Source of the DNA: Carboxylicivirga linearis
Lineage (GTDB): Bacteria; Bacteroidota; Bacteroidia; Bacteroidales; Marinilabiliaceae
Reading direction: 5' to 3'
NCBI RefSeq assembly: GCF_018271995.1
Contig: NZ_JAGUCO010000001.1
Location: 434,001-498,000, forward strand
DNA: 64,000 nucleotides
The notes beneath the pieces are model-generated. The model was not told where the DNA came from. It saw only the letters and a list, made by a program, of their open reading frames with translations, and did no database searches. The translations under genes were made by a program, and so were the position numbers. Below, piece by piece: positions 1 through 64,000 of the stretch; position 1 is the stretch's first letter; every line of letters begins with the position of its first letter.

Positions 1-105
1 CAGTCAAATGCTGCTGCTTCCGAGGAATTAGCATCCAGTTCAACAGAGCTAGATAGTCATGTTCGCGAGCTGACAAATATGATTGCACGATTTAGATTGC
101 AGTAA
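1..105 (+). CDS. C-terminal end of a methyl-accepting chemotaxis protein (partial)
   Basis: The first 34 codons read in frame 1 end in TAA at 103-105. They have the alanine/serine/glutamate-rich heptad pattern (AAASEELASSSTEL) followed by a hydrophobic end (MIARFRL), which is typical of the last helix of MCP signalling domains. The gene enters from the left, so its sensor domain and start are outside the window. It converges on the gene at 184-3390, with a shared terminator between them. The family call rests on a short fragment. Confidence 0.6.
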   Translation, partial: QSNAAASEELASSSTELDSHVRELTNMIARFRLQ

Positions 106-130
106 TTTTAAAAAAGGAAAGAATAAAATA

Positions 131-164
131 AAAAGAGCAAGGGAGATAACAACCTTGCTCTTTT
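131..164. terminator. Bidirectional rho-independent terminator
   Basis: A 12-bp perfect stem (131-142 with 153-164) encloses a 10-nt loop. It has an A run on the left and a T run on the right, so it can end transcription from both the chemotaxis gene and the minus-strand operon 8984-184. Confidence 0.8.
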
Positions 165-183
165 GTTTTAAACCTGTATTCTT

Positions 184-3100
184 CTATAATTTTATTCCCA
201 TAAAAAGAACATCATCAATTTGCTCTAATTCACCTTTCCAGTTTTCAAAGTTTGATTTTACTTTTTGGTATTGTTGATCAGAAGGTAATTCATGAATTTC
301 TTCAACCAAATTACGAACTCCAACCTTCATGAATTTTTTACCTAACGGGCCTCCAAACTGATCAGGATAACCATCCGAAAACAGGTAAATTTGATCACCT
401 ATTGAACAGTTGTACTCAATGTTTACAAAAGCATTCTTACCACTATCCTGATAGCTGTCTCCTATACTCCTTCGATTACCTTTATAAATATTCAATTCGT
501 TATTGATAATGAGGTATATTGGACGCTTAGCTGATGCTAATCTTATTTTGCGTGTTGGTATATGAACTTCTACAACTGATATGTCCATACCGTCCTTACT
601 TTGGGTCTCTTCACTCTTTTGAAGAAGTTTTTTAATTTCTTCATCAAGTTTCTCAAGTACACTTGCAGGAGAGTTAATCTCGGGTAAGCGGAAGATATCA
701 TTAAGGATGGTAGTTCCAATCATGGACATAAATGCTCCAGGAACACCATGTCCTGTGCAATCGGCGCAACAAATAATCAGATAATCACCACTTCTGTTAA
801 ACCAATAGAAATCACCACTAACAATATCACGGGGTGAAAAGTAAATGAAAGATTCAGGAAGTACATTCATTAAATCATTCATTGGTGGTAGAATAGAAGA
901 TTGAATCTTTTTGGCATAATTGATACTATCTGTTATATCTCTGTTTTTACGCTCAATTTCCTCCTTCTGTTCTCTTAGTACAATGGTTTGAGAATCGACC
1001 TCACGCTGTAATATTTGTTTTTGTTGTTTTAACTTTCGTTCTCTGAACTTGATGAGTAAATAAACTAAATAACCAAGTAATAAAAAAGCCAACGCAATTA
1101 GCCAAGGGTTATACCAAAATGGATTAGCTACGGTAATATTAACAGTTAATGGAGTTCCTGTGCCTACTCCATCTGCATTATAAGCTCGTATTCGTATCTT
1201 ATGTTTTCCTTCCCGCAGATAATCAATTTCTTTAAAGTTAATGTCTCCAAGTTGCGTCCATTCCTTGTCTTTGTCACTATCTCCAACATCATCAATTTTA
1301 AATTCATAAGAAACACCTTCTGGATTTATAAAACTTATTGCTCTAAAATCGAGTCTTAGATTATAGTACCTTTTACCGTATGGGTATGGTAGATTAATTT
1401 CTTCTTCTGTTGCATAGTGTTCGTCATCAATTTTTAATGCAGTAATATTTAAAAGAGGAGCCACATTATTTTTCGAATCCATTAAAGGATTATAGTTAAT
1501 AGCTCCCTTATTTGAAGCGAACCAAAGAGACCCATCTTGCGCCTTTGTTACTTGATTAAATTCAGCATCCATTGAATTGTTGTGATCAAAAATCCGAATT
1601 TTATTAGAATTCAGGTCCACACAACTTAGTCCAACATGATGACAAACCCATAAACGATTTTGACTATCACATTCAATGTTATAGCAATAATTCTTTTTAA
1701 GACCATCTTTAATGGTGATGGTTCTCATGCTATCAACAGAATAATAGATGATTCCTTTGTTTTTAGTAGCCAGCCATTTGTTTCCATGCACGTCCTCTGT
1801 CATATCAACTACATTAACAGCTGCTTGCATTAACTTATGGCGTTCGATCTTATCTTCTGAGATACTGCAAATTCCGTTATCCTTTGTGCCTACCCATATG
1901 ATTCCATCAGAGTCTTGATAAATGAAATTGATAGTATTGTGAGATAAACCACTACCCATATCATAAAATTTCTGACTGTGTTTGTCTGTATTTAACTGAT
2001 ATAGTCCTTCGCTTGTAGCAAGATATATAAGAGAGTCGATACCTAAAAGATCGTTAATTTTTTTACCTGATTCAGATTTGGTGTAAGAATAGGGTTTAAA
2101 CCTAAGCTCGTTTGGGCTGCGATAATACAAGCCTTTATTTGCTGTTGCAGCCCAAATTATTCCTTTTTTATCTTCATAAAGTTGAGTTATCTTATCACGC
2201 GGAACACCAAGAGCCGGGTCATAAAATTCGAAATCAGTAAAGCATAATGGATCATGTTTAATCAGACCATTGTCTAATCCTAGCCATAACTGATTGCCTG
2301 ACTTTAATATAGAGTGAACCTTCTGACTTTTAAAGCCAATTTCCTCCAGGTTGTAGAAGATAAAATATTGATTTACTAGGTTGGCTACTCCACCTCCGTA
2401 GGTTCCAAACCAATAGCTACCTTCTCTGTCACTTAATATCTTAGTGATATAATTTACTTCCAAACCGTTAATGGTAGAGAAGTTCATTGATTCAGTGTAG
2501 ACGTCTTGAGTGGAATTATAGAAAAGTTTTATTACTCCATTCTTTTTGGTAGCCAGCAATAAATTACCATCCTGATCTTCATAGATATCATTAACAGTTT
2601 CTTTTTCAATATTGAACTTTAAACACAGCTTGTTATCGGTCATGTGTTCCGTTTCGTCACTTCCTGTTTGATATTGATAAAAACCGTTATCATCGGTACC
2701 AATCCAATACTGACCATTTCTGCTTTTACTTTCAACAATAGTGTTTATTCTTGTTTCCGGAATACCTTCAACCTTTGATACTTCTACCTTGTTATAAGTT
2801 TCATCTTCAAAAATAACGTGATACAAACCTTCGCTAGTACCTATTAAAAAGTTGGTTTTGTTGATGGCAGCTAGTGAATAATAGTTCCGTATCTTATATT
2901 TCTTTCGTCCAAAGTAGGTGGTAACATTATAATCTTTGTCGACTTTAATTAAACCTTTGCGCTGTTCTATTGCCCAAATGTTATTTTCCTCATCCTCATC
3001 AATAGCATTGATTTTTTGATTGGTTTCTTTCAATATAATTTTATGAAAGACACCATCTTTTATGTACGAAAGGTTTCCATTTTTATGTCCACACCATAAT

Positions 3101-3390
3101 GATCCTTTATGATCTATAAAGAGTGTATTTACAAATGCATCTGCTAATGAATCCTCTTCTGTATATACTTTAAATTCAAACCCATCGTATCGTACCAAAC
3201 CCTCTCCTGTAGCTATCCATAAATAGCCATTATTTCCTTGCTTTAGACTATATACATAGTTTTGAGGCAAGCCAATTTCACTATTGTAGCTTTTAAAATC
3301 AAAGGATTGACCAATGAGATTACCTGGTAAAACAATAGTAAGGAAGAGGATTAATATACAATGCTTTACTGATAAGAATTTTTCTAACAT
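184..3390 (-). CDS. Propeller-type sensor fused to a SpoIIE/PP2C phosphatase
   Basis: This 1068-residue membrane receptor probably turns a periplasmic signal into dephosphorylation of a cytoplasmic partner. A signal peptide (to about residue 27) is followed by many two-component-regulator propeller repeats (the recurring pattern D..GxLWxGT.xG), then a Y_Y_Y-type beta domain (about 660-745), one membrane helix (about 757-778), a coiled coil rich in K/E/Q, and a SpoIIE domain from about 830 to the end. PP2C metal-site motifs are visible: GDFYW, ADCTGHG, SKDGMDIS, FSDGYPDQFGG and a terminal DDVLFMG. Known relatives with this receptor usually end in a histidine kinase; here the output is a phosphatase. 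It starts 1 nt after the stop of the upstream gene and is the last gene of the five-gene T9SS-linked operon. Its substrate, perhaps an anti-sigma antagonist, is not visible here. Confidence 0.85.
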   Translation of the reverse strand: MLEKFLSVKHCILILFLTIVLPGNLIGQSFDFKSYNSEIGLPQNYVYSLKQGNNGYLWIATGEGLVRYDGFEFKVYTEEDSLADAFVNTLFIDHKGSLWCGHKNGNLSYIKDGVFHKIILKETNQKINAIDEDEENNIWAIEQRKGLIKVDKDYNVTTYFGRKKYKIRNYYSLAAINKTNFLIGTSEGLYHVIFEDETYNKVEVSKVEGIPETRINTIVESKSRNGQYWIGTDDNGFYQYQTGSDETEHMTDNKLCLKFNIEKETVNDIYEDQDGNLLLATKKNGVIKLFYNSTQDVYTESMNFSTINGLEVNYITKILSDREGSYWFGTYGGGVANLVNQYFIFYNLEEIGFKSQKVHSILKSGNQLWLGLDNGLIKHDPLCFTDFEFYDPALGVPRDKITQLYEDKKGIIWAATANKGLYYRSPNELRFKPYSYTKSESGKKINDLLGIDSLIYLATSEGLYQLNTDKHSQKFYDMGSGLSHNTINFIYQDSDGIIWVGTKDNGICSISEDKIERHKLMQAAVNVVDMTEDVHGNKWLATKNKGIIYYSVDSMRTITIKDGLKKNYCYNIECDSQNRLWVCHHVGLSCVDLNSNKIRIFDHNNSMDAEFNQVTKAQDGSLWFASNKGAINYNPLMDSKNNVAPLLNITALKIDDEHYATEEEINLPYPYGKRYYNLRLDFRAISFINPEGVSYEFKIDDVGDSDKDKEWTQLGDINFKEIDYLREGKHKIRIRAYNADGVGTGTPLTVNITVANPFWYNPWLIALAFLLLGYLVYLLIKFRERKLKQQKQILQREVDSQTIVLREQKEEIERKNRDITDSINYAKKIQSSILPPMNDLMNVLPESFIYFSPRDIVSGDFYWFNRSGDYLIICCADCTGHGVPGAFMSMIGTTILNDIFRLPEINSPASVLEKLDEEIKKLLQKSEETQSKDGMDISVVEVHIPTRKIRLASAKRPIYLIINNELNIYKGNRRSIGDSYQDSGKNAFVNIEYNCSIGDQIYLFSDGYPDQFGGPLGKKFMKVGVRNLVEEIHELPSDQQYQKVKSNFENWKGELEQIDDVLFMGIKL

Positions 3391-3391
3391 A

Positions 3392-4369
3392 TTATTGGGC
3401 CTTTACTTTTCTATGAGTTGGTTTTGGGATGTATTTAGGTACGCCTCCAATAGGAACACTGTATAGTTTAAGTCCTTTACCATCCTGGTTCTCTAAGCGG
3501 ATAACCACATTGTTGTTTCTTATATGAGCACTTTTATTTTTTACCATGCGTATATCCAGAGAAGAAAAATATTCTTCTTTTTTAATCTTAAAGTTACTTT
3601 CCGCCCAATCATCATCGGCAGAGATTTTCATTGGAGACCCAGGTCTGGCAACAGACCGCACCAGAATAATACCATCTTTGTCCCAGTCAAAATTTGATTG
3701 TTTAATGTAAACCGTCGAAGTATCATTAAGGTAAGGATAAATATGAGATGTTTGTGTTACATCATCATGCATTCTGAATTTGTACTTGAAGTAATAGGCA
3801 AATGCCCCTTCAACCTCATGATTGTCGTTGGCGTTATTACTTAAAAATAGCCGATACATATTTCCATCATCGCCCGATATACCTTCAATAATTACTTTAA
3901 ATATATAACCTCCGTCTTCAGGTAAATACTCACCTTCGCTTGGATTGTAAGGGCCAAATGTATACCAGTTAAGGTTATATTCAGGATCGTTGCCAAATAT
4001 TTTAGAGTCCAGCTCTGAACCACTGTCGTAATCACCATCTAGGTTACCATCACGGGCATCTTGATTAGAACAACTTCCTTTACCACCGTATACGCTAAAT
4101 CTAGTTCGGGTATTCCATTCGCCTTGAACCTCATCATTATCTCCTCCGGTATCCGGATCGAATACGCGGATATAGATAGGGCTATTAAAATTCTCAGGTA
4201 CGGCAAAAAAGATAATCTGACAAAAGTTATCATCTCCCCAATAGGTTTCTCCTTCTGATCCAAATGTGACCAGATTAGGAATATTCTCATCGGTTCCAGG
4301 CACAGGTTGCGCCTTAGATAAAATACTTGTCAGTAAAAGTGGCAGGAGTAGTTTGAGTAATTTGGACAT
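3392..4369 (-). CDS. Secreted protein of unknown function in T9SS-linked operon
   Basis: This 325-residue protein starts with a clear signal peptide (KLLKLLLPLLLTSILSKA). The mature part is rich in Asp, Gly, Asn and Tyr. It contains stretches such as RVFDPDTGGDNDE and GNLDGDYDSGSE that look like calcium-binding or beta-sandwich loops. I recognise no enzyme motif. It is spaced 2 nt from the PD40/PKD gene upstream and 1 nt from the phosphatase gene downstream, so it is almost certainly co-transcribed. It may be a periplasmic or surface accessory of the type IX cargo encoded first in the operon; that is inference from position. Confidence 0.7.
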   Translation of the reverse strand: MSKLLKLLLPLLLTSILSKAQPVPGTDENIPNLVTFGSEGETYWGDDNFCQIIFFAVPENFNSPIYIRVFDPDTGGDNDEVQGEWNTRTRFSVYGGKGSCSNQDARDGNLDGDYDSGSELDSKIFGNDPEYNLNWYTFGPYNPSEGEYLPEDGGYIFKVIIEGISGDDGNMYRLFLSNNANDNHEVEGAFAYYFKYKFRMHDDVTQTSHIYPYLNDTSTVYIKQSNFDWDKDGIILVRSVARPGSPMKISADDDWAESNFKIKKEEYFSSLDIRMVKNKSAHIRNNNVVIRLENQDGKGLKLYSVPIGGVPKYIPKPTHRKVKAQ

Positions 4370-4371
4370 AA

Positions 4372-5784
4372 TTAATCGCTTACAATTATTTCTTTAATTG
4401 AACACATTTTTAATAGGGGGTGTTTAGTTGATATAGCACCACACTTAATAAGGTACTTTCCTTTTGTTCGAAATATATGATGAATTGTTTCACCTTTTAG
4501 TAAAGTTCCATCACCCATATCCCAATAAAATTCTTTTGGAGTAAAGTCACCAAGGTGAGATTCAGTAACATCAAAGGTGATTTCCTGATTTATTTTAATA
4601 TCTTCCTGAGCAGTAATGTAAATCTGCTCAATCCTGGTTACATCAATGGTGTATTCCGATAAAGCGAAGATCTCTTCACCAATAGATGTATCTATCATAC
4701 TTAGTTTTACACTGTATTCTCCCGGACCTTTAAAACAATACAAGACGGTATCGCCCATGGCTTTATCTGTGTTGTTAAAAGTCCATTGGTATTTATAAGG
4801 TCCTTCGGTATCATCTGCTTCTAGTGTCATATCGTCATAAAATTCGAAGCAATAGCTATCTTCCTGCTGTAATTCACATGCTTCAAATATGGGAAACAAA
4901 CGATCGAATCGGTAAAGGTTATCGGTTCCATCTCTGTCGGAGCCAAAAAATCCCCATTGTTCATCTTCAGAAATAAAGCAACTGAAATCATTTGCTTCGG
5001 TATTTATATCATCATCTAAAGCTATTGGAGTACTCCATCCTTCTTCCGTTTGAAGGGAGTAAAACAAATCCAGACCTCCTTTGCCACCATGACCATTGGA
5101 AGCAAAATAAAGCTTGCCACTTGAATGATAGAAGGGAAAGAGTTCCGATTCACTGGTGTTAATTTTGTCTCCCATATTTATTGCAGGTCCCCATTCTTCG
5201 TTTATTTTTTCAGAGTAATAAATATCTGTTTTACCATAACCTTCTTCCATATCTGATATAAAAAACAGAAATTGTCCATCTGAGCTTATGGTTGGTTGAG
5301 CAGTATTGTAATTCCGACGTGAGTTAAAAGGTAGATTGTTTTTTCGCGACCATCCTCTATTGCCCATCTCGGACTGGTATACGCCCATCAAATTACCCGA
5401 TCGACTTCTTTGACTTCTTTTATAGGTGTCGTAATGGTTCTGACCAACAAACATCACATTTCCATCTTCTGAGAAAGTTATTGACCCGGTATTAAAAGGA
5501 GAAAGAAAATCTTTTTCAAAACGTACCGGTTTAGTAAATGTTGAATCGGCATTTAATTGGGCACTGAAGATGTGGTAAAGTAGTTGTTTGTTGTCGTCGT
5601 AATAACGTTTCAAAAAACTTACAGGTTGGTTTGAACTATAATATAGAATTGAATCCCTCAGAAAAGGAGACATTTCGTTGTTAGAGCTACTGCTAAAAGG
5701 AAGTTTCTGTATTTGAACATCCTGAGCCACTGCACCTGAAGTTATTGCTATTAGTAGAGATATGGTTAAATATATTACTTTCAT
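4372..5784 (-). CDS. PD40/WD40-like and PKD-domain cell-envelope protein
   Basis: The ATG at 5784 is preferred over one 57 nt further upstream. It gives a clean signal peptide (MKVIYLTISLLIAITSGAVA) and lies 10 nt after the stop of the porP-like gene. The 470-residue product has at least four PD40 repeats, recognisable by SxDGxxxFFxS and DLFYS/DIYYS elements (about residues 85-285). Two PKD-like beta domains follow (about 310-375 and 385-460; the second has FYWDMGDGT). Proteins with PD40 repeats next to PorP, for example PorE in Porphyromonas, take part in type IX secretion, but this one lacks the OmpA peptidoglycan-binding domain of PorE. It may anchor or scaffold the neighbouring PorP-like protein. 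Confidence 0.75.
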   Translation of the reverse strand: MKVIYLTISLLIAITSGAVAQDVQIQKLPFSSSSNNEMSPFLRDSILYYSSNQPVSFLKRYYDDNKQLLYHIFSAQLNADSTFTKPVRFEKDFLSPFNTGSITFSEDGNVMFVGQNHYDTYKRSQRSRSGNLMGVYQSEMGNRGWSRKNNLPFNSRRNYNTAQPTISSDGQFLFFISDMEEGYGKTDIYYSEKINEEWGPAINMGDKINTSESELFPFYHSSGKLYFASNGHGGKGGLDLFYSLQTEEGWSTPIALDDDINTEANDFSCFISEDEQWGFFGSDRDGTDNLYRFDRLFPIFEACELQQEDSYCFEFYDDMTLEADDTEGPYKYQWTFNNTDKAMGDTVLYCFKGPGEYSVKLSMIDTSIGEEIFALSEYTIDVTRIEQIYITAQEDIKINQEITFDVTESHLGDFTPKEFYWDMGDGTLLKGETIHHIFRTKGKYLIKCGAISTKHPLLKMCSIKEIIVSD

Positions 5785-5794
5785 TGCAAGTGGA

Positions 5795-6715
5795 TTAGAA
5801 AAATTTAGGGTTTGGAGTACTAATTTTATATCCAAAATCAAACTGTATTGAAATCTCGTGAGTTCCGTTGTTGTATGATTTTAAATAACTACCAGCCGAA
5901 TAGTCGAAGCTATAAGCAAAGCGCATTTGATTGGTAATCTGATAACCTATTAATCCTACAATATCCTTGTTATTTCTGAATGATGCTCCCAGCCAAATCA
6001 TTTTATTATAAATGGCTGTAACATTTGCATCAATTATAGGTTTGAATTGTGGATTATATTGGGTTAAAACACTTGGTTGAATATCGAAGTGTTCTGATAA
6101 GTTGAACAGATATCCGGCAGTTGCTATGTAATCTGATTTATCGGGAGCAAATCCTTCCGTTTCAGATTTTCCAATGTCAAAATAGATGAAGTTAGGTACA
6201 GATATTCCGGCAAAGAAGTGATTGTTATACCAGGCAATACCCAAGCCTACCATTGGTGAGCCAGCACTCTCGTTGGAAGAGAAAATGTTACCTAAATCAG
6301 GGTCTAAGGTTTTTACGGAGGTCCAGTTTGAGTTATAATTAACAAAACCGGCATTTAAGCCAAAGCTTAACCTTTTATTATCATCCATCAATATTCGGTA
6401 GGTATATGAAAGGGAAGCTCCTGTTTGCCTTGTTACTCCATACTCCTGATTGAAGACATCAAAACCTAAAGCCACTTTTTTATTCTTTAAGGGTGCATGT
6501 CCGCTTAAGTATTGTTCGCTTGGAGCACCATTAAAACCAACCCATTTTTGTCGGTATGAACCAAATAATGAAATAGCTTCTCTGTTTCCGGCAAACGCAG
6601 AATTAACAGCATAGCGATTGTGCATATATTGACTCATCACCAGATCTTTTTGAGCAAAAGCAGCAACTGTTGGAATGGTCAGAAAAATGAGTATCAGTTG
6701 GGTTATTCTTTTCAT
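5795..6715 (-). CDS. PorP/SprF family type IX secretion outer-membrane protein
   Basis: The 306-residue product has a signal peptide ending at AFAQ and the family's opening signature QKDLVMSQYMHNRYAVNSAFAG, followed by a beta-barrel (alternating aromatic/polar strands, ending FDFGYKI). PorP/SprF proteins sit in the outer membrane, and each tends to serve a cognate T9SS cargo with a type B C-terminal domain. The gene directly upstream (6729-8984) encodes such a cargo, 13 nt away, so the pair fits the known cargo/PorP arrangement. Length and N-terminus match the family. Confidence 0.9.
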   Translation of the reverse strand: MKRITQLILIFLTIPTVAAFAQKDLVMSQYMHNRYAVNSAFAGNREAISLFGSYRQKWVGFNGAPSEQYLSGHAPLKNKKVALGFDVFNQEYGVTRQTGASLSYTYRILMDDNKRLSFGLNAGFVNYNSNWTSVKTLDPDLGNIFSSNESAGSPMVGLGIAWYNNHFFAGISVPNFIYFDIGKSETEGFAPDKSDYIATAGYLFNLSEHFDIQPSVLTQYNPQFKPIIDANVTAIYNKMIWLGASFRNNKDIVGLIGYQITNQMRFAYSFDYSAGSYLKSYNNGTHEISIQFDFGYKISTPNPKFF

Positions 6716-6728
6716 TGTGCTTTGCTGT

Positions 6729-8984
6729 TTAGTATTTTATTACCAGAAAATCTTTCTTAGTCTGAAGTTCTTTAGTGTCTTTTGTTATTCCGGTAAATGT
6801 ATAATAATAGGTGTCTGCTGGTAGTAATTTTCCATTGTTATCAAAGCCTTTCCACCATCCGTTAGAGCCGTATTTAGTTTCATCATACACTAACATTCCA
6901 TTCCGGTTGAAGACATATAATTGTGTATCGTCTAAATGTTCAGCTCCGCCAATTATAAATTCATTGTTTGAAATAGCATTTGGTGAAAATCCATTTGGGG
7001 CAGTTAATAGTTTTTGGGTTATGACGAACTCATCACTTACAACACAATCATCACTGCTACTAACATTCCAGGTAAGATAAGTCTCTCCTTCCGGAATTTC
7101 TATAGCTCGTCCGCTTCCGTCGGGTAATGTTTGCATAATAACATTTTGAGAGGAGCTTTCCCACCAGCCAATCATACCTTCTTCCCATCCGGTTGGATTA
7201 AGGCTTATTGAATCAATTAAATATAGAGTCTGGTTATCACCGGCAAACACATTTTCGGGTAATTTATTAAAGGTTATATCAACCGTTTGTGTCGATACGC
7301 AATTGGCATTGTTCACATTCTCTACACGCCAACTTAAGGTATGCGTTTCCTGTACTTCTTGATTGTTTCTGTCAATTGTGAAGGTTGAAGACTGCGAATT
7401 AATATCAGAAAACTCTCCGTAAAGTGAAGACCAGGTTCCTTGTTCTTCATCGTCCAGATTAGCATTAAGAATAATTTCATTACCGCATTCAGGATAATAA
7501 TCCCCGGGTACTGATTTCGGAATAAAATCAACCTCTACCGAAAATTCCTCACTTAAATCTGAAGAGCAACCCAAGTTGTCGGTCAGCTTTGCAAGCTGGT
7601 AGGAGTTTAATCCAACTTCAACAGGATTGAGTATTGTTTCGGTGTATGAATTACCTAATGAAACTTCCTGATAGTCATCGTCAGTATAGTTAAGTGTTAG
7701 AGGATAATATTCACTGGTTGTTTGAGTTCGTAGTACAGCATTTGCTCCTTCACAAATGGCCGTATCGCCTTTTGCCAGAGCTAGTGTTGGCGGATTAATA
7801 AAAGTTATATCAACAGTTGCAATATCGCTGCAACCTTCATTTGTTTCCTGCCATGAGAGGGTATAGGTTCCAAAACCATCGGCAGTGGCAACAGCGTTGG
7901 TTGAAATTGCATCGTCGAATGTGATACCAGTTGTTGGTAGCCATTCTCCACTTCCTTTATCTATAATTGCATTTAAAGTATAACCTTTAGTTAAATCTGC
8001 GTTGCACCAGTTAGCATCCAAACCGGCATTGGGAGTGGGTTTATTGTCAACAACAATGGCTTCACCATGTAAGCTGTCGATATGTGCCGCGCAACCTCTT
8101 TGGTCAATAACTTCGGTTAAATTCCAAGTGGTTTCTTGTGTAGCTTGAATAGAAATAAGATCAGAAGCTAATATATTAGTTCTGGTTTGTTCATCTTGGC
8201 CATCAGAAATGGTATACCTATATGGTGAAGTACCGTTTTTAATTACAGTATTAACTTCCAGTTGGTAATTAACCCCATCGTTTGAGCAAATAATCTGATT
8301 ACCACTGATGGTTGCTTCCGGTGAACCCCATAAATCAACAACAATCTCATCTGTAGCTTTACATGCACCGTTTTCTTCAGTGAGAGTTAGCGTATATGTG
8401 TCAGCTGTTTCACTAGTGAAAATGGCATTGGGGATGGAGTTGTTATTAAAACCACCTCCGGTAACATCATCCCAATACATAATGTGGTTAGGGTCACTGA
8501 GAGTTGCATTTAGAGGTGCTACATATCCACATTGGGGAGTAAAATCGCCTGCGTTGGGAGTAGGCATTGCATTAATGTTCATTGTCATGGATCCGGAAAC
8601 ATCTGTTGATCCATATCCATCATCGCTTGGGGAATATTTCCAGTCGGCTGAATTAATGGTATTATCAAAAACTTCAATCAATGTAATTTCCGAAGTATCA
8701 GACATGGTTAAGGTAGACGTTGTCCACACGCCATTTTCTAAATCATTTTCAAAAATATCCTGATTAAGTTCCAGCTGATATCTGGCTCCATTCGTTTCTT
8801 TATTAGTAATAACATAGACAATACCGAACGGAGCTTCTCCTTCAAATAAGATTTTTAGCTCAGCTCTTCCAGATTCGCAAGAGTCAGTATCTGCACTCAC
8901 AATAGTTGCGGTAGGCTGAGCAAATAGGCTTATATAAGATAGGGCCCAGAGGGCCAAAAACGTCCAAAGAAATTTCACTTTCAT
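6729..8984 (-). CDS. Large secreted adhesin-like protein with type B T9SS sorting domain
   Basis: The ATG at 8984 gives a signal peptide (MKVKFLWTFLALWALSYISLFAQ); an ATG 60 nt upstream would add a non-signal leader. The 751-residue product consists of repeated Ig-like beta domains with paired cysteines (CGYVAPLNATLSD, CSNDGVNYQLEV, CNADLTKGYTLNA, CGNEIILNANLDD). It ends in a domain of about 90 residues, with TAPNGFSPN, LYVFNRNGMLVYD, WWKGFD and LPADTYYYTF, which is the gliding-motility-associated type B sorting domain. Such proteins are exported by the type IX system and held on the surface. It is the first gene of the operon, so its promoter should lie in the 8985-9411 spacer. The domain count suggests an adhesin or structural filament component. 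Confidence 0.85.
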   Translation of the reverse strand: MKVKFLWTFLALWALSYISLFAQPTATIVSADTDSCESGRAELKILFEGEAPFGIVYVITNKETNGARYQLELNQDIFENDLENGVWTTSTLTMSDTSEITLIEVFDNTINSADWKYSPSDDGYGSTDVSGSMTMNINAMPTPNAGDFTPQCGYVAPLNATLSDPNHIMYWDDVTGGGFNNNSIPNAIFTSETADTYTLTLTEENGACKATDEIVVDLWGSPEATISGNQIICSNDGVNYQLEVNTVIKNGTSPYRYTISDGQDEQTRTNILASDLISIQATQETTWNLTEVIDQRGCAAHIDSLHGEAIVVDNKPTPNAGLDANWCNADLTKGYTLNAIIDKGSGEWLPTTGITFDDAISTNAVATADGFGTYTLSWQETNEGCSDIATVDITFINPPTLALAKGDTAICEGANAVLRTQTTSEYYPLTLNYTDDDYQEVSLGNSYTETILNPVEVGLNSYQLAKLTDNLGCSSDLSEEFSVEVDFIPKSVPGDYYPECGNEIILNANLDDEEQGTWSSLYGEFSDINSQSSTFTIDRNNQEVQETHTLSWRVENVNNANCVSTQTVDITFNKLPENVFAGDNQTLYLIDSISLNPTGWEEGMIGWWESSSQNVIMQTLPDGSGRAIEIPEGETYLTWNVSSSDDCVVSDEFVITQKLLTAPNGFSPNAISNNEFIIGGAEHLDDTQLYVFNRNGMLVYDETKYGSNGWWKGFDNNGKLLPADTYYYTFTGITKDTKELQTKKDFLVIKY

Positions 8985-9060
8985 CCCCAAAAGTTTAGTT
9001 ATAATGTGTAACCAAGAACTCCTCAAATGGCTACATAAGAACATTATAAGTCATACTATA

Positions 9061-9068
9061 CAAACATA
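9061..9068 (-). promoter_or_regulatory. Candidate -7 element for the T9SS-linked operon, in the 8985-9411 spacer
   Basis: On the minus strand this reads TATGTTTG, matching the Bacteroidota -7 consensus TAnnTTTG. It would put the transcript start about 70 nt upstream of the ATG at 8984. No well-spaced TTTG -33 box is present. The rest of the 427-bp divergent spacer holds a second overlapping pair of such elements at 9143-9158, one on each strand, and a small inverted repeat (9184-9199). I see no gene in it. Confidence 0.35.
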
Positions 9069-9390
9069 AATATTAATTAACAAAGGGCATTAAAATTTAA
9101 CATTGATATTACGGTGTTAGTAAACGAAAAGATTCATTTTATCAAATTTATAATTTTGAAGGCTAGTGATTGCAGTGATTGGCATCCTTTAATAAGGATT
9201 GTTGATTGCTTTATTGTTAAATGAGAGAGTTTATCGAACTCAGCATTAATAAACGAGTAAAAGGAAGTTGATTTTGGTCAGCCAATTCCTTACTTTGTGT
9301 CGATTGTCGATAATATTTGGTTGTTTGTCCTTAAGTAATCTTCTCGTAATCTAATTTGAATAAATTCGTTGATTGATGCTAAGAATATAA

Positions 9391-11547
<2,157 letters not shown>

Positions 11548-11573
11548 CAGAGTATTTATAGATTATTCAAAGA

Positions 11574-11605
11574 GCTGCACCCGTTTTGGGTGCGGCCTTT
11601 TTTTT
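11574..11605 (+). terminator. Rho-independent terminator of the GH97 gene
   Basis: A 9-bp stem (11574-11582 with 11588-11596, one G-T pair) with a 5-nt loop is followed by a run of eight T. It lies 27 nt after the GH97 stop codon. Confidence 0.85.
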
Positions 11606-11619
11606 GATGAAAGGCACTT

Positions 11620-11730
11620 CGCTTTTACGAGGTACGCACGTCACTTTTACGAGGTACGCACGTCACTCTTACAAGGTACGCATGTCACTCTTACCAAGGT
11701 ACGCACCTCACTTTTTCATGATACGCTACA
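11620..11730. repeat. Five degenerate 22-bp tandem repeats
   Basis: Units begin at about 11620, 11642, 11664, 11686 and 11709. The approximate consensus is CACTCTTACGAGGTACGCAC plus GT. The first two copies are nearly identical and the last is strongly decayed. The 22-bp period is not a multiple of three, so this is not a protein repeat. It sits directly after the GH97 terminator and before the acyl-CoA synthetase gene. No spacers are present, so it is not CRISPR. Function unknown. Confidence 0.8.
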
Positions 11731-11866
11731 CCTGTATTGCCCTAATAGTTTCGATTATTTTGCCTGTTGAGAACATATCTTTTTCGGACATTTTTATTTG
11801 AGGCGAAAATTATTCTTTTAATTTTGTGAGGCTAAAACGCACTAATTCGAAATAAAACTATCTTCA

Positions 11867-13525
11867 TTGATTTCGAATTACAACCAAAAACCAGGAAAAG
11901 TGAATAAATTATCGTATGACAATGGTATATCTTCTACTCCATTGCTGGGTATCACCATCTCGCAACAATTAAAGCAAACCGTTGATAAATATCCTGATAA
12001 TGAAGCCTTAGTAGTACCCTATCAAAACTATCATGCTACGTACAAAGAATTTTGGCAACAAGTGGAAGAAGTGGCTAAAGGAATTCTTTCATTTGGAGTT
12101 AAGAAGGGTGACAGGGTTGGTATCTGGTCTCCAAACCGATATGAATGGGTGTTGGTACAATTTGCCACTACTCGTATCGGGGTGATTATGGTTAATGTGA
12201 ATCCGGCATACAAAGCCGCTGAGTTGAAATACGCTCTTAAGCAGTCAGAAATTAGTCTGCTGATTATGTCGAGGGGATTTCGCAAGACTAATTATATTGA
12301 TATATTAAATGAGGTACGACCTTCGTGTATTCATCTGAAGCATATTGTGGTAATTGATCACGATTGGGATTCGATGCTGGAAGCTGGAAAGAAAGTTTCG
12401 GATGAGCAATTGCAGGAGCTGGAAAAAAGTCTTCAATTTGATGAACCGATTAACATACAGTATACTTCCGGAACAACTGGTTTCCCAAAAGGTGCAACGC
12501 TTTCGCACCATAACATACTTAATAATGGTTTTTTTATTGGTGAGCGTTTAAGTTACACCGAGAAAGATAAGGTATGTATTCCGGTGCCACTGTATCATTG
12601 CTTTGGCATGGTGCTGGCTAATCTGGCATGTATCACCCACGGATCGTGTATGGTGCTAACAGGTGAAGCTTTTGATCCGGAAGTAGTGATGCAAACGGTT
12701 CAGGATGAAAAATGTACTTCACTGTATGGGGTGCCTGCTATGTTTATAGCTGAACTAAATCATCCTGATTTTGATAAATACGATTTTTCGAGTCTTCGTA
12801 CCGGAATTATGGCTGGAGCCTCTTGTCCAGAATCGGCTATGAAGGCCGTTCGTGAGAAGATGAATATGAAGGAGATTGGTATTTGCTATGGTATGACTGA
12901 AACATCGCCGGTTAGTACCCAAACTTTTGTGGATGATACCGAATATCGTCGATGTGCCACGGTTGGTAAGGTACATCCTCATTTAGAAATTAAGATTATT
13001 GATCCTGAAACCAGTAAGGTAGTTTCGCGAGGTGAAAAAGGTGAATTCTGCACACGTGGGTATTCAGTTATGCTGAAATACTGGAATAATCCCGAAGCTA
13101 CTGCATCAGTAATTGATGAAGGGCGATGGATGCACACCGGTGATTTGGCTGAGATGGATGACGACGGTTATGTGAAAATAGTGGGGCGTATCAAGGACTT
13201 AATCATACGTGGCGGCGAAAATGTTTCGCCTTTCGAGATTGAGGAGTACTTGCATAATCATGATGAGATAAAAGATGTACAAGTAATTGGTGTCCCTGAT
13301 TCGAAATACGGCGAGCAGGTTATGGCCTGGGTGGTGTTGAAAGATGGATCGCGAATTACGGAAGAAGATTTGGTGAATTATTGCAAGGGGCAAATTGCTA
13401 CTTATAAAATACCACATTACTGGAAGTTTGTGGATGAGTTTCCAACAACTGTAACGGGTAAAGTTCGTAAGGTGGAGATGCGTGAGATCTCAGCCAGAGA
13501 ATTAGGCTTAGAACAACGTAAGTAA
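11867..13525 (+). CDS. Fatty-acyl-CoA synthetase (AMP-binding, ACSF2/YngI-like)
   Basis: This 552-residue adenylate-forming enzyme would activate a medium- or long-chain fatty acid to acyl-AMP and then acyl-CoA in the cytoplasm. The P-loop YTSGTTGFPKG is at about 199-209. The A5 motif YGMTETSP is at about 341, WMHTGDLAEMDDDGY and the hinge GRIKDLIIRGGENVSP follow, and the catalytic lysine is in VTGKVRK near the C-terminus. Length is normal. The reading frame starts with TTG at 11867; a GTG at 11900 preceded by AGGAAAA is an alternative, and no ATG is available near the N-terminus. Substrate chain length cannot be read from sequence. It appears monocistronic. Confidence 0.88.
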   Translation: MISNYNQKPGKVNKLSYDNGISSTPLLGITISQQLKQTVDKYPDNEALVVPYQNYHATYKEFWQQVEEVAKGILSFGVKKGDRVGIWSPNRYEWVLVQFATTRIGVIMVNVNPAYKAAELKYALKQSEISLLIMSRGFRKTNYIDILNEVRPSCIHLKHIVVIDHDWDSMLEAGKKVSDEQLQELEKSLQFDEPINIQYTSGTTGFPKGATLSHHNILNNGFFIGERLSYTEKDKVCIPVPLYHCFGMVLANLACITHGSCMVLTGEAFDPEVVMQTVQDEKCTSLYGVPAMFIAELNHPDFDKYDFSSLRTGIMAGASCPESAMKAVREKMNMKEIGICYGMTETSPVSTQTFVDDTEYRRCATVGKVHPHLEIKIIDPETSKVVSRGEKGEFCTRGYSVMLKYWNNPEATASVIDEGRWMHTGDLAEMDDDGYVKIVGRIKDLIIRGGENVSPFEIEEYLHNHDEIKDVQVIGVPDSKYGEQVMAWVVLKDGSRITEEDLVNYCKGQIATYKIPHYWKFVDEFPTTVTGKVRKVEMREISARELGLEQRK

Positions 13526-13533
13526 GATATTAC

Positions 13534-13576
13534 ACCTAACAGGTTTGTTTGCAAGATGCGATTAAACCTGTTAGGT
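13534..13576. terminator. Bidirectional terminator between convergent genes
   Basis: A 13-bp perfect stem (13534-13546 with 13564-13576) with a 17-nt loop is followed by T on the plus strand. It serves the acyl-CoA synthetase gene and possibly the converging ABC-F gene. Confidence 0.8.
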
Positions 13577-13583
13577 TTTTATA

Positions 13584-15224
13584 TTATGCTTTTACAGCTT
13601 CCAATTCATTCAGATGCTCCATCTTTTTGGTGTGCAGGAAGCCTTTAATATCGCTTAGGTGCTCTTTTACTTTTTTGTTACCAAACTCATAAACCTTCGA
13701 TACCAATCCGTCAAGGAAATCACGGTCGTGTGATACCAGAATTAAAGTGCCGTCATAAGCCTGTAAGGCACTTTTTAAGATATCCTTGGTTTTCATATCC
13801 AGATGGTTGGTAGGCTCATCCAGAATCAAAAGGTTAACAGGTTCGAGCAACAATTTGATCATTGCCAATCTGGTACGTTCACCACCCGAAAGTACTTTCA
13901 CCTTCTTGGTTGATTCCTCTCCACCAAACATAAAAGCACCCAACAAATCTTTTACTTTAGTACGTACATCGCCCACAGCAATATCGTCGATGGTCTGGAA
14001 GACAGTTAAATCTTCATCCATCAGCGAAGCCTGATTTTGGGCAAAATAGCCAATCATGGTATTGTGTCCCAGTTGCAATTCGCCATCAAACTTTATTTCG
14101 TCCATAATGGCTTTAACCAATGTTGATTTACCTTCGCCGTTTTTACCAACAAAAGCTACTTTTTCGCCTCGCTCAATGGTTAATGAGGCATCTTTAAATA
14201 CCAGATGTTCATCGTAACTTTTACCTACTTCGGTCGCAATTACAGGGTAAGAACCTGATCGAGGAGCCGGAGGAAACTTTAATCGCAAAGCTGAAGTGTC
14301 TTCTTCATCTACTTCAACCAATTCTAGTTTTTCGAGCATTTTAACGCGCGACTGAACCTGAAGTGTTTTGGAATAGGTTCCTTTAAAACGCTCAATGAAT
14401 GCCTGATTTTCAGCAATCATCTTTTGTTGTTCTTCGTAGGCTTTGAGTTGATGCTCGCGACGATCCTGACGAAGAACTAAATATTGTGAGTAGTTAACTT
14501 TATAATCGTATATGCGCCCCATGGTTACTTCAATGGTGCGTGTGGTGATGTTATCCACAAAAGCACGGTCGTGGGAGATGATAACAACAGCCTTTCCGCA
14601 ATTGATCAAAAACTCTTCGAGCCACTGAATCGACTCAATGTCGAGGTGGTTGGTAGGCTCATCCAACAGTATAAGGTCAGGATTTTGAAGTAGAATTTTG
14701 GCTAACTCAATACGCATACGCCATCCTCCACTAAATTGACTGGTTGGAGCATTGAAATCATCGCGGGTAAAACCTAAGCCCAGTAATATTTGCTCAATTT
14801 TAGCATCGTAATTGGTTTCTTCAATGGAGTAATATTTCTCGCTAAGGGTTGATACGTCTTCAATCAATTGCATGTATTCGTCCGATTCATAGTCGGTGCG
14901 GGTAGTCAGCTCAGCATTGATTTCTTCAATACGTTTTGCCATTGCCTGAATTTCGGCAAATGCCTGCGATGCCTCTTCAAATACGGTGCGGTTATCTTCA
15001 GTCATCAAATGCTGTGGAAGGTAAGCTACCACCTTGTCTTTAGGAACAGATACTTTTCCTTTATTAGCCTCACGGGCTCCTGCCAATATTTTCAGCAGGG
15101 TTGATTTACCGGCGCCATTCTTCCCCATCAAAGCAATCCTGTCTTTTTCGTTAATCACAAACGAAATGTCTTTAAACAAGGTACTTGCACCAAACTCTAC
15201 GGTTAATCCATCAACTGAAATCAT
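13584..15224 (-). CDS. ABC-F family ATPase (YbiT/Uup-like ribosome-associated)
   Basis: The 546-residue soluble protein has two ABC cassettes and no membrane segment. Cassette 1 has Walker A GKNGAGKST at 34-42, signature FSGGWRMR and Walker B LILLDEPTNHLD. Cassette 2 has GKNGEGKST (about 357-365), LSGGERTRLAM and LLILDEPTNHLD. The charged linker between them contains the ABC-F interdomain region (REHQLKAYEEQQKMIAENQAFIERFKGT and onward), which reaches toward the tRNA sites of the ribosome in characterised members. ABC-F proteins tune translation or protect ribosomes from antibiotics; nothing here shows which. It has its own promoter at about 15245-15277 and appears monocistronic. Confidence 0.92.
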   Translation of the reverse strand: MISVDGLTVEFGASTLFKDISFVINEKDRIALMGKNGAGKSTLLKILAGAREANKGKVSVPKDKVVAYLPQHLMTEDNRTVFEEASQAFAEIQAMAKRIEEINAELTTRTDYESDEYMQLIEDVSTLSEKYYSIEETNYDAKIEQILLGLGFTRDDFNAPTSQFSGGWRMRIELAKILLQNPDLILLDEPTNHLDIESIQWLEEFLINCGKAVVIISHDRAFVDNITTRTIEVTMGRIYDYKVNYSQYLVLRQDRREHQLKAYEEQQKMIAENQAFIERFKGTYSKTLQVQSRVKMLEKLELVEVDEEDTSALRLKFPPAPRSGSYPVIATEVGKSYDEHLVFKDASLTIERGEKVAFVGKNGEGKSTLVKAIMDEIKFDGELQLGHNTMIGYFAQNQASLMDEDLTVFQTIDDIAVGDVRTKVKDLLGAFMFGGEESTKKVKVLSGGERTRLAMIKLLLEPVNLLILDEPTNHLDMKTKDILKSALQAYDGTLILVSHDRDFLDGLVSKVYEFGNKKVKEHLSDIKGFLHTKKMEHLNELEAVKA

Positions 15225-15244
15225 ACTTTACATTTTTCGAGCTG

Positions 15245-15277
15245 CAAAGATAAATCTTTCAACCATAAGCACAACAA
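15245..15277 (-). promoter_or_regulatory. Bacteroidota-type promoter of the ABC-F gene
   Basis: On the minus strand a TTG-rich -33 box (about 15272-15277) is separated by 19 nt from TATCTTTG (15245-15252). This matches the -33 TTTG / -7 TAnnTTTG architecture with normal spacing, and gives a leader of about 15 nt before the ATG at 15224. Confidence 0.6.
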
Positions 15278-15312
15278 GTTATTTTAGATTGGTTGAGGAT
15301 GATTATATAAAA

Positions 15313-15352
15313 GAAAACCACCACCAAAGGCAAAGCTTTAGCAGTGGTTTTC
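15313..15352 (-). terminator. Terminator of the porin gene
   Basis: A 9-bp stem (15313-15321 with 15344-15352) has a 22-nt loop. On the minus strand it is followed by TTTTATAT. It lies 40 nt downstream of the stop of the 15393-16676 gene. Confidence 0.65.
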
Positions 15353-15392
15353 AGGTGTTCAAATTTGAAACCAGATGTGTTATTGGTAGAAT

Positions 15393-16676
15393 CTAGAATA
15401 TAAATCCAACTCCTAACTCAAATTGGTTTCCTTCTTTAGGCGCATCAGCGTATCGATTATTTCTAAACTGATAATTGGCTTTAAACGTCCAGTTCTTTTT
15501 AGGTCTAACATTTAATCCTACTGATAAAATCTCTAGATCTTTTAAGTCGGCAGTAACGCCCTCTTCGCCAATTAATGGTTTTAAGTTGTCGTCAATCTTC
15601 TGGTGAGTGTTCATGCTTTCGTAGCGTACAAACAATGGTAGTTTCCAGGTTGAGCCGGGTTTGACAAATGGCATAATGTCGTAACGACCTTCAAGGTAAT
15701 ACCCTACTGTTTCGGCTCCCACTATTTCGTTATTGATTTGGAAAATCTGTTCGGTTCCGCTTAACCATCCTTTAGAGTATAAACCAAAAAGTGTAAAGTC
15801 ACCAATGTTATGGGCCGCTGTAATGGTCATCAACCCTAGGTTTGAATTTAAGCGCTCACCCGCAAAGTCACCTTCTTCAAAGCGATAAGCTCCTGATGCA
15901 TCACCATAATATCCGGCCAGAGCCAACATGGTTCTGTCTTCATGACCATAGGCTAGTTTTCCATTAAATGCAACGGTAGGTGGCCATTCAGTCCAGTCTG
16001 TATAACGTCCGTTGCGGATCCAGGTTCCGGAGGTGAAGTCTGCCCCTCTTAATCCTTTTGTTATACCAAACTGGTATTCGGTTTCGCCTACTACCTGTCC
16101 ATAAAACAGAACTCCTTGCTCCAACCATTGAGTTGGAATAATGGTGCGTTCTACTTCGGGGCGATTTACTGTGTAAAACGCAATGGGTTCTTCGTTAACG
16201 TTAACCCAGCCAAGGTTAAGCGGGTAGTTACCAACCCTTATATTGAAATTTTTGTGAAGTAAATAATCAAACGATATTTCAAGGTTGGCCTCAAAGTGTC
16301 CTTCACGGGTTCCATCGTGCAGGTACTCCATTTGCACTTCCGACATGGCAATAAATTTATCACTGAATCGATACCCAAAATAAAAACCACCACGGTAAAG
16401 GTTCGAGTAATATTGTTCTATCTCTTTATCGCTTTTATTGGCAACAGGGCTGTCGTAATTTACATAATTCACCTCTCCAAAACCACTAATGGTGAAGCGT
16501 CGGTCGGCACTGAATATTTTTGATGATGCATTGGCAAAACCCGATTGTTTTATGTATTTCAGTTCTGATACAGCCCCTTTTTTTGATAGGGTGTCTACGG
16601 ATGTAATGTCTTCTTGGGCATTAGACATGCTAAAGAAAAGCGCACTAATAAGCAGTGCAATGTATTTTAATTTCAT
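15393..16676 (-). CDS. Outer-membrane porin-like beta-barrel protein
   Basis: The 427-residue product starts with a signal peptide (MKLKYIALLISALFFSMSNAQ). The mature chain is a run of amphipathic beta strands with frequent aromatic girdle residues (RRFTISGFGEVNYVNY, GGFYFGYRFSDKFIAMSEVQMEY, FNIRVGNYPLNLGW) and ends in strand-like sequence FELGVGFIF with terminal phenylalanine, the classical outer-membrane insertion signal. It resembles the phosphate-selective/OprP-like porin group in overall pattern, but its substrate is unknown. A small membrane-anchored protein is encoded 87 nt upstream in the same direction, and I see no promoter between them, so the two may be co-transcribed. Confidence 0.75.
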   Translation of the reverse strand: MKLKYIALLISALFFSMSNAQEDITSVDTLSKKGAVSELKYIKQSGFANASSKIFSADRRFTISGFGEVNYVNYDSPVANKSDKEIEQYYSNLYRGGFYFGYRFSDKFIAMSEVQMEYLHDGTREGHFEANLEISFDYLLHKNFNIRVGNYPLNLGWVNVNEEPIAFYTVNRPEVERTIIPTQWLEQGVLFYGQVVGETEYQFGITKGLRGADFTSGTWIRNGRYTDWTEWPPTVAFNGKLAYGHEDRTMLALAGYYGDASGAYRFEEGDFAGERLNSNLGLMTITAAHNIGDFTLFGLYSKGWLSGTEQIFQINNEIVGAETVGYYLEGRYDIMPFVKPGSTWKLPLFVRYESMNTHQKIDDNLKPLIGEEGVTADLKDLEILSVGLNVRPKKNWTFKANYQFRNNRYADAPKEGNQFELGVGFIF

Positions 16677-16763
16677 TGTAATTAATTAATTATTATCACT
16701 AAAGGATTGTCAGGCTCCGTATATCATAAAGCCTAAAAAGGAAAAGTTGGGTTGTTGATGTGT

Positions 16764-17117
16764 TTAGGATAATCGGGGAGGTGGTGTGCTGATTTTTTGA
16801 GTGGGAGATTGGTAATTGCAAACATAGTTGCTATGTGTGATTTTTTCGGTAAGTGAGAAAAACTCTATTTGAGGAAGTGAATGACAAAACCAAGCTTTAA
16901 ATAGCGAAACAGAACCACTGTCTTCATCTTCCATGTCGGCAATTTCATTATCGGCATCTACCATAAGCATTGCTAATTCCAGAAAACTTTGAACTTCATT
17001 GAAGTTGTCGTTTGCTCCCATGTTTTTATTATGGATGTTGAGCATGTTGTTAATCAACATCACAATTACTAACCATAGGGTAAGTCTGAGACCTGTATGT
17101 AATCGACCTTTCTTCAT
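16764..17117 (-). CDS. Small membrane-anchored protein with proline-rich tail
   Basis: I do not recognise this 117-residue protein. It has one hydrophobic segment near the N-terminus (LTLWLVIVMLINNML), a short acidic stretch (VDADNEIADMEDEDSGS) and the C-terminal tail STPPPRLS. Small Bacteroidota proteins with a single N-terminal segment and a PPP/PPK tail are often found just upstream of outer-membrane transport genes. Here a porin gene follows 87 nt downstream on the same strand. A link between the two is inferred from position only. Confidence 0.55.
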   Translation of the reverse strand: MKKGRLHTGLRLTLWLVIVMLINNMLNIHNKNMGANDNFNEVQSFLELAMLMVDADNEIADMEDEDSGSVSLFKAWFCHSLPQIEFFSLTEKITHSNYVCNYQSPTQKISTPPPRLS

Positions 17118-17347
17118 CTCTGAAATTGCAGGTGCAAAGTATCAAATATCGTGCCTAAAGGGAATGGATTGCTTAATTGATTTTATATTCTAAAAATTCA
17201 TTTTGTTATACCATTTTTTGAAATTCTGACAAGGACAGAGAGGTAATGAATTGTAATTTTGAAGTTGATAGATAAACTTAATCTGACATAGAAAAATAAT
17301 CATCAGTAATGAATCCACAAATAATAGTAAAACAGAATCAAATCCAT

Positions 17348-20300
17348 ATGAAAACCTTGGGGCATAAGTTTGTTAAAAGTATAGTTGTATTGGCCGTTTC
17401 TTTAATTTTGTTTCCTAAAATAATTCAGGCACAAGTTAACGAAGGAAATGTAGTAACTGACGAAGGGGCCTGGTGTTGGTTTGCCGATCCAAGAGCCTTG
17501 CATTACGAAAATGAAGAAGGAACCATCAATAGCACATACATTGGGTATATTGATGTACACGGAAACATTAAAGCCACACAACACAACTTTCTTACAGGTG
17601 TTACCAACGAAGTGTTGATTCGCTCTTATTTTCAACCCGATGATCATGACAATCCATCATTTTTGATTTTGCCTGATGAGCGGGTGATGATTTTTTACTC
17701 TCGTCATACAGATGAGGCCTGTTTCTATTATCGTATTTCAACCAAGCCCGGAGATATTACTTCATTAGGCGACGAGGTAAGATTGAACACACAATACAAT
17801 ACAACCTATCCGTCACCATTTATTTTAAGCGACGATCCGGATCATATCTATCTGTGCTGGCGAGGTATTAATTGGCATCCTACTATCGGACGTTTAACCA
17901 TGCCTGATGAAAACGATCAAGCAACATTTGATTGGGGACCTTATCAAATGGTTCAGTCTACTGCCGCCCGCCCATATTGTAAGTACGATTCTAACGGTAA
18001 GGATAAAATAAATCTGACTTTTACTTTAGGTCATCCTGATAATGAATATCCCAACTATGTATTTTATAGTTATGTAGATGTAAATACTAAACAACTTAAA
18101 GATATTGCAGGAAATACAATGAGTACTATTGCTAATGGTGCATTGGGTGTTAATCAAACTTCTTTTCCTACAAGCTATCCCAACGCAGTTGTCGACAGTC
18201 CATCGAATAAAAGAGACTGGGTTTGGCAAACAACATCTGATACGGATGGAAATCCGGTTATTGGAATGGTGCAGATTAGCTACGATAAATCGTCACATGA
18301 TTATTACTATGCCAAATGGACCGGTAGTGAATGGAGAAAAACCTTTCTAGCCAATGGAGGAGGGCACTTCCATCAAACCCCAGGTTTAGAACTTTGTTAT
18401 AGCGGTGGTATGGCTATTGATGATAGTGCTCCTAATATTGTATATTGTTCGCAGCCTGTGAGTGGAACATCCGGAGATACGTATGAGTTAGTTAAATACA
18501 CACTTGATTCGGATGGTGAAGTTAGTTCTTCAGAGCAGATTACAAGCAATTCAAACCTGAATAATATTCGCCCCTATGTAGTTACCAACGCTGGTGATAG
18601 CCCATTAAAACTTACCTGGATGCATGGTAATTATTACGATTGGATTGTGAGTTCATCGCGCCCTCAGGGGTATCCAACAGGTATCAATAGTGATTACGAG
18701 TTGTATACAGGAGCTGTTGATTTAGCAAATGGATTGGTACTTAGCGAATCTTTTGATGGTGCCGTATCAGGTACAGCAACAACTAAGGATGGTGTTCTGG
18801 TAGTTACTGAAGATACACAAGCTACCTTATCGGTTGAATCAACTTCATCTTTCTCTGTTTCTTTATCGCCTTATCTGTATTCCGAATCATATAAAGGAAA
18901 GATATTATCAATTGGAACCCTTGAGTATGGTTTAGATGATATAAGTACAAAACCTTACCTTCTGATAGATGGGCAAACATATAACAGTTCAAATCTGTTG
19001 GGTACATCCGATGTTTGGCAAACAACCAATAGAGGAACGGGTGGTCAGTGGTATACTCCAACAAAATTGGAATATTTCAACATTACCTTAACTTATTCTG
19101 ATAATGTTCTTACTATTTTTAGAAACGGCTTGATTGATCAGGTTGTTGAAGTTGAGGGATTAGCCTTAAGTGAAGTTAGTTTGGGAGGATTTAATGGTTG
19201 GATAGAAGATTGCAATATTTATAACAGAGCTTTAAATCAGGAAGAAGTGAGAGAGCTTACCCAAACAAGCTTATCGTATATGCTCGATGGAAGTATGTTA
19301 ACTGATATAGAGTTAGACGATTTATCTGTACCTGCCAATGTTTATACTGATATTGTTTTGTCAACTTCAACAAATTCGGGTAACAGCATTAGTTGGACAT
19401 CAAGTAATACTTCTGTAATTGCTAATTCCGGTATTGTAAATCTACCAACAAGTTCTACTTCTGTAACTTTAACAGCAACTATTAATGGTACAAGTAAGCA
19501 ATTTGATATTGAGGTAAGTCCTCGTGATATTGATAATAATTTACTCTTGAACTATACCTTTGAGAGTGAAGATCAATACACACAAAATTCTACTCGCTTT
19601 GTAAAAGATCAATCAGGTAATGGTTTAGATGCAGTTGTTTATGGCCGGGCTCAAATCAATGGAGCTCTTGATCTGACATCTAATACGTCTTATGGGTTTT
19701 CAACAAATGGTTATGCAGTAGCTCCTGAGGGAATATTAAAGGATATCCGGAGCTTCTCTTTTTTAGTTACCTTAACTCCCGATGCTTTAAATAATTTGCC
19801 ACGAATTTTCGATTTTGGATCAGCCAGTACGAATAGTTATTTTTTAAGAGCCAGTGGATTTGCTGCCGGATATAAATATAATGGAAACTCAACTACTTTA
19901 ATAAATGCTTCTCAAGCATTGACAATTGGTTCGGAGGCTAAAGTAGCTATGACCTTTGATGCTAAAACAAAATCAACCAAAATTTATTTGAATGGTGTTT
20001 TAGTTGCTAATAGTACTTCGATTAGCCATGAACCTTATGAGTTAACCCATATTAGTTCTGATGATAGAAACTATATTGGTCGCACTCAATGGTGGGATAC
20101 TGGAGTGGCTAATGATAATGTTGATTTTAAAGGAACTATTGACGATGTGTATGTATATGATATTGCTCTTACAGCCGATGAAATAGCTGCTTTGCAAGAC
20201 GATAATTCTACTATGGTAAATAATATAGAGGTAGTTGATTATAAGGTTTTTCCAAATCCAGTATCGTGTAATAGTATAGTTAATGTTGATTATGCATCAG

Positions 20301-20482
20301 AAGGAAGTAGTCAGAAAGATATGAAATTAGAAGTGGTTAACATTAAGGGGGATTTGGTGAGTAGCTATCTGCCTGATAGTTTTCCTTTTGTTATGGAAGG
20401 AATTTCTGCTGCTGGAATTTATTTTGTTAGTTTATTCAGTGATAATAAAATAATCGCCAAACAGAAACTAGTTGTTATGTAG
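17348..20482 (+). CDS. Secreted BNR-4/LamG carbohydrate-active protein with type A T9SS tail
   Basis: The ATG at 17348 gives a signal peptide (KSIVVLAVSLILFPKIIQAQ); an ATG 39 nt upstream would add a polar leader. The 1044-residue product opens with a BNR_4 beta-propeller (about 30-430) starting at GAWCWFADPRAL. This fold is found in ulvan lyases of PL24/PL25 and in related rhamnosidases. Two LamG/concanavalin-like domains follow (about 470-650 and 740-950), with a bacterial Ig-like segment between them (TDIELDDLSVPANVYTDI and onward). The last 80 residues (YKVFPNPV, MKLEVVNIKGDLV, GIYFVSLF, IIAKQKLVVM) are the type A sorting domain cleaved on T9SS export. The enzyme activity is not certain; it could only bind polysaccharide. 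A LytS/LytTR pair converges on it 8 nt away. Confidence 0.8.
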   Translation: MKTLGHKFVKSIVVLAVSLILFPKIIQAQVNEGNVVTDEGAWCWFADPRALHYENEEGTINSTYIGYIDVHGNIKATQHNFLTGVTNEVLIRSYFQPDDHDNPSFLILPDERVMIFYSRHTDEACFYYRISTKPGDITSLGDEVRLNTQYNTTYPSPFILSDDPDHIYLCWRGINWHPTIGRLTMPDENDQATFDWGPYQMVQSTAARPYCKYDSNGKDKINLTFTLGHPDNEYPNYVFYSYVDVNTKQLKDIAGNTMSTIANGALGVNQTSFPTSYPNAVVDSPSNKRDWVWQTTSDTDGNPVIGMVQISYDKSSHDYYYAKWTGSEWRKTFLANGGGHFHQTPGLELCYSGGMAIDDSAPNIVYCSQPVSGTSGDTYELVKYTLDSDGEVSSSEQITSNSNLNNIRPYVVTNAGDSPLKLTWMHGNYYDWIVSSSRPQGYPTGINSDYELYTGAVDLANGLVLSESFDGAVSGTATTKDGVLVVTEDTQATLSVESTSSFSVSLSPYLYSESYKGKILSIGTLEYGLDDISTKPYLLIDGQTYNSSNLLGTSDVWQTTNRGTGGQWYTPTKLEYFNITLTYSDNVLTIFRNGLIDQVVEVEGLALSEVSLGGFNGWIEDCNIYNRALNQEEVRELTQTSLSYMLDGSMLTDIELDDLSVPANVYTDIVLSTSTNSGNSISWTSSNTSVIANSGIVNLPTSSTSVTLTATINGTSKQFDIEVSPRDIDNNLLLNYTFESEDQYTQNSTRFVKDQSGNGLDAVVYGRAQINGALDLTSNTSYGFSTNGYAVAPEGILKDIRSFSFLVTLTPDALNNLPRIFDFGSASTNSYFLRASGFAAGYKYNGNSTTLINASQALTIGSEAKVAMTFDAKTKSTKIYLNGVLVANSTSISHEPYELTHISSDDRNYIGRTQWWDTGVANDNVDFKGTIDDVYVYDIALTADEIAALQDDNSTMVNNIEVVDYKVFPNPVSCNSIVNVDYASEGSSQKDMKLEVVNIKGDLVSSYLPDSFPFVMEGISAAGIYFVSLFSDNKIIAKQKLVVM

Positions 20483-20490
20483 TTGGTTGC

Positions 20491-21207
20491 TTAAAGAGAT
20501 TCTAATCGTTCAATCACTTCGTTTTTAAAGCTCCGGCTTATAGGTATCTGATGTTTGTTAATATCTATCGTTTCATGAGTGAACGAGCTAATTTGATTAA
20601 TGGCAACTATAAACGAACGGTGAGTGCGAATAAAATTCTTCGATGGTAATTTTACTTCAATGTTGCTGATGGTTTCTCGGGTTATGATAGTCTGGTCAGT
20701 CAGGTGAATTTTAATGTAATCGCTGATGCTCTCAATAAACAAAATGTCATCAAAATTCACCTTTACCATTTTTCTATCAGAGCGGACGAAGATAAAATCA
20801 TTTGTATCTGTTTGAATGTCTTCTATGGATGCTTTTTCAATTTTAGGTGTTTCATCCAGATATTTTTGTACCGACTGTAACAGTCTCTCAAAAGCAATGG
20901 GTTTTAATAAATAATCCACTGCTTTCAGGTCGAAACCATCCAGGGCATATTCTCGATAGGCAGTTGTAAAAATTACTTTGCTGTTGTGGTTGATGGCCTT
21001 GGCAAAGTCAAGCCCCGAAATCTCGGGCATATTAATGTCCAGAAATATAAGATCTATAGATTGATTGGTGATTTGTTGAAATGCTTCCAGGGCATTTTTG
21101 CAAGATGCAACAATGTTCATTTGGTCAATCTTACTTAAATGACTTTCAAGTATATCGCGAGCTGTTGTTTCGTCATCTACTATCAGACAGTTTATTTTTT
21201 TACTCAT
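20491..21207 (-). CDS. LytTR-family response regulator
   Basis: This 238-residue regulator has a receiver domain with acidic pocket D11/D12, phosphoacceptor D57 (LIFLDINMP) and lysine in LLKPIAF. A LytTR DNA-binding domain follows from about residue 130 (FIFVRSDRKMVKVNFDDILFIES, LPSKNFIRTHRSFIVA). Such regulators bind direct repeats upstream of their targets. Its start overlaps the end of the histidine kinase gene by 8 nt, so the pair is translationally coupled. The stop lies 8 nt from the convergent BNR/LamG gene. Confidence 0.92.
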   Translation of the reverse strand: MSKKINCLIVDDETTARDILESHLSKIDQMNIVASCKNALEAFQQITNQSIDLIFLDINMPEISGLDFAKAINHNSKVIFTTAYREYALDGFDLKAVDYLLKPIAFERLLQSVQKYLDETPKIEKASIEDIQTDTNDFIFVRSDRKMVKVNFDDILFIESISDYIKIHLTDQTIITRETISNIEVKLPSKNFIRTHRSFIVAINQISSFTHETIDINKHQIPISRSFKNEVIERLESL

Positions 21208-22267
21208 GAGTAAACTGATTAAGATCTTTTATTATTAGTTCAACTTTATACCATTGTGGTTGAGACAGAATGGTTAATTCGTAGTTGTTCTGGTAATGTA
21301 AATCAAGTCGTTTCTTTATGTTTTCAATACCTATTCCTTGTTTAGTGTTTTTGTTTATTTCTCTTATAGTGTTTGCAATGCTAAAGCTTAGTCTCGATTC
21401 TTTCACTTCAATATTCACATCAATGGATAGAAAACCATCAATCATTTCGCCATGTTTAAATGCATTTTCGATAAACGGAATTAATAACATGGGAGCTGTT
21501 TTTATGTTTTCTCCATTTACAGAGCTTGTAAAGTTCACTTTTAAATGATCTTTAAATCGTATGCGCTCTAATTCAATGTATTCTTCTATATGGGCTATCT
21601 CTTCTTTTAATGACACTTTTGGCTGGTGAACCTGGTATAAAATATAATCCAGAAGGTTAGATAGACGGAGGATAACTTCAGGAGTGTGCTCCGATTTTTT
21701 AATAGCTAATCCATATATAGTATTAAGGGTGTTGAATAAGAAATGAGGATGAATTTGTTGTTTTAGATATTGTAATTCCTGTTCTCTAAGCTGAAGTTGA
21801 GTGGCTAAAATTTTATTCTCCAATTCTTTGTTTCGGGCATCGGTCTTAAAGTTGTTGTTGAGAATGTGAATAAAACTAATTATGCCCACAATTAAATACA
21901 CCAACATAAGTATAAACAAGAAGTTCTTACTCATAGGAGGCATTACTGAAACATTAAACTGAAGAAGAAAAATCAGGCAACCATACAATGCCAAAACAAT
22001 CAGATACGATGAAACAACAAATGTGTAGAAAGAGTACAGTGCAAATAATTGGTATTTCTTGGTCAACAGGAACCGAGGAATTAAGTATCGTTCCATAAAA
22101 TAGGTAACTCCCATAGTTAACGGTAGTAAACAGCTCGAAAACCAGGTGATGTAGACTTTGTCTTCAGAGTTGTAGCTAAAAAAATAGTAATAGAAAAACC
22201 AAACACCAATCCAAAAGATAAAATGCAGTGCAATAGTTTTGAATGATATGTTTAGGGAATTTCTCAT
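21200..22267 (-). CDS. LytS/YehU-type sensor histidine kinase
   Basis: The 355-residue membrane kinase has four hydrophobic segments in the first 130 residues, a short coiled coil (KELENKILATQLQLREQELQYLKQQ), and the His_kinase motif QIHPHFLFNTLN with phosphoacceptor H175. An ATPase domain follows, with the N box IPFIENAFKHGE and the G region QGIGIENIKKRL. It has no extracellular sensor domain, so it senses through its membrane segments or a partner. It forms an overlapping pair with the LytTR regulator downstream. Confidence 0.92.
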   Translation of the reverse strand: MRNSLNISFKTIALHFIFWIGVWFFYYYFFSYNSEDKVYITWFSSCLLPLTMGVTYFMERYLIPRFLLTKKYQLFALYSFYTFVVSSYLIVLALYGCLIFLLQFNVSVMPPMSKNFLFILMLVYLIVGIISFIHILNNNFKTDARNKELENKILATQLQLREQELQYLKQQIHPHFLFNTLNTIYGLAIKKSEHTPEVILRLSNLLDYILYQVHQPKVSLKEEIAHIEEYIELERIRFKDHLKVNFTSSVNGENIKTAPMLLIPFIENAFKHGEMIDGFLSIDVNIEVKESRLSFSIANTIREINKNTKQGIGIENIKKRLDLHYQNNYELTILSQPQWYKVELIIKDLNQFTHE

Positions 22268-22479
22268 TCATACAATATTAAGGTTTTTTGTACTTTTAAT
22301 TGGCTTTTATCGACCAAATACCAAATTAAGAGTCGTTTTTACCTGAATTAGAAATGTAAATCCAATAACGATTGGTTTTGTGTTAAATAGCAGAATGAAA
22401 CTGATGCTTATCGCTAATAAATTTTTGGTGTTGAAAAGCCAATTACATTTGAATCAGTATTCATTTAAACTTAATTCTT

Positions 22480-22872
22480 ATGACTGGATTTATTGGCAAA
22501 TTAAACGATGGCGGTCCTTTTTTTACCTATCCGCTTTTACTATTAATGATTGTTATTGTAGTGATGATCGTTAAGGCAGCAATCTCAAAATCCTCCAACG
22601 GAAAATCAATTGCTTTAATAAAATCATTGGGATGGTTTGTTCTTGCATGGGGATTTTTAGGCAGAACTTTTGGATTAATTATGGCATTCGATAATGTTTC
22701 GGCACACGGCGAATTAACTCCCAGCTTATTAGCAGGCGGATTAAAAATGGCACTTATCAATCCTTTGTTTGCCATTTTCATTTTCTTAATTGCAAGAGGT
22801 GGTGTTCTTTATTTATTATGGTCTAAAAAAAAGGATGACTTTAAGGAAAGTGGAGAGTTAATGGAGGCTTAA
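22480..22872 (+). CDS. Mini MotA/TolQ/ExbB-like membrane protein
   Basis: This 130-residue protein has three hydrophobic segments. The segment GWFVLAWGFLGRTFGLIMAFDNVSA, followed by LTPSLLAGGLKMALINPLFAIFIFLI, resembles the GLLGTVxGLIxAFxxIA...GISxALxTT core of ExbB/TolQ/MotA proton channels, but the usual N-terminal helix and cytoplasmic loops are missing. No ExbD/TolR partner is next to it. It lies divergent to the LytS kinase gene, about 210 nt away, so the two may be functionally linked. Relation to the proton-channel family is a motif-level inference. Confidence 0.65.
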   Translation: MTGFIGKLNDGGPFFTYPLLLLMIVIVVMIVKAAISKSSNGKSIALIKSLGWFVLAWGFLGRTFGLIMAFDNVSAHGELTPSLLAGGLKMALINPLFAIFIFLIARGGVLYLLWSKKKDDFKESGELMEA

Positions 22873-22881
22873 ACACAACAG

Positions 22882-22909
22882 AAGAGGCAAACATAATGGC
22901 TTGCCTCTT
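22882..22909. terminator. Bidirectional terminator after the ExbB-like gene
   Basis: A 9-bp perfect stem (22882-22890 with 22901-22909) has a 10-nt loop and TTT on the plus side. It lies between this gene and the convergent lipoprotein gene. Confidence 0.75.
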
Positions 22910-22946
22910 TGCATTTTCAAGTTATATAAACTACGGCATCAAGAGT

Positions 22947-24155
22947 CTATTGGAGTCTGTTTTCGGTTTTTTTCAATATCAAATCCAGATTGTCTTCAAA
23001 TAAATAGGTGTATTTAATTAAATCGGTGATGTATTCTGTCGATTCATCACTAAATTGGAATGCTATATCAACTATCCACTCACCGGTCTCTTCCTCAAGT
23101 AAACGGGCAACTGCATTTCCATTGGCAATTATTGTGTTATTTGCATAGCGAATGCTGAGAATAGAATTGTCGTTTACAACATTAGCTGTTTGGTTGGCTA
23201 ATTCTTTACTTGCAAGCTTTTTGGTTTCAATAACTGAGATGTCATTTAGTAAATCGGCGCTGTTTACTTCTGCTATTATTTTTATATCACCAATTTGAGT
23301 TGATGAGTATATGTCGTTAATAACGGGTTTGTTTTCAAAGTCACCTTCATAGATTCCAGCAATATATTGCTCAAAAACCAAATTAATATCGTTAAGCAAG
23401 GTATATCGCCACGAAGCATTACCATTAAACGCTGACATTTCAATTTGGAAGGAGTAAGGAATAGGATTGAATGTGAGGTTAATATTTTCAATATTACCAG
23501 AGTCGGAAAAGTCCATTATAATATTGCTTGATGCGATTAGCTTATCTTCCACTTTTATATCAAGGTACAGACTTTTTAAAATCTCATTTAATATAGTACC
23601 ATCTTCTAATACGTCACCTTTACCAGAAAAATTACCATTGTAGCTGGTAAAATCATACAGTCTTAAAGTGACATTATTATCTGTATGATTACTGTCAGAA
23701 GGAAATAGAAAGGTGATATCTTCACCATCAGCCGATGTTTGTATAAAATCATTTAACTTAAGGTCCCATTCCCATATTCCATAACCCTCATTCCAAATGA
23801 CTCCTATATCATTGCAGCTATTGGTGGTCAATGTTAACAGTTCTTCAAATTGTGTTTGAATGAAGGTTTTATCAACCATTTTTGTGCCTATTTCAGCAAT
23901 TGAGTGAACCAGATTCTGATGGTTACTCACATCAACTTGCATATAACCAGCAAGGTTTAAACATAGGTTTGCAAAATCTGTTTGCGCCAGACCATTTGTT
24001 TCTGATGCAAGGGAAATTCCTGCTTGTATAATGTTTTGCTTATCCTTAGGAGCGCCTAAGGTACTGAACTGATCGTTATCTTCTTCTTTGCTACATGCTG
24101 AAAGTAAAATGGTAGCTATGAAAAGGATAGTTTTTATTTTGGGTATTATTTTCAA
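22947..24155 (-). CDS. Putative surface lipoprotein of unknown function
   Basis: The reading frame extends up to 24245, but the first plausible lipoprotein signal peptide (KIIPKIKTILFIATILLSAC) begins at a TTG at 24155; a GTG at 24182 is an alternative. The lipobox LSAC is followed by SKEEDND. A lysine plus acidic residues right after the cysteine is the lipoprotein export signal described in Capnocytophaga for surface display. The remaining sequence is a mixed alpha/beta protein without a motif I recognise. It converges on the ExbB-like gene. Start codon choice is uncertain. Confidence 0.6.
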   Translation of the reverse strand: MKIIPKIKTILFIATILLSACSKEEDNDQFSTLGAPKDKQNIIQAGISLASETNGLAQTDFANLCLNLAGYMQVDVSNHQNLVHSIAEIGTKMVDKTFIQTQFEELLTLTTNSCNDIGVIWNEGYGIWEWDLKLNDFIQTSADGEDITFLFPSDSNHTDNNVTLRLYDFTSYNGNFSGKGDVLEDGTILNEILKSLYLDIKVEDKLIASSNIIMDFSDSGNIENINLTFNPIPYSFQIEMSAFNGNASWRYTLLNDINLVFEQYIAGIYEGDFENKPVINDIYSSTQIGDIKIIAEVNSADLLNDISVIETKKLASKELANQTANVVNDNSILSIRYANNTIIANGNAVARLLEEETGEWIVDIAFQFSDESTEYITDLIKYTYLFEDNLDLILKKTENRLQ

Positions 24156-24387
24156 GATTTGAATTTTAAGGTTTTTTCTCACTCTGATAATATGACAAAG
24201 GAGAGGTCGAAAACACGTATGCCAGACATTAAAAAGTTTGATCAATAGGTTGTTTATGGTTGTGTAGTTCAGAAGCTAACTATGTAATTGTTGTAAGTTT
24301 TAATTAATTTTATCTACATATTTATGTGAGGGCCAAAGGTGTCTAAACTATAAGCCAAAATACAAATTTAATATCCAATCATATACT

Positions 24388-25995
24388 ATGAAAAGAAGAC
24401 ATTTTATTCTTAACTCGTTATTGGCAGGAGTTGCATTAGGTGTAAATGCGTGTAAGCCTGGTGGGAAAAAAGTATCAGAGCCAATAGATGGAGATTTGCA
24501 GAGTAGTTTCGAACTTGATGAGATTAGTGTGCAGGAGCTTCAGGTTAAGATGCAAAAGGGAGAATTCACTTCAAAGCAGATTACTAATTTGTATATAAAT
24601 AGAATTAAAACCATTGACCATTTAAAAACGAATGCCGTGGTTGAGATTAATCCGGATGCTGTTGCTATTGCCGAAGTTTTGGATAAGGAGCGACAAGAAG
24701 GAAAAGTGAGAGGGCCATTACACGGAATACCCGTTTTGATAAAAGATAATATAAATACAGGTGATAAGATGATAACCTCTGCCGGATCATTGGCATTTAT
24801 CGACCATAGCGCTTCAAAGGATGCATTTATTATAGAGAAGTTACGTGAAGCAGGGATGGTTTTATTAGGGAAGACTAACCTGAGTGAGTGGGCTAACTTC
24901 AGATCTACCAATTCAAGCAGCGGATGGAGCGGCAGAGGAGGTCAAACTCGTAACCCGTATGTGTTAGATCGTACTCCTTGTGGATCTTCTTCCGGATCTG
25001 CTGTTGCAGTATCAGCTAACTTTGCCCCAATAGCAATAGGTACAGAAACGGATGGTTCTATAGTATGTCCATCTGGTATTAATGGTATTGTAGGGATTAA
25101 ACCTACTGTTGGTACATGGTCTCGAAGTGGAATAATTCCCATTTCTGAAAGTCAGGATACTGCCGGACCTATGGGTAAAAGTGTAAAAGATGCAGCGTTG
25201 TTGTTACGTGCCTTAGTTGCTAAAGATAATGATGATGCAGCAACACAGAAACAACCCGATAATTTTGGTATCTACCTCAATTTTGATGAATATGCCCTTC
25301 AGGGATCAAGAATTGGATACTTAAAAAGTTTGGCAGGGTTTGATAAGCGTGTATCGGCAATTATGGATGAGGTAGTTTCTACACTTAAAGATAAAGGAGC
25401 TGATGTAGTTGAGGTTGATATGGGTGATGAACTAAATAGCCTGGGACAATACGAGTGGACTGTATTGTTATGTGAATTTAAGGACGGGGTTAATAAATAT
25501 TTGGCTGCTCATCCAGAACTGCCTTATAAATCACTGAGCGATTTGATTGCTTTTAATAAAAAGAATTCAAAAGCTGAAATGCCATGGTTCGAGCAGGAAA
25601 TTATGGAGATGTCGGATCAAACAAATGGCCTTGATGATGAAAAATATATGGATGCAATAAAGAAGTGTCGTGAGCTATCGCAAAATAAAGGAATAGATAA
25701 GCTGATTGATAGTAATAAATTAGATGCTTTAATGGCGCCAACTAATGGTGCAGCATGGGTGATAGACTTTGTTAACGGCGATAACTTTGGAGGAGGAAGT
25801 TCACAATTGGCTGCAATTTCGGGTTATCCGAGCGTTACTGTTCCCGCCGGTGATATTAAAGGATTGCCAATAGGAGTTTCATTTTTTGGAAAAGCATGGA
25901 CCGAAAGTAGGCTAATACAATTGTCGCATGCATATGAAGTGGCTAGTAAGAAAAGGATTGTGCCAGAGTTTAAAACCAGCTTGTTGGATGTTTAA
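24388..25995 (+). CDS. Amidase-signature lipoprotein
   Basis: The 535-residue hydrolase has the full amidase-signature catalytic set: K119 (GIPVLIKDN), cis-serine S200 in CGSSSGS, and nucleophile S224 in TETDGSI. The spacing of the two serines, 24 residues, equals that in GatA. GatA itself is cytoplasmic, but this protein begins with MKRRHFILNSLLAGVALGVNAC, a lipoprotein signal. It is therefore probably an extracytoplasmic amidase acting on amides or peptides and not a GatCAB subunit. There is no gatB or gatC nearby. It is monocistronic with its own terminator. Confidence 0.88.
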   Translation: MKRRHFILNSLLAGVALGVNACKPGGKKVSEPIDGDLQSSFELDEISVQELQVKMQKGEFTSKQITNLYINRIKTIDHLKTNAVVEINPDAVAIAEVLDKERQEGKVRGPLHGIPVLIKDNINTGDKMITSAGSLAFIDHSASKDAFIIEKLREAGMVLLGKTNLSEWANFRSTNSSSGWSGRGGQTRNPYVLDRTPCGSSSGSAVAVSANFAPIAIGTETDGSIVCPSGINGIVGIKPTVGTWSRSGIIPISESQDTAGPMGKSVKDAALLLRALVAKDNDDAATQKQPDNFGIYLNFDEYALQGSRIGYLKSLAGFDKRVSAIMDEVVSTLKDKGADVVEVDMGDELNSLGQYEWTVLLCEFKDGVNKYLAAHPELPYKSLSDLIAFNKKNSKAEMPWFEQEIMEMSDQTNGLDDEKYMDAIKKCRELSQNKGIDKLIDSNKLDALMAPTNGAAWVIDFVNGDNFGGGSSQLAAISGYPSVTVPAGDIKGLPIGVSFFGKAWTESRLIQLSHAYEVASKKRIVPEFKTSLLDV

Positions 25996-26019
25996 TAAAT
26001 AAAGTGAGATAATAAAAAG

Positions 26020-26051
26020 GCCGGGTAATCTTTTCAGAAAACCCGGCTTTT
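26020..26051 (+). terminator. Rho-independent terminator of the amidase gene
   Basis: A 7-bp GC-rich stem (26020-26026 with 26041-26047), extended by A-T pairs across a bulge, is followed by TTTT. It lies 25 nt after the amidase stop. Confidence 0.8.
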
Positions 26052-26091
26052 CAGTAACAACCCTAATCGATAATTCTTAGAGATTTATTCA

Positions 26092-26108
26092 TTGCTTCAA
26101 AGAAGCAA
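26092..26108 (-). terminator. Possible terminator of gltD
   Basis: A 7-bp stem (26092-26098 with 26102-26108) with a 3-nt loop lies 9 nt after the gltD stop on the minus strand. The following sequence is only weakly T-rich, so this is tentative. Confidence 0.4.
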
Positions 26109-26116
26109 CGATTGAC

Positions 26117-27535
26117 TTAGCTTAAAAATTCATGTACTTTCTCTGCCGCTTCACGACCTTTAGCAATAGCTGTAACTACCAGGCTGGCTCCGTTGGAAGC
26201 ATCACCCGCAGCAAATACTTTATCTTTACTGGTTTGATAGTTGCCATCAATTTTGATATTGCCACGGCCATCTAAATCAAGTCCGAATTCGTTTACAATA
26301 CCTTCGTGAACTGGACTAACAAAACCCATTGAAAGAAGAACCAATTCCACATCTATAACTTCAGCGGTTTCCGGCTTTTCATTCATTTTCCATTGGCCAT
26401 TTTCATCTTTGGTCCACTCAACTTCAACCAATTCCACTTGTTTTAGCTTACCTTCTTCACCAATAAAACGTTTGGTGTTCAGGCTCCAGCGTCTTTCACA
26501 ACCTTCTTCATGTGAGGTAGATGTTTTTAACACGGTTGGCCAGTATGGCCAAGGGTTTCCATCTGCACGCTCTTTAGGAGGCTTGGGTAATATTTCAATT
26601 TGTGTAACCGATTTGGCTTTTTGGCGAATAGAAGTACCAATACAGTCGCTACCAGTATCACCACCTCCAATCACCAACACATTTTTACCAGTGGCAATAA
26701 GTCTTTCTCCATTTGTAAATTGCTCACCTCGGTTAACCTTATTCTGTTGTTTCAAAAAGTCCATTGCAAAATGAACCCCGCTCAATTCACGACCTTCCAC
26801 AGGTAAATCTCGTGGTTTCATGGCGCCAATTGTTAAAACAACAGCATCAAAATCTTTTAGTAGTTCTTCACCAGTTATATCCTGGCCAACAGCTGTACTT
26901 GTTTTGAAAATAATACCTTCCTTCTCAAAAATAGCCAGACGACGGTCGATAACTTTTTTGTTTAACTTAAAGTCTGGGATACCATATCGTAATAAACCTC
27001 CAATGGCATCGTCTTTTTCAAATAAGGTAACAGTGTGTCCTGCCTGATTCAATAAATCAGCAGCTGACATACCTGCTGGTCCTGATCCAACAACAGCTAC
27101 TTTCTTACCTGTTCTTTTTGCAGGGATATTAGGTTGAACATATCCTTCCTTAAAAGCTTTCTCAACAATTGAAGCTTCGTTTTCGCGGATGGTGACTGCT
27201 TCTTTATGAATAGCCAAAACACATGATTTTTCACATGGGTTTGGACAAATACGACCAGTGAATTCCGGAAAACTGTTAGTTGAATGAAGGATTTCGCTGG
27301 CTAATTTCCATTCTCCCTTATAAACTGCGTCTTGCCATTCCGGAATTTTACTTCCTACCGGACAAGCCCAGTGACAAAATGGAATACCGCAATCCATACA
27401 ACGTGATGCCTGAAGGACGCGATCTTCTTGATTAAGCGTTTGCTCAACTTCGCCATAGTCGTCAACACGCTCACTAATGGGGCGATTTCCCCCTTCTTTT
27501 CGTGGTATATTTATGAAACCTCTAGGATCTGCCAT
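26117..27535 (-). CDS. gltD: Glutamate synthase small subunit
   Basis: GltD passes electrons from NADPH to the large subunit GltB for glutamate synthesis from glutamine and 2-oxoglutarate. The ATG at 27535 (MADPRGF) is chosen; an ATG 39 nt further upstream would fall inside a terminator-like hairpin. The 472-residue product has the N-terminal cysteine clusters for two 4Fe-4S centres (C46, C49, C54, C58 and C97, C101, C105). A FAD-binding GSGPAG at 150-155 and an NADPH-binding GGGDTG near 300 follow. Length is normal. It follows gltB by 91 nt in the same direction. Confidence 0.96.
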   Translation of the reverse strand: MADPRGFINIPRKEGGNRPISERVDDYGEVEQTLNQEDRVLQASRCMDCGIPFCHWACPVGSKIPEWQDAVYKGEWKLASEILHSTNSFPEFTGRICPNPCEKSCVLAIHKEAVTIRENEASIVEKAFKEGYVQPNIPAKRTGKKVAVVGSGPAGMSAADLLNQAGHTVTLFEKDDAIGGLLRYGIPDFKLNKKVIDRRLAIFEKEGIIFKTSTAVGQDITGEELLKDFDAVVLTIGAMKPRDLPVEGRELSGVHFAMDFLKQQNKVNRGEQFTNGERLIATGKNVLVIGGGDTGSDCIGTSIRQKAKSVTQIEILPKPPKERADGNPWPYWPTVLKTSTSHEEGCERRWSLNTKRFIGEEGKLKQVELVEVEWTKDENGQWKMNEKPETAEVIDVELVLLSMGFVSPVHEGIVNEFGLDLDGRGNIKIDGNYQTSKDKVFAAGDASNGASLVVTAIAKGREAAEKVHEFLS

Positions 27536-27555
27536 AATCTCTCTTTTTAAAAGAA

Positions 27556-27604
27556 AAACCGGGATGGGTTCCATTGAACCTCACTCGTTCTCAATTCCCG
27601 GTTT
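27556..27604 (-). terminator. Terminator-like hairpin between gltB and gltD
   Basis: A 9-bp stem (27556-27564 with 27596-27604) carries a 31-nt loop. On the minus strand it is followed by a run of T, with the form of an intrinsic terminator right after the gltB stop and 21 nt before the gltD start. It may lower gltD expression or be an attenuation site. Confidence 0.6.
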
Positions 27605-27626
27605 GCTCTTAATTATTCTTTAAATA

Positions 27627-30600
27627 CTATTCTCTAATAAATGGAGCGTCTTCTGTTTCACGCAACTTTTGTTCAAGCTCTTTAATTTTTTGTTCCTGAA
27701 GTACTTTTTTGTATTCAAACGGAATAACCTTAATGAATTTAGGTAAGTACTGAGTCCAGTTCACTAATATATCCTGAGCTTTTTCACTATTAGTATGTAG
27801 CAAATGTTTGTTAAGCATAAACTGTAATTCTTTAATGTCAGCATGATCTTCGACGGGTGTCAGATCTACCAATCCTTTATTACAGTAATAGTCAAAGTTA
27901 CCTTCTTCATCAAGCACGTAGGCTATACCTCCACTCATACCTGCAGCAAAATTACGTCCTGTTTTACCCAAAACAGCAACTCGTCCGCCAGTCATGTATT
28001 CGCAACAGTGATCTCCTACTCCTTCAACAACAGCATAAGCACCTGAGTTACGAACAGCAAAGCGTTCGCCGGCTACACCTCTTACATAAACAAATCCTTG
28101 GGTAGCACCATATAGTACAGTGTTACCAATAATGATATTCTCTTCAGGTTTAAAGCTTGTACCGTGCGGAGGAACTACAATGATTTTACCTCCCGACAAA
28201 CCTTTACCCATGTAATCATTGGCATCACCTTCAAGTTTAAAACTTACTCCTTTGGTTAAGAATGCACCAAAACTTTGTCCGGCAGATCCTTTGAAGGTAC
28301 AGTTAATAGTATTTTTGGGTAATCCTTCTTCACCATATTTTTTAGAAACCTCACCAGAAAGCATTGCACCTACAGTACGATCGATGTTGTTAATATCATT
28401 AGCAATCCATACTTTTTGTTGATTCAATAAAGCCGGTTGAGCTAATTTAATTAAACTACGGTCAAGTACTTCATCAATCTTATGATCCTGAGTGGTAGTA
28501 TTTCTAAGTGGATATGTTTTTCCTTCTTCAGGGAAATACAATACTTTACTTAAATCAACACCTTTAGATTTCCAGTTACTTACTTCTTTGTCTTGCTCTA
28601 GTAAATCAGTTCGTCCAATGATATCATCTAATGATTTATAGCCTAATTCAGCTAATATTTCACGAACTTCCTGTGCAATAAAGTTAAAGAAGTTAACAAC
28701 GTACTTGTATTTACCAATAAAGCGTTTTCTTAATGCTTCATCTTGTGTAGCAATACCCGCAGGACATGTATTTAAGTGACACTTACGCATCATTATACAG
28801 CCTAAGGTTACCAGAGCAGAAGTAGCAAAACCGTATTCTTCAGCTCCCAGCATAGCCATCTTCACTACGTCTAAACCAGTTTTTAGCTGACCGTCGGTTT
28901 GAATTTTAACCCTACCTCTAAGGTTATTCATTACTAAAGTTTGCTGAGCTTCGGACAATCCAATCTCAACTGGTAAACCAGCATGTTTAATCGAACTTGT
29001 TGGGCTTGCCCCTGTTCCACCTTCTGTACCGCTAATTACAATTAAGTCGGCATGTGCTTTAGCAACACCTGCAGCAACGGTTCCAACTCCATCTTCCGAT
29101 ACCAGCTTAACACTGATACGGGCAGCAGGATTGGTGTTTTTAAGATCGTAAATTAGCTGTGCCAAATCCTCAATTGAATAAATATCGTGATGAGGAGGAG
29201 GTGAAATTAAGGTAATACCAGGTGTTGAATTACGCAGGCGTGCAATAATTTTATCCACTTTAAATCCTGGTAGCTGGCCACCTTCACCAGGTTTAGCTCC
29301 CTGAGCAATTTTTATCTGAAGTTCATCAGCATTAACCAGGTAGTTGTTGGTTACACCAAATCGTCCACTGGCAATTTGTTTGATGGAACTACGTGCATCG
29401 CTTTTGAAACGTTGGGCGTCCTCACCACCTTCTCCGGTGTTGCTTCGTCCTCCTACAGTATTCATAGCTCTAGCCATTGCTTCATGAGCTTCGCGTGAAA
29501 TCGAACCATAAGACATTGCTCCGGTTACAAAGCGCTTCATGATAGCTTCTACCGGTTCAACCTCGCTAATGTCGATTGATTTCCCTTTTTTAAGTCTCAT
29601 CAATCCTCGCAAAAACAAAGGTGTTTGATTGTCCTCTGCTACGCGTTGACTATATTCTTTGTATTTCGAATAATCATTTTGCGATGTAGCCCACTGTAAT
29701 AACCCAATTGTTTCGGGGTTCCATCCATGCTTTTCACCGTACTTACGATACGCATAACTTCCTTTTGTGTCAAAAGGATTTTTGTTGAAAGTTGGAGCAA
29801 AGGCTTTTGCATGATCTAGAGCGCTTTCTTTGGCAATTTCTTCAAATCCAATACCTCCAATTTTCGAAGGTGTTCCAACAAAACATTTGTTGATAACTTC
29901 CTCAGAAATTCCCAATGCTTCAAATATCTGAGCTCCATGATAACTTCTAAGCGTACTGATACCCATTTTTGAGAATATCTTGAGCAAACCTTTGTCAACG
30001 GCTTTGATATAATTTCTACGCGCTTCCGGGAAATCAATATCGATTTTGCCAGTAGAAGTCAGGTTATCCAGAACACCAAAACATACATAAGGGTTAATTA
30101 CGGATGCTCCATATCCTAATAACAATGCAAAATGCATTACTTCTCTAGCTTCACCTGTTTCCACTATTAAACCAACCTGCATACGCTTTTTGGTTTTAAT
30201 TAAGTGGTGGTGAGTGGTGGCAACTGCAAGTAAAGAAGGAACAGCTGCATGGTCGGCATCAATATCCTTATCACTTAAAATAATATAGTTGTTGCCATCG
30301 TCAACTGCTTTTTCAGCAGCGGCACAAATAGAATCAATTGCTTTTTCAAGACCTTTTTTTCCATCTTTTACCTTATATACCATTGGAATGGTAACATGAG
30401 TAAATTCTTCGCGACGGAAATCCTTAATCTTAGCCAGATCATTATTAGTCATGATCGGACTCTCAAATTTAATTGAACGGCATTGTGATGGTTCTTCGCT
30501 CAATAAATTTTTTGAAACAGAGCCTATATAATTTGTTAAGGCCATTACCAAACCTTCACGAATTGGATCGATTGGTGGGTTGGTAACCTGAGCAAATAAC

Positions 30601-32147
30601 TGTCGGAAATAAGAGAAAAGACGTTGTGGCTTATCTGATAATGCTGCAATTGGAGTGTCATTACCCATTGATCCAATAGGTTCACCTCCTGTTGTTGCCA
30701 TTGGTGCAATCAGATGTTCAAAGTCTTCCTTATTATAACCAAATGCTTTAATATAAGTGTCAAATTTGTCACCTAGCTGTGATTTTACCGGATTGCTGGA
30801 TTCAATCTCACGCAATCTGATTCGGTTTTCTTTCAACCAGTTCTCGTAAGGGTGACGCTTTGAAAGTTGTAATTTTATTTCTTCATCAGGAATAATAATT
30901 CCTAATTGAGTATCAACTAATAAAAGTTTACCAGGTCTTAAACGACCTTTTTCTTTAATGTCTTCAGCAGGGAAAGTTTGTACCCCTACTTCAGAACCCA
31001 TCACAATCATATCGTCTTTAGTGATGACATATCGTGAAGGGCGCAATCCATTACGGTCAAGTGTACCTCCAATATATCTACCATCAGAAAATACAATAGA
31101 AGCAGGACCATCCCATGGTTCCATTATGGTTGAGTGATACTCGTAATAAGCCTTTAAACTTTTAGGAATTGGGTTTTTACTGTTCCACGATTCCGGAATC
31201 ATCATACTAAGAGCATGAGGAAGAGTACGACCTGTTAAGAAAAGGAACTCCAAAACGTTATCTAAAGAGGCAGAGTCACTCTTGTTTGGTTCTATTACCG
31301 GGAATATTTTTTTCAGGTCATCACCAAATAAATCTGATTCTAATAAACTTTCTCTAGCTTGCATCCATAAACGGTTACCTTTAATGGTGTTTATCTCACC
31401 ATTATGGGCCATAATACGGAAAGGTTGTGCTAAATCCCATGTTGGGAATGTATTAGTACTAAAGCGTGAGTGAACTAACGAAATAGCACTCTTAACATTT
31501 GGATCTTTTAAATCAAGATAATACTGTCCCAACTGCTCGGGGGTAAGCATCCCTTTATATATAAATATCTTTGATGATAAACTTGGTATATAGAAAGCTT
31601 CCTTTTCTTTTAAGTCGGACTGATAAATTGCGTTTTCTGCCTGCTTACGCGTTAGATAAAGCTTTCTTTCCAATAAATCCTGTTCGTAGTTTCCTTTAAC
31701 AAATATCTGACGGATAACAGGTTCTGTACTTTGGGCAATTTCCCCAATTACACTGCTATCAACCGGTACATCACGGTAACCAATAAGTTCGAGACCTTCA
31801 GCAAGAATAAATTTGTCAAGTATTTGGTGGCAATGGTGAGCTTCTTTTTCGTCGGTTGGTAAAAATATCAACCCCGTTCCGTATTTACCTCTTTCCGGAA
31901 GGTTGTAACCACAGGTTTTACAAAAGTCGTGTGGAACCTGCATTAATATACCCGCACCATCACCTGATTTATTGTCAGAGCTCTCTGCACCACGGTGGGT
32001 CATATTAGTTAATACCTCTAAACCACGTTTAACGATATCATTGGTTTGTTGTCCTTTAATATTAGCAACAAATCCAATTCCGCAATTGTCACGTTCATTG
32101 GCCGGGTTGTACAAACCCTGAGGTTTTGGAAATCTTTTCTGCATCAT
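27627..32147 (-). CDS. gltB: Glutamate synthase large subunit
   Basis: GltB makes two glutamates from glutamine and 2-oxoglutarate. The 1506-residue chain has an N-terminal class II glutamine amidotransferase domain whose nucleophile is C22 (ERDNCGIGF), exposed after removal of a 21-residue propeptide. A central domain follows, then the FMN-binding synthase domain with MSYGSISREAHEAMA, GEGGED and PGEGGQLPG. The 3Fe-4S motif CHLNTCPAG is at about 1120. The C-terminal GXGXG beta-helix ends near residue 1430. Partner GltD is encoded next, so this is the NADPH-dependent bacterial form. It is divergent from the porin-glnK-amt genes, which suggests joint nitrogen control. Confidence 0.97.
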   Translation of the reverse strand: MMQKRFPKPQGLYNPANERDNCGIGFVANIKGQQTNDIVKRGLEVLTNMTHRGAESSDNKSGDGAGILMQVPHDFCKTCGYNLPERGKYGTGLIFLPTDEKEAHHCHQILDKFILAEGLELIGYRDVPVDSSVIGEIAQSTEPVIRQIFVKGNYEQDLLERKLYLTRKQAENAIYQSDLKEKEAFYIPSLSSKIFIYKGMLTPEQLGQYYLDLKDPNVKSAISLVHSRFSTNTFPTWDLAQPFRIMAHNGEINTIKGNRLWMQARESLLESDLFGDDLKKIFPVIEPNKSDSASLDNVLEFLFLTGRTLPHALSMMIPESWNSKNPIPKSLKAYYEYHSTIMEPWDGPASIVFSDGRYIGGTLDRNGLRPSRYVITKDDMIVMGSEVGVQTFPAEDIKEKGRLRPGKLLLVDTQLGIIIPDEEIKLQLSKRHPYENWLKENRIRLREIESSNPVKSQLGDKFDTYIKAFGYNKEDFEHLIAPMATTGGEPIGSMGNDTPIAALSDKPQRLFSYFRQLFAQVTNPPIDPIREGLVMALTNYIGSVSKNLLSEEPSQCRSIKFESPIMTNNDLAKIKDFRREEFTHVTIPMVYKVKDGKKGLEKAIDSICAAAEKAVDDGNNYIILSDKDIDADHAAVPSLLAVATTHHHLIKTKKRMQVGLIVETGEAREVMHFALLLGYGASVINPYVCFGVLDNLTSTGKIDIDFPEARRNYIKAVDKGLLKIFSKMGISTLRSYHGAQIFEALGISEEVINKCFVGTPSKIGGIGFEEIAKESALDHAKAFAPTFNKNPFDTKGSYAYRKYGEKHGWNPETIGLLQWATSQNDYSKYKEYSQRVAEDNQTPLFLRGLMRLKKGKSIDISEVEPVEAIMKRFVTGAMSYGSISREAHEAMARAMNTVGGRSNTGEGGEDAQRFKSDARSSIKQIASGRFGVTNNYLVNADELQIKIAQGAKPGEGGQLPGFKVDKIIARLRNSTPGITLISPPPHHDIYSIEDLAQLIYDLKNTNPAARISVKLVSEDGVGTVAAGVAKAHADLIVISGTEGGTGASPTSSIKHAGLPVEIGLSEAQQTLVMNNLRGRVKIQTDGQLKTGLDVVKMAMLGAEEYGFATSALVTLGCIMMRKCHLNTCPAGIATQDEALRKRFIGKYKYVVNFFNFIAQEVREILAELGYKSLDDIIGRTDLLEQDKEVSNWKSKGVDLSKVLYFPEEGKTYPLRNTTTQDHKIDEVLDRSLIKLAQPALLNQQKVWIANDINNIDRTVGAMLSGEVSKKYGEEGLPKNTINCTFKGSAGQSFGAFLTKGVSFKLEGDANDYMGKGLSGGKIIVVPPHGTSFKPEENIIIGNTVLYGATQGFVYVRGVAGERFAVRNSGAYAVVEGVGDHCCEYMTGGRVAVLGKTGRNFAAGMSGGIAYVLDEEGNFDYYCNKGLVDLTPVEDHADIKELQFMLNKHLLHTNSEKAQDILVNWTQYLPKFIKVIPFEYKKVLQEQKIKELEQKLRETEDAPFIRE

Positions 32148-32276
32148 ACTATCATCATTATGGAGAGTTACTCAACTACTAATCCCCTGAAAGGTAATTC
32201 AATCTCTCTGTCGTAATACTTATAAAACATCTTTCATTTAGAAAGTGACAAGCATTTCCTTGTGAATAATCGTAAG

Positions 32277-32284
32277 CAAAAGTA
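32277..32284 (-). promoter_or_regulatory. Candidate -7 element of the gltB promoter
   Basis: The minus strand reads TACTTTTG, an exact TAnnTTTG match, with only a weak TTGG around 32304-32308 at the -33 position. It predicts a leader of about 120 nt before gltB. Confidence 0.4.
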
Positions 32285-32410
32285 CGAATTTCAACATCAA
32301 TCTCCAACTATTTGTAAGCGATCGGCTGAAAATTATGACTTTTCGCATGTTTTCTTACCTCGTTGAATTATTGGCTCTTTAGCCAAAAAAATACTTTTTT
32401 TTGAAACGAT

Positions 32411-32586
32411 CCCTATTTTAAAAGGGGGTTAAATAATATATGACATTAAATATGTGTTGTCAACCCCTGTTTTTTAGGGGTGGAAAAAATAAAAAAGCAA
32501 AAAAAATAAAATTTACCCCTGAAAAATTAGGATATGAATTTTTTTTTCAGATATATTTGCAGTGCACACCCCTCAGAAGTGAGGGT
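32411..32586. promoter_or_regulatory. Cluster of CCCCT/AGGGG inverted segments in the gltB-porin spacer
   Basis: The 532-bp divergent spacer (32148-32679) holds no gene. In its right half, C-rich and G-rich blocks alternate: AGGGGG at 32423-32428, then ACCCCT (32463-32468) with AGGGGT (32476-32481) as a perfect 6-bp inverted repeat over 7 nt. A further ACCCCT lies at 32515-32520, and ACCCCTC (32568-32574) pairs imperfectly with GAGGGT (32581-32586). They surround the candidate -7 element at 32552. They could be operator copies for a nitrogen regulator or mutually exclusive leader hairpins. Confidence 0.5.
32552..32559 (+). promoter_or_regulatory. Candidate -7 element of the porin-glnK-amt promoter
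   Basis: TATATTTG matches TAnnTTTG exactly. It predicts a start near 32566 and a leader of about 110 nt that would begin with the C-rich inverted repeat. No -33 TTTG is found, which would fit an activator-dependent promoter. Confidence 0.45.
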
Positions 32587-32679
32587 AAAATTTTAAAAAA
32601 GTACATTTTAACGTTTAACTCCCCCAATCAACAAATAATTAATAAGGCAAATATTAACTATTTAATTAACCACATTCCG

Positions 32680-33741
32680 ATGAAAAAAATTTTTAGCACT
32701 ATTGTTTTGGGGCTTGCACTAGGTTTTTTTGCAACAGCTCAAGAAGAAGAAAAGCCAGGATTAGAGATTTCTGGTTCGGTAGATACTTATTTTAAGTACG
32801 ATTTCTCAGGTGAATCACAAATACCAACAAGTTTTGCATCAGATCAAAACTCGGTATCAATTGGTATGATTGATTTAGGTCTATCACAAACCGTAGGTAA
32901 GGCTTCTTTTGTTGGTGAGATCTCTTTCGGTCCGAGAGGACAAGCACAATCGTTAGTTCAAGGTGAGTACGGTAGCTTTAATATTCAAAACTTGTATGTA
33001 AGCTATGCATTAAGTGATGTAGTTTCACTAACAGCTGGTTATATGGGAACATTTGTTGGATATGAAGTAATTTCGCCAGCAGCTAATTTTAACTATTCTA
33101 CCTCTTATTTGTTTACGAGTGGTCCTTTCCAAAATGCAGGTATTAAAGCTGATTTTGCACTAGCCGATAATTTTGGTTTAATGGTAGGATTATTTAACGA
33201 CTGGAACATTTATACCGATTTTAATGGAGTGTCTGATATAGGTGCTCAAGTATATTATTCGCCAGCAGATGGTATGGATATTTATTTAAACGCTATCCAT
33301 GGTTATAATGATGACGCCATTTATATGGGTGCACCTGGAAAATCTACTGAAATTGATTTAACAGCAGGTTTCCAGTTATCAGATGCATTTTATTTAGGAG
33401 TTAACGCAGCAACTGCTACTTATGAACTTAATGATGGTAGTGATGAAAAAGGTGGATTTTCAGGTATCGCCTTATATCCACAATATTCATTCTCAGATAA
33501 GGTTGCTTTAGGTTACAGAGGTGAGTACTTTATGTTGAAGGATACTGAAATAGGTGATATGACTTATGATGGTTCTAATGTTTTATCAAACACTTTTACA
33601 TTAAACTACTATGCTGGTCCACTTACATTCTCAACAGAATTAAGATTTGATAGTGCAAGTGAAGAATGGTTTTATGATAGCGATAATGAACCAACCAAGT
33701 CGGCTACTCAATTCTTACTAGCAGCTATTTATTCATTCTAA
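32680..33741 (+). CDS. Outer-membrane porin linked to ammonium uptake (BBP2-like)
   Basis: The ATG at 32680 begins a proper signal peptide (MKKIFSTIVLGLALGFFATAQ); the open frame extends 80 codons upstream through low-complexity, promoter-like sequence that is unlikely to be translated. The 353-residue product is a beta barrel (LEISGSVDTYFKYDF, SIGMIDLGLSQTV, VSLTAGYMGTFVGYE) ending in LLAAIYSF with terminal phenylalanine. It resembles the beta-barrel porin-2 group. It precedes glnK and amt, so it probably admits ammonium or small nitrogen compounds through the outer membrane; that role is inferred from its neighbours. Confidence 0.8.
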   Translation: MKKIFSTIVLGLALGFFATAQEEEKPGLEISGSVDTYFKYDFSGESQIPTSFASDQNSVSIGMIDLGLSQTVGKASFVGEISFGPRGQAQSLVQGEYGSFNIQNLYVSYALSDVVSLTAGYMGTFVGYEVISPAANFNYSTSYLFTSGPFQNAGIKADFALADNFGLMVGLFNDWNIYTDFNGVSDIGAQVYYSPADGMDIYLNAIHGYNDDAIYMGAPGKSTEIDLTAGFQLSDAFYLGVNAATATYELNDGSDEKGGFSGIALYPQYSFSDKVALGYRGEYFMLKDTEIGDMTYDGSNVLSNTFTLNYYAGPLTFSTELRFDSASEEWFYDSDNEPTKSATQFLLAAIYSF

Positions 33742-33756
33742 TACATAAAAAGATTA

Positions 33757-33787
33757 AGGCAACTAGTATATAATTGATTGGTTGCCT
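33757..33787. repeat. Inverted repeat after the porin gene
   Basis: A 7-bp stem (33757-33763 with 33781-33787) with a 17-nt loop lies 15 nt after the porin stop. It is followed by a poly-A run, not T, so it is not a classic terminator on the plus strand; it may stabilise the porin mRNA 3' end. Confidence 0.45.
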
Positions 33788-33819
33788 GTAAAAAAAAAAT
33801 ATATTCCAAATCTATGAAA

Positions 33820-33904
33820 GTAATAGAGCATCCGAACAAAATTTAACGTTCACAATCAACTACACCTTTATCACACGCCACCAGGATGCTCTATTACCTT
33901 TTTA
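33820..33904 (+). terminator. Long-stem terminator-like element between porin and glnK
   Basis: A perfect 14-bp stem (33820-33833 with 33884-33897) encloses a 50-nt loop that contains a smaller GAAC/GTTC hairpin. It is followed by CTTTTTT and ends 30 nt before glnK. It may partly end porin transcription, act as an attenuator for glnK-amt, or be the 3' part of a small RNA. Confidence 0.55.
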
Positions 33905-33934
33905 AGACAAACATGAACCATAAAAAATAACGCC

Positions 33935-34279
33935 ATGAAAAAAATTGAAGCAGTTATCCGTTTGTCACGTTTTGAAGCAGTTAAAGCTGCTTTAGAGGAA
34001 CAGGATATTACTTTTTTCTCATACTGGGATGTAAGAGGAACCGGAGTGGCTCGCGAAGGACACTTATATAGAGGTACTCTTTACGATACTAGTATTATCG
34101 AACGTCGTCTTTTATCAATCATTGTTAGGGACGAGAATGCAGATAAAACAGTTCAAACTATTATTTCAGCTGCTAAAACTGGTGAGATAGGTGACGGTAG
34201 AGTTTTCGTATTTGATGTTGCTGATACCTATAGAATCAGAACTGGAGAGTCGGGTCCTGAAACCCTTTATGAAAAGTAA
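33935..34279 (+). CDS. glnK: P-II nitrogen regulatory protein
   Basis: The 114-residue protein begins MKKIEAVIRLSRFEAVKAAL, the P-II start. The T-loop region carries YRGTLYDTS, whose tyrosine lies where the uridylylated Y51 of GlnK does, although the loop (VRGTGVAREGH) differs from the enterobacterial GRQKGHTEIYRG form. The B-loop/C-terminal signature TGEIGDGRVFVFDV and RIRTGE is intact. GlnK trimers bind 2-oxoglutarate, ATP and ADP and plug the Amt channel when nitrogen is ample. The amt gene follows 37 nt downstream. Confidence 0.93.
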   Translation: MKKIEAVIRLSRFEAVKAALEEQDITFFSYWDVRGTGVAREGHLYRGTLYDTSIIERRLLSIIVRDENADKTVQTIISAAKTGEIGDGRVFVFDVADTYRIRTGESGPETLYEK

Positions 34280-34316
34280 TAAACCACAAAACAGAACACA
34301 TTAAAACTAAGAAATT

Positions 34317-35507
34317 ATGGACGCAAACGGAGCATTAGATATATTATGGATCCTGCTAGCCGGTATTTTGGTCTTTTTTATGCAGGCTGGATTTGCAATG
34401 GTAGAAGCAGGTTTTACCAGAGCTAAGAACGTTGGTAACATTATTATGAAGAACTTTATGGACTTTTCAATAGGTTCATTGGTTTTCTACATTATTGGAT
34501 ATAGCATCATGTATGGTGGAGAAGGAGCATTTTTTGGAGCTTTTGATCTTTTCTATGATAAGCCTGATGATTTACACAATTTATTCTTTCAGACAGTATT
34601 TGCAGCTACTGCAGCTACAATCGTTTCAGGAGCTATGGCTGAAAGAACTAAATTTAGTACTTATTTAGTATTCTCATTAATTATTACAACTATTATTTAT
34701 CCTATCTCAGGTCACTGGGTTTGGGGTGGTGGATGGTTAAGTGAGCTTGGCTTCCATGACTTTGCTGGATCTACAGTGGTACACTCTGTTGGTGGATGGG
34801 CTGCTTTAGCTGGTGCTTGGACTATCGGACCTCGTATTGGAAAATACAACGGTAAAGCAAATGCAATCCCTGGTCATAATATGGTATTGGGTGCATTAGG
34901 TGTATTCATTCTTTGGTTAGGATGGTTCGGATTTAACCCTGGATCGCAGTTAGCTATTAGTGGAGATAACGCTTATGCTGTTGCCTTAATCGTAATTACT
35001 ACTAACCTTGCCGCTGCTGCAGGTGCTGCTGTAACAATGTTTGTTACATGGTTCCGTTATGGTAAGCCTGATTTGTCAATGACATTGAACGGTGCTTTGG
35101 CTGGATTAGTTGGTATTACTGCAGGTTGTGATGCTGTTTCGCCAGAAGGAGCTATTGCAATTGGAGCTATTGCTGGTTTTGTTGTAGTATTCTCAATTGA
35201 ATTTATTGACCAAAAACTTAAAATTGATGATCCAGTAGGTGCTGTTTCAGTGCACGGTGTTGTTGGTGCTGTTGGTACCTTAATGGTAGGTTTCTTTGCA
35301 AAAGATGGTGGAGTATTTTATGGTGGTGGTTTCTCACTACTTGGAGTACAAGCATTAGGAGTTGTTTCTATCGGAGCTTGGGCCTTTGGTTTAGGACTAA
35401 TATTATTTAACGGTCTTAAATATACTATGGGACTTAGAGTTTCTGAACAAGAAGAGCGTGAAGGACTTGATATTCATGAGCACGGTCAAAGCTCATACAA
35501 TTACTAG
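34317..35507 (+). CDS. amt: Ammonium transporter
   Basis: The 396-residue inner-membrane channel has eleven hydrophobic segments. Its pore histidines are in VVHSVGGWAAL and VHGVVGAVGTL, and the vestibule aromatic/acidic motifs are typical (FMQAGFAMVEAGFTRAKN, GHWVWGGGWL). It lacks a cleavable signal peptide, as in several Bacteroidota Amt proteins. GlnK upstream is the expected regulator. A strong terminator follows at 35544. Confidence 0.96.
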   Translation: MDANGALDILWILLAGILVFFMQAGFAMVEAGFTRAKNVGNIIMKNFMDFSIGSLVFYIIGYSIMYGGEGAFFGAFDLFYDKPDDLHNLFFQTVFAATAATIVSGAMAERTKFSTYLVFSLIITTIIYPISGHWVWGGGWLSELGFHDFAGSTVVHSVGGWAALAGAWTIGPRIGKYNGKANAIPGHNMVLGALGVFILWLGWFGFNPGSQLAISGDNAYAVALIVITTNLAAAAGAAVTMFVTWFRYGKPDLSMTLNGALAGLVGITAGCDAVSPEGAIAIGAIAGFVVVFSIEFIDQKLKIDDPVGAVSVHGVVGAVGTLMVGFFAKDGGVFYGGGFSLLGVQALGVVSIGAWAFGLGLILFNGLKYTMGLRVSEQEEREGLDIHEHGQSSYNY

Positions 35508-35543
35508 ACGTTGCGTTGTTTTACTATAATTGAAAGGGAAAGA

Positions 35544-35571
35544 GGCTGTATCTAACGAGATACAGCCCTTT
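35544..35571 (+). terminator. Terminator after amt
   Basis: A 10-bp perfect stem (35544-35553 with 35558-35567) with a 4-nt loop is followed by CTTTTC. It ends the porin-glnK-amt transcript. Confidence 0.85.
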
Positions 35572-35625
35572 TCTTCTTTATAAGGTAAGAGTTATATTCT
35601 TGGCGGTATTTTTTTTAGAACTCAG

Positions 35626-36438
35626 TTAAAAACAGTCGTAATCCAACATCGACAATAAGTCGGGGTATTCAAATTGATAATTTAAGAAAGATTTAATCTT
35701 CTTATTGCTGACTTTCTTTCCATCAACAATCGCATCTGATTCGTTAATATTAATGGTAGAGCCAAGTTTAAGAGTGGCTTTTGTGTAAAACTCTCTTTTG
35801 CTTGGATGTGTATCTGCACAGCCATTGTATATTTCATTCCAGCTATCTCTTTCAAGTATTTGTTTTATAATACCAATGCAATCGTTTAAGTGAATAAGGT
35901 TAACAGGCATATTAGGATTTGACAAGCTTTTACCCGTGGCGAAGAACCTTCCCGGATGTCTTCTTGGTCCTACTAAGCCAGCTAAACGAAGAATGGTAAC
36001 TGACTTATTTAAACCTTGAAAAATCCGCTCAAAACTTATTGTTTGATTATAATTATCCGGCAAGGTCTCAGTATCATCCTCAATTGCATTACGATTGTCT
36101 GAATCATAAGCAGAAGTTGAACTTATAAAAAGTACTTTCTGGATAGGGCTACTTTTTATGATTGAACCAAGTTTTTTGTATTGATTAAGCGCATCATCTA
36201 GTTTGCTTGGTGGTATATTAATTACCAAATATTCCGAATCGAAAAAAGAATTGGGGATATCTTCAATACTATTGTTTAAATTAATTTGATACGGTTCAAT
36301 TTGGTGTTGCGAAAGGGTTTTTTGTTTACTTTCTGATGTTGAAGAACCTTTAACTTTCCATCCACTGCTTTGCAGATTTAAGGCTAAGGGGTATCCTAGC
36401 CACCCACATCCTAAAATACTAATTGTTTTGTTTTCCAT
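35626..36438 (-). CDS. SDR/NAD-dependent epimerase-like protein (YeeZ type)
   Basis: The 270-residue protein starts with a Rossmann dinucleotide motif (ISILGCGWLGYPLALNL, GxGxxG at about residues 10-15) and has the SSTSAYD segment with a downstream tyrosine, as in atypical short-chain dehydrogenases of the YeeZ group. Its substrate is unknown. It is 3 nt from the CotH-like gene upstream, so the two form a transcription unit. Confidence 0.8.
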   Translation of the reverse strand: MENKTISILGCGWLGYPLALNLQSSGWKVKGSSTSESKQKTLSQHQIEPYQINLNNSIEDIPNSFFDSEYLVINIPPSKLDDALNQYKKLGSIIKSSPIQKVLFISSTSAYDSDNRNAIEDDTETLPDNYNQTISFERIFQGLNKSVTILRLAGLVGPRRHPGRFFATGKSLSNPNMPVNLIHLNDCIGIIKQILERDSWNEIYNGCADTHPSKREFYTKATLKLGSTININESDAIVDGKKVSNKKIKSFLNYQFEYPDLLSMLDYDCF

Positions 36439-36441
36439 CGC

Positions 36442-37485
36442 TTAATATTCCTCCATGCATGTGTTGTTTAAGGTTTTTACGAATCGATCCGTTTTTCTTA
36501 ATTCGGCATAAAAAGAATCGATATATTTTATAAGCGACTTCTTCTTTTTTTGTTCAAGCCATTCGAATTCTAATATGGTTTGATAAATGAGCTCCTCTTT
36601 GTCTAGAAAGTCTGTAATTATCTGGTAATAATTTTGATTGTTAATTCTACATTTACCTAAAAAGTCTCTTTCTGTTACGGTTTCAGCAACTGACCATTCT
36701 GATGGGCTTGCATAGGATGTGTTGATAAAACCTGCATGATCAAAGTCGTATGGTACCGGGTTAACTTCCAGTATTTTGAAATTATTAGGTTTGATAAATT
36801 TAATGTTATGACCGCTTTTAATCCTCCAATCCGTATTGCCAACCATATACATAAATAGTGCTACTCTATCAGCCTCTAATTCGTTTACCTCATTAAGATT
36901 AAATGAATTGCTTTCTAGTTCAATGCAATTCATTCTTCGGCACATGGCTTTTATGGGCTCAATCAAAAAACCTATGCTTTTAGCATGTTTGCCTCTTTTG
37001 CCACTATCTATGTAGTCAACTTCTACCAAGCGGGTTTTTAAGCTATAAGGACTTATTATCTCATATAGCTTATAAATTAAATATTCTTTTAAAATGTAGT
37101 CTTTGTATATCTTGGACTTCTGGCAATGCGTAACCAGTTTAATTTTACCATATGATCCGTCGGCTGTTAGTAATGAATCGGGTTTAAAATTCAGCATCAA
37201 AGGAGGGAAATAACAACTTAACCTTCGGTGATAGCCGCGAGCTTTAATTCTCAACATTTGTTGAGTTTTAAAAGTTTCAGACCAATGTATGATGCATTCG
37301 CCACTAAAATAGACTTCTTTATCGTTTTTGCTCCTTAAGAGTTGCGTAAAGTTGGTCTGTAACGATATCTCTAAAGGATTCACTTCGTCAAAAAGAATAT
37401 TATTCCCGCTATTATTTATGGTTTGAGCAAATGATGCAGGTAGCGAAAAGATAATTAATAAAGTGCATATTATCAGTTTATTCAT
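36442..37485 (-). CDS. Secreted CotH-like (atypical kinase fold) protein
   Basis: The 347-residue product has a signal peptide (MNKLIICTLLIIFSLPASFAQ). The core has YGKIKLVTHCQKSKIYKDYILKEYLIYKLY, then VGNTDWRIKSGHNIKFI, then LEVNPVPYDFDHAGFI. This order (nucleotide-binding lysine region, D-W-x5-N catalytic-like motif, then D-F-D metal-like motif) is that of CotH/HipA-like atypical kinases. CotH phosphorylates secreted coat proteins in spore formers; a secreted Bacteroidota version would have an unknown target. The call is by motif and is not certain. Confidence 0.6.
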   Translation of the reverse strand: MNKLIICTLLIIFSLPASFAQTINNSGNNILFDEVNPLEISLQTNFTQLLRSKNDKEVYFSGECIIHWSETFKTQQMLRIKARGYHRRLSCYFPPLMLNFKPDSLLTADGSYGKIKLVTHCQKSKIYKDYILKEYLIYKLYEIISPYSLKTRLVEVDYIDSGKRGKHAKSIGFLIEPIKAMCRRMNCIELESNSFNLNEVNELEADRVALFMYMVGNTDWRIKSGHNIKFIKPNNFKILEVNPVPYDFDHAGFINTSYASPSEWSVAETVTERDFLGKCRINNQNYYQIITDFLDKEELIYQTILEFEWLEQKKKKSLIKYIDSFYAELRKTDRFVKTLNNTCMEEY

Positions 37486-37617
37486 GATAAAGTACTTAGG
37501 ACTATTATAAATAAAAGAGGAACAATATGCCTGAAAGTTAGGAAAATTAGCGTAGAACCGAAATTGTAGTTGAATTTCAATAAATTAATTAGTAGTTTGA
37601 AGTATAAAACTGAAGGT

Positions 37618-38523
37618 ATGGCTACATATAGATTTATAATAGATAACGAAGAAGAGTTGGGCGAAGGTGTTGTAAGGGTGGCAAGTGAACAGCTAATGTA
37701 TATTAAACAACAGGCTCGCATTCCGGTGGGTATGGATGTTTCCGTTCATGAAATTAGAAAATCGTTCAAAAGGCTACGTGCTTTATTGCGCTTAATAAGG
37801 TACGACATTGGAGAGGAGTTGTTCTTAAGTGAAAATACTAAATATAAAGAATCAGCTGCTAAGTTGTCACGCCTTCGCGACATGCACGTTATTATTTCGT
37901 ATTTAGCAACTTGCTTTGAGGCTGAAGAATTGGTAATTACAGAGGAAAGCTTTATTCGCTTTGTGGGCTATTTAAATGAACAAAAAGAACGAGAAATGAA
38001 GCAGCTCGTTGAAAATTCTGTAATGGATTCAATTATAAATCAGTGTAAAGAACAATTAAAGGTTATAAAGGAATATCCTCTTTCGAATCTTGGTCCGCAT
38101 ACTATTCATAATGGTGTTATACATGCGTATAAAAGATGCCTGGATAAAATGAAGGCTGCCCAGCTAAATTTAGATGACGAAGCTTTGCACCAGTTGCGCA
38201 AAAAAGTTAAATACCTTTATAATCAAATGTTATTGATGGAGGCTGTTTGGCCTGACTACTTTATTACTTATTCTTCCTCATTAAGTGCAGCTTCTGAGTT
38301 ATTAGGTAATGATCACAATTTGGCTGAAACTATTGTAATTATAGAAGAAGCCCCTGAACAAATATTAAGTGAGGAAGAGAAACAGAGTTTAATTAAAAGT
38401 ATCACTAACGAAAGAAGGCATATAACGGATGAGTTGTGGCCTTTGTTGGGTAAAATCTTTGCTGAGTGTTCAGGTGCTTTTGCTAAAAGAGTGAAATCAT
38501 ATTGGTTAATTAGCAGAGAATAG
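37618..38523 (+). CDS. CHAD-domain protein
   Basis: The ATG at 37618 (MATYRFII) is chosen over an upstream TTG. The 301-residue protein is almost entirely helical. It has the conserved CHAD motifs: VHEIRKSFKRLRALLRLIR near residue 45, then SRLRDMHVIISYL, then a second half with LHQLRKKVKYLYNQM. CHAD domains bind polyphosphate through these basic faces and are often found near polyphosphate enzymes. An exopolyphosphatase-like gene lies 6 kb away at 44504, not adjacent. There is no CYTH domain here. Confidence 0.85.
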   Translation: MATYRFIIDNEEELGEGVVRVASEQLMYIKQQARIPVGMDVSVHEIRKSFKRLRALLRLIRYDIGEELFLSENTKYKESAAKLSRLRDMHVIISYLATCFEAEELVITEESFIRFVGYLNEQKEREMKQLVENSVMDSIINQCKEQLKVIKEYPLSNLGPHTIHNGVIHAYKRCLDKMKAAQLNLDDEALHQLRKKVKYLYNQMLLMEAVWPDYFITYSSSLSAASELLGNDHNLAETIVIIEEAPEQILSEEEKQSLIKSITNERRHITDELWPLLGKIFAECSGAFAKRVKSYWLISRE

Positions 38524-38537
38524 GCCCCGAAGGGCCC
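38523..38537. terminator. Possible hairpin between convergent genes
   Basis: A GC-rich 5-bp stem with a CGAA loop starts at the last base of the CHAD stop codon. No T tract follows, so it is a weak terminator candidate for the CHAD gene or creD. Confidence 0.35.
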
Positions 38538-38566
38538 ATTCAAATTTAATTATCGGGAATCAGGCA

Positions 38567-39892
38567 CTAATTCAATTGGGAAGAATTGGTGCTTTTTATT
38601 TTTGTAGAGGCTTTCATGATAAAGGCAAGTGCAACAAATAATCCAATATTTCCTGCTAAAAAGGCAAAGTCGTTTAACTGAAGTAATACAAATAAGAAAG
38701 TATAAAGCACTATTAATAGTGCCGCTACCCATAATGCTTGTGCCTTATCTTTTAGTACTCCGTATGAATAAAGTGTTACCATTAGTATGATAGAGGCAGA
38801 AGCTGCTAAATATGCCCATGCGAATCCCAGGAATTCACTTAACGCGGTGAGGATAGAAAAAAACAAAACCAAAGCCAGGCCCACCAACATATATTGTAAG
38901 AGTTGGATTGTTTTCTTTTTAACCAATTCAATAAAAAGGAAAACCAATAATGTAAGACAGATAATAAGAATTCCATACTTTGCTGATCTTAATGATTTTT
39001 GATAATGATTTACAGGAACATATAATTCTACTCCAAGCTGATTTTCATTGATTGAATGTTTGGTGCCGATCCAGTACTGTGGGAAATTTCGATTTAAATG
39101 AGTAATTGTCCAATTGGCTTCGAAGCCTTTGTCGGAGATTTGGCTTTTAGTTGGTAGGAATGAACCATTGAAGCTTGGATCTTTCCAACTTGAAACTAGA
39201 TTGATGTTTGTTTTCTTGCCGATCGGATTAAACGAAATAGCTTTTGCTCCACTAATATCTATGGTTATGTTGAAGTTGATCTTTTCTGAAATGAGCTGAG
39301 GATCAATCGGGTACTTTACCGACATGCCGGAAGTGGCCAGATCAGTAGATATTAATCCTGCCTCAGGCTCGAACAGCTGATTGTTTATTTTAAAATCAAC
39401 CTTGCCTTTAATTCCTCTGTTGTCGGTTATTGCTAGAGAAATAAACCCTTTATTCCAGTCAACCTCATCGGCATCGATAGTAAGTTTATTTAACGAATCG
39501 AAGTTGCCATTTATAGAAAGTTGGCTATTAAAAATAACTGTCTCATAAATACCACGATGCCGTTTGTGAGGTTCAATATACCCTTCGGTATTTAAGTCAT
39601 CAGGCATGATATGCAGCCATTTTTTAGTTTTTTTTATATGTCCATTTTTATCCTGAGTATAGTAGTAAACTGGTAAATGAAGTATTGGGCCTGATATGAT
39701 TTGGGGGCCACCCCATTGTTCCATTATTTCGGTCTCAACCTGTTGGTCTGTTTGCTCCCTTTCTCTTATTACAGATTTAACCATGCTTAATGGTATAAGC
39801 AAAATTAAAATAAGTAAGCCAACTGTTACTAGCTTGAACGTTATGGTCTGATACCATTGTTCTGTTCCGGTGGTTTTTAGTTTTACTTCCAT
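38567..39892 (-). CDS. creD: CreD-like inner-membrane protein
   Basis: The 441-residue protein has an N-terminal membrane helix (LVTVGLLILILLIPLSMV) and the CreD signature after it (VIREREQTDQ, WGGPQIISGPILHLPV). A long periplasmic region and five or six C-terminal membrane segments follow. CreD contributes to envelope integrity and colicin or beta-lactam tolerance in gamma-proteobacteria, under CreBC. No CreBC is present here. Instead a winged-helix regulator and a membrane protein lie directly upstream, the usual Bacteroidota arrangement. Confidence 0.88.
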   Translation of the reverse strand: MEVKLKTTGTEQWYQTITFKLVTVGLLILILLIPLSMVKSVIREREQTDQQVETEIMEQWGGPQIISGPILHLPVYYYTQDKNGHIKKTKKWLHIMPDDLNTEGYIEPHKRHRGIYETVIFNSQLSINGNFDSLNKLTIDADEVDWNKGFISLAITDNRGIKGKVDFKINNQLFEPEAGLISTDLATSGMSVKYPIDPQLISEKINFNITIDISGAKAISFNPIGKKTNINLVSSWKDPSFNGSFLPTKSQISDKGFEANWTITHLNRNFPQYWIGTKHSINENQLGVELYVPVNHYQKSLRSAKYGILIICLTLLVFLFIELVKKKTIQLLQYMLVGLALVLFFSILTALSEFLGFAWAYLAASASIILMVTLYSYGVLKDKAQALWVAALLIVLYTFLFVLLQLNDFAFLAGNIGLFVALAFIMKASTKIKSTNSSQLN

Positions 39893-39941
39893 AAGATCGT
39901 ATTAAAGTACTTTGAAAAACAAAGTAAATGATTAAAAAAAA

Positions 39942-40238
39942 TTATGTATTACCTAGTAATTGCTCAAGTGCAGTCAGGTGTTTTTTAAAAGCTAACCTTC
40001 CGTATTCGGTTGCTTCGTAAGTGGTATTAGGTTTTCGTCCAATAAATCGCTTTGATACCAAAATAAGTTCATGTTTCTCTAATGCTTTTAAGTGACTGGC
40101 TAAATTTCCGTCAGTGACACCCAATAACTCTTTTAATGCGTTAAAATCAAGTACGTCATTCACCATCAGAGCTGACATTATTCCCAGTCTGACACGATTT
40201 TCAAAATTTTTATTTAGTCCTGCTATAATCTCTTTCAT
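39942..40238 (-). CDS. Winged-helix transcriptional regulator
   Basis: The 98-residue regulator has an ArsR/MarR-like fold of the PF13601 type: LGIMSALMVNDVLDFNALKELLGVTDGNLASHLKALEKHELI is the helix-turn-helix, and the wing follows (FIGRKPNTTYEATEYG). It overlaps the upstream membrane-protein gene by 4 nt and lies 49 nt before creD. It probably controls this small operon. Confidence 0.88.
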   Translation of the reverse strand: MKEIIAGLNKNFENRVRLGIMSALMVNDVLDFNALKELLGVTDGNLASHLKALEKHELILVSKRFIGRKPNTTYEATEYGRLAFKKHLTALEQLLGNT

Positions 40239-40870
40239 CGATCGTACTTAAGGTACATTACTATTCCATAAATAATATGAAATACTCCAAAACCCAATGT
40301 CCAGAATATTAAGCCAAAATTAAGAAATAATCCCGCAGCTAATCCTAATAGTATTTCAGTGTAGCCCAAATATTGAATGTCGCGCTGTGTGTAGCGCGAA
40401 GCCATGATTAAGGCTAAACCATAGAAAATAAGCATAACGGAAGCTACTAATCTAATATTCTCATGATAAATAAGAATTAAGCTAAAAAGGCCACCAACGG
40501 TTAAAGTACTTACCATGCTCCACATCACCTTTTTGGCAGTATGTGTCCAAAATGAAACCTTTGCTTTTTTAGCTTTTCGGTAACTCAACCACCATGCCAG
40601 AGTAACGGCAACAATAAAAACAACAACAGCGGTTGTGAATAATCCAAGACGTATTGATAATGTATTGTTGCTATATAAGTCAACCATTCTTTCGTCGTAA
40701 ATAATGGTGCCTTTGTCAAGGACAAAGTAGTAAGCAATAGCCGCTCCAATAATGGCTGTCAACCCGGCGGCAACACCAGAAAGTCCGCTAAGAGATAGGA
40801 ATTTTGACGAATCTTCCATCATTTGGCGTATTGCCTTTATGTCTTGAATAGTTGGATTAGTTTCTTTCAT
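40235..40870 (-). CDS. Five- or six-helix inner-membrane protein of unknown function
   Basis: The 211-residue protein has hydrophobic segments around residues 27-50, 72-92, 112-130, 138-155 and 163-205, and a helical cytoplasmic N-terminus (IQDIKAIRQMMEDSSKFLSLSG). I recognise no enzyme motif. The gene overlaps the winged-helix gene by 4 nt (ATGA) and heads the operon with creD, so it is probably part of the same envelope-stress function. Confidence 0.75.
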   Translation of the reverse strand: MKETNPTIQDIKAIRQMMEDSSKFLSLSGLSGVAAGLTAIIGAAIAYYFVLDKGTIIYDERMVDLYSNNTLSIRLGLFTTAVVVFIVAVTLAWWLSYRKAKKAKVSFWTHTAKKVMWSMVSTLTVGGLFSLILIYHENIRLVASVMLIFYGLALIMASRYTQRDIQYLGYTEILLGLAAGLFLNFGLIFWTLGFGVFHIIYGIVMYLKYDR

Positions 40871-40973
40871 TACAATGAACTTTGAGAGTCAAAGTAAGAT
40901 AAATTTACTGAAGAAAACAAACAAGAAATAAACTTTTCAATATTCTGTATGTTGTAATCAAAAAACAAACTAT

Positions 40974-41414
40974 ATGTATACAGGACTATTACACGCCCAC
41001 AGTGGTTTAAGATATATAGTAATCATTTTACTATTGGCAGTTATCATTCAAAGTTTAATAGGTTGGATAGGAAGAACTAAATTCTCTAATATTCATAAGA
41101 AGGTGGCCATTGCTTCAATGTCATTGGTACATATTCAGTTTTTGATTGGAGCCGTTTTGTTTTTTATAAGCCCTAAAGTAGTATTTGATCCTAGCTTGTT
41201 TGGAGGTGCAATTATTCGCTTTTTCACACTGGAACATCCTTTATTAATGATGGTTGCAATAGCTGTTATTACCATCGGGCAAATAAAATCAAAGTCATAT
41301 ACAAATTATAAAAGTCACAAGCGATTATTTTGGGCTAACCTAATTGGTTTTCTTCTAATTATGGCTTCCATTCCATGGCCATTTAGAGAACAACTTGGAT
41401 CGGGATGGTTTTGA
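40974..41414 (+). CDS. Four-helix membrane protein, cytochrome b561-like
   Basis: The 146-residue protein has four membrane helices and histidines near helix ends (LLHAHSGLRY, IHKKVAIASMSLVHIQF, LEHPLL, SHKRLFW). The pattern recalls small haem b membrane proteins, though haem binding is not proven. It is divergent from the creD operon and ends 7 nt before the convergent small gene at 41422. Confidence 0.65.
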   Translation: MYTGLLHAHSGLRYIVIILLLAVIIQSLIGWIGRTKFSNIHKKVAIASMSLVHIQFLIGAVLFFISPKVVFDPSLFGGAIIRFFTLEHPLLMMVAIAVITIGQIKSKSYTNYKSHKRLFWANLIGFLLIMASIPWPFREQLGSGWF

Positions 41415-41421
41415 TAAATAC

Positions 41422-41742
41422 TTAAAGTAAAAGTAAGATGATGCGAGTTATGGCATACACGCCGTAGGTTGCCAGTATAACACCCATTAGATCTTTAATG
41501 GAAAATTCGTTTGCTACGCACCTTTTCTTGTAACTTGCTACAATAGATTCTATAGAACATTTTATAATTAACATTAATGGAAACATTAAAGTTAATATCA
41601 GGAAAATAATCACCTCAACTACCAAAACTATGCTTGTTTGCTGTTCGTAAATTCCACAATCAGTAATGCAATGGTTAACAAATAAGGCAATAAATAAAAA
41701 TAGCAAGCTTATTGAGCTATACGAAAATAGTTTGATTTTCAT
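41422..41742 (-). CDS. Small membrane protein of unknown function
   Basis: The ATG at 41742 (MKIKLFSYSSISLLFLFIALFVNHC) gives a 106-residue product with three hydrophobic segments; an upstream ATG adds 19 non-hydrophobic residues. It has four cysteines. I do not recognise it, and it has no clear operon partner. Confidence 0.5.
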   Translation of the reverse strand: MKIKLFSYSSISLLFLFIALFVNHCITDCGIYEQQTSIVLVVEVIIFLILTLMFPLMLIIKCSIESIVASYKKRCVANEFSIKDLMGVILATYGVYAITRIILLLL

Positions 41743-42139
41743 TGTTTTAAGTTTTTGTTTTGAACAAATTGAAAATTGGCATACCTCATCAATAAGCAAA
41801 TTGCTTTGATAATGTATGAATTACTTATTCGGTAGGAATTCTAACTTTACTATGCTGTAGGGACTTGCATAGTTATTTATTTACTTGGTATTTGCCTTAA
41901 GTACAGGTCGAAGTAAGTTATAAATAGTTTAAGATACAAGTAAAATATTAAAATTTAATTCGGTGGTGCTTGTAAGTCTAAATCTGCAGTTAGATTAATA
42001 CTCATAAAGTTGTATGGTGATTTTAAAAAGATTACACTGCTAACCTTCGAATAAGTATAACCCAAAAGTATTTCTTTTTTAAGCTTCTGAAAAAATGTAT
42101 CTTCACGGTTGGTTTAAACTAATAACTTAACAGTAACCT
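41743..42139. other. Intergenic region with a possible gene remnant
   Basis: No complete gene is seen. On the minus strand an open frame without a good start runs from about 42108 to a stop at 41955. It reads like a protein tail (FFQKLKKEILLGYTYSKV, then ADLDLQAPPN) of the small PPN/PPK-ended type. It may be the broken end of a small gene or chance. The right part must hold the promoter of the ABC transporter genes. Confidence 0.35.
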
Positions 42140-43078
42140 ATGATGTTTTTAGAAGCTAATAAGGTGGTAAAGCAATATGCTGCACATCTTGCTCTTGATC
42201 ATGTGGATTTGCAAGTGCCTGAAGGATCTATATACGGATTGTTAGGTCCTAATGGAGCAGGAAAAACAACCTTAATTCGCATTATCAATCAAATTACAGG
42301 TCCTGATGCAGGAGAAATACTTATCAATGGTCATAAATTAAAACCAGAAGATGTACATCGTATCGGATACCTGCCCGAAGAAAGAGGATTATACAAAAAA
42401 ATGAAAGTGGGAGAGCAGGCTATTTACCTTGCTCGATTAAAAGGTCTATCACGAAACGATGCCATTAAAAAACTAAAGTATTGGTTCGAGAAATTCGAGA
42501 TTCAGGCATGGTGGGATAAAAAAGTGGAAGAGTTGTCGAAAGGGATGCAGCAAAAAATCCAATTTGTTGTAACCGTTTTACATGAACCTAAACTTCTTAT
42601 TTTTGATGAGCCTTTCAGTGGTTTTGATCCCATCAATGCAAATATTCTAAAACAAGAAATTATTGCTCAGAAAGAAAAGGGAGCAACAATCTTATTTAGT
42701 ACGCATAATATGGGCTCAGTCGAGGAGATTTGCGATCATATTACCTTAATTAATAAATCAAAAACCATTTTAGATGGTCAGGTTGATGATATTAAACAAG
42801 AATACAAAGACAACCTTATTAAATTAGATTTCTCTGGAGACTCCGATATCTTGGATCAATATCTTGGAAAAGATTATCTTATTCAGAGTGTGTTGCAAAA
42901 TCATCGAATGAGTACAGCTATGATTCAAATGCCTGAAGATGGAACGGTTAATAATATGATTAGTCGATTGGTTGATCATGTTCAGATTCACGGTATGCAG
43001 GAATTACTTCCATCAATGAATGATATCTTTATTAAGGTTGTAGAACAAAGTAACCAAACTAAACCCGTTAACAATTAG
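42140..43078 (+). CDS. Nat-type ABC exporter ATP-binding protein
   Basis: The 312-residue ATPase has Walker A GPNGAGKTT (about 37-45), the ABC signature in ELSKGMQQKIQFV, Walker B LLIFDEPFSGFDP and the switch histidine in STHNM. A DUF4162-like C-terminal domain follows. It starts with ATGATG, so the exact start is one of two adjacent codons. The permease gene follows after 2 nt. NatAB-like systems export sodium or other compounds; the substrate here is unknown. Confidence 0.92.
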   Translation: MMFLEANKVVKQYAAHLALDHVDLQVPEGSIYGLLGPNGAGKTTLIRIINQITGPDAGEILINGHKLKPEDVHRIGYLPEERGLYKKMKVGEQAIYLARLKGLSRNDAIKKLKYWFEKFEIQAWWDKKVEELSKGMQQKIQFVVTVLHEPKLLIFDEPFSGFDPINANILKQEIIAQKEKGATILFSTHNMGSVEEICDHITLINKSKTILDGQVDDIKQEYKDNLIKLDFSGDSDILDQYLGKDYLIQSVLQNHRMSTAMIQMPEDGTVNNMISRLVDHVQIHGMQELLPSMNDIFIKVVEQSNQTKPVNN

Positions 43079-43080
43079 TC

Positions 43081-44430
43081 ATGAGTAAAATTTCACTTAT
43101 TATACAGCGCGAGTACCTTACAAGGGTGCGTAAAAAAAGTTTTGTGGTGATGAGTATTATTGGCCCTATATTGTTTGGGGCCATGATGGTTTTGCCAGCT
43201 TGGTTTTCGTCCATGGAAGATACCACCGAAAAGCGTATTGCTATAGTCGATCAAACCGGTGAATATGCTCAAAGTATTACGGATACTGAGTTTCTCAAAT
43301 TTGACTGGCTGCAAAATAGTAATCAGAAAGAAGTAGCATCCGATTATAAAGAAGAAGGTTATTACGCCTATTTATTTATTGAGAAAGATTTATTGGAGCA
43401 TCCTGATGCAGTTACTATTTATTCTGATGCACAAATAACCATTGATGTAAAGGATCATATTTCAAGAAAATTGGAACAAATACTTGAAGAAAAGAAACTA
43501 TCGAGTTATAATATCAGTGGTTTAGATGCTATAATTCAAGAAGTAAACAATGTAAGAGTCAATGTTAAAACTATAAAGTTGGGTGAAGACGGAAGCGAGA
43601 AGGAAAGTTCTCAGTTTATAACCATTATGGCAGCGTTGGTTTTTGCTATGTTGGTATATTTCTTTGTTCTGCTGTATGGTACCCAGGTAATGCGTGGTGT
43701 TATTGAAGAGAAGACGAATAGAATTGTTGAGGTGATTGTTTCTTCAGTGAAGCCATTTCAGTTAATGATGGGTAAAATAATTGGTATTGCCATGGTTGCG
43801 CTTACTCAGTTTGCTATCTGGGTGGTACTCACGGTAATGCTGTATTTTGGTATTTCGGCTTTCGTTTTTGATGGAGGTAAAGTTCCTACCCGAATGGATA
43901 GTCAAATTGAAAATGTAGAGGCTTTAAATAGTGAAGAAGCGCAAGCTGAATTAACAGAGTTTCAAAAAAGCTTTACAGATGTAACAAGTAAAATAAAAGC
44001 CATTAATCTGGTTGGAATATTATTTGCCTTCGTATTCTATTTTGTGGGTGGATATTTGTTGTATGCCAGTTTGTTTGCAGCTCTTGGGGCAGCTTTGGAT
44101 AGCGAAGCCGATAGTCAGCAATTTGTAATGCCCGTTATGATGCCGCTCATCTTATCAATTTATGTTGCCATGGCGGCTTTCCGAAATCCGGCAGGTGATC
44201 TGGCATTTTGGTTTTCAATGATTCCTTTTACTTCTCCCATTGTAATGATGGCACGAATGCCTTTTGAACCGCCAATCTGGGAAATGTTATTATCAATGGC
44301 AATATTAACAGGTACTTTTATTTTTACCACCTGGTTTGCCGGAAGAATCTATCGTACTGGAATTTTAATGTATGGTAAGAAGGTATCCTACGGTGAACTT
44401 TGGAAGTGGTTTAAATATTCAGGAAAATAA
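43081..44430 (+). CDS. ABC-2 type permease (NatB-like)
   Basis: The 449-residue permease has one membrane helix near the N-terminus (VMSIIGPILFGAMMVLPAW), a large extracytoplasmic domain (about 45-180), then five or six helices. It includes the ABC-2 element VMRGVIEEKTNRIVEVIVSSVKPFQLMMGKIIG. This is the usual NatB/YhaP architecture. It pairs with the ATPase 2 nt upstream and is closed by a strong terminator. Confidence 0.92.
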   Translation: MSKISLIIQREYLTRVRKKSFVVMSIIGPILFGAMMVLPAWFSSMEDTTEKRIAIVDQTGEYAQSITDTEFLKFDWLQNSNQKEVASDYKEEGYYAYLFIEKDLLEHPDAVTIYSDAQITIDVKDHISRKLEQILEEKKLSSYNISGLDAIIQEVNNVRVNVKTIKLGEDGSEKESSQFITIMAALVFAMLVYFFVLLYGTQVMRGVIEEKTNRIVEVIVSSVKPFQLMMGKIIGIAMVALTQFAIWVVLTVMLYFGISAFVFDGGKVPTRMDSQIENVEALNSEEAQAELTEFQKSFTDVTSKIKAINLVGILFAFVFYFVGGYLLYASLFAALGAALDSEADSQQFVMPVMMPLILSIYVAMAAFRNPAGDLAFWFSMIPFTSPIVMMARMPFEPPIWEMLLSMAILTGTFIFTTWFAGRIYRTGILMYGKKVSYGELWKWFKYSGK

Positions 44431-44439
44431 TATACACAG

Positions 44440-44466
44440 AAAGCCGGGTTATCCCGGCTTTTTTCT
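44440..44466 (+). terminator. Terminator of the ABC exporter genes
   Basis: A 9-bp stem (44440-44448 with 44453-44461) with a 4-nt loop is followed by a T run, 10 nt after the permease stop. Confidence 0.9.
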
Positions 44467-44503
44467 TTCAATTTAGTATTTTAGCCTGCTCAAATTGTTT
44501 TTT

Positions 44504-45436
44504 ATGCGAATAGCAATTCTTGATTTAGGAACGAATACTATTAACCTGCTAATTGTTGAACAAGATGGGCAGGAATCTTATCAGATATTACACGAAAGTA
44601 AGTACCCTGCAAAGCTGGGGAAAGGTGGAATCAACGATCGAAAAATATTGCCCGAGGCAATGGATCGTGGAATTCTTGCTTTAAAAACGCACCAGAAAAC
44701 CATGGAGCCTTATCATGTTGAAAAGGTGGTTTGCATTGCTACGGCTGCAATCCGAAGCGCTTCTAACGGACAAGAATTTGTTCAAAAGGCAAAGGATGAA
44801 TGTGGGTTGGATATTAATGTAATCGATGGTCAAAAAGAGGCTCAGCTTATTTTTGATGGAGTTAAGCAGGTTGTTCCTATTGGCGATGAAAGAGTGATGA
44901 TATTAGATATTGGAGGTGGATCCAATGAGTTTATTATTGCCAATAAAAATGGTGTTTTGTGGAAACATAGTTTTGATTTGGGGATGGCGCGTTTACTGGA
45001 TCGTTTTCAACCATCCGATCCAATATCAGAACAAGAAGTAATGGAAGTTGAGAAGTATATAAAAAAAGAGCTCGCACTACTATATGAAGCATTTGAAAAA
45101 TATCCTTGCGAAACCTTAATTGGTTCTTCGGGTTCTTTTGATACCATCGCAGGTATGATTGCTGCTATCCATCATCCGCATTTAGACATGAAGAAAATTC
45201 TCACTTACCATGTCCCTTTGAATTTTGTGGAAGAATTACATCAGAAGTTTTTGAAATCGACACATGCCGAAAGAGAAAAAATGGAACGGATGGACTTGCA
45301 CAGGGTGGAGATGATTGTTTTAGCAAGTATTTTTATTAACTTCATCGTTCACGAGTTTAATATAAAAACCTTCTGGCAATGTGCATTTGCGCTTAAGGAA
45401 GGAACCATTTATCAGATTTTAAGAAATAAGTTATAA
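44504..45436 (+). CDS. Ppx/GppA-family exopolyphosphatase
   Basis: The ATG at 44504 (MRIAILDLGTNTINLLI) is chosen over a TTG 9 nt earlier. The 310-residue protein has the ASKHA phosphate-1 motif (LDLGTNT), phosphate-2 (LDIGGGSNEFI) and the adenosine-like region (GSSGSFDTIA). It corresponds to the core two domains without the C-terminal HD extension of long Ppx. Family members hydrolyse polyphosphate or pppGpp. It is followed after 9 nt by a response-regulator gene, so the two are co-transcribed. Confidence 0.88.
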   Translation: MRIAILDLGTNTINLLIVEQDGQESYQILHESKYPAKLGKGGINDRKILPEAMDRGILALKTHQKTMEPYHVEKVVCIATAAIRSASNGQEFVQKAKDECGLDINVIDGQKEAQLIFDGVKQVVPIGDERVMILDIGGGSNEFIIANKNGVLWKHSFDLGMARLLDRFQPSDPISEQEVMEVEKYIKKELALLYEAFEKYPCETLIGSSGSFDTIAGMIAAIHHPHLDMKKILTYHVPLNFVEELHQKFLKSTHAEREKMERMDLHRVEMIVLASIFINFIVHEFNIKTFWQCAFALKEGTIYQILRNKL

Positions 45437-45445
45437 TAACACAGC

Positions 45446-46606
45446 ATGGCTAAGATATTAGTGATCGACGATCAACGTAGCATTAGAAATACCTTAAAAG
45501 ATATATTAGAATACGAAAGTCATACCGTTGAATTGGCAGAGCATGGCGAAGAGGGAGTAGAAATGTACAGTGCCAATAAATACGATGTGGTTTTATGCGA
45601 CATAAAAATGCCTAATATGGATGGTATGGAAGTGTTGGATAAAATCATCAATCACGAAAATGACGCACCGGTAATAATGATTTCAGGGCATGGTAATATT
45701 GATACTGCTGTAGAAGCAATTAAAAAAGGTGCATACGATTTTATTGAAAAACCTCTCGATTTAAATCGCCTGTTGGTTACCATTAGAAATGCTATTGAAA
45801 AGAAAGATTTAGTTACCGAAACCAAAGTGTTGAAGCGTAAGGTGAGCAAGACTTTCGAAATGATTGGAGAGTCTGAGCCGATTGCTAAGGTGAAAGATAT
45901 GATTGATAAAGTGGCTCCTACTGATGCTCGGGTTTTAATTACGGGTGAAAACGGAACAGGTAAGGAGTTAGTGGCTCGTTGGTTACACGAAAAAAGCAAC
46001 CGTGCTTCCATGCCTTTTATTGAGGTGAATTGTGCGGCAATACCATCTGAGTTGATCGAAAGTGAGTTGTTTGGTCATGAGAAAGGTGCGTTTACATCTG
46101 CACACAAGCAGCGTAAAGGTAAATTTGAGCAGGCTAACGGTGGTACAATCTTCCTGGATGAAATAGGGGATATGAGTTTACCTGCTCAGGCAAAAGTGCT
46201 TCGTGCTCTACAAGAAAATATTATCAGTAGAGTTGGAAGCGATAAGGATATAAAAGTAGATGTTCGTGTTTTGGCGGCTACCAATAAAAACCTGAAAGAG
46301 GAAATTGCCAACAATAATTTCCGAGAGGATTTATATCACCGTTTAAGTGTTATCCTTATACATGTTCCGGCATTAAATGATCGAAAAGAGGATATACCGT
46401 TGTTAACAGAGCACTTCAATAATATTATTTGTGCGGAGTTAGGAATGCCTCTAAAATCTTTTACCGAAGAGGCTGTTAAAGAACTTCAGGATATTAACTG
46501 GACAGGTAATATTCGCGAATTTAGAAATGTGATTGAGCGTTTGATAATACTTGGGCAAAGTAGCATTACCGAGGAGGATGTGAAAGCATATGCCCGTCCA
46601 ATGTAA
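45446..46606 (+). CDS. Sigma54-type response regulator lacking a DNA-binding domain
   Basis: The 386-residue protein has a receiver domain (D8/D9, phosphoacceptor D52 in LCDIKMP, K in FIEKPLD) and an AAA+ domain with Walker A GENGTGKE, Walker [12 protein letters not shown] and the sensor arginine region. The sigma54-contact loop is GAFTSA (214-219) instead of the canonical GAFTGA, a variant I have seen often in Bacteroidota. The protein ends at VKAYARPM just after the AAA+ lid and has no Fis-type helix-turn-helix, so it may activate from solution as FlgR does. The kinase partner is not adjacent. Confidence 0.85.
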
Positions 46607-46617
46607 TTTTATTACTC

Positions 46618-48060
46618 ATGAGAAAGGAAAGTGATTTTCTGGGTGAATTAACTTTACCATCTGATGCCTTATACGGGATTCATTCGTTAAGGGCTCAAGA
46701 GAACTTTCCTAATCAAAAACCATTTCAATTGGAATGGTTCAAAGCCATGGGTAAAGTAAAGTTAGCCTGCTACAGAACGTATGCCAGATTTAAAGAGGCG
46801 GCCGGAGAAAAGTATCAACAACAAAAACTACCAATCACTTTTTTTGATTCGTCAATAATAAATGCTTTGGAAGAGGCTGCATTTGAAATAGCCCAAGGAG
46901 ATTATTATAAACAGTTTATAGTGCCGGCTGTGCAAGGCGGCGCAGGTACTTCTGTTAATATGAATATCAACGAAATAATCTCTAATGTGGCTTTGATGAA
47001 ACTGGGTTGTAAGCCTGGAGATTATCAGAAAGTAGATCCTTTTGAGCATGCCAATGTATTTCAATCAACCAACGATACGGTGCCAACAGCTTTAAAAGTG
47101 GCAACAATGGTTATGCTGGATCAGTTGGAAGAGAATATTAACGCACATCGCAACCAGGTTGAAAAGCTGGAAAGAGAGTGTAGAGATGTTCTGCGGCATG
47201 GCTTTACACAGATGCAAAAGGCTGTACCATCTACCTACGATAAGTTGTTCAGTTCGTATAACAATGCTTTATCAAGAGATTGGTGGCGGGTTTCGAAGTG
47301 TGCTGAGCGAATTAAGGAGGTTAATTTGGGTGGAGGAGCTACAGGAACAGGGTTAAGCATACCTCGTTTTTTTATAATGCATGTGGTGAATGAGTTGCAG
47401 GTAATTACAGGCTTACCTGTTACGCGAGGTGAAAATTTGAGCGATACAACCTCAAATCTCGACAGTTATGTAGAAGTTCATGCTACCTTAAAAGCACATG
47501 CTGTCAACCTTGAGAAGATGGTGAATGATTTACGCTTGTTGGCTTCAGATCTTTCCGCCACCAGCCATTTAGAAATCCCACAGAGGCAAGTTGGAAGTTC
47601 TATAATGCCCGGAAAAATTAATCCGGTGATTCCTGAATTTGTGATCAGTTCGGTGCATAAAGTGTATGCAAACGATGTGTTGATATCCAATCTTTGTGGT
47701 CAGGGATGCTTGGAATTAAATGCCTACTTACCTGTTATTGGTGATGCTTTACTGGAATCGATTCAACTGTTGATTGATGCCAATGCAACTCTGTTAAGTA
47801 ATCTTATGAAAGGGCTGGAAGTTATATCAATGGACGATGGTATCTACGATAATCCGGCTATTAGTACAGCTTTAATTCCCTATATTGGTTATCATCAGTC
47901 AACCAGTATAGCTAAATTGATGAAAAAAGAAGGCCTTTCAATTTTTGAAGCTAATAAGAAGCTAAAACTTATAAAAGATGAAGCGTTACAGGAATTGATG
48001 AAACCGGAGTCTCTTAAGCGTCAGGGCTATAGTTTAAATGATATTGTTAACTTTTCTTGA
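46618..48060 (+). CDS. Aspartate ammonia-lyase-like protein
   Basis: The 480-residue protein belongs to the aspartase/fumarase superfamily. Substrate-binding NDTVPTALKV and QGGAGTSVNMNINE are present, and so is the signature GSSIMPGKINPVIPE (about 325-339) with the catalytic serine loop. It is closest in pattern to aspartase (aspartate to fumarate plus ammonia), but it could be a related lyase. It follows the response regulator by 11 nt and ends a three-gene unit. In several anaerobes such a lyase is clustered with [FeFe]-hydrogenase maturation genes, and hydF lies 5 kb downstream here. Confidence 0.8.
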   Translation: MRKESDFLGELTLPSDALYGIHSLRAQENFPNQKPFQLEWFKAMGKVKLACYRTYARFKEAAGEKYQQQKLPITFFDSSIINALEEAAFEIAQGDYYKQFIVPAVQGGAGTSVNMNINEIISNVALMKLGCKPGDYQKVDPFEHANVFQSTNDTVPTALKVATMVMLDQLEENINAHRNQVEKLERECRDVLRHGFTQMQKAVPSTYDKLFSSYNNALSRDWWRVSKCAERIKEVNLGGGATGTGLSIPRFFIMHVVNELQVITGLPVTRGENLSDTTSNLDSYVEVHATLKAHAVNLEKMVNDLRLLASDLSATSHLEIPQRQVGSSIMPGKINPVIPEFVISSVHKVYANDVLISNLCGQGCLELNAYLPVIGDALLESIQLLIDANATLLSNLMKGLEVISMDDGIYDNPAISTALIPYIGYHQSTSIAKLMKKEGLSIFEANKKLKLIKDEALQELMKPESLKRQGYSLNDIVNFS

Positions 48061-48151
48061 TGAAAAATAATGCATTAAGCATTGATTCTCAAACATCTTT
48101 TTTATATTTAACATCAGAATTCAACCCAAACGCCTCAAAATCTGAAGAATT

Positions 48152-48760
48152 GTGAAAACTAACCTACTCAATCAATCATCACATCCCGGTACTAATTATG
48201 AACATGACAATGGCTTAAAAGTGACTTTTGATTTTTCATATGAATTGAAGTCAGGAGGTAAAGCTGCAGGTAAAGTCATTTTTAATAGCAAAGAAATTGA
48301 ATATGAAGTTACCAATAGCGGAAATCCTCTTTTTGAGCTTCTTAAAGGTATGGCGAAGCTTATTTTTGAGCCCTCTCATATTTGGGGTGAAGAGAATGTA
48401 AGCTGGGTAGATTGGTACGATGAAGCAGATTGCTTAAGGTGGGTTATATCAACAGAGGATGGCGCTAATGTGGCTGTTAAGCTTATTCATTATGAAGATG
48501 TTTTTGATGAGTCAACAGGTTCATTGATTGTTGAAGGAGAAATGGATATGCCAGATTTTTACTATGCAATCATTCATAAGTTGGATCGGTTCATTAAGCG
48601 TTTGGGGTTATTAAATTACGAACAAAAATGGCAAAAGGATGAGTTTCCGTTAACCTACTTTTTATTATTAAAAAAATACCTGATTGAAAAAGGATGTTGG
48701 ATCCCAACTAATGAAAAGGTAGGATCATTAAATGATGAACTCGATTTTTTATTGGCATAA
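48152..48760 (+). CDS. Unknown soluble protein
   Basis: This 202-residue protein starts with GTG. It has no signal peptide or membrane helix and is acidic, with several tryptophans (SWVDWYDEADCLRWV). The second half is helical (MPDFYYAIIHKLDRFIKRLGLL, then LTYFLLLKKYLIEKG). I recognise no family. It lies 91 nt after the lyase gene and 92 nt before a histidine-kinase gene, on the same strand. Confidence 0.6.
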   Translation: MKTNLLNQSSHPGTNYEHDNGLKVTFDFSYELKSGGKAAGKVIFNSKEIEYEVTNSGNPLFELLKGMAKLIFEPSHIWGEENVSWVDWYDEADCLRWVISTEDGANVAVKLIHYEDVFDESTGSLIVEGEMDMPDFYYAIIHKLDRFIKRLGLLNYEQKWQKDEFPLTYFLLLKKYLIEKGCWIPTNEKVGSLNDELDFLLA

Positions 48761-48852
48761 AGTAGGCTTGTAACGTTATCTTTTGGTTATAGATTAATAA
48801 ATTTAGCTAATAAATTTATATATTAGAGATAACGATAATTTTTCAATCCTGA

Positions 48853-50418
48853 ATGGAGCAAGAGCCTACATACGAAGAACTACAGGAAGAAGTCAAAAGA
48901 TTAAAGACCTTATTGGATAATAGAGAAGAAGAGAATCTTATTCAGCAACTTAAAGAGAGTGAATCGAGATTTAAAGCTTTATCTGATGCTGCACACGAAG
49001 GGATCTTTATTCATGATAAAGGTTTGGGCCTTGTTGTGAATAATGTCGGTTGTGAAATGTTTGGTTATGCACCGGGTGAACTGGTAGGCATGCACGCCTT
49101 AGAGATTTTTACCGATGAGTCGAAAGAAATTGTAATGGATAACATTAAAAATGGTGTTACTTATCCATATGAGGTGGTTGGTCTGAGAAAAGATGGATCT
49201 ATTTTTGATGTTGAAATTACAGGAAAGAATTGTGAGTATGAAGGTCGGATTGTACGAGTAGCTGCTCTTAGAGATATTACAGATAGGAAAATTGCAGAGC
49301 AGGCTTTAAAAGACAGTGAGAGTAAGTTTAGGGAAGTTTTTGAAAATGCGGGAGATGGCATATTAATTGGTAATCTCAATGGTCAGATGATTGAGGTCAA
49401 CGATGCATTTCTTAAAATGACGGGATATGAGCGAGAGGATATATTGGGATTTCATATTAAAAAAATATTTTCACCTGAATCGTTGAAAACCAAGCCGCTT
49501 AGATTTGATATATTAAATGAGGGGCAATCTGTAATATTTGAAAGAGATATTATTGGTAAAGATGGTCAGGTTATTCTGGTTGAAATGAACTCCAAAAGGC
49601 CACATGCTAATTATTACTTATCGATTGTGCGTGATTTGAGAGAGAGGCAACGTGCTGCCAATGAGCTTAAAAGGAAGAATAAGGAGCTTTTAGAAGCTAA
49701 GGAAAAGGCAGAGGAGAGTGATATGCTAAAGAGTTCTTTCTTAGCTAATATGAGTCACGAGATTCGAACACCAATGAATGGGATATTAGGATTTGCTGAA
49801 TTGATTAGAGCAGCAGATTGCGACGAGAAAACCCGGATGGATTATCTGGATGTGATTATAAGTAGTGGACATCAGTTATTGGATATTATTAATGATGTAC
49901 TTGAAATTTCGCGAATTGAAACGGGACAGATCAATATTTTGGAAGCAAAAGTAAAAGTGAATGATCTAATCAAGGATATTGGAATATTTTTTCAGCCACT
50001 GGCCCGTCAGAATCACAATGAAATTAAATATGAGTTCCCGAATGAATCTGAGAATCAAATTTTGATTACAGACGAAATGAAAGTTCGTCAGATCCTTACC
50101 AACCTTGTAAATAATGCACTTAAATTTACTTTAAATGGAACAGTGAGTGTTGGGTATGGTATTGAAGATAATTGGATTAATTTTTATATAAAGGATACGG
50201 GAATTGGAATACCTCAAGATTTTATTGATAAGGTATTTGAAAGATTTCTACAGGCTGAGTATGATGATCAGATGAAGCAAAAAGGTACTGGTCTGGGATT
50301 AGCTATCTGTAAAAAACTGGTAGATATTTTGGGAGGAGATATTTGGGTGAAATCTGTTGAGAATGAGGGGTCCACTTTCTATTTTAAACTGCCGTTAAAT
50401 AAAAAAGCTGACTCTTAG
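48853..50418 (+). CDS. Cytoplasmic PAS-PAS sensor histidine kinase
   Basis: The 521-residue kinase has an N-terminal coiled coil (about 1-37), PAS domain 1 (about 38-145), PAS domain 2 (about 155-265), then HisKA with phosphoacceptor H302 (NMSHEIRTPMNG). HATPase_c has N box NLVNNALKF, G1 DTGIGIP and G2 KGTGLGLAICK. No membrane segment is present, so it would sense an internal signal such as redox or a ligand bound by PAS. No response regulator is adjacent. Confidence 0.92.
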   Translation: MEQEPTYEELQEEVKRLKTLLDNREEENLIQQLKESESRFKALSDAAHEGIFIHDKGLGLVVNNVGCEMFGYAPGELVGMHALEIFTDESKEIVMDNIKNGVTYPYEVVGLRKDGSIFDVEITGKNCEYEGRIVRVAALRDITDRKIAEQALKDSESKFREVFENAGDGILIGNLNGQMIEVNDAFLKMTGYEREDILGFHIKKIFSPESLKTKPLRFDILNEGQSVIFERDIIGKDGQVILVEMNSKRPHANYYLSIVRDLRERQRAANELKRKNKELLEAKEKAEESDMLKSSFLANMSHEIRTPMNGILGFAELIRAADCDEKTRMDYLDVIISSGHQLLDIINDVLEISRIETGQINILEAKVKVNDLIKDIGIFFQPLARQNHNEIKYEFPNESENQILITDEMKVRQILTNLVNNALKFTLNGTVSVGYGIEDNWINFYIKDTGIGIPQDFIDKVFERFLQAEYDDQMKQKGTGLGLAICKKLVDILGGDIWVKSVENEGSTFYFKLPLNKKADS

Positions 50419-50430
50419 GCCAGCTCTTTT
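50402..50430. terminator. Bidirectional terminator between convergent genes
   Basis: A stem of AGCTG (50406-50410) with CAGCT (50421-50425) is flanked by A and T runs. It overlaps the end of the kinase gene and lies just before the stop of the convergent gene at 50434. Confidence 0.6.
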
Positions 50431-50433
50431 TAT

Positions 50434-52902
50434 TTATCCTTTCTGATTAACCGATATTTTTTGGTGAACAAGGTTGGTTAACATCTCGTAAGATGATTGT
50501 TCCGGATATACGGGTTTAAGAAATTCAACACTTACTTTTCTCCAGGGTTTAGGAAACTTTGAACCTTTGGGTAAAGCATCTTTAGCCCCTTTAATTGATA
50601 CCGGAACAATGGGTACGTTTAACTCCTTGCTTAAAATGGCAAACGTCTTTTTAAATTCACCTAAAGTGCCATCAAACGATCTTGTTCCTTCAGGGAAAAT
50701 GATCAGGTTTTTCTTCTTTTTTAACGCTTCACCCATCTTTTGAATAGATTCTTTAAGGTCTTTATTCAAATCCATGATGATCACATGGTGGCGATTGGCA
50801 ATGTATTTCAGAAATTTAGAGTTAACATGCTTCTCTTTGGCATAGAAGTAGGTGTTTCTGATTGTTTGCTTCTTTAAAAATGAGGCTACAAACAAACCAT
50901 CGAAAAAACTCTGGTGATTAGGTGCAATAATACACGGCCCCTCAGGTATATTTTTCATCCCTTTGCCCTTAAAACGGAAATACAAACGGAAGAAATACTT
51001 CGAAAACTTAACAAAAAGAGTGCCTGTAAGCCAGGTTTTTGGAAGTTGAAGATTTACTTTTTCCTTAAGAATGTTTGACCAGTTAATTTTTTCAATTGAA
51101 AGGCGGGTACGCTTTGAAGCAACAAATTCACTAAGTTTTAGTACGGATGGAAATTCAACCAATTCATTAACTTCCATCTCAACACCAAAAGTGGATTGTA
51201 AAAATACCTGCAAACCTACTTTATCAAGGGAGTCCATTCCCAAATCCATTTCCAGATGATGCCCCGGACGAACATCGCAATTCTTTTCATTTGCGATGAA
51301 GTCGCTTATCACCTGGTATTCTTTTAATGATATTTCTTCAGTTACCTCTTCTTTTTGAGCAACCTTGTTTTCATTTGCCAGTTCCTGAAGCATAAAGCGC
51401 TGAAGCTTACCTAATCTTGTGCGAGGTAATTCAGAATGATAGATCGTAAAAGCAGTAATCTTTTTGTATGGAGCAACAGACTGATTGTATTTGTCAATTA
51501 CTTCCCATTTTAAAGTATTATAAATGCCCTCTTCGTCTTGATTGTTTAATTCAGCCTTATTAGGAACTATTATTGCTCTTAACTGATCTTTATCGGCAAA
51601 TACTCCAATATCAGAAACGCAGGCGGCCATGTTTTCAATTTTGGCCTCTATTTCTGAAGGGTTAATATTCTTACCATTAGATAATACTATAATCTCTTTC
51701 TTTCTTCCGGTAATATATAAATAACCATTCTCATCTAAGCGGCCTAAATCACCGGTATGTAACCATCCATCTTTTAAAACCTCAGCGGTTTCATCAGGAC
51801 GGTTAAAATAACCTTGCATTACATTATCACCTTGTACTGTAATTTCTCCATCTTTTATTTCAACATGTGCACAAGGTAAAACTTGGCCCGGGCTACCAAT
51901 TTTTACTTTACCCGGACGAGTAAAGCTAATCATTGGAGCAGTTTCTGTCATGCCATATCCTTCCAATACCTCAAAGCCCAGTGTTTTGTAATCATTTCCC
52001 ACTTCCGGATCTAAAGCAGCTCCACCTGAAACCATAAATTTCACAGCTCCGCCAAATTTAGCATGAACCGATTTAAATACAGTACGGGAGAATTTTTCGG
52101 AATTGAGTTTCTCAGCTAATGAAAACAATGATTTGGCTATCAAACTATTGTCAATTTTGGTACGAATTCCTTTGCGAATTGCGGCATATAAACGTGGTAC
52201 CCCAATAATAATACTAACCTTATTGTCTTTAAGTGTTTGTAAAATATCATCCGATGCCATTGATGGGGACATTGCAATTTTTGCTCCAACAAATAACGGA
52301 ACCATCATTGTTCCCATTAAAGGGAATATATGATGTAGAGGTAGTAGCATCATCACCACTTCCTTATCAGAATATATTTTTACCCCATTGGATACTGCGT
52401 CAATATTAGACAGTAGGTTTTTGAATGAAAGCATAACGCCCTTTGGACTGCCAGTTGTACCTGAAGTATAGATAATAACGGCTGTTTTATTATCCTGCGT
52501 TTGCATCTTGTCTAAAACATAGTCGTCCGGTGCTGATTGCTTATCACATTCTTCAATAACAAATACTTTGGTATGGATTCCTGAATTTTCAATCGCTTTT
52601 TCCAGATCAGCCTTTTTATCTTTTGAGGTAAAGATAATTTCAGGATAACAGTCCTTTATAATATATGCAACCTCGTCAGTGGTTGACATAAAGTCAATAG
52701 GTATCATGGTTGCACCATGGTGCCATCCTGCATAGAAAGCATAAATCCATCCAAGCTGATTCTCAGAAAAAATGGCAATACGCTCTGCGGGTAAATCTTT
52801 TATTTGGTACTTAAAATTGGCAACTTTCTTATTAAGTTGTTTGTAGTTAATGGAACTTTGTCCACACACTATTGCGGTATTCTCTCCTGCATTACAAATC
52901 AT
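50434..52902 (-). CDS. Adenylation-ACP-acyltransferase triple fusion
   Basis: The 822-residue protein joins three lipid-metabolism modules. An AMP-binding acyl ligase (about 1-500) has IYTSGTTGSPKG, a GYGMTETAP-type motif and TGDLGRLDENGY. A carrier domain (about 520-600) has phosphopantetheine serine S558 in GMDSLDKVG. A PlsC-type acyltransferase (about 620-822) has H663-x4-D668 (NHQSFFDG) and FPEGTRSF. This suggests activation of a free fatty acid, loading on the built-in ACP and transfer to a lysophospholipid or similar acceptor, as in Aas but with its own ACP. A short hydrophobic stretch may anchor the last module. Exact substrates are unknown. Confidence 0.9.
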   Translation of the reverse strand: MICNAGENTAIVCGQSSINYKQLNKKVANFKYQIKDLPAERIAIFSENQLGWIYAFYAGWHHGATMIPIDFMSTTDEVAYIIKDCYPEIIFTSKDKKADLEKAIENSGIHTKVFVIEECDKQSAPDDYVLDKMQTQDNKTAVIIYTSGTTGSPKGVMLSFKNLLSNIDAVSNGVKIYSDKEVVMMLLPLHHIFPLMGTMMVPLFVGAKIAMSPSMASDDILQTLKDNKVSIIIGVPRLYAAIRKGIRTKIDNSLIAKSLFSLAEKLNSEKFSRTVFKSVHAKFGGAVKFMVSGGAALDPEVGNDYKTLGFEVLEGYGMTETAPMISFTRPGKVKIGSPGQVLPCAHVEIKDGEITVQGDNVMQGYFNRPDETAEVLKDGWLHTGDLGRLDENGYLYITGRKKEIIVLSNGKNINPSEIEAKIENMAACVSDIGVFADKDQLRAIIVPNKAELNNQDEEGIYNTLKWEVIDKYNQSVAPYKKITAFTIYHSELPRTRLGKLQRFMLQELANENKVAQKEEVTEEISLKEYQVISDFIANEKNCDVRPGHHLEMDLGMDSLDKVGLQVFLQSTFGVEMEVNELVEFPSVLKLSEFVASKRTRLSIEKINWSNILKEKVNLQLPKTWLTGTLFVKFSKYFFRLYFRFKGKGMKNIPEGPCIIAPNHQSFFDGLFVASFLKKQTIRNTYFYAKEKHVNSKFLKYIANRHHVIIMDLNKDLKESIQKMGEALKKKKNLIIFPEGTRSFDGTLGEFKKTFAILSKELNVPIVPVSIKGAKDALPKGSKFPKPWRKVSVEFLKPVYPEQSSYEMLTNLVHQKISVNQKG

Positions 52903-52992
52903 AACTCCTCAATTGCGTTGTAATCGAACAAATATAGAAAAAACAACTTGGTATTATTGTTTCTTCGATTTTAATTTAAAATAGTAACAGTA

Positions 52993-54216
52993 CTATAAAT
53001 AATCTGGTTTAACAGAGTGACCGCTCTGAATAAAGGGAGCAACAGCACGCTGGTAAATTCCTTGGACATAAGCAATAGTCATGCCATAGTTAGTAATAGG
53101 AATATGGGCTTCTTTAGCCAGATTAAGCCTATTGTGTAATTGTTTGCGGGTTATCATACAACCACCACATTGAATTACCAATGAATATTCTTCAATTGGC
53201 TTTTCTATTTTATCGAGACCTGCTACTACATCAAATGTTAGATCTTTACCTGTATATGCTGAAATCCATCTTGGAATTTTTACTCTTCCAATATCGTCGC
53301 ATGCAACATGATGAGAGCAGGATTCAAGCAGAAGAATTTTATCACCGTTTTTAAGATCATCAATTTTTGGTGTTCCTTGTAAATAGCTTTCAAAATCACC
53401 TTTAAAATGAGCCAGTAAGATGCTAAAACCGGTTAATGGGATATCTTTAGGGACAGATGCGTCAGCCTTTAAAAATAATTGACTGTCGGTAATAGCCAAT
53501 GCAGGTTTTATTTGTGTTCTTTTTAAAAATGAATCAACTTCTCTTTCTTTTAATACAATGCAAATAGCATCGTTATCAAGTATATCTCTAATAGCTTGTA
53601 CCTGGGGTAGAATAAGTCTTCCTTCCGGAGCTTCGATATCAATTGGAGTAATTAATAACACAATGTCACCATACGAAATTAAATCGCCAATCAATGAGGG
53701 TGTTGTGTAAGCAGATTCAGGAATGGCTTTCTTTATGGTTTTTACCAGTGGTTCGATTGAAGATGTTATGCTTGAAAAAGAGAGTATAGCACTTGCTCCC
53801 AGCTTATCTGCCATAAAGTTCCATTCAGAAGAGGGAGCTTCAATATCAATTTTATTGTGAATAATGATAAATGGGGTGTTCTGTTTTTTAAATGCCTCTA
53901 TTAGGTCTTTTTCTGGTTGATCCCATTGGTTATTGGCTACAACTAAAATAGCAAGATCAATGAGTTGTATTGCCTGAGTGGTTTTTTTTACTCTTTGTGC
54001 TCCCAGTTCTCCAATGTCATCTATACCTGCTGTGTCTATTAGAATCACCGGACCAAAGCCTGTTATCTCAAATGATTTTTTAACCGGATCGGTAGTGGTT
54101 CCTGCAATGTTTGATACAATAGCCACTTCTTGTTCGGCAAGTTTATTAATGATGGAACTTTTACCATTATTGCGTCTTCCAAAAATCCCAATATGTGGTT
54201 TACGATCTCTACTCAT
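52993..54216 (-). CDS. hydF: [FeFe]-hydrogenase maturation GTPase HydF
   Basis: The ATG at 54216 (MSRDRKPHIGIFG) is preferred over an upstream start. The 407-residue protein has an N-terminal GTPase domain with P-loop GRRNNGKS (13-20), G3 DTAGIDD and G4 HNKID, then a dimerisation region. The C-terminal 4Fe-4S part has cysteines in CSHHVAC (about 296) and QCGGCM (about 348). HydF is the scaffold that receives the diiron site made by HydE and HydG and delivers it to [FeFe]-hydrogenase. The position before CGGC is Q where many HydF proteins have H. HydE, HydG and the hydrogenase are not in the window. Confidence 0.93.
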   Translation of the reverse strand: MSRDRKPHIGIFGRRNNGKSSIINKLAEQEVAIVSNIAGTTTDPVKKSFEITGFGPVILIDTAGIDDIGELGAQRVKKTTQAIQLIDLAILVVANNQWDQPEKDLIEAFKKQNTPFIIIHNKIDIEAPSSEWNFMADKLGASAILSFSSITSSIEPLVKTIKKAIPESAYTTPSLIGDLISYGDIVLLITPIDIEAPEGRLILPQVQAIRDILDNDAICIVLKEREVDSFLKRTQIKPALAITDSQLFLKADASVPKDIPLTGFSILLAHFKGDFESYLQGTPKIDDLKNGDKILLLESCSHHVACDDIGRVKIPRWISAYTGKDLTFDVVAGLDKIEKPIEEYSLVIQCGGCMITRKQLHNRLNLAKEAHIPITNYGMTIAYVQGIYQRAVAPFIQSGHSVKPDYL

Positions 54217-54233
54217 GCTGATAAATAATACCA

Positions 54234-54241
54234 CAAAGTTA
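54234..54241 (-). promoter_or_regulatory. Candidate -7 element of hydF
   Basis: The minus strand reads TAACTTTG, which matches TAnnTTTG, 18 nt upstream of the hydF ATG. No -33 box is evident, and the leader would be very short. Confidence 0.4.
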
Positions 54242-54324
54242 GATTAAATGTAGGATATCTTACGGATTGAAAGTGCAAAAGATTAGATAGATAAGTTCTG
54301 GTCAAAGAATAATAGAAGAAAAAA

Positions 54325-54356
54325 GAAAAGGAGAGTGTTGGAAATCTCTCCTTTTC
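54325..54356 (-). terminator. Terminator of the 54379-54732 gene
   Basis: An 11-bp perfect stem (54325-54335 with 54346-54356) with a 10-nt loop is followed by a T-rich tract on the minus strand. It lies 22 nt after the stop codon. Confidence 0.8.
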
Positions 54357-54378
54357 AGGTAGTTTGGTGTTTTGGTGA

Positions 54379-54732
54379 TTATCCTGTATAAGCAAATAAG
54401 TTTTGCTTGATAAATATTTTATAAGTCAAAGTATCAAGCTGTTTAAATGGTAAAACAGCCATGTTATCAAAGCGTAAGTGGTGCTCAAATTGATTGATAA
54501 TATGATCAACCTCTTGTGCATATCCAGGGTACTGGTTTCTTATTTTCTTACAACTTTGTCTGATAATCTCAATTTTTACTTTGTTTTCTTCTTCTGGTTC
54601 TGCTAGGTATGATAAGCGATTGTTGATTTTTTGTAAAACTTTAATTTTGTTAGAGATGTTGAGTTCAATGTCTGTCCATGCCTTGGTACCGTTCTCGACC
54701 AATTTGTCTAGTACTTCGTTGCGAATCTTCAT
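54379..54732 (-). CDS. Small helical protein of unknown function
   Basis: The 117-residue protein is highly charged and predicted helical (KIRNEVLDKLVENGTKAW, then ISNKIKVLQKINNRLSYL), with no signal peptide or membrane helix. The C-terminus is FKQLDTLTYKIFIKQNLFAYTG. I do not recognise it. It has its own terminator and is separated by 320 bp from the K+ channel gene upstream. Confidence 0.6.
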   Translation of the reverse strand: MKIRNEVLDKLVENGTKAWTDIELNISNKIKVLQKINNRLSYLAEPEEENKVKIEIIRQSCKKIRNQYPGYAQEVDHIINQFEHHLRFDNMAVLPFKQLDTLTYKIFIKQNLFAYTG

Positions 54733-55052
54733 AGTTCTGTAGTTAGTAGTTTTATTCTCTACCTGTTAATTGCAGAACTTTCAAATCGTAACACGTTTTA
54801 AAGAAAAAAAATTAATTATTAGATTTACCCTTTAGAGAGATGTATTTATTAGAGAGTGGGTGTAAGTAGTATATATTCAAGGCAATACGGCGGTTTGATT
54901 TTATTTATATCCCATCGGATAGGATATTGTTTGGCTCAATTGTTATATTATTTAAGGAATTTTGTTGAACAAAATTGCAAGTTGGTGTATGAAAGTTATC
55001 TGTTTGTCTAAATTGTTTGCAAAATGGCCTGTTTTAATAGCAGAAACAATTT
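54733..55052. promoter_or_regulatory. Gene-free spacer with a 19-bp palindrome
   Basis: No gene is visible. A perfect 9-bp inverted repeat around one central base (54958-54966 and 54968-54976) looks like an operator more than a hairpin, since a one-base loop cannot fold. It would lie about 230 nt upstream of the small helical gene and 76 nt after the K+ channel gene. Confidence 0.35.
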
Positions 55053-56078
55053 TTACAGTCCTTCTTTTACTCCAAATATTTTTTCAAGTTGTTGTTTGCT
55101 TTGGCCAATTGAGATAATAATAAGGTATTGATTCTTATCAATGATTTGATCGTCGGAAGGATTCTTAACTACTTTATTATCGATAACCAAACCGATAAGA
55201 ATTACATTGATATCTTTTTTCATTTGAACAAAAGCATCAAAATATTTCATCCCTAAATATGGGTTTTGTTCATTCACTTTGAACTGTTGAATATCCTGAT
55301 CTTCCATGTCAATGCTGGTTGAAATTAGGTCTTCGGTGTATTCAGCTACGTGTGGTTCAAATAAATAACTGGCAACTAAACGAGAGGCAACTTCGCTTCT
55401 CGAAACAACATGTTTAATTCCAGTATTAATTAATGTTTCCTTTAAATCGGGGTTGCTGCAGTTGACAATGATATTTAAGTTCGGAAATTCTCTTTGTAGA
55501 TTTAAAACAAAAACAAGTGTTTCGGTATCTTCATTAAAATTGATAAACACAGCTTTTGATTTTTCAATATTAGCCTTTTTGTAGGCATCCATGTTATTGT
55601 AATCGGCAAACATAGCAAAACACTGATCATGTTGGTAGAGGTCTTTTATCAATTCCAAATCACTTTTTGAATTGGTAATAAATGCAATGTTGTGTCCGGT
55701 AGGAAAGATTTGATCTGCCACTTTTTTACCAAAGCTATTCCATCCAATAATCATATAATGATCCTCGAAATCTGTTCCGAAAAAACCGTTTTTCTTCTTT
55801 TCCATATATGTATTTATTCTGCTGCTTATTTCACCAATAAAGTAACCTATTACACCAAGGCTACCTAAAATTACAAATAGTCCAACTATTTTTCCAAAAG
55901 GAGTAACCGGATAAAAATCGCCATACCCAACTGTTGTTAAAGTTACTATTGCATACCAAAGAGCATCTGTTAACGATTGAATATTGGCATTAGGATCGGT
56001 ACGTTCCAGTACCGAGATTAGATAAATTAAAAACAGATAGACAATAAAACCTATAACCAATCCTGCCTTTTTCTTCAT
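55053..56078 (-). CDS. Two-helix potassium channel with RCK domain
   Basis: The 341-residue protein has two membrane helices around a pore loop with the selectivity filter TTVGYGD (48-54), then an RCK N-terminal Rossmann domain (from about 106, HYMIIGWNSFGKKVA) and an RCK C-terminal domain (about 255-335). This is the MthK/KtrA-gated channel architecture. It follows the SpeD-like gene by 12 nt and is the last gene of the 61509-55053 cluster. K+ efflux and polyamine levels both alter membrane charge balance, which fits its place here. Confidence 0.92.
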   Translation of the reverse strand: MKKKAGLVIGFIVYLFLIYLISVLERTDPNANIQSLTDALWYAIVTLTTVGYGDFYPVTPFGKIVGLFVILGSLGVIGYFIGEISSRINTYMEKKKNGFFGTDFEDHYMIIGWNSFGKKVADQIFPTGHNIAFITNSKSDLELIKDLYQHDQCFAMFADYNNMDAYKKANIEKSKAVFINFNEDTETLVFVLNLQREFPNLNIIVNCSNPDLKETLINTGIKHVVSRSEVASRLVASYLFEPHVAEYTEDLISTSIDMEDQDIQQFKVNEQNPYLGMKYFDAFVQMKKDINVILIGLVIDNKVVKNPSDDQIIDKNQYLIIISIGQSKQQLEKIFGVKEGL

Positions 56079-56090
56079 ATAGTTGATATT

Positions 56091-56459
56091 CTAATTGGTT
56101 TTAACTTCTGTTGTACAATTTAATTCTTCCATTTCGTTTTCCCACTTAAACGAAAAACTGCTTTGGTTGCATAAAGTTATAAAATTCACTGTCTTTTCTT
56201 TATTGCAACTGCTCAGTTCAATGTACGACCATCCACTATTAGTAAATGTGTGAATGGCCAGGTGTGATTCCGCTAATAACCAAAAAGCAGTAAAGCCATT
56301 TAATGGGAATTCATGGTCGGTGTAGTTTAATATTTTAAAACCACTCTTCTTTAAGGCAGAATTAAAAGCCGATATTAAATCTGAAGGTTGAGTTAAATGA
56401 ATCCAACCTTTTATATTAAAAATTCTGGGTGGCAGATCAACTGCTTTAATTTGTGTCAT
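56091..56459 (-). CDS. speD: S-adenosylmethionine decarboxylase (SpeD) homologue
   Basis: The 122-residue protein matches the class 1b proenzyme. The self-cleaving serine is S65 in AESHLAIHT, the proton-donating histidine is H70 and the catalytic cysteine is C85 (SSCN). The spacings S+5 and S+20 equal those of Thermotoga SpeD S63/H68/C83. It would self-cleave to form a pyruvoyl cofactor and decarboxylate AdoMet for spermidine synthesis. Some SpeD homologues have been reported to decarboxylate ornithine or arginine instead, so the substrate needs testing. It sits 12 nt from both the SpeE gene and the K+ channel gene. Confidence 0.82.
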   Translation of the reverse strand: MTQIKAVDLPPRIFNIKGWIHLTQPSDLISAFNSALKKSGFKILNYTDHEFPLNGFTAFWLLAESHLAIHTFTNSGWSYIELSSCNKEKTVNFITLCNQSSFSFKWENEMEELNCTTEVKTN

Positions 56460-56471
56460 TTTGCGTTTGCT

Positions 56472-58025
56472 TTAATATAAGTCCCAGTTTCCTTTTAAGT
56501 AGTATTTGTATAGCACAGGATCGTGAATTCGATTAACTTTAACAGGATCGGTCTGTCCCGGAAAAATATCTTTTCCAAAGGAGGTTATCAATTGCATCGA
56601 TTCATGATTAAGCCATTGAGTTTCTATATTCTTAAATTCTAAAGCCTGAGCTTCTTTCTTTAAATCCAGATCCCGCTCGGTTTTAATTCCCATCGACCAA
56701 CCCCATTCTCCTAATGTAATAACCTGGTTGTGTAACGGTAAGGTTTTAAAACCTGCCTCTGTCATTGTTTTTACAATGCACTTAAAAGCTTTTGTTGCAA
56801 AGTATGGACTTCCGGCCTGAGTTATAATTAATCCTCCTGGACGAAGGTGCTTATAACATACATTATAAAACTCAACAGAATACAATCTACCTAATTCAAC
56901 AGTTCGTGGATCAGGAAGGTCAATGATAATGATGTCGTAAAAATCTTTGTTTCTTGTTAGATAATGATATCCGTCGGAATTGATTACTTCAACTTTGGGA
57001 TTGGTTAACGCCCCTTTATTCATTTTGGTTAGTATGGGATGTTCCTGACCCAGGCGTGTCATGGCAGGATCCAAATCAACCAAACGAATATTTTCAACAG
57101 ATGAATATTTCAATACTTCACGAGCTGCACAACCATCGCCTCCCCCTAAAATTAGTATTCTTTGAGGGTTAGGGTGTAGGGTCATAACAGGATGAACCAA
57201 TGGTTCGTGGTACATCACTTCATCCATGGTGCAAAGCTGTTGATTGCTATTTAAGTATAACCAGTATTCATTCTCCCATTGGGTGATAACAATTTTTTGA
57301 TATTGACTTTGCTCTGAATAGATGACCTTGTCTTTGTATTTTATTTGTTCACCGTATTTGATGATAGGATCAGAAGTGACTACTCCCGAAATGATTACTA
57401 TGGTTACTACCCATATGGATATGTTGATGTACTTTTTGTATCGATCATCAACCAGTTTTTTTAGCGTTATAAAAACACCAATGGCTACTCCAAAATTAAC
57501 AGTCCCTAAGAAAAAAGGCAGGTACGTTAAACCTAAAAATGGTAAGCCCAAAACCACAAAGAAGATGCCTCCAATTAAGCTTCCATAGTAGTCTTTTTCC
57601 AAAACATTGGAAATATTTACCCTCAGCGATTCATATTCATCATTAATACGCATAACCAATGGAATTTCCATACCTATCAAGGTTCCAATTAGTATGGAAA
57701 AACCATAAATGACAACCGCTAATGAACTGGTAAAAGCTGAAACGGTATACACTATCATGGGGGCGAAAGAAACTACCAGTGATAATGCAAATTCTAGGAT
57801 AAGAAACTTTTCGGTTAGGTTTCTTTTAAACGATTTACTAATACGACTACCTAGGCCCATGGAAAACATCATGGTAGAGACAATCATTGTCCATTGCAGG
57901 ATTGAATCGCCCAGAAAATAGGTTGCTAAGGTTGATAGTAGATATTCAGCTATAATACCGCTGAATCCTGTAGCAAAAATAGCGGCCAAAAGTATGGCAG
58001 AGTATTTATTACGGATTTTGAACAT
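56472..58025 (-). CDS. speE: Membrane-embedded spermidine synthase
   Basis: The ATG at 58025 (MFKIRNKYS) is preferred over a GTG 15 nt upstream. The 517-residue product has about seven membrane helices (residues 10-215), then a soluble aminopropyltransferase domain with GGGDGCAAREVLKY (about 288), VDLDPAM, and IIIDLPDPRTVELGRLYS. The GGGDG and DLPDP elements bind decarboxylated AdoMet and the diamine. Its usual donor supplier, SpeD, is encoded next. The membrane domain suggests synthesis at, or transport across, the inner membrane. A terminator-like hairpin lies just upstream (58044-58079). Confidence 0.88.
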   Translation of the reverse strand: MFKIRNKYSAILLAAIFATGFSGIIAEYLLSTLATYFLGDSILQWTMIVSTMMFSMGLGSRISKSFKRNLTEKFLILEFALSLVVSFAPMIVYTVSAFTSSLAVVIYGFSILIGTLIGMEIPLVMRINDEYESLRVNISNVLEKDYYGSLIGGIFFVVLGLPFLGLTYLPFFLGTVNFGVAIGVFITLKKLVDDRYKKYINISIWVVTIVIISGVVTSDPIIKYGEQIKYKDKVIYSEQSQYQKIVITQWENEYWLYLNSNQQLCTMDEVMYHEPLVHPVMTLHPNPQRILILGGGDGCAAREVLKYSSVENIRLVDLDPAMTRLGQEHPILTKMNKGALTNPKVEVINSDGYHYLTRNKDFYDIIIIDLPDPRTVELGRLYSVEFYNVCYKHLRPGGLIITQAGSPYFATKAFKCIVKTMTEAGFKTLPLHNQVITLGEWGWSMGIKTERDLDLKKEAQALEFKNIETQWLNHESMQLITSFGKDIFPGQTDPVKVNRIHDPVLYKYYLKGNWDLY

Positions 58026-58043
58026 ATAATAGAGAAACACAAA

Positions 58044-58079
58044 AACACGAAGATATAGTCAGCCTATTTTCTTCGTGTT
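58044..58079 (-). terminator. Terminator-like hairpin between the DUF350 and speE genes
   Basis: A 10-bp perfect stem (58044-58053 with 58070-58079) has a 16-nt loop and is followed by a T-rich tract on the minus strand. It could split the cluster into a PspA part and a polyamine/K+ part, or set their ratio. Confidence 0.6.
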
Positions 58080-58099
58080 CTTATATCAGAAATGTTATT

Positions 58100-58969
58100 T
58101 TATAAACACCAGGTTATCAATATAGAGCCGCCAATATATGCAAAGGCTTCAATAATGGCAGCTCCCACATTAGGATGTTCCTGGTTAATAATTTCATCTG
58201 TCAGGCGCTGTCCAGGTAAAAGAATCTTATCGGTTAAGAAACGCATTACCGGAAGTAAAATAATACCTAAAGCAAGTTCAAAACCGGCTTCTGAAAAGGT
58301 ATATCCCCATCCTTCAAAATCGCCCATTAAAGCATGGCGAATTAAATTGGCAATGGCAATTAACGCTCCTGCAAAACCAACCCCCACAGCAACATTGTCT
58401 TTTTCAATATGCTCGTGTACATCGTAAGGGGTGATGAACTGATAGACAGCTGCAGTGATAAAAAGTGCTATCTGACCAGCCAACCAAAACACCACAGCTG
58501 ATGTTATGCCCTGAATCAAAGTTCCACTCTCTCCGGTAACAGCACCGAAAATAATCAGACCCGAAGCTACTGAGATAGCACCTTCAATCACTCCGGTTCC
58601 TGAATTACGATCCTCAATAATCTCCTTTTTAACTGAAAACTTGCGCAGGATGATTTTATCATTGAGCCATATAGAGATGTTAAGCAATATGATGGCTAAT
58701 ATTCCATAAATAGCAATGTCCTGGATGTCGAGTAGTAAGCCTCTCGACGGTCCAACTATTGCACTGCCAATGGCAGCTAATAAACCGATGAAATATCCAA
58801 CATGGGCAAATGAGAATGCCAGATTATCCTTTTCAACAAGTTCTTCTTTTATATTAAAATCTTTGTGAACCAATTGGTAGACCAGTTTCCCAATGAAGAA
58901 TACGGCAAAACCAACTGCTATATAAATTACTGCATCGTATAAGATGATTGATATTTCTGAAAATGTCAT
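58100..58969 (-). CDS. Double DUF350 inner-membrane protein (YjfL-like)
   Basis: The 289-residue protein contains two tandem DUF350 units, each with about four membrane helices. The internal repeat is seen in NLAFSFAHVGYFIGLLAAIGSAI and NVAVGVGFAGALIAIANLIRHAL. E. coli YjfL has a single DUF350 unit and is encoded with the PspA paralogue YjfJ. The gene follows the Ser-rich protein gene by 22 nt. Its function is unknown; a membrane partner of PspA is plausible. Confidence 0.88.
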   Translation of the reverse strand: MTFSEISIILYDAVIYIAVGFAVFFIGKLVYQLVHKDFNIKEELVEKDNLAFSFAHVGYFIGLLAAIGSAIVGPSRGLLLDIQDIAIYGILAIILLNISIWLNDKIILRKFSVKKEIIEDRNSGTGVIEGAISVASGLIIFGAVTGESGTLIQGITSAVVFWLAGQIALFITAAVYQFITPYDVHEHIEKDNVAVGVGFAGALIAIANLIRHALMGDFEGWGYTFSEAGFELALGIILLPVMRFLTDKILLPGQRLTDEIINQEHPNVGAAIIEAFAYIGGSILITWCL

Positions 58970-58991
58970 GTCTTAATAGGTTGAGTTAGTA

Positions 58992-59807
58992 TTATTTGCC
59001 AAATCCTCCACTTCTGCTTCTTGATGAAGAACTGCTGTAACGACTTGAACTACGACTGGTTTTATTTGAGTAGCTTGAACCAGATGAGTAGCTTCTTGAG
59101 CTTTTAGCTGAAGCTGATCGTTGCACCTGGCTTCTCACATTTTGTTTAAAAGATGAGGGTTTGTTGCCCCAGGTACTGTTTTTGCCTGTACCTGACGAAG
59201 TATAGGTGTTGGTTCCGTATACAGTTCTTCCTGAAGGTCCGTAGTATGGACGGGATCCATAGTAGCCACCCCGATAGTAATCGTCGTAATAGGAGCGACG
59301 AGCAGGATAAGTCATCATATTAAACATTGACGACATAAATGCATACTGACCGTAGAAAGCCCAGAAAGAGTTGCCGTTACGTTGTTCCCAATGACCATAT
59401 TTAGGATTGCCAACATAATGATTATAGCCGGCCGGACTAGCTTGTTTGCTTAATTTGCCATCTTTTTTTGATACAATTTCCATACCCATATTGTCCACAT
59501 TGGCAGAAAAGAACACATCAGGTACTTCTTCCCAATCAGTGGTGCTTGACAATACTGTGTCAGGATGTTCAATAATCACATTGTACATGTGATAGTATTT
59601 GTTACTCCTCGAATCCATATCCAAAAGGATAATGGAATAATTCTGTTCGTTGTTTAGTTTGGTAATTAATTTATCAACCGGTGTTTTTTGCCATGTACTA
59701 CTTACGGTATCAACTCTTCTGGATCGGTTGGTGCAGTTATTGCAGGATCGTAAAACGATAAATCCCAGTATTACTGCTATTATAACTTTTGCAATTCCGT
59801 TGTTCAT
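58992..59807 (-). CDS. Anchored protein with Ser/Arg-rich tail (YjfM/DUF1190-like?)
   Basis: The 271-residue protein has an N-terminal membrane helix (AKVIIAVILGFIVLRSC), a compact domain to about residue 145, a Tyr/Gly-rich stretch (RRSYYDDYYRGGYYGSRPYYG) and a tail of Ser and Arg ending SGGFGK. The tail resembles the RGGFG-type tails of DUF1190 proteins such as YjfM/YgiB, which also occur in PspA-paralogue operons. Homology is not certain. It lies between the DUF4178 and DUF350 genes. Confidence 0.65.
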   Translation of the reverse strand: MNNGIAKVIIAVILGFIVLRSCNNCTNRSRRVDTVSSTWQKTPVDKLITKLNNEQNYSIILLDMDSRSNKYYHMYNVIIEHPDTVLSSTTDWEEVPDVFFSANVDNMGMEIVSKKDGKLSKQASPAGYNHYVGNPKYGHWEQRNGNSFWAFYGQYAFMSSMFNMMTYPARRSYYDDYYRGGYYGSRPYYGPSGRTVYGTNTYTSSGTGKNSTWGNKPSSFKQNVRSQVQRSASAKSSRSYSSGSSYSNKTSRSSSRYSSSSSRSRSGGFGK

Positions 59808-59824
59808 AATTAAGATGTTTGGGG

Positions 59825-60370
59825 TTAGTCTTCTCCCGGTAAAATATTTGAGATTTCAAATGGTTTAACACTTTTCCCGATGGAAGCTTCAAATTCTTTC
59901 TCATCCCACTGTTCTATGCATAGCAGGTGTTCTCCTGTTTCATCTTCGAAGTCCCAGGAGCGAAATTCTTCCCACTCAGTACCTTTAGTGATATTATGGA
60001 AATACCCGGGAGCTTCCTTTTCGAGGTGATAAGTAATGCCTTTGTAGGTAATTTTCTTAGGGGGTTGCTGACGTGAGATTAGAGTATCAGTAAGGTCATC
60101 CTGTAACTTTCTTACTTTTACTTTCTCCATGAATGATATTTCCAATTCGTCATCTTCTTCAATCCCCAGAAAACGGGTTTCAGAACCATTATTAATCTGA
60201 AATTCGCGAGTGAAATAATTATTGCCCCAGTCGTATTCCATAATGGCATCCACTACCCAGGTAGATAGGTCGTATTCGAAAACAAAGCCAACATCCAGAT
60301 CGTTAACCTGAATGTTGGTGCTATCGTAATGTGGTTCTTGTTTCTTTTTGAATCGATCAAATAATCCCAT
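59825..60370 (-). CDS. DUF4178 protein (YjfK-like)
   Basis: The 181-residue protein has the DUF4178 core: a compact beta-rich fold around DVGFVFEYDLSTWVVDAIMEYDWGNNYFTREFQI and the RSWDFEDETGEHLLCIEQWDEKEFEASIG end. In other genomes DUF4178 proteins go with PspA and DUF350. It probably plays the part of YjfK. It starts 20 nt after the PspA gene. Confidence 0.85.
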   Translation of the reverse strand: MGLFDRFKKKQEPHYDSTNIQVNDLDVGFVFEYDLSTWVVDAIMEYDWGNNYFTREFQINNGSETRFLGIEEDDELEISFMEKVKVRKLQDDLTDTLISRQQPPKKITYKGITYHLEKEAPGYFHNITKGTEWEEFRSWDFEDETGEHLLCIEQWDEKEFEASIGKSVKPFEISNILPGED

Positions 60371-60390
60371 AAGTTAAAGTAGAGGGTATG

Positions 60391-61098
60391 TTATTCACTC
60401 TTGTTTTTTAGTTTGGCTTTCAATTCTTCCAGCGAATTAGATGCCTTAACATTCTTTTCTGAAAGAACATCATCTATTTCGTCATCCAAACTTCTGTTTT
60501 CCAAACTTATTTCGCCATATGCTTCCGAAAGAGCTTCTTGCTGAGCTACTTTTTCTTTCATCTTCTCAAGCATCGAAACCGTACCCGAACTGTCAATACC
60601 ACTTAATTGTTTATTGATTTTTTGGGTGGCACTACTTACTCTTGCACGAGCTTTTAAAGTCCTCAGCTCATTTTCATAGCTGGATATGGTACTTTTCAGC
60701 TTTTTTACGTTTTTATCAAGTGTGGCAATGTTATTATCAAAGCGTGTTACTTCTTCCTGAGCTCTTTTTGCAGCTTCCAAAGCCTCTTCTTTTTTCGAAA
60801 GCGATTCGGTTGCCAACCGGTCGGCTTCAGCAACTTCTAATTCTCCTTTTTCAGCTTTTTGAATTAGAAGGATGGCTTTTTGCTCATAATTCTTAGCCAT
60901 TGATTTACTGTCGTTCAAATCTTTTTTGCTTCTGATCGACATGGCTTTTACTTCAGCCAAAGCCTGAAGGCTCTTATCAAGATCTTTCTTTAGGTCGCGT
61001 ATGCCCTGCTCGGTCATTTTTATTGGATCTTCCAATTTATCAACCATAGCATGAGCTTCAGCCTTACCTACATTAAATATTCTATTGAAAATTCCCAT
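60391..61098 (-). CDS. pspA: PspA/IM30 family membrane-stress protein
   Basis: The 235-residue protein is almost wholly coiled coil and opens with the amphipathic PspA start (MGIFNRIFNVGKAEAHAMVDKLEDPIKMTEQGIRDLKKDL). PspA/IM30 proteins form ESCRT-III-like polymers on damaged inner membranes. It corresponds by position to YjfJ of E. coli. No PspF, PspB or PspC is nearby. Confidence 0.94.
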   Translation of the reverse strand: MGIFNRIFNVGKAEAHAMVDKLEDPIKMTEQGIRDLKKDLDKSLQALAEVKAMSIRSKKDLNDSKSMAKNYEQKAILLIQKAEKGELEVAEADRLATESLSKKEEALEAAKRAQEEVTRFDNNIATLDKNVKKLKSTISSYENELRTLKARARVSSATQKINKQLSGIDSSGTVSMLEKMKEKVAQQEALSEAYGEISLENRSLDDEIDDVLSEKNVKASNSLEELKAKLKNKSE

Positions 61099-61113
61099 TT
61101 CTGAATTTGTTTT

Positions 61114-61509
61114 TTAAGCTTTTGAAAATTCGATTAACTCATCTGAATACTCAGACAATAAAAGTTTTAGTGAATTTAAACTTCCTTCTAACTCGTTTAA
61201 GTCAAGATTTTCGAGTTGAAGGGTGTCGCGAAAGATCACTTTCTTTCCTTCATCATCCAGTACAAAGGCACCATGCACTATCTGACGGTTCATTACCAGT
61301 AGTGATTTGTAAATATCTTCTGAACCTTTAGAGAGCTCAAAAAGTAAACCTTCGATAATTAGGATTGAGTCTTCACAATCGACAATAACATTTGAAATGC
61401 CGTCTTCTTCTTTTTCAACAACAAATAATTCTTCTGTTGCATCTTCCGACACAATGCGGTATTCAAGGTCAAGGAGGTAGTCTCTAACCTTGTTAAAATG
61501 TTCACTCAT
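61114..61509 (-). CDS. YbjN/YjfI-like small protein heading the PspA operon
   Basis: The 131-residue acidic protein has an alpha/beta pattern (FNKVRDYLLDLEYRIVSED, LLVMNRQIVHGAFVLDDEGKKVIFRDTLQLENLD) that resembles YbjN and DUF2170 (YjfI) proteins, which share a secretion-chaperone-like fold. YjfI heads the E. coli yjf operon just as this gene heads the cluster here. It lies 15 nt before pspA and is probably a partner or regulator of PspA. Confidence 0.75.
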   Translation of the reverse strand: MSEHFNKVRDYLLDLEYRIVSEDATEELFVVEKEEDGISNVIVDCEDSILIIEGLLFELSKGSEDIYKSLLVMNRQIVHGAFVLDDEGKKVIFRDTLQLENLDLNELEGSLNSLKLLLSEYSDELIEFSKA

Positions 61510-61546
61510 GTTTAATGCGTTTATATAAATTGGTTATGGGACATAT

Positions 61547-61554
61547 CAAATATA
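61547..61554 (-). promoter_or_regulatory. Candidate promoter of the PspA-polyamine operon
   Basis: The minus strand reads TATATTTG, an exact TAnnTTTG match, giving a leader of about 30 nt before the ATG at 61509. No -33 TTTG is visible, so an accessory factor may be needed. Confidence 0.45.
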
Positions 61555-61663
61555 TAAAAAGATTGTCAGTAAGAAAAGAGAATTATAGTCATTGCCAGGA
61601 ACTCCTTTTTCTTAAGAAGGAATATTAGAGGAGTAGAGGTGATTATTAATAGTTAAGCAACTA

Positions 61664-62728
61664 TTAATTTGACTGTTTGAAATATCTTTCAACTTTCACT
61701 TCCTTAAATATTTGGTCGGTTTTTTCCTTTAGAAGTAATGCAAATTGATGGGAAAGATATGGAGCCAGTAAAGAACCACGTGAACCTAGGCCATTAAAAA
61801 TCCCAATCGAAGGGTTTTCAGGAAGAAAACCCAAGACGGGTCTTCTATCGTGCATGGTGGGTCTGATACCGGTTAGATGTTGTATTATTTTTGGCTGAAG
61901 CGTTGAAATGGAAGCCCATTTATCCAGTAATTCTTGTTTCTTATTTGGTGTTGGATTCAAGTTGTTCCATTCGTGTTCGAAAGTAGCCCCCATTTTGTAT
62001 AGGTCCTTTTCAACGGGAAGAATAAAAATTCCTTTTAAAAGTATGTTTTTTAGTTTTAAGTTAGGTAATTCAATATCCAGTAATTCGCCTTTGGTATTTC
62101 TGAAATTAAGCAAAGTAAATATAGGACTTAAACTGTCTTTTTCTCCACGACAGAAAATAACTTTGCTGGCCTCAATGTTTTTCCAATGCACACTTTTGTC
62201 GAAAATTTGAAGATCTTTATCATTAAAATCGTCCTCTATTAACAGTTTTGATTTATTTAAGAAGGATCTGTAAGCTTTTAAAAAAGTTAGCATGTCAAGC
62301 CGTGCCCCTTTTTTTATTTGTCCGTATCCATAGGGTGCTAGTATGTTCTTTGAAAGAAGATCATTTTTAGGATCGGGGTCAATGTAATCATGCAAGAGGC
62401 CTTTTCCCAGTCGGTGTTGCCAGAACTGTTTATCTTTCTCACCATATATCTTATCCATTAATTTAGGATGAAAGAAGGATGCTTCAAGGAATTGTTCCAT
62501 TTCCTGATATAAGCTATGGGCATAGGGCAAAAATAGGTCAACATTCCAAGATTTAACCATTCGTTTAATTCCGATAGGATTAATTAGGCCAGCCGCTACT
62601 TTTGACGCAGAATTGCTGCTGGGTTTATCAATTACCAGATGGTGAATCTTATTCTTGTATAACTGATAGGATAGTAGTGTGCCAGCTAATCCCTGACCTA
62701 CAATAAGAATGTCAGTCTTTAAACTCAT
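61664..62728 (-). CDS. FAD-dependent oxidoreductase (DAO family)
   Basis: The 354-residue protein has an N-terminal FAD-binding Rossmann motif (ILIVGQGLAGTLLSYQL, GxGxxG at 11-16), SASKVAAGLINPIGIKRM, and a late FAD-contact region TGIRPTMHDRRPVLGFLPENPSIGIFNGLGSRGSLLAP. This is the D-amino-acid oxidase/glycine oxidase group, which oxidises amines or imino acids. The substrate is unknown. It follows the histidine kinase gene by 58 nt on the same strand. Confidence 0.85.
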   Translation of the reverse strand: MSLKTDILIVGQGLAGTLLSYQLYKNKIHHLVIDKPSSNSASKVAAGLINPIGIKRMVKSWNVDLFLPYAHSLYQEMEQFLEASFFHPKLMDKIYGEKDKQFWQHRLGKGLLHDYIDPDPKNDLLSKNILAPYGYGQIKKGARLDMLTFLKAYRSFLNKSKLLIEDDFNDKDLQIFDKSVHWKNIEASKVIFCRGEKDSLSPIFTLLNFRNTKGELLDIELPNLKLKNILLKGIFILPVEKDLYKMGATFEHEWNNLNPTPNKKQELLDKWASISTLQPKIIQHLTGIRPTMHDRRPVLGFLPENPSIGIFNGLGSRGSLLAPYLSHQFALLLKEKTDQIFKEVKVERYFKQSN

Positions 62729-62786
62729 AATCTTCTTTGAAGAATTTCTTTTTTATTACCAAAGAAGAAAAGACTGATATTGTTCA

Positions 62787-63731
62787 TTATTCACGAATGT
62801 ATTTTTTGGGGATAGAAAAGTAGAAAGTGCTGCCTTTACCACTCTGAGATTCCAGCCATATTTTGCCGTCTAAAAGTTCAATCATTTCTTTACAGATGGA
62901 TAGACCTAATCCGCTGCCGCCTGATCGATTAAGTCTTTCAATCTCTATTTGTTTAAACTTCTTAAATAAGTTCTGATGGAGCTCTTTTTTGATACCTACT
63001 CCTGTGTCTTCAACAAAGAAAATGATCTGATCTTCTTTGAGTTGATAGCCAATAACTATTTTACCTTTATAAGTATACTTAATAGCATTATTAACCAGGT
63101 TATGAAAAATTCGTCTTAACTTCTCTTCGTCGGAGAAGATTGTTACTCCATTCTGTGAACCATTATTAAATAGCTCCAAACGAACATTTTGCCCCATGAT
63201 TGGAGTGAAGTAACTATAAACGGTTTTAATAAATGGTTGAATCTCAAAATCTGCAGGATTAACGTTCATTGCTCCTGAAGAAAGTAGTGATGTGTCTACT
63301 AAATCTGTTACAACTGTTAGCAGTTCTTTCGAGCTTTTTTCAATTATCTTTAGGTATTCCTTGGTCTCATCGTTGGTGTTTTCTAATGACATGGTCAATT
63401 CCGAAAAACCAATAATGGCATTCATAGGTGTGCGAAGCTCATGAGATATGTTTTTTATGAATTCTGTTTGTAAAAGTTCATGTTTTTCTGCTTTGGTATT
63501 AGCATTTTGCACCTTTTTTATAAGGTATTTTGTAAGTAAGAAAATGACAATAGTACCAGCTATAATCGAAAACCATTCTTTGTAAATTAATACGTTAACA
63601 AGTAGTTGCTTGTCATCCATTGCAATTAATAACAGGTTGTCGGTTGTAATCAGCCATACTAAACCAATAACAAAAAAAGTACCGGCTAACCGATATTCAT
63701 AAGGTATATTTTTAAAAAACTTGGCAAACAT
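62787..63731 (-). CDS. Membrane sensor histidine kinase
   Basis: The ATG at 63731 (MFAKFFKNIPYEYR) is chosen over an upstream TTG. The 314-residue kinase has two membrane helices (about 15-35 and 55-72) with a very short extracytoplasmic loop. HisKA with H97 (NISHELRTPMNA) follows, then HATPase_c with NLVNNAIKYTY, DTGVGI and GGSGLGLSICKEM. No cognate regulator is adjacent. The small loop suggests it senses the membrane itself or a partner protein. Confidence 0.9.
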   Translation of the reverse strand: MFAKFFKNIPYEYRLAGTFFVIGLVWLITTDNLLLIAMDDKQLLVNVLIYKEWFSIIAGTIVIFLLTKYLIKKVQNANTKAEKHELLQTEFIKNISHELRTPMNAIIGFSELTMSLENTNDETKEYLKIIEKSSKELLTVVTDLVDTSLLSSGAMNVNPADFEIQPFIKTVYSYFTPIMGQNVRLELFNNGSQNGVTIFSDEEKLRRIFHNLVNNAIKYTYKGKIVIGYQLKEDQIIFFVEDTGVGIKKELHQNLFKKFKQIEIERLNRSGGSGLGLSICKEMIELLDGKIWLESQSGKGSTFYFSIPKKYIRE

Positions 63732-63840
63732 ATTTAAATGTAACAAATAGACGATTTGAAATCAAATAATATGAAATTTATTTATGAGTGTACAAACTAA
63801 TCTATTTGTTACATTTTTATCTTATCTGTAGAATTTTCGT

Positions 63841-64000
63841 TTAATAAATAAGGTTAATTCCAAGTCTAACATTCAGGTATTTTGAATTTTGAGGACTTAA
63901 TACCGAGTTTAAATGATCTGTCATGCAGTATAATTGAATAGGCCCACCTTTTAGCATAACTCCTGCACCAATATTAGCAGGTGCATTCTTCATTATTGAA
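63841..64000 (-). CDS. C-terminal end of a DUF5723-like outer-membrane protein (partial)
   Basis: The minus strand from 63999 to the TAA at 63841-63843 encodes 52 residues without a stop, including NIGAGVMLKGGPIQLYCMTDHLNSVLSPQNSKYLNVRLGINLIY. The pattern of a glycine-rich strand, then QLY..TD, then N.R.G.N is that of the last strands of DUF5723-type beta-barrel proteins of Bacteroidota. The start lies beyond the right edge of the window. Confidence 0.6.
   Translation of the reverse strand, partial: SIMKNAPANIGAGVMLKGGPIQLYCMTDHLNSVLSPQNSKYLNVRLGINLIY

What the first reader, a model, noticed from the sequence alone, without database searches (positions are those of the whole stretch)
55053..61554. 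PspA-centred membrane-stress operon with built-in spermidine synthesis and a K+ channel
Eight genes on one strand are spaced 10-25 nt apart except one 74-nt gap: YjfI-like, PspA, DUF4178, Ser-rich anchored protein, double DUF350, membrane-embedded SpeE, SpeD homologue, RCK-gated K+ channel. The order parallels E. coli yjfIJKLM-yjfC, but the spermidine-conjugating YjfC is replaced by enzymes that make spermidine, and a K+ channel is added. It suggests one unit that repairs the inner membrane while adjusting its counter-cations. Links between PspA, DUF350, DUF4178 and polyamine genes have been noted in comparative work; this exact composition may be poorly described.
Basis: partly seen in the sequence, partly recalled or inferred. 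Interest (0 to 1): 0.75.

Follow-up and report, generated by a model that had tools for sequence, protein, structure and literature searches.

The report
PspA membrane-stress module with odd aminopropyltransferase
Some bacteria carry a co-inherited set of eight genes that joins a membrane-repair protein to an unusual membrane-bound polyamine-type enzyme, and the evidence suggests that this enzyme modifies something other than the cell's ordinary spermidine pool.

Summary
The eight genes are present as described (55053-61509, minus strand). Their order is conserved: in a 60-genome family sample, 12 genomes have TM-SpeE over cut-off and all 12 keep all eight genes in order. DUF4178 was found in the same 12. 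So this is one inherited module.

(1) 'One operon': the 74-nt DUF350-SpeE gap holds a strong T-tailed hairpin, and 8 of 12 family loci have one beyond random expectation. Read-through remains possible. (2) 'Makes spermidine': all 12 carriers have carboxynorspermidine decarboxylase, another spermidine route. TM-SpeE keeps the donor site but lacks the PTYP[ST]G loop (27 of 27). SpeD keeps Ser/His/Cys but its Pro71 is lost in 14 of 15 family SpeDs.

Most of the composition is in print: Ravi et al. 2024 (passages) describe CesT/Tir-PspA, 7TM-SpeE, DUF350, a lipoprotein and DUF4178, and in another group a K+ channel. I recall, unread, that Li et al. 2019 found such SpeE fusions make no spermidine. 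Apparently new: the combination with SpeD and the channel, its co-inheritance, and the internal hairpin.

The parts
61114..61509 (-). CesT/Tir-like small protein (131 aa), first gene, in the position of E. coli YjfI / P. aeruginosa BacA
   Evidence: PF22550 180 bits; TAnnTTTG motif at -45, and at -38 to -45 in 9 of 15 family loci
60391..61098 (-). PspA/IM30 family protein (235 aa)
   Evidence: PF04012 148 bits; far below the PspA equivalog cut-off, 56.1 vs 242.95
59825..60370 (-). DUF4178 protein (181 aa)
   Evidence: PF13785 92.9 bits; found in the same 12 of 60 family genomes as TM-SpeE; moderate-confidence mostly-beta model, pLDDT 68.7
58992..59807 (-). Ser-rich protein with one N-terminal hydrophobic segment (271 aa), possible lipoprotein
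   Evidence: No Pfam family over cut-off; one hydrophobic segment 4-22, 30 Ser in last 100 residues
58100..58969 (-). Double DUF350 integral membrane protein (289 aa)
   Evidence: PF03994 190 bits, two stretches
58035..58088 (-). Hairpin with T-rich 3' side between DUF350 and SpeE, intrinsic-terminator-like (approximate limits)
   Evidence: -24.3 kcal/mol, z -5.5, 0 of 200 shuffles; limits; T-tailed hairpins beyond random sequences in the same gap of 8 of 12 family loci. The generic terminator scan did not list it
56472..58025 (-). TM-SpeE: hydrophobic multi-helix N-terminal half fused to an aminopropyltransferase domain (517 aa from ATG; 522 aa from the GTG at 58040)
   Evidence: NF002956 574.8 bits over cut-off 472; PF01564 at residues 275-456; donor site kept, PTYP[ST]G loop absent
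56091..56459 (-). SpeD/AdoMetDC homologue (122 aa), the only PF02675 match found in this genome
   Evidence: PF02675 50.9 bits, TIGR03330 44.1 below cut-off 75.65; own-genome search; Ser65/His70/Cys85 align to T. maritima S63/H68/C83
55053..56078 (-). Two-helix K+ channel with TVGYGD filter and RCK (TrkA_N) domain (341 aa)
   Evidence: PF07885 and PF02254; two hydrophobic segments; last gene in 12 of 12 family modules (for 11, window for one)

Best explanation
This is a PspA-type envelope-stress module inherited as a unit (shown by phyletic pattern). Its SpeD and TM-SpeE form a decarboxy-AdoMet-dependent aminopropylation branch tied to DUF350 and DUF4178. I infer that SpeD still makes decarboxy-AdoMet, and that TM-SpeE transfers the aminopropyl group to an acceptor other than free putrescine that it meets at the inner membrane, most simply an amine carried by a lipid or membrane protein. 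That would add positive charge to the membrane surface while PspA, with its CesT/Tir-like partner, stabilises the bilayer. The K+ channel would let K+ move to offset charge or restore membrane potential. Expression would start at the CesT promoter. An internal terminator-like hairpin before SpeE would lower the enzyme and channel dose, or separate them into a second unit. Shown: gene content, order, co-inheritance, hairpin, another spermidine route, residue changes. Inferred: all activities, the acceptor, the link to PspA and the channel's role.
For: TM-SpeE (over cut-off) and DUF4178 were found in the same 12 of 60 family genomes, on one contig, 1.8-2.3 kb between the matched stretches, with all eight genes in order. 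In 197 class genomes, 17 of 19 with TM-SpeE over cut-off also have a SpeD match against 12 of 178 others, and 14 of 15 with a DUF4178 match have TM-SpeE (Fisher p 6e-15 and 2e-16), so TM-SpeE goes with a decarboxy-AdoMet source. G[GA]G[DE]G and D-x-P-D are kept in 27 of 27 aligned TM-SpeEs, while the PTYP[ST]G loop present in 5 of 5 canonical fused enzymes is G-x-W-G in 27 of 27. nspC is over cut-off in all 12 carriers, with a carboxynorspermidine synthase homologue about 2 kb away in this genome. Ravi et al. also suggest 'aminopropylation of other substrates' (passages).
Against: No activity is shown for any gene. The SpeD has lost the conserved Trp-Pro of AdoMetDC, so decarboxy-AdoMet supply is uncertain; Li et al. 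2023 say a conserved Pro separates bona fide AdoMetDC from arginine decarboxylase (section 7 read). Two of 19 TM-SpeE genomes have no SpeD match (G041, G074). TM-SpeE keeps both acidic residues of the DxxD motif, so a diamine acceptor is not excluded. In the class, nspC is over cut-off in only 5 of 19 TM-SpeE genomes (G041 is just under), so elsewhere TM-SpeE could still be a spermidine synthase. The agmatine-to-putrescine steps were not searched here. No clear promoter was found before SpeE: sigma-70-like matches lie there (58161-58133, 58120-58092) but the scan total is at chance, and TAnnTTTG occurs there in 1 of 15 loci.
Confidence: 0.5

Rival explanations
1. One reading: SpeE and SpeD make ordinary spermidine, as a local supply that neutralises membrane charge during PspA-directed repair.
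For: Donor motif and DxxD acids intact in TM-SpeE, and TM-SpeE scores over the NCBIfam cut-off for 'polyamine aminopropyltransferase'; SpeD keeps Ser/His/Cys; most class genomes with TM-SpeE (14 of 19) lack nspC over cut-off.
Against: nspC over cut-off in all 12 family carriers and in 51 of 60 family genomes with or without the module; loop changed in 27 of 27; TIGR00417 speE cut-off not reached, 152.4 vs 249.55. Recalled, not read: Li et al. 2019 found no spermidine from such fusions.
Confidence: 0.2
2. The SpeD homologue has changed substrate (arginine or ornithine decarboxylase), so that the branch makes agmatine or putrescine near the membrane, and TM-SpeE uses another donor or is mainly a transporter or sensor.
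For: Pro at the HTWPE motif is lost in 14 of 15 family SpeDs and Trp is Phe in 15 of 15; at the other central Pro (F-S-P-Y-G) the window has F-P-L-N-G; Li et al. 2023 link lack of a conserved Pro to arginine decarboxylases (section 7; the figure naming the Pro was not seen).
Against: TM-SpeE keeps the Asp of GGGDG that binds the aminopropyl end (role recalled); module SpeDs in other lineages keep WPE (L060, L062) or FPE (L057); a SpeA-like PLP decarboxylase, under its model's cut-off, exists elsewhere.
Confidence: 0.18
3. TM-SpeE extends an existing polyamine (spermidine to spermine type, or aminopropyl-agmatine), made or moved at the membrane.
For: Aminopropyltransferases vary in acceptor; 17 of 18 bacterial spermidine synthases used agmatine (PMC11107197, abstract and passages). 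Spermidine is probably already available here from the nspC route.
Against: No polyamine profile for a carrier is at hand; does not explain the membrane domain or the tie to PspA and DUF4178.
Confidence: 0.1
4. Two unrelated neighbouring operons that happen to lie together.
For: Terminator-like hairpin and longer gap between them.
Against: Co-presence in the same 12 of 60 family genomes, and a SpeD/DUF4178/DUF350/TM-SpeE set recurs without PspA in other families in another order.
Confidence: 0.02

Closest known systems
CesT/Tir-PspA operon with 7TM-spermidine-synthase-like protein (second major group in Ravi et al. 2024, PMC11237479; passages read)
   Same: CesT/Tir-PspA dyad, 7TM-fused SpeE, DUF350, a lipoprotein, DUF4178
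   Different: That passage does not list SpeD or a K+ channel for this group; here both follow SpeE in all 12 family modules
CesT/Tir-PspA operon with glutathionylspermidine-synthetase-like ATP-grasp (third group, same paper; E. coli yjf gene order recalled)
   Same: CesT/Tir-type and PspA genes, DUF350, potassium channel, polyamine link
   Different: Passage lists an ATP-grasp ligase, DUF1190 and DUF2491, none found among the eight genes by Pfam; DUF4178, SpeE and SpeD here instead
AdoMetDC + membrane SpdSyn-like fusion + DUF350 clusters (Li et al. 2019, doi 10.1042/BCJ20190561; not held; content recalled)
   Same: SpeD, membrane SpeE fusion and DUF350 in one cluster; proposed polyamine-independent role (its title is seen in reference lists)
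   Different: As I recall them these clusters do not centre on PspA; the PspA-less loci here resemble them
Pseudomonas aeruginosa bacABCDEF (PMC10948618; abstract and passages)
   Same: CesT-like first gene (BacA, crystal structure reported) and PspA-like second gene; RT-PCR reported as one operon
   Different: No spermidine synthase in or around it according to the authors

Membership tests
PspA/IM30 family | PspA_IM30 domain over the family's length | tested here: met
   PF04012 148 bits, residues 2-229, cut-off 33.9
Classical E. coli Psp system | PspA equivalog with PspF/PspB/PspC | tested here: not met
   TIGR02977 56.1 vs cut-off 242.95; none of the eight genes is PspB, PspC or PspF by Pfam; the rest of the genome was not searched for them
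Ravi 2024 group 2 (CesT/Tir-PspA with 7TM-SpeE) | CesT/Tir-PspA dyad, membrane-fused SpeE, DUF350, DUF4178 | tested here: met
   number of TM helices in SpeE not settled (six long helices in a weak model)
Ravi 2024 group 2 (CesT/Tir-PspA with 7TM-SpeE) | Lipoprotein (Ctha_1186 domain) | tested here: inconclusive
   Gene 4 has one N-terminal hydrophobic segment and no Pfam family over cut-off; lipobox not tested with a predictor
E. coli yjfI-type operon | DUF2170 first gene and ATP-grasp YjfC | tested here: not met
   First gene hits CesT_Tir_1 and YbjN, not DUF2170; no ATP-grasp among the eight
Spermidine synthase (SpeE) | dcAdoMet donor motif and DxxD acids | tested here: met
   GGGDG and DLPDP aligned to 2e5w and 1uir
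Spermidine synthase (SpeE) | PTYP[ST]G loop (role of its Tyr recalled) | tested here: not met
   GEWG in its place; 0 of 27 aligned TM-SpeEs have the loop, 5 of 5 SpeD-SpeE fusions do; 2e5w has only the Tyr
Spermidine synthase (SpeE) | Makes spermidine from putrescine | not testable with these tools
   Needs an assay
AdoMet decarboxylase (SpeD class 1b) | Ser63, His68, Cys83 for self-processing and catalysis | tested here: met
   Ser65, His70, Cys85; invariant in 7 of 7
AdoMet decarboxylase (SpeD class 1b) | Pro conserved in bona fide AdoMetDC (Li et al. 2023) | tested here: not met
   Thr in the window, Pro in 1 of 15 family SpeDs; figure not seen, so which of two central Pro is meant is inferred; the window lacks Pro at both aligned positions
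RCK-gated K+ channel | TVGYGD filter, two TM helices, RCK domain | tested here: met
   Sequence; PF07885, PF02254

The most novel reading that the evidence does not exclude
The TM-SpeE/SpeD pair puts aminopropyl groups on a membrane lipid or membrane protein, a new kind of bacterial surface-charge modification controlled by a PspA membrane-stress system and balanced by its own K+ channel.
Probability: 0.22. Interest if true: 0.85.

Novelty: new variant of a known kind. Interest (0 to 1): 0.45.

Why it matters
Polyamine-type genes recur beside PspA in several bacterial groups (PMC11237479, passages) without a known product. This family gives a clean test: nspC is present in all 12 carriers, so whatever the module's aminopropyltransferase makes should be visible as a separate product, and its deletion should not disturb spermidine. 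If the acceptor is a lipid or membrane protein, it would be a new way for bacteria to change membrane charge under stress.

Tried and rejected
Chance clustering: rejected by the 12-of-12 order and the co-presence.

TM-SpeE using AdoMet instead of decarboxy-AdoMet (as in putrescine N-methyltransferase, recalled): disfavoured because the GGGDG Asp is kept.

SpeE/SpeD as this genome's only spermidine route: disfavoured by nspC (518 bits) and a carboxynorspermidine synthase homologue (422 bits, under that model's cut-off of 800) on one contig.

Separate promoter before SpeE: none convincing. TAnnTTTG (Bacteroidota -7 motif, recalled) is at -38 to -45 of CesT in 9 of 15 loci but within 120 nt of SpeE in 1 of 15; the two-part motif occurs before CesT in 3 of 15 (random mean 0.26), not in the window. 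The sigma-70-type scan lists two matches just before SpeE but its total is at chance, 27 found against 27.3.

Limits of the counts: 34 of 60 family and 106 of 197 class genomes have some NF002956 match; only those over its cut-off were counted. One search missed DUF4178 in G076 and G103, where a direct scan of the TM-SpeE neighbourhood found it (L043, L046), so its counts are lower bounds and absences are not certain. The one class genome with DUF4178 and no TM-SpeE over cut-off, G046, has a partial match (75 bits). Of 60 family genomes, 48 are at least 90% complete with at most 5% contamination.

Hairpin misses: of 12 family loci, L070 and L073 have no T-tailed hairpin by pattern, L077 is at chance level and L076 has no gap to scan; L074's looks like a repeat. 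The controls are first-order random sequences, not exact shuffles.

Structure: the TM-SpeE model was weak (pLDDT 65.9, pTM 0.53); the 50 listed Foldseek matches are all aminopropyltransferases of about 270-315 residues, so the active site could not be placed against the membrane. DUF4178 model moderate, no significant PDB match (best E 0.045). PADLOC gave a partial mad2 match to the SpeE domain (64 bits, residues 288-433), not followed.
Full report
WHAT IS THERE. The window holds eight minus-strand genes from 61509 down to 55053: CesT/Tir-like, PspA, DUF4178, Ser-rich anchored protein, double DUF350, TM-SpeE, SpeD and a K+ channel with RCK domain. Gaps are 12-22 nt except 74 nt before SpeE (59 if a GTG start is used). 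The first gene is CesT_Tir_1 rather than DUF2170/YjfI.

CONSERVATION. A scan of genome contigs with TM-SpeE gave eight loci, six of them titled Marinilabiliaceae or Carboxylicivirga. Six of the eight hold all eight genes, L038 is cut by its contig end after the sixth, and L041 (Microscillaceae) has only SpeE. In 60 genomes of the window's family, 12 have TM-SpeE over the model cut-off and 12 have a DUF4178 match: the same 12, each on one contig with 1.8-2.3 kb between the matched stretches; the other 48 showed neither. All 12 modules (11 fetched plus the window) keep all eight genes in order. Three of the 11 lie on contigs of the same length as L035, L037 and L039. Within the window's genus 4 of 9 sampled genomes carry it, so it seems to be gained or lost as a block. 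In 197 genomes of the class, TM-SpeE is over cut-off in 19, SpeD is matched in 29 and DUF4178 in 15; 17 of 19 TM-SpeE genomes have a SpeD (12 of 178 others do), and 14 of 15 DUF4178 genomes have TM-SpeE. DUF4178 counts are lower bounds: one search missed it in G076 and G103, where a direct scan found it beside TM-SpeE. SpeD lies within 6 kb of TM-SpeE in 12 of 19, and DUF4178 in 11 of 19 by the same counts (one TM-SpeE place per genome; G064, whose pieces lie on several contigs, counts as a miss).

TWO LAYOUTS. Outside the family, the PspA layout recurs in whole or part in L057, L060 and L062; L058 has DUF4178, DUF350 and SpeE without PspA. A second layout has no PspA: SpeD, a larger DUF4178 protein, a single DUF350, TM-SpeE, then a flavin amine oxidase and a 352-aa unknown (L043); ORF orders in L046-L051 look similar, with families checked by Pfam only in L043 and L046. 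So SpeD, DUF4178, DUF350 and TM-SpeE are a core that can exist without PspA. A channel gene also occurs next to SpeD in L062, but of a six-helix Ion_trans type without an RCK match.

ONE OPERON OR TWO. The 74-nt gap folds to -24.3 kcal/mol (z -5.5, 0 of 200 shuffles) with a T-rich 3' side. Across 12 family loci the DUF350-SpeE gap is at least 61 nt in 11 by projected starts; T-tailed hairpins that at most 4 of 200 random sequences match occur in 8 of 12, with several unrelated stem sequences. By the same pattern, of the 44 upstream gaps of the 11 fetched loci 30 were long enough to scan and one had a hit (L070, PspA-DUF4178); hits further downstream (L072, L073, L074) were matched by 13 to 44 of 200 random sequences. 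Against: the generic terminator scan found no excess and did not list this site (its loop limit is 8), and four of the 12 loci lack a convincing hairpin. A TAnnTTTG motif sits at -38 to -45 of CesT in 9 of 15 loci but before SpeE in only 1 of 15; sigma-70-like matches just before SpeE are within chance. I therefore favour one main promoter with a partial terminator that lowers SpeE, SpeD and channel, with two separate units as the alternative.

IS IT SPERMIDINE SYNTHESIS. The genome's only SpeD match and its only Spermine_synth match over cut-off are these two genes; a second Spermine_synth match is just under (21.5 vs 22.9). But nspC (carboxynorspermidine decarboxylase) scores 518 bits, cut-off 409, with a carboxynorspermidine synthase homologue about 2 kb away on the same contig (422 bits, cut-off 800) and a SpeA-like decarboxylase elsewhere (under its cut-off). 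The steps from agmatine to putrescine were not searched. All 12 carriers have nspC over cut-off, as do 51 of 60 family genomes overall. In the wider class only 5 of 19 TM-SpeE genomes do, with G041 just under, so the redundancy argument is strong for this family and not general.

ACTIVE SITES. I aligned 27 TM-SpeE frames of over 480 aa with 5 canonical SpeD-SpeE fusions and segments of two solved enzymes; the 11 family loci, the fragment in L062 and L044 (missed by ORF picking) are not in it. The donor motif G[GA]G[DE]G and D-x-P-D are kept in all 27. The PTYP[ST]G loop of 5 of 5 fusions is G-x-W-G in all 27. (The Tyr of that loop binds putrescine in human spermidine synthase, Tyr241: recalled.) The SpeD keeps the self-processing Ser, His and Cys, but Trp70 is Phe in 15 of 15 family SpeDs and Pro71 is kept in 1 of 15. 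Li et al. 2023 (PMC10407285; abstract, passages and section 7) report a Pro conserved in bona fide AdoMetDC and not in arginine decarboxylases; its figure was not available. In the PspA-less layout, Cys83 is Ser in 6 of 7 complete SpeDs (the interrupted L048 left out).

LITERATURE. Ravi et al. 2024 (PMC11237479; passages) describe the CesT/Tir-PspA dyad with 7TM-SpeE, DUF350, a lipoprotein and DUF4178; a further group with a potassium channel; and suggest that polyamine level or aminopropylation of other substrates is monitored. In the held library it is the only paper with PspA, DUF350 and DUF4178 and the only one with PspA, spermidine synthase and potassium channel; two more papers hold DUF350 and spermidine synthase (listing only), and one search listed 20 of 557. 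Li et al. 2019 (Biochem J) is not held; from recall, AdoMetDCs near membrane SpdSyn-like fusions are active while the fusions fail to replace spermidine synthase, with DUF350 in the cluster. The P. aeruginosa bac operon (PMC10948618; abstract and passages) is an experimental relative of the CesT-PspA pair. PMC11107197 (abstract and passages) shows that aminopropyltransferases vary in acceptor. PMC7857480 (passages) gave nothing used.

CONCLUSION. A real, co-inherited PspA module; mostly a known kind, with SpeD and a K+ channel added. The enzyme pair most likely aminopropylates something other than free putrescine; the acceptor is unknown.

Noticed in passing
window 50434-52902 (-): Fused AMP-binding, acyl-carrier and acyltransferase protein, resembling acyl-ACP synthetase/phospholipid acyltransferase (recalled); a same-length ORF (822 aa) lies downstream of the module in L042.
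   Followed up: partly
window 52993-54234 (-): HydF-type [FeFe]-hydrogenase maturase GTPase (PF18133, PF18128) next to the module.
   Followed up: no
window 54379-54732 (-): 117-aa protein without a Pfam family over cut-off, found downstream of the module in L042 and L071 and further off in L039/L075 (contigs of the same length).
   Followed up: no
L043, L044 (as L030), L046, L047, L049, L050: SpeD homologues of the PspA-less layout have Ser in place of the catalytic Cys83 (6 of 7 complete ones).
   Followed up: partly
L035 DUF350-SpeE gap: Near-perfect long palindrome (-41.4 kcal/mol in 60 nt) without a T-run, possibly a dispersed repeat.
   Followed up: no
L062:8006-8848: A six-helix-type Ion_trans channel next to SpeD in another lineage, in place of the RCK-type channel.
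   Followed up: no
G033, G138, G186 (L012, L014, L019): SpeD matches in 414-476-aa frames that also match SpeE, that is SpeD-SpeE fusions, in genomes that also carry TM-SpeE.
   Followed up: partly
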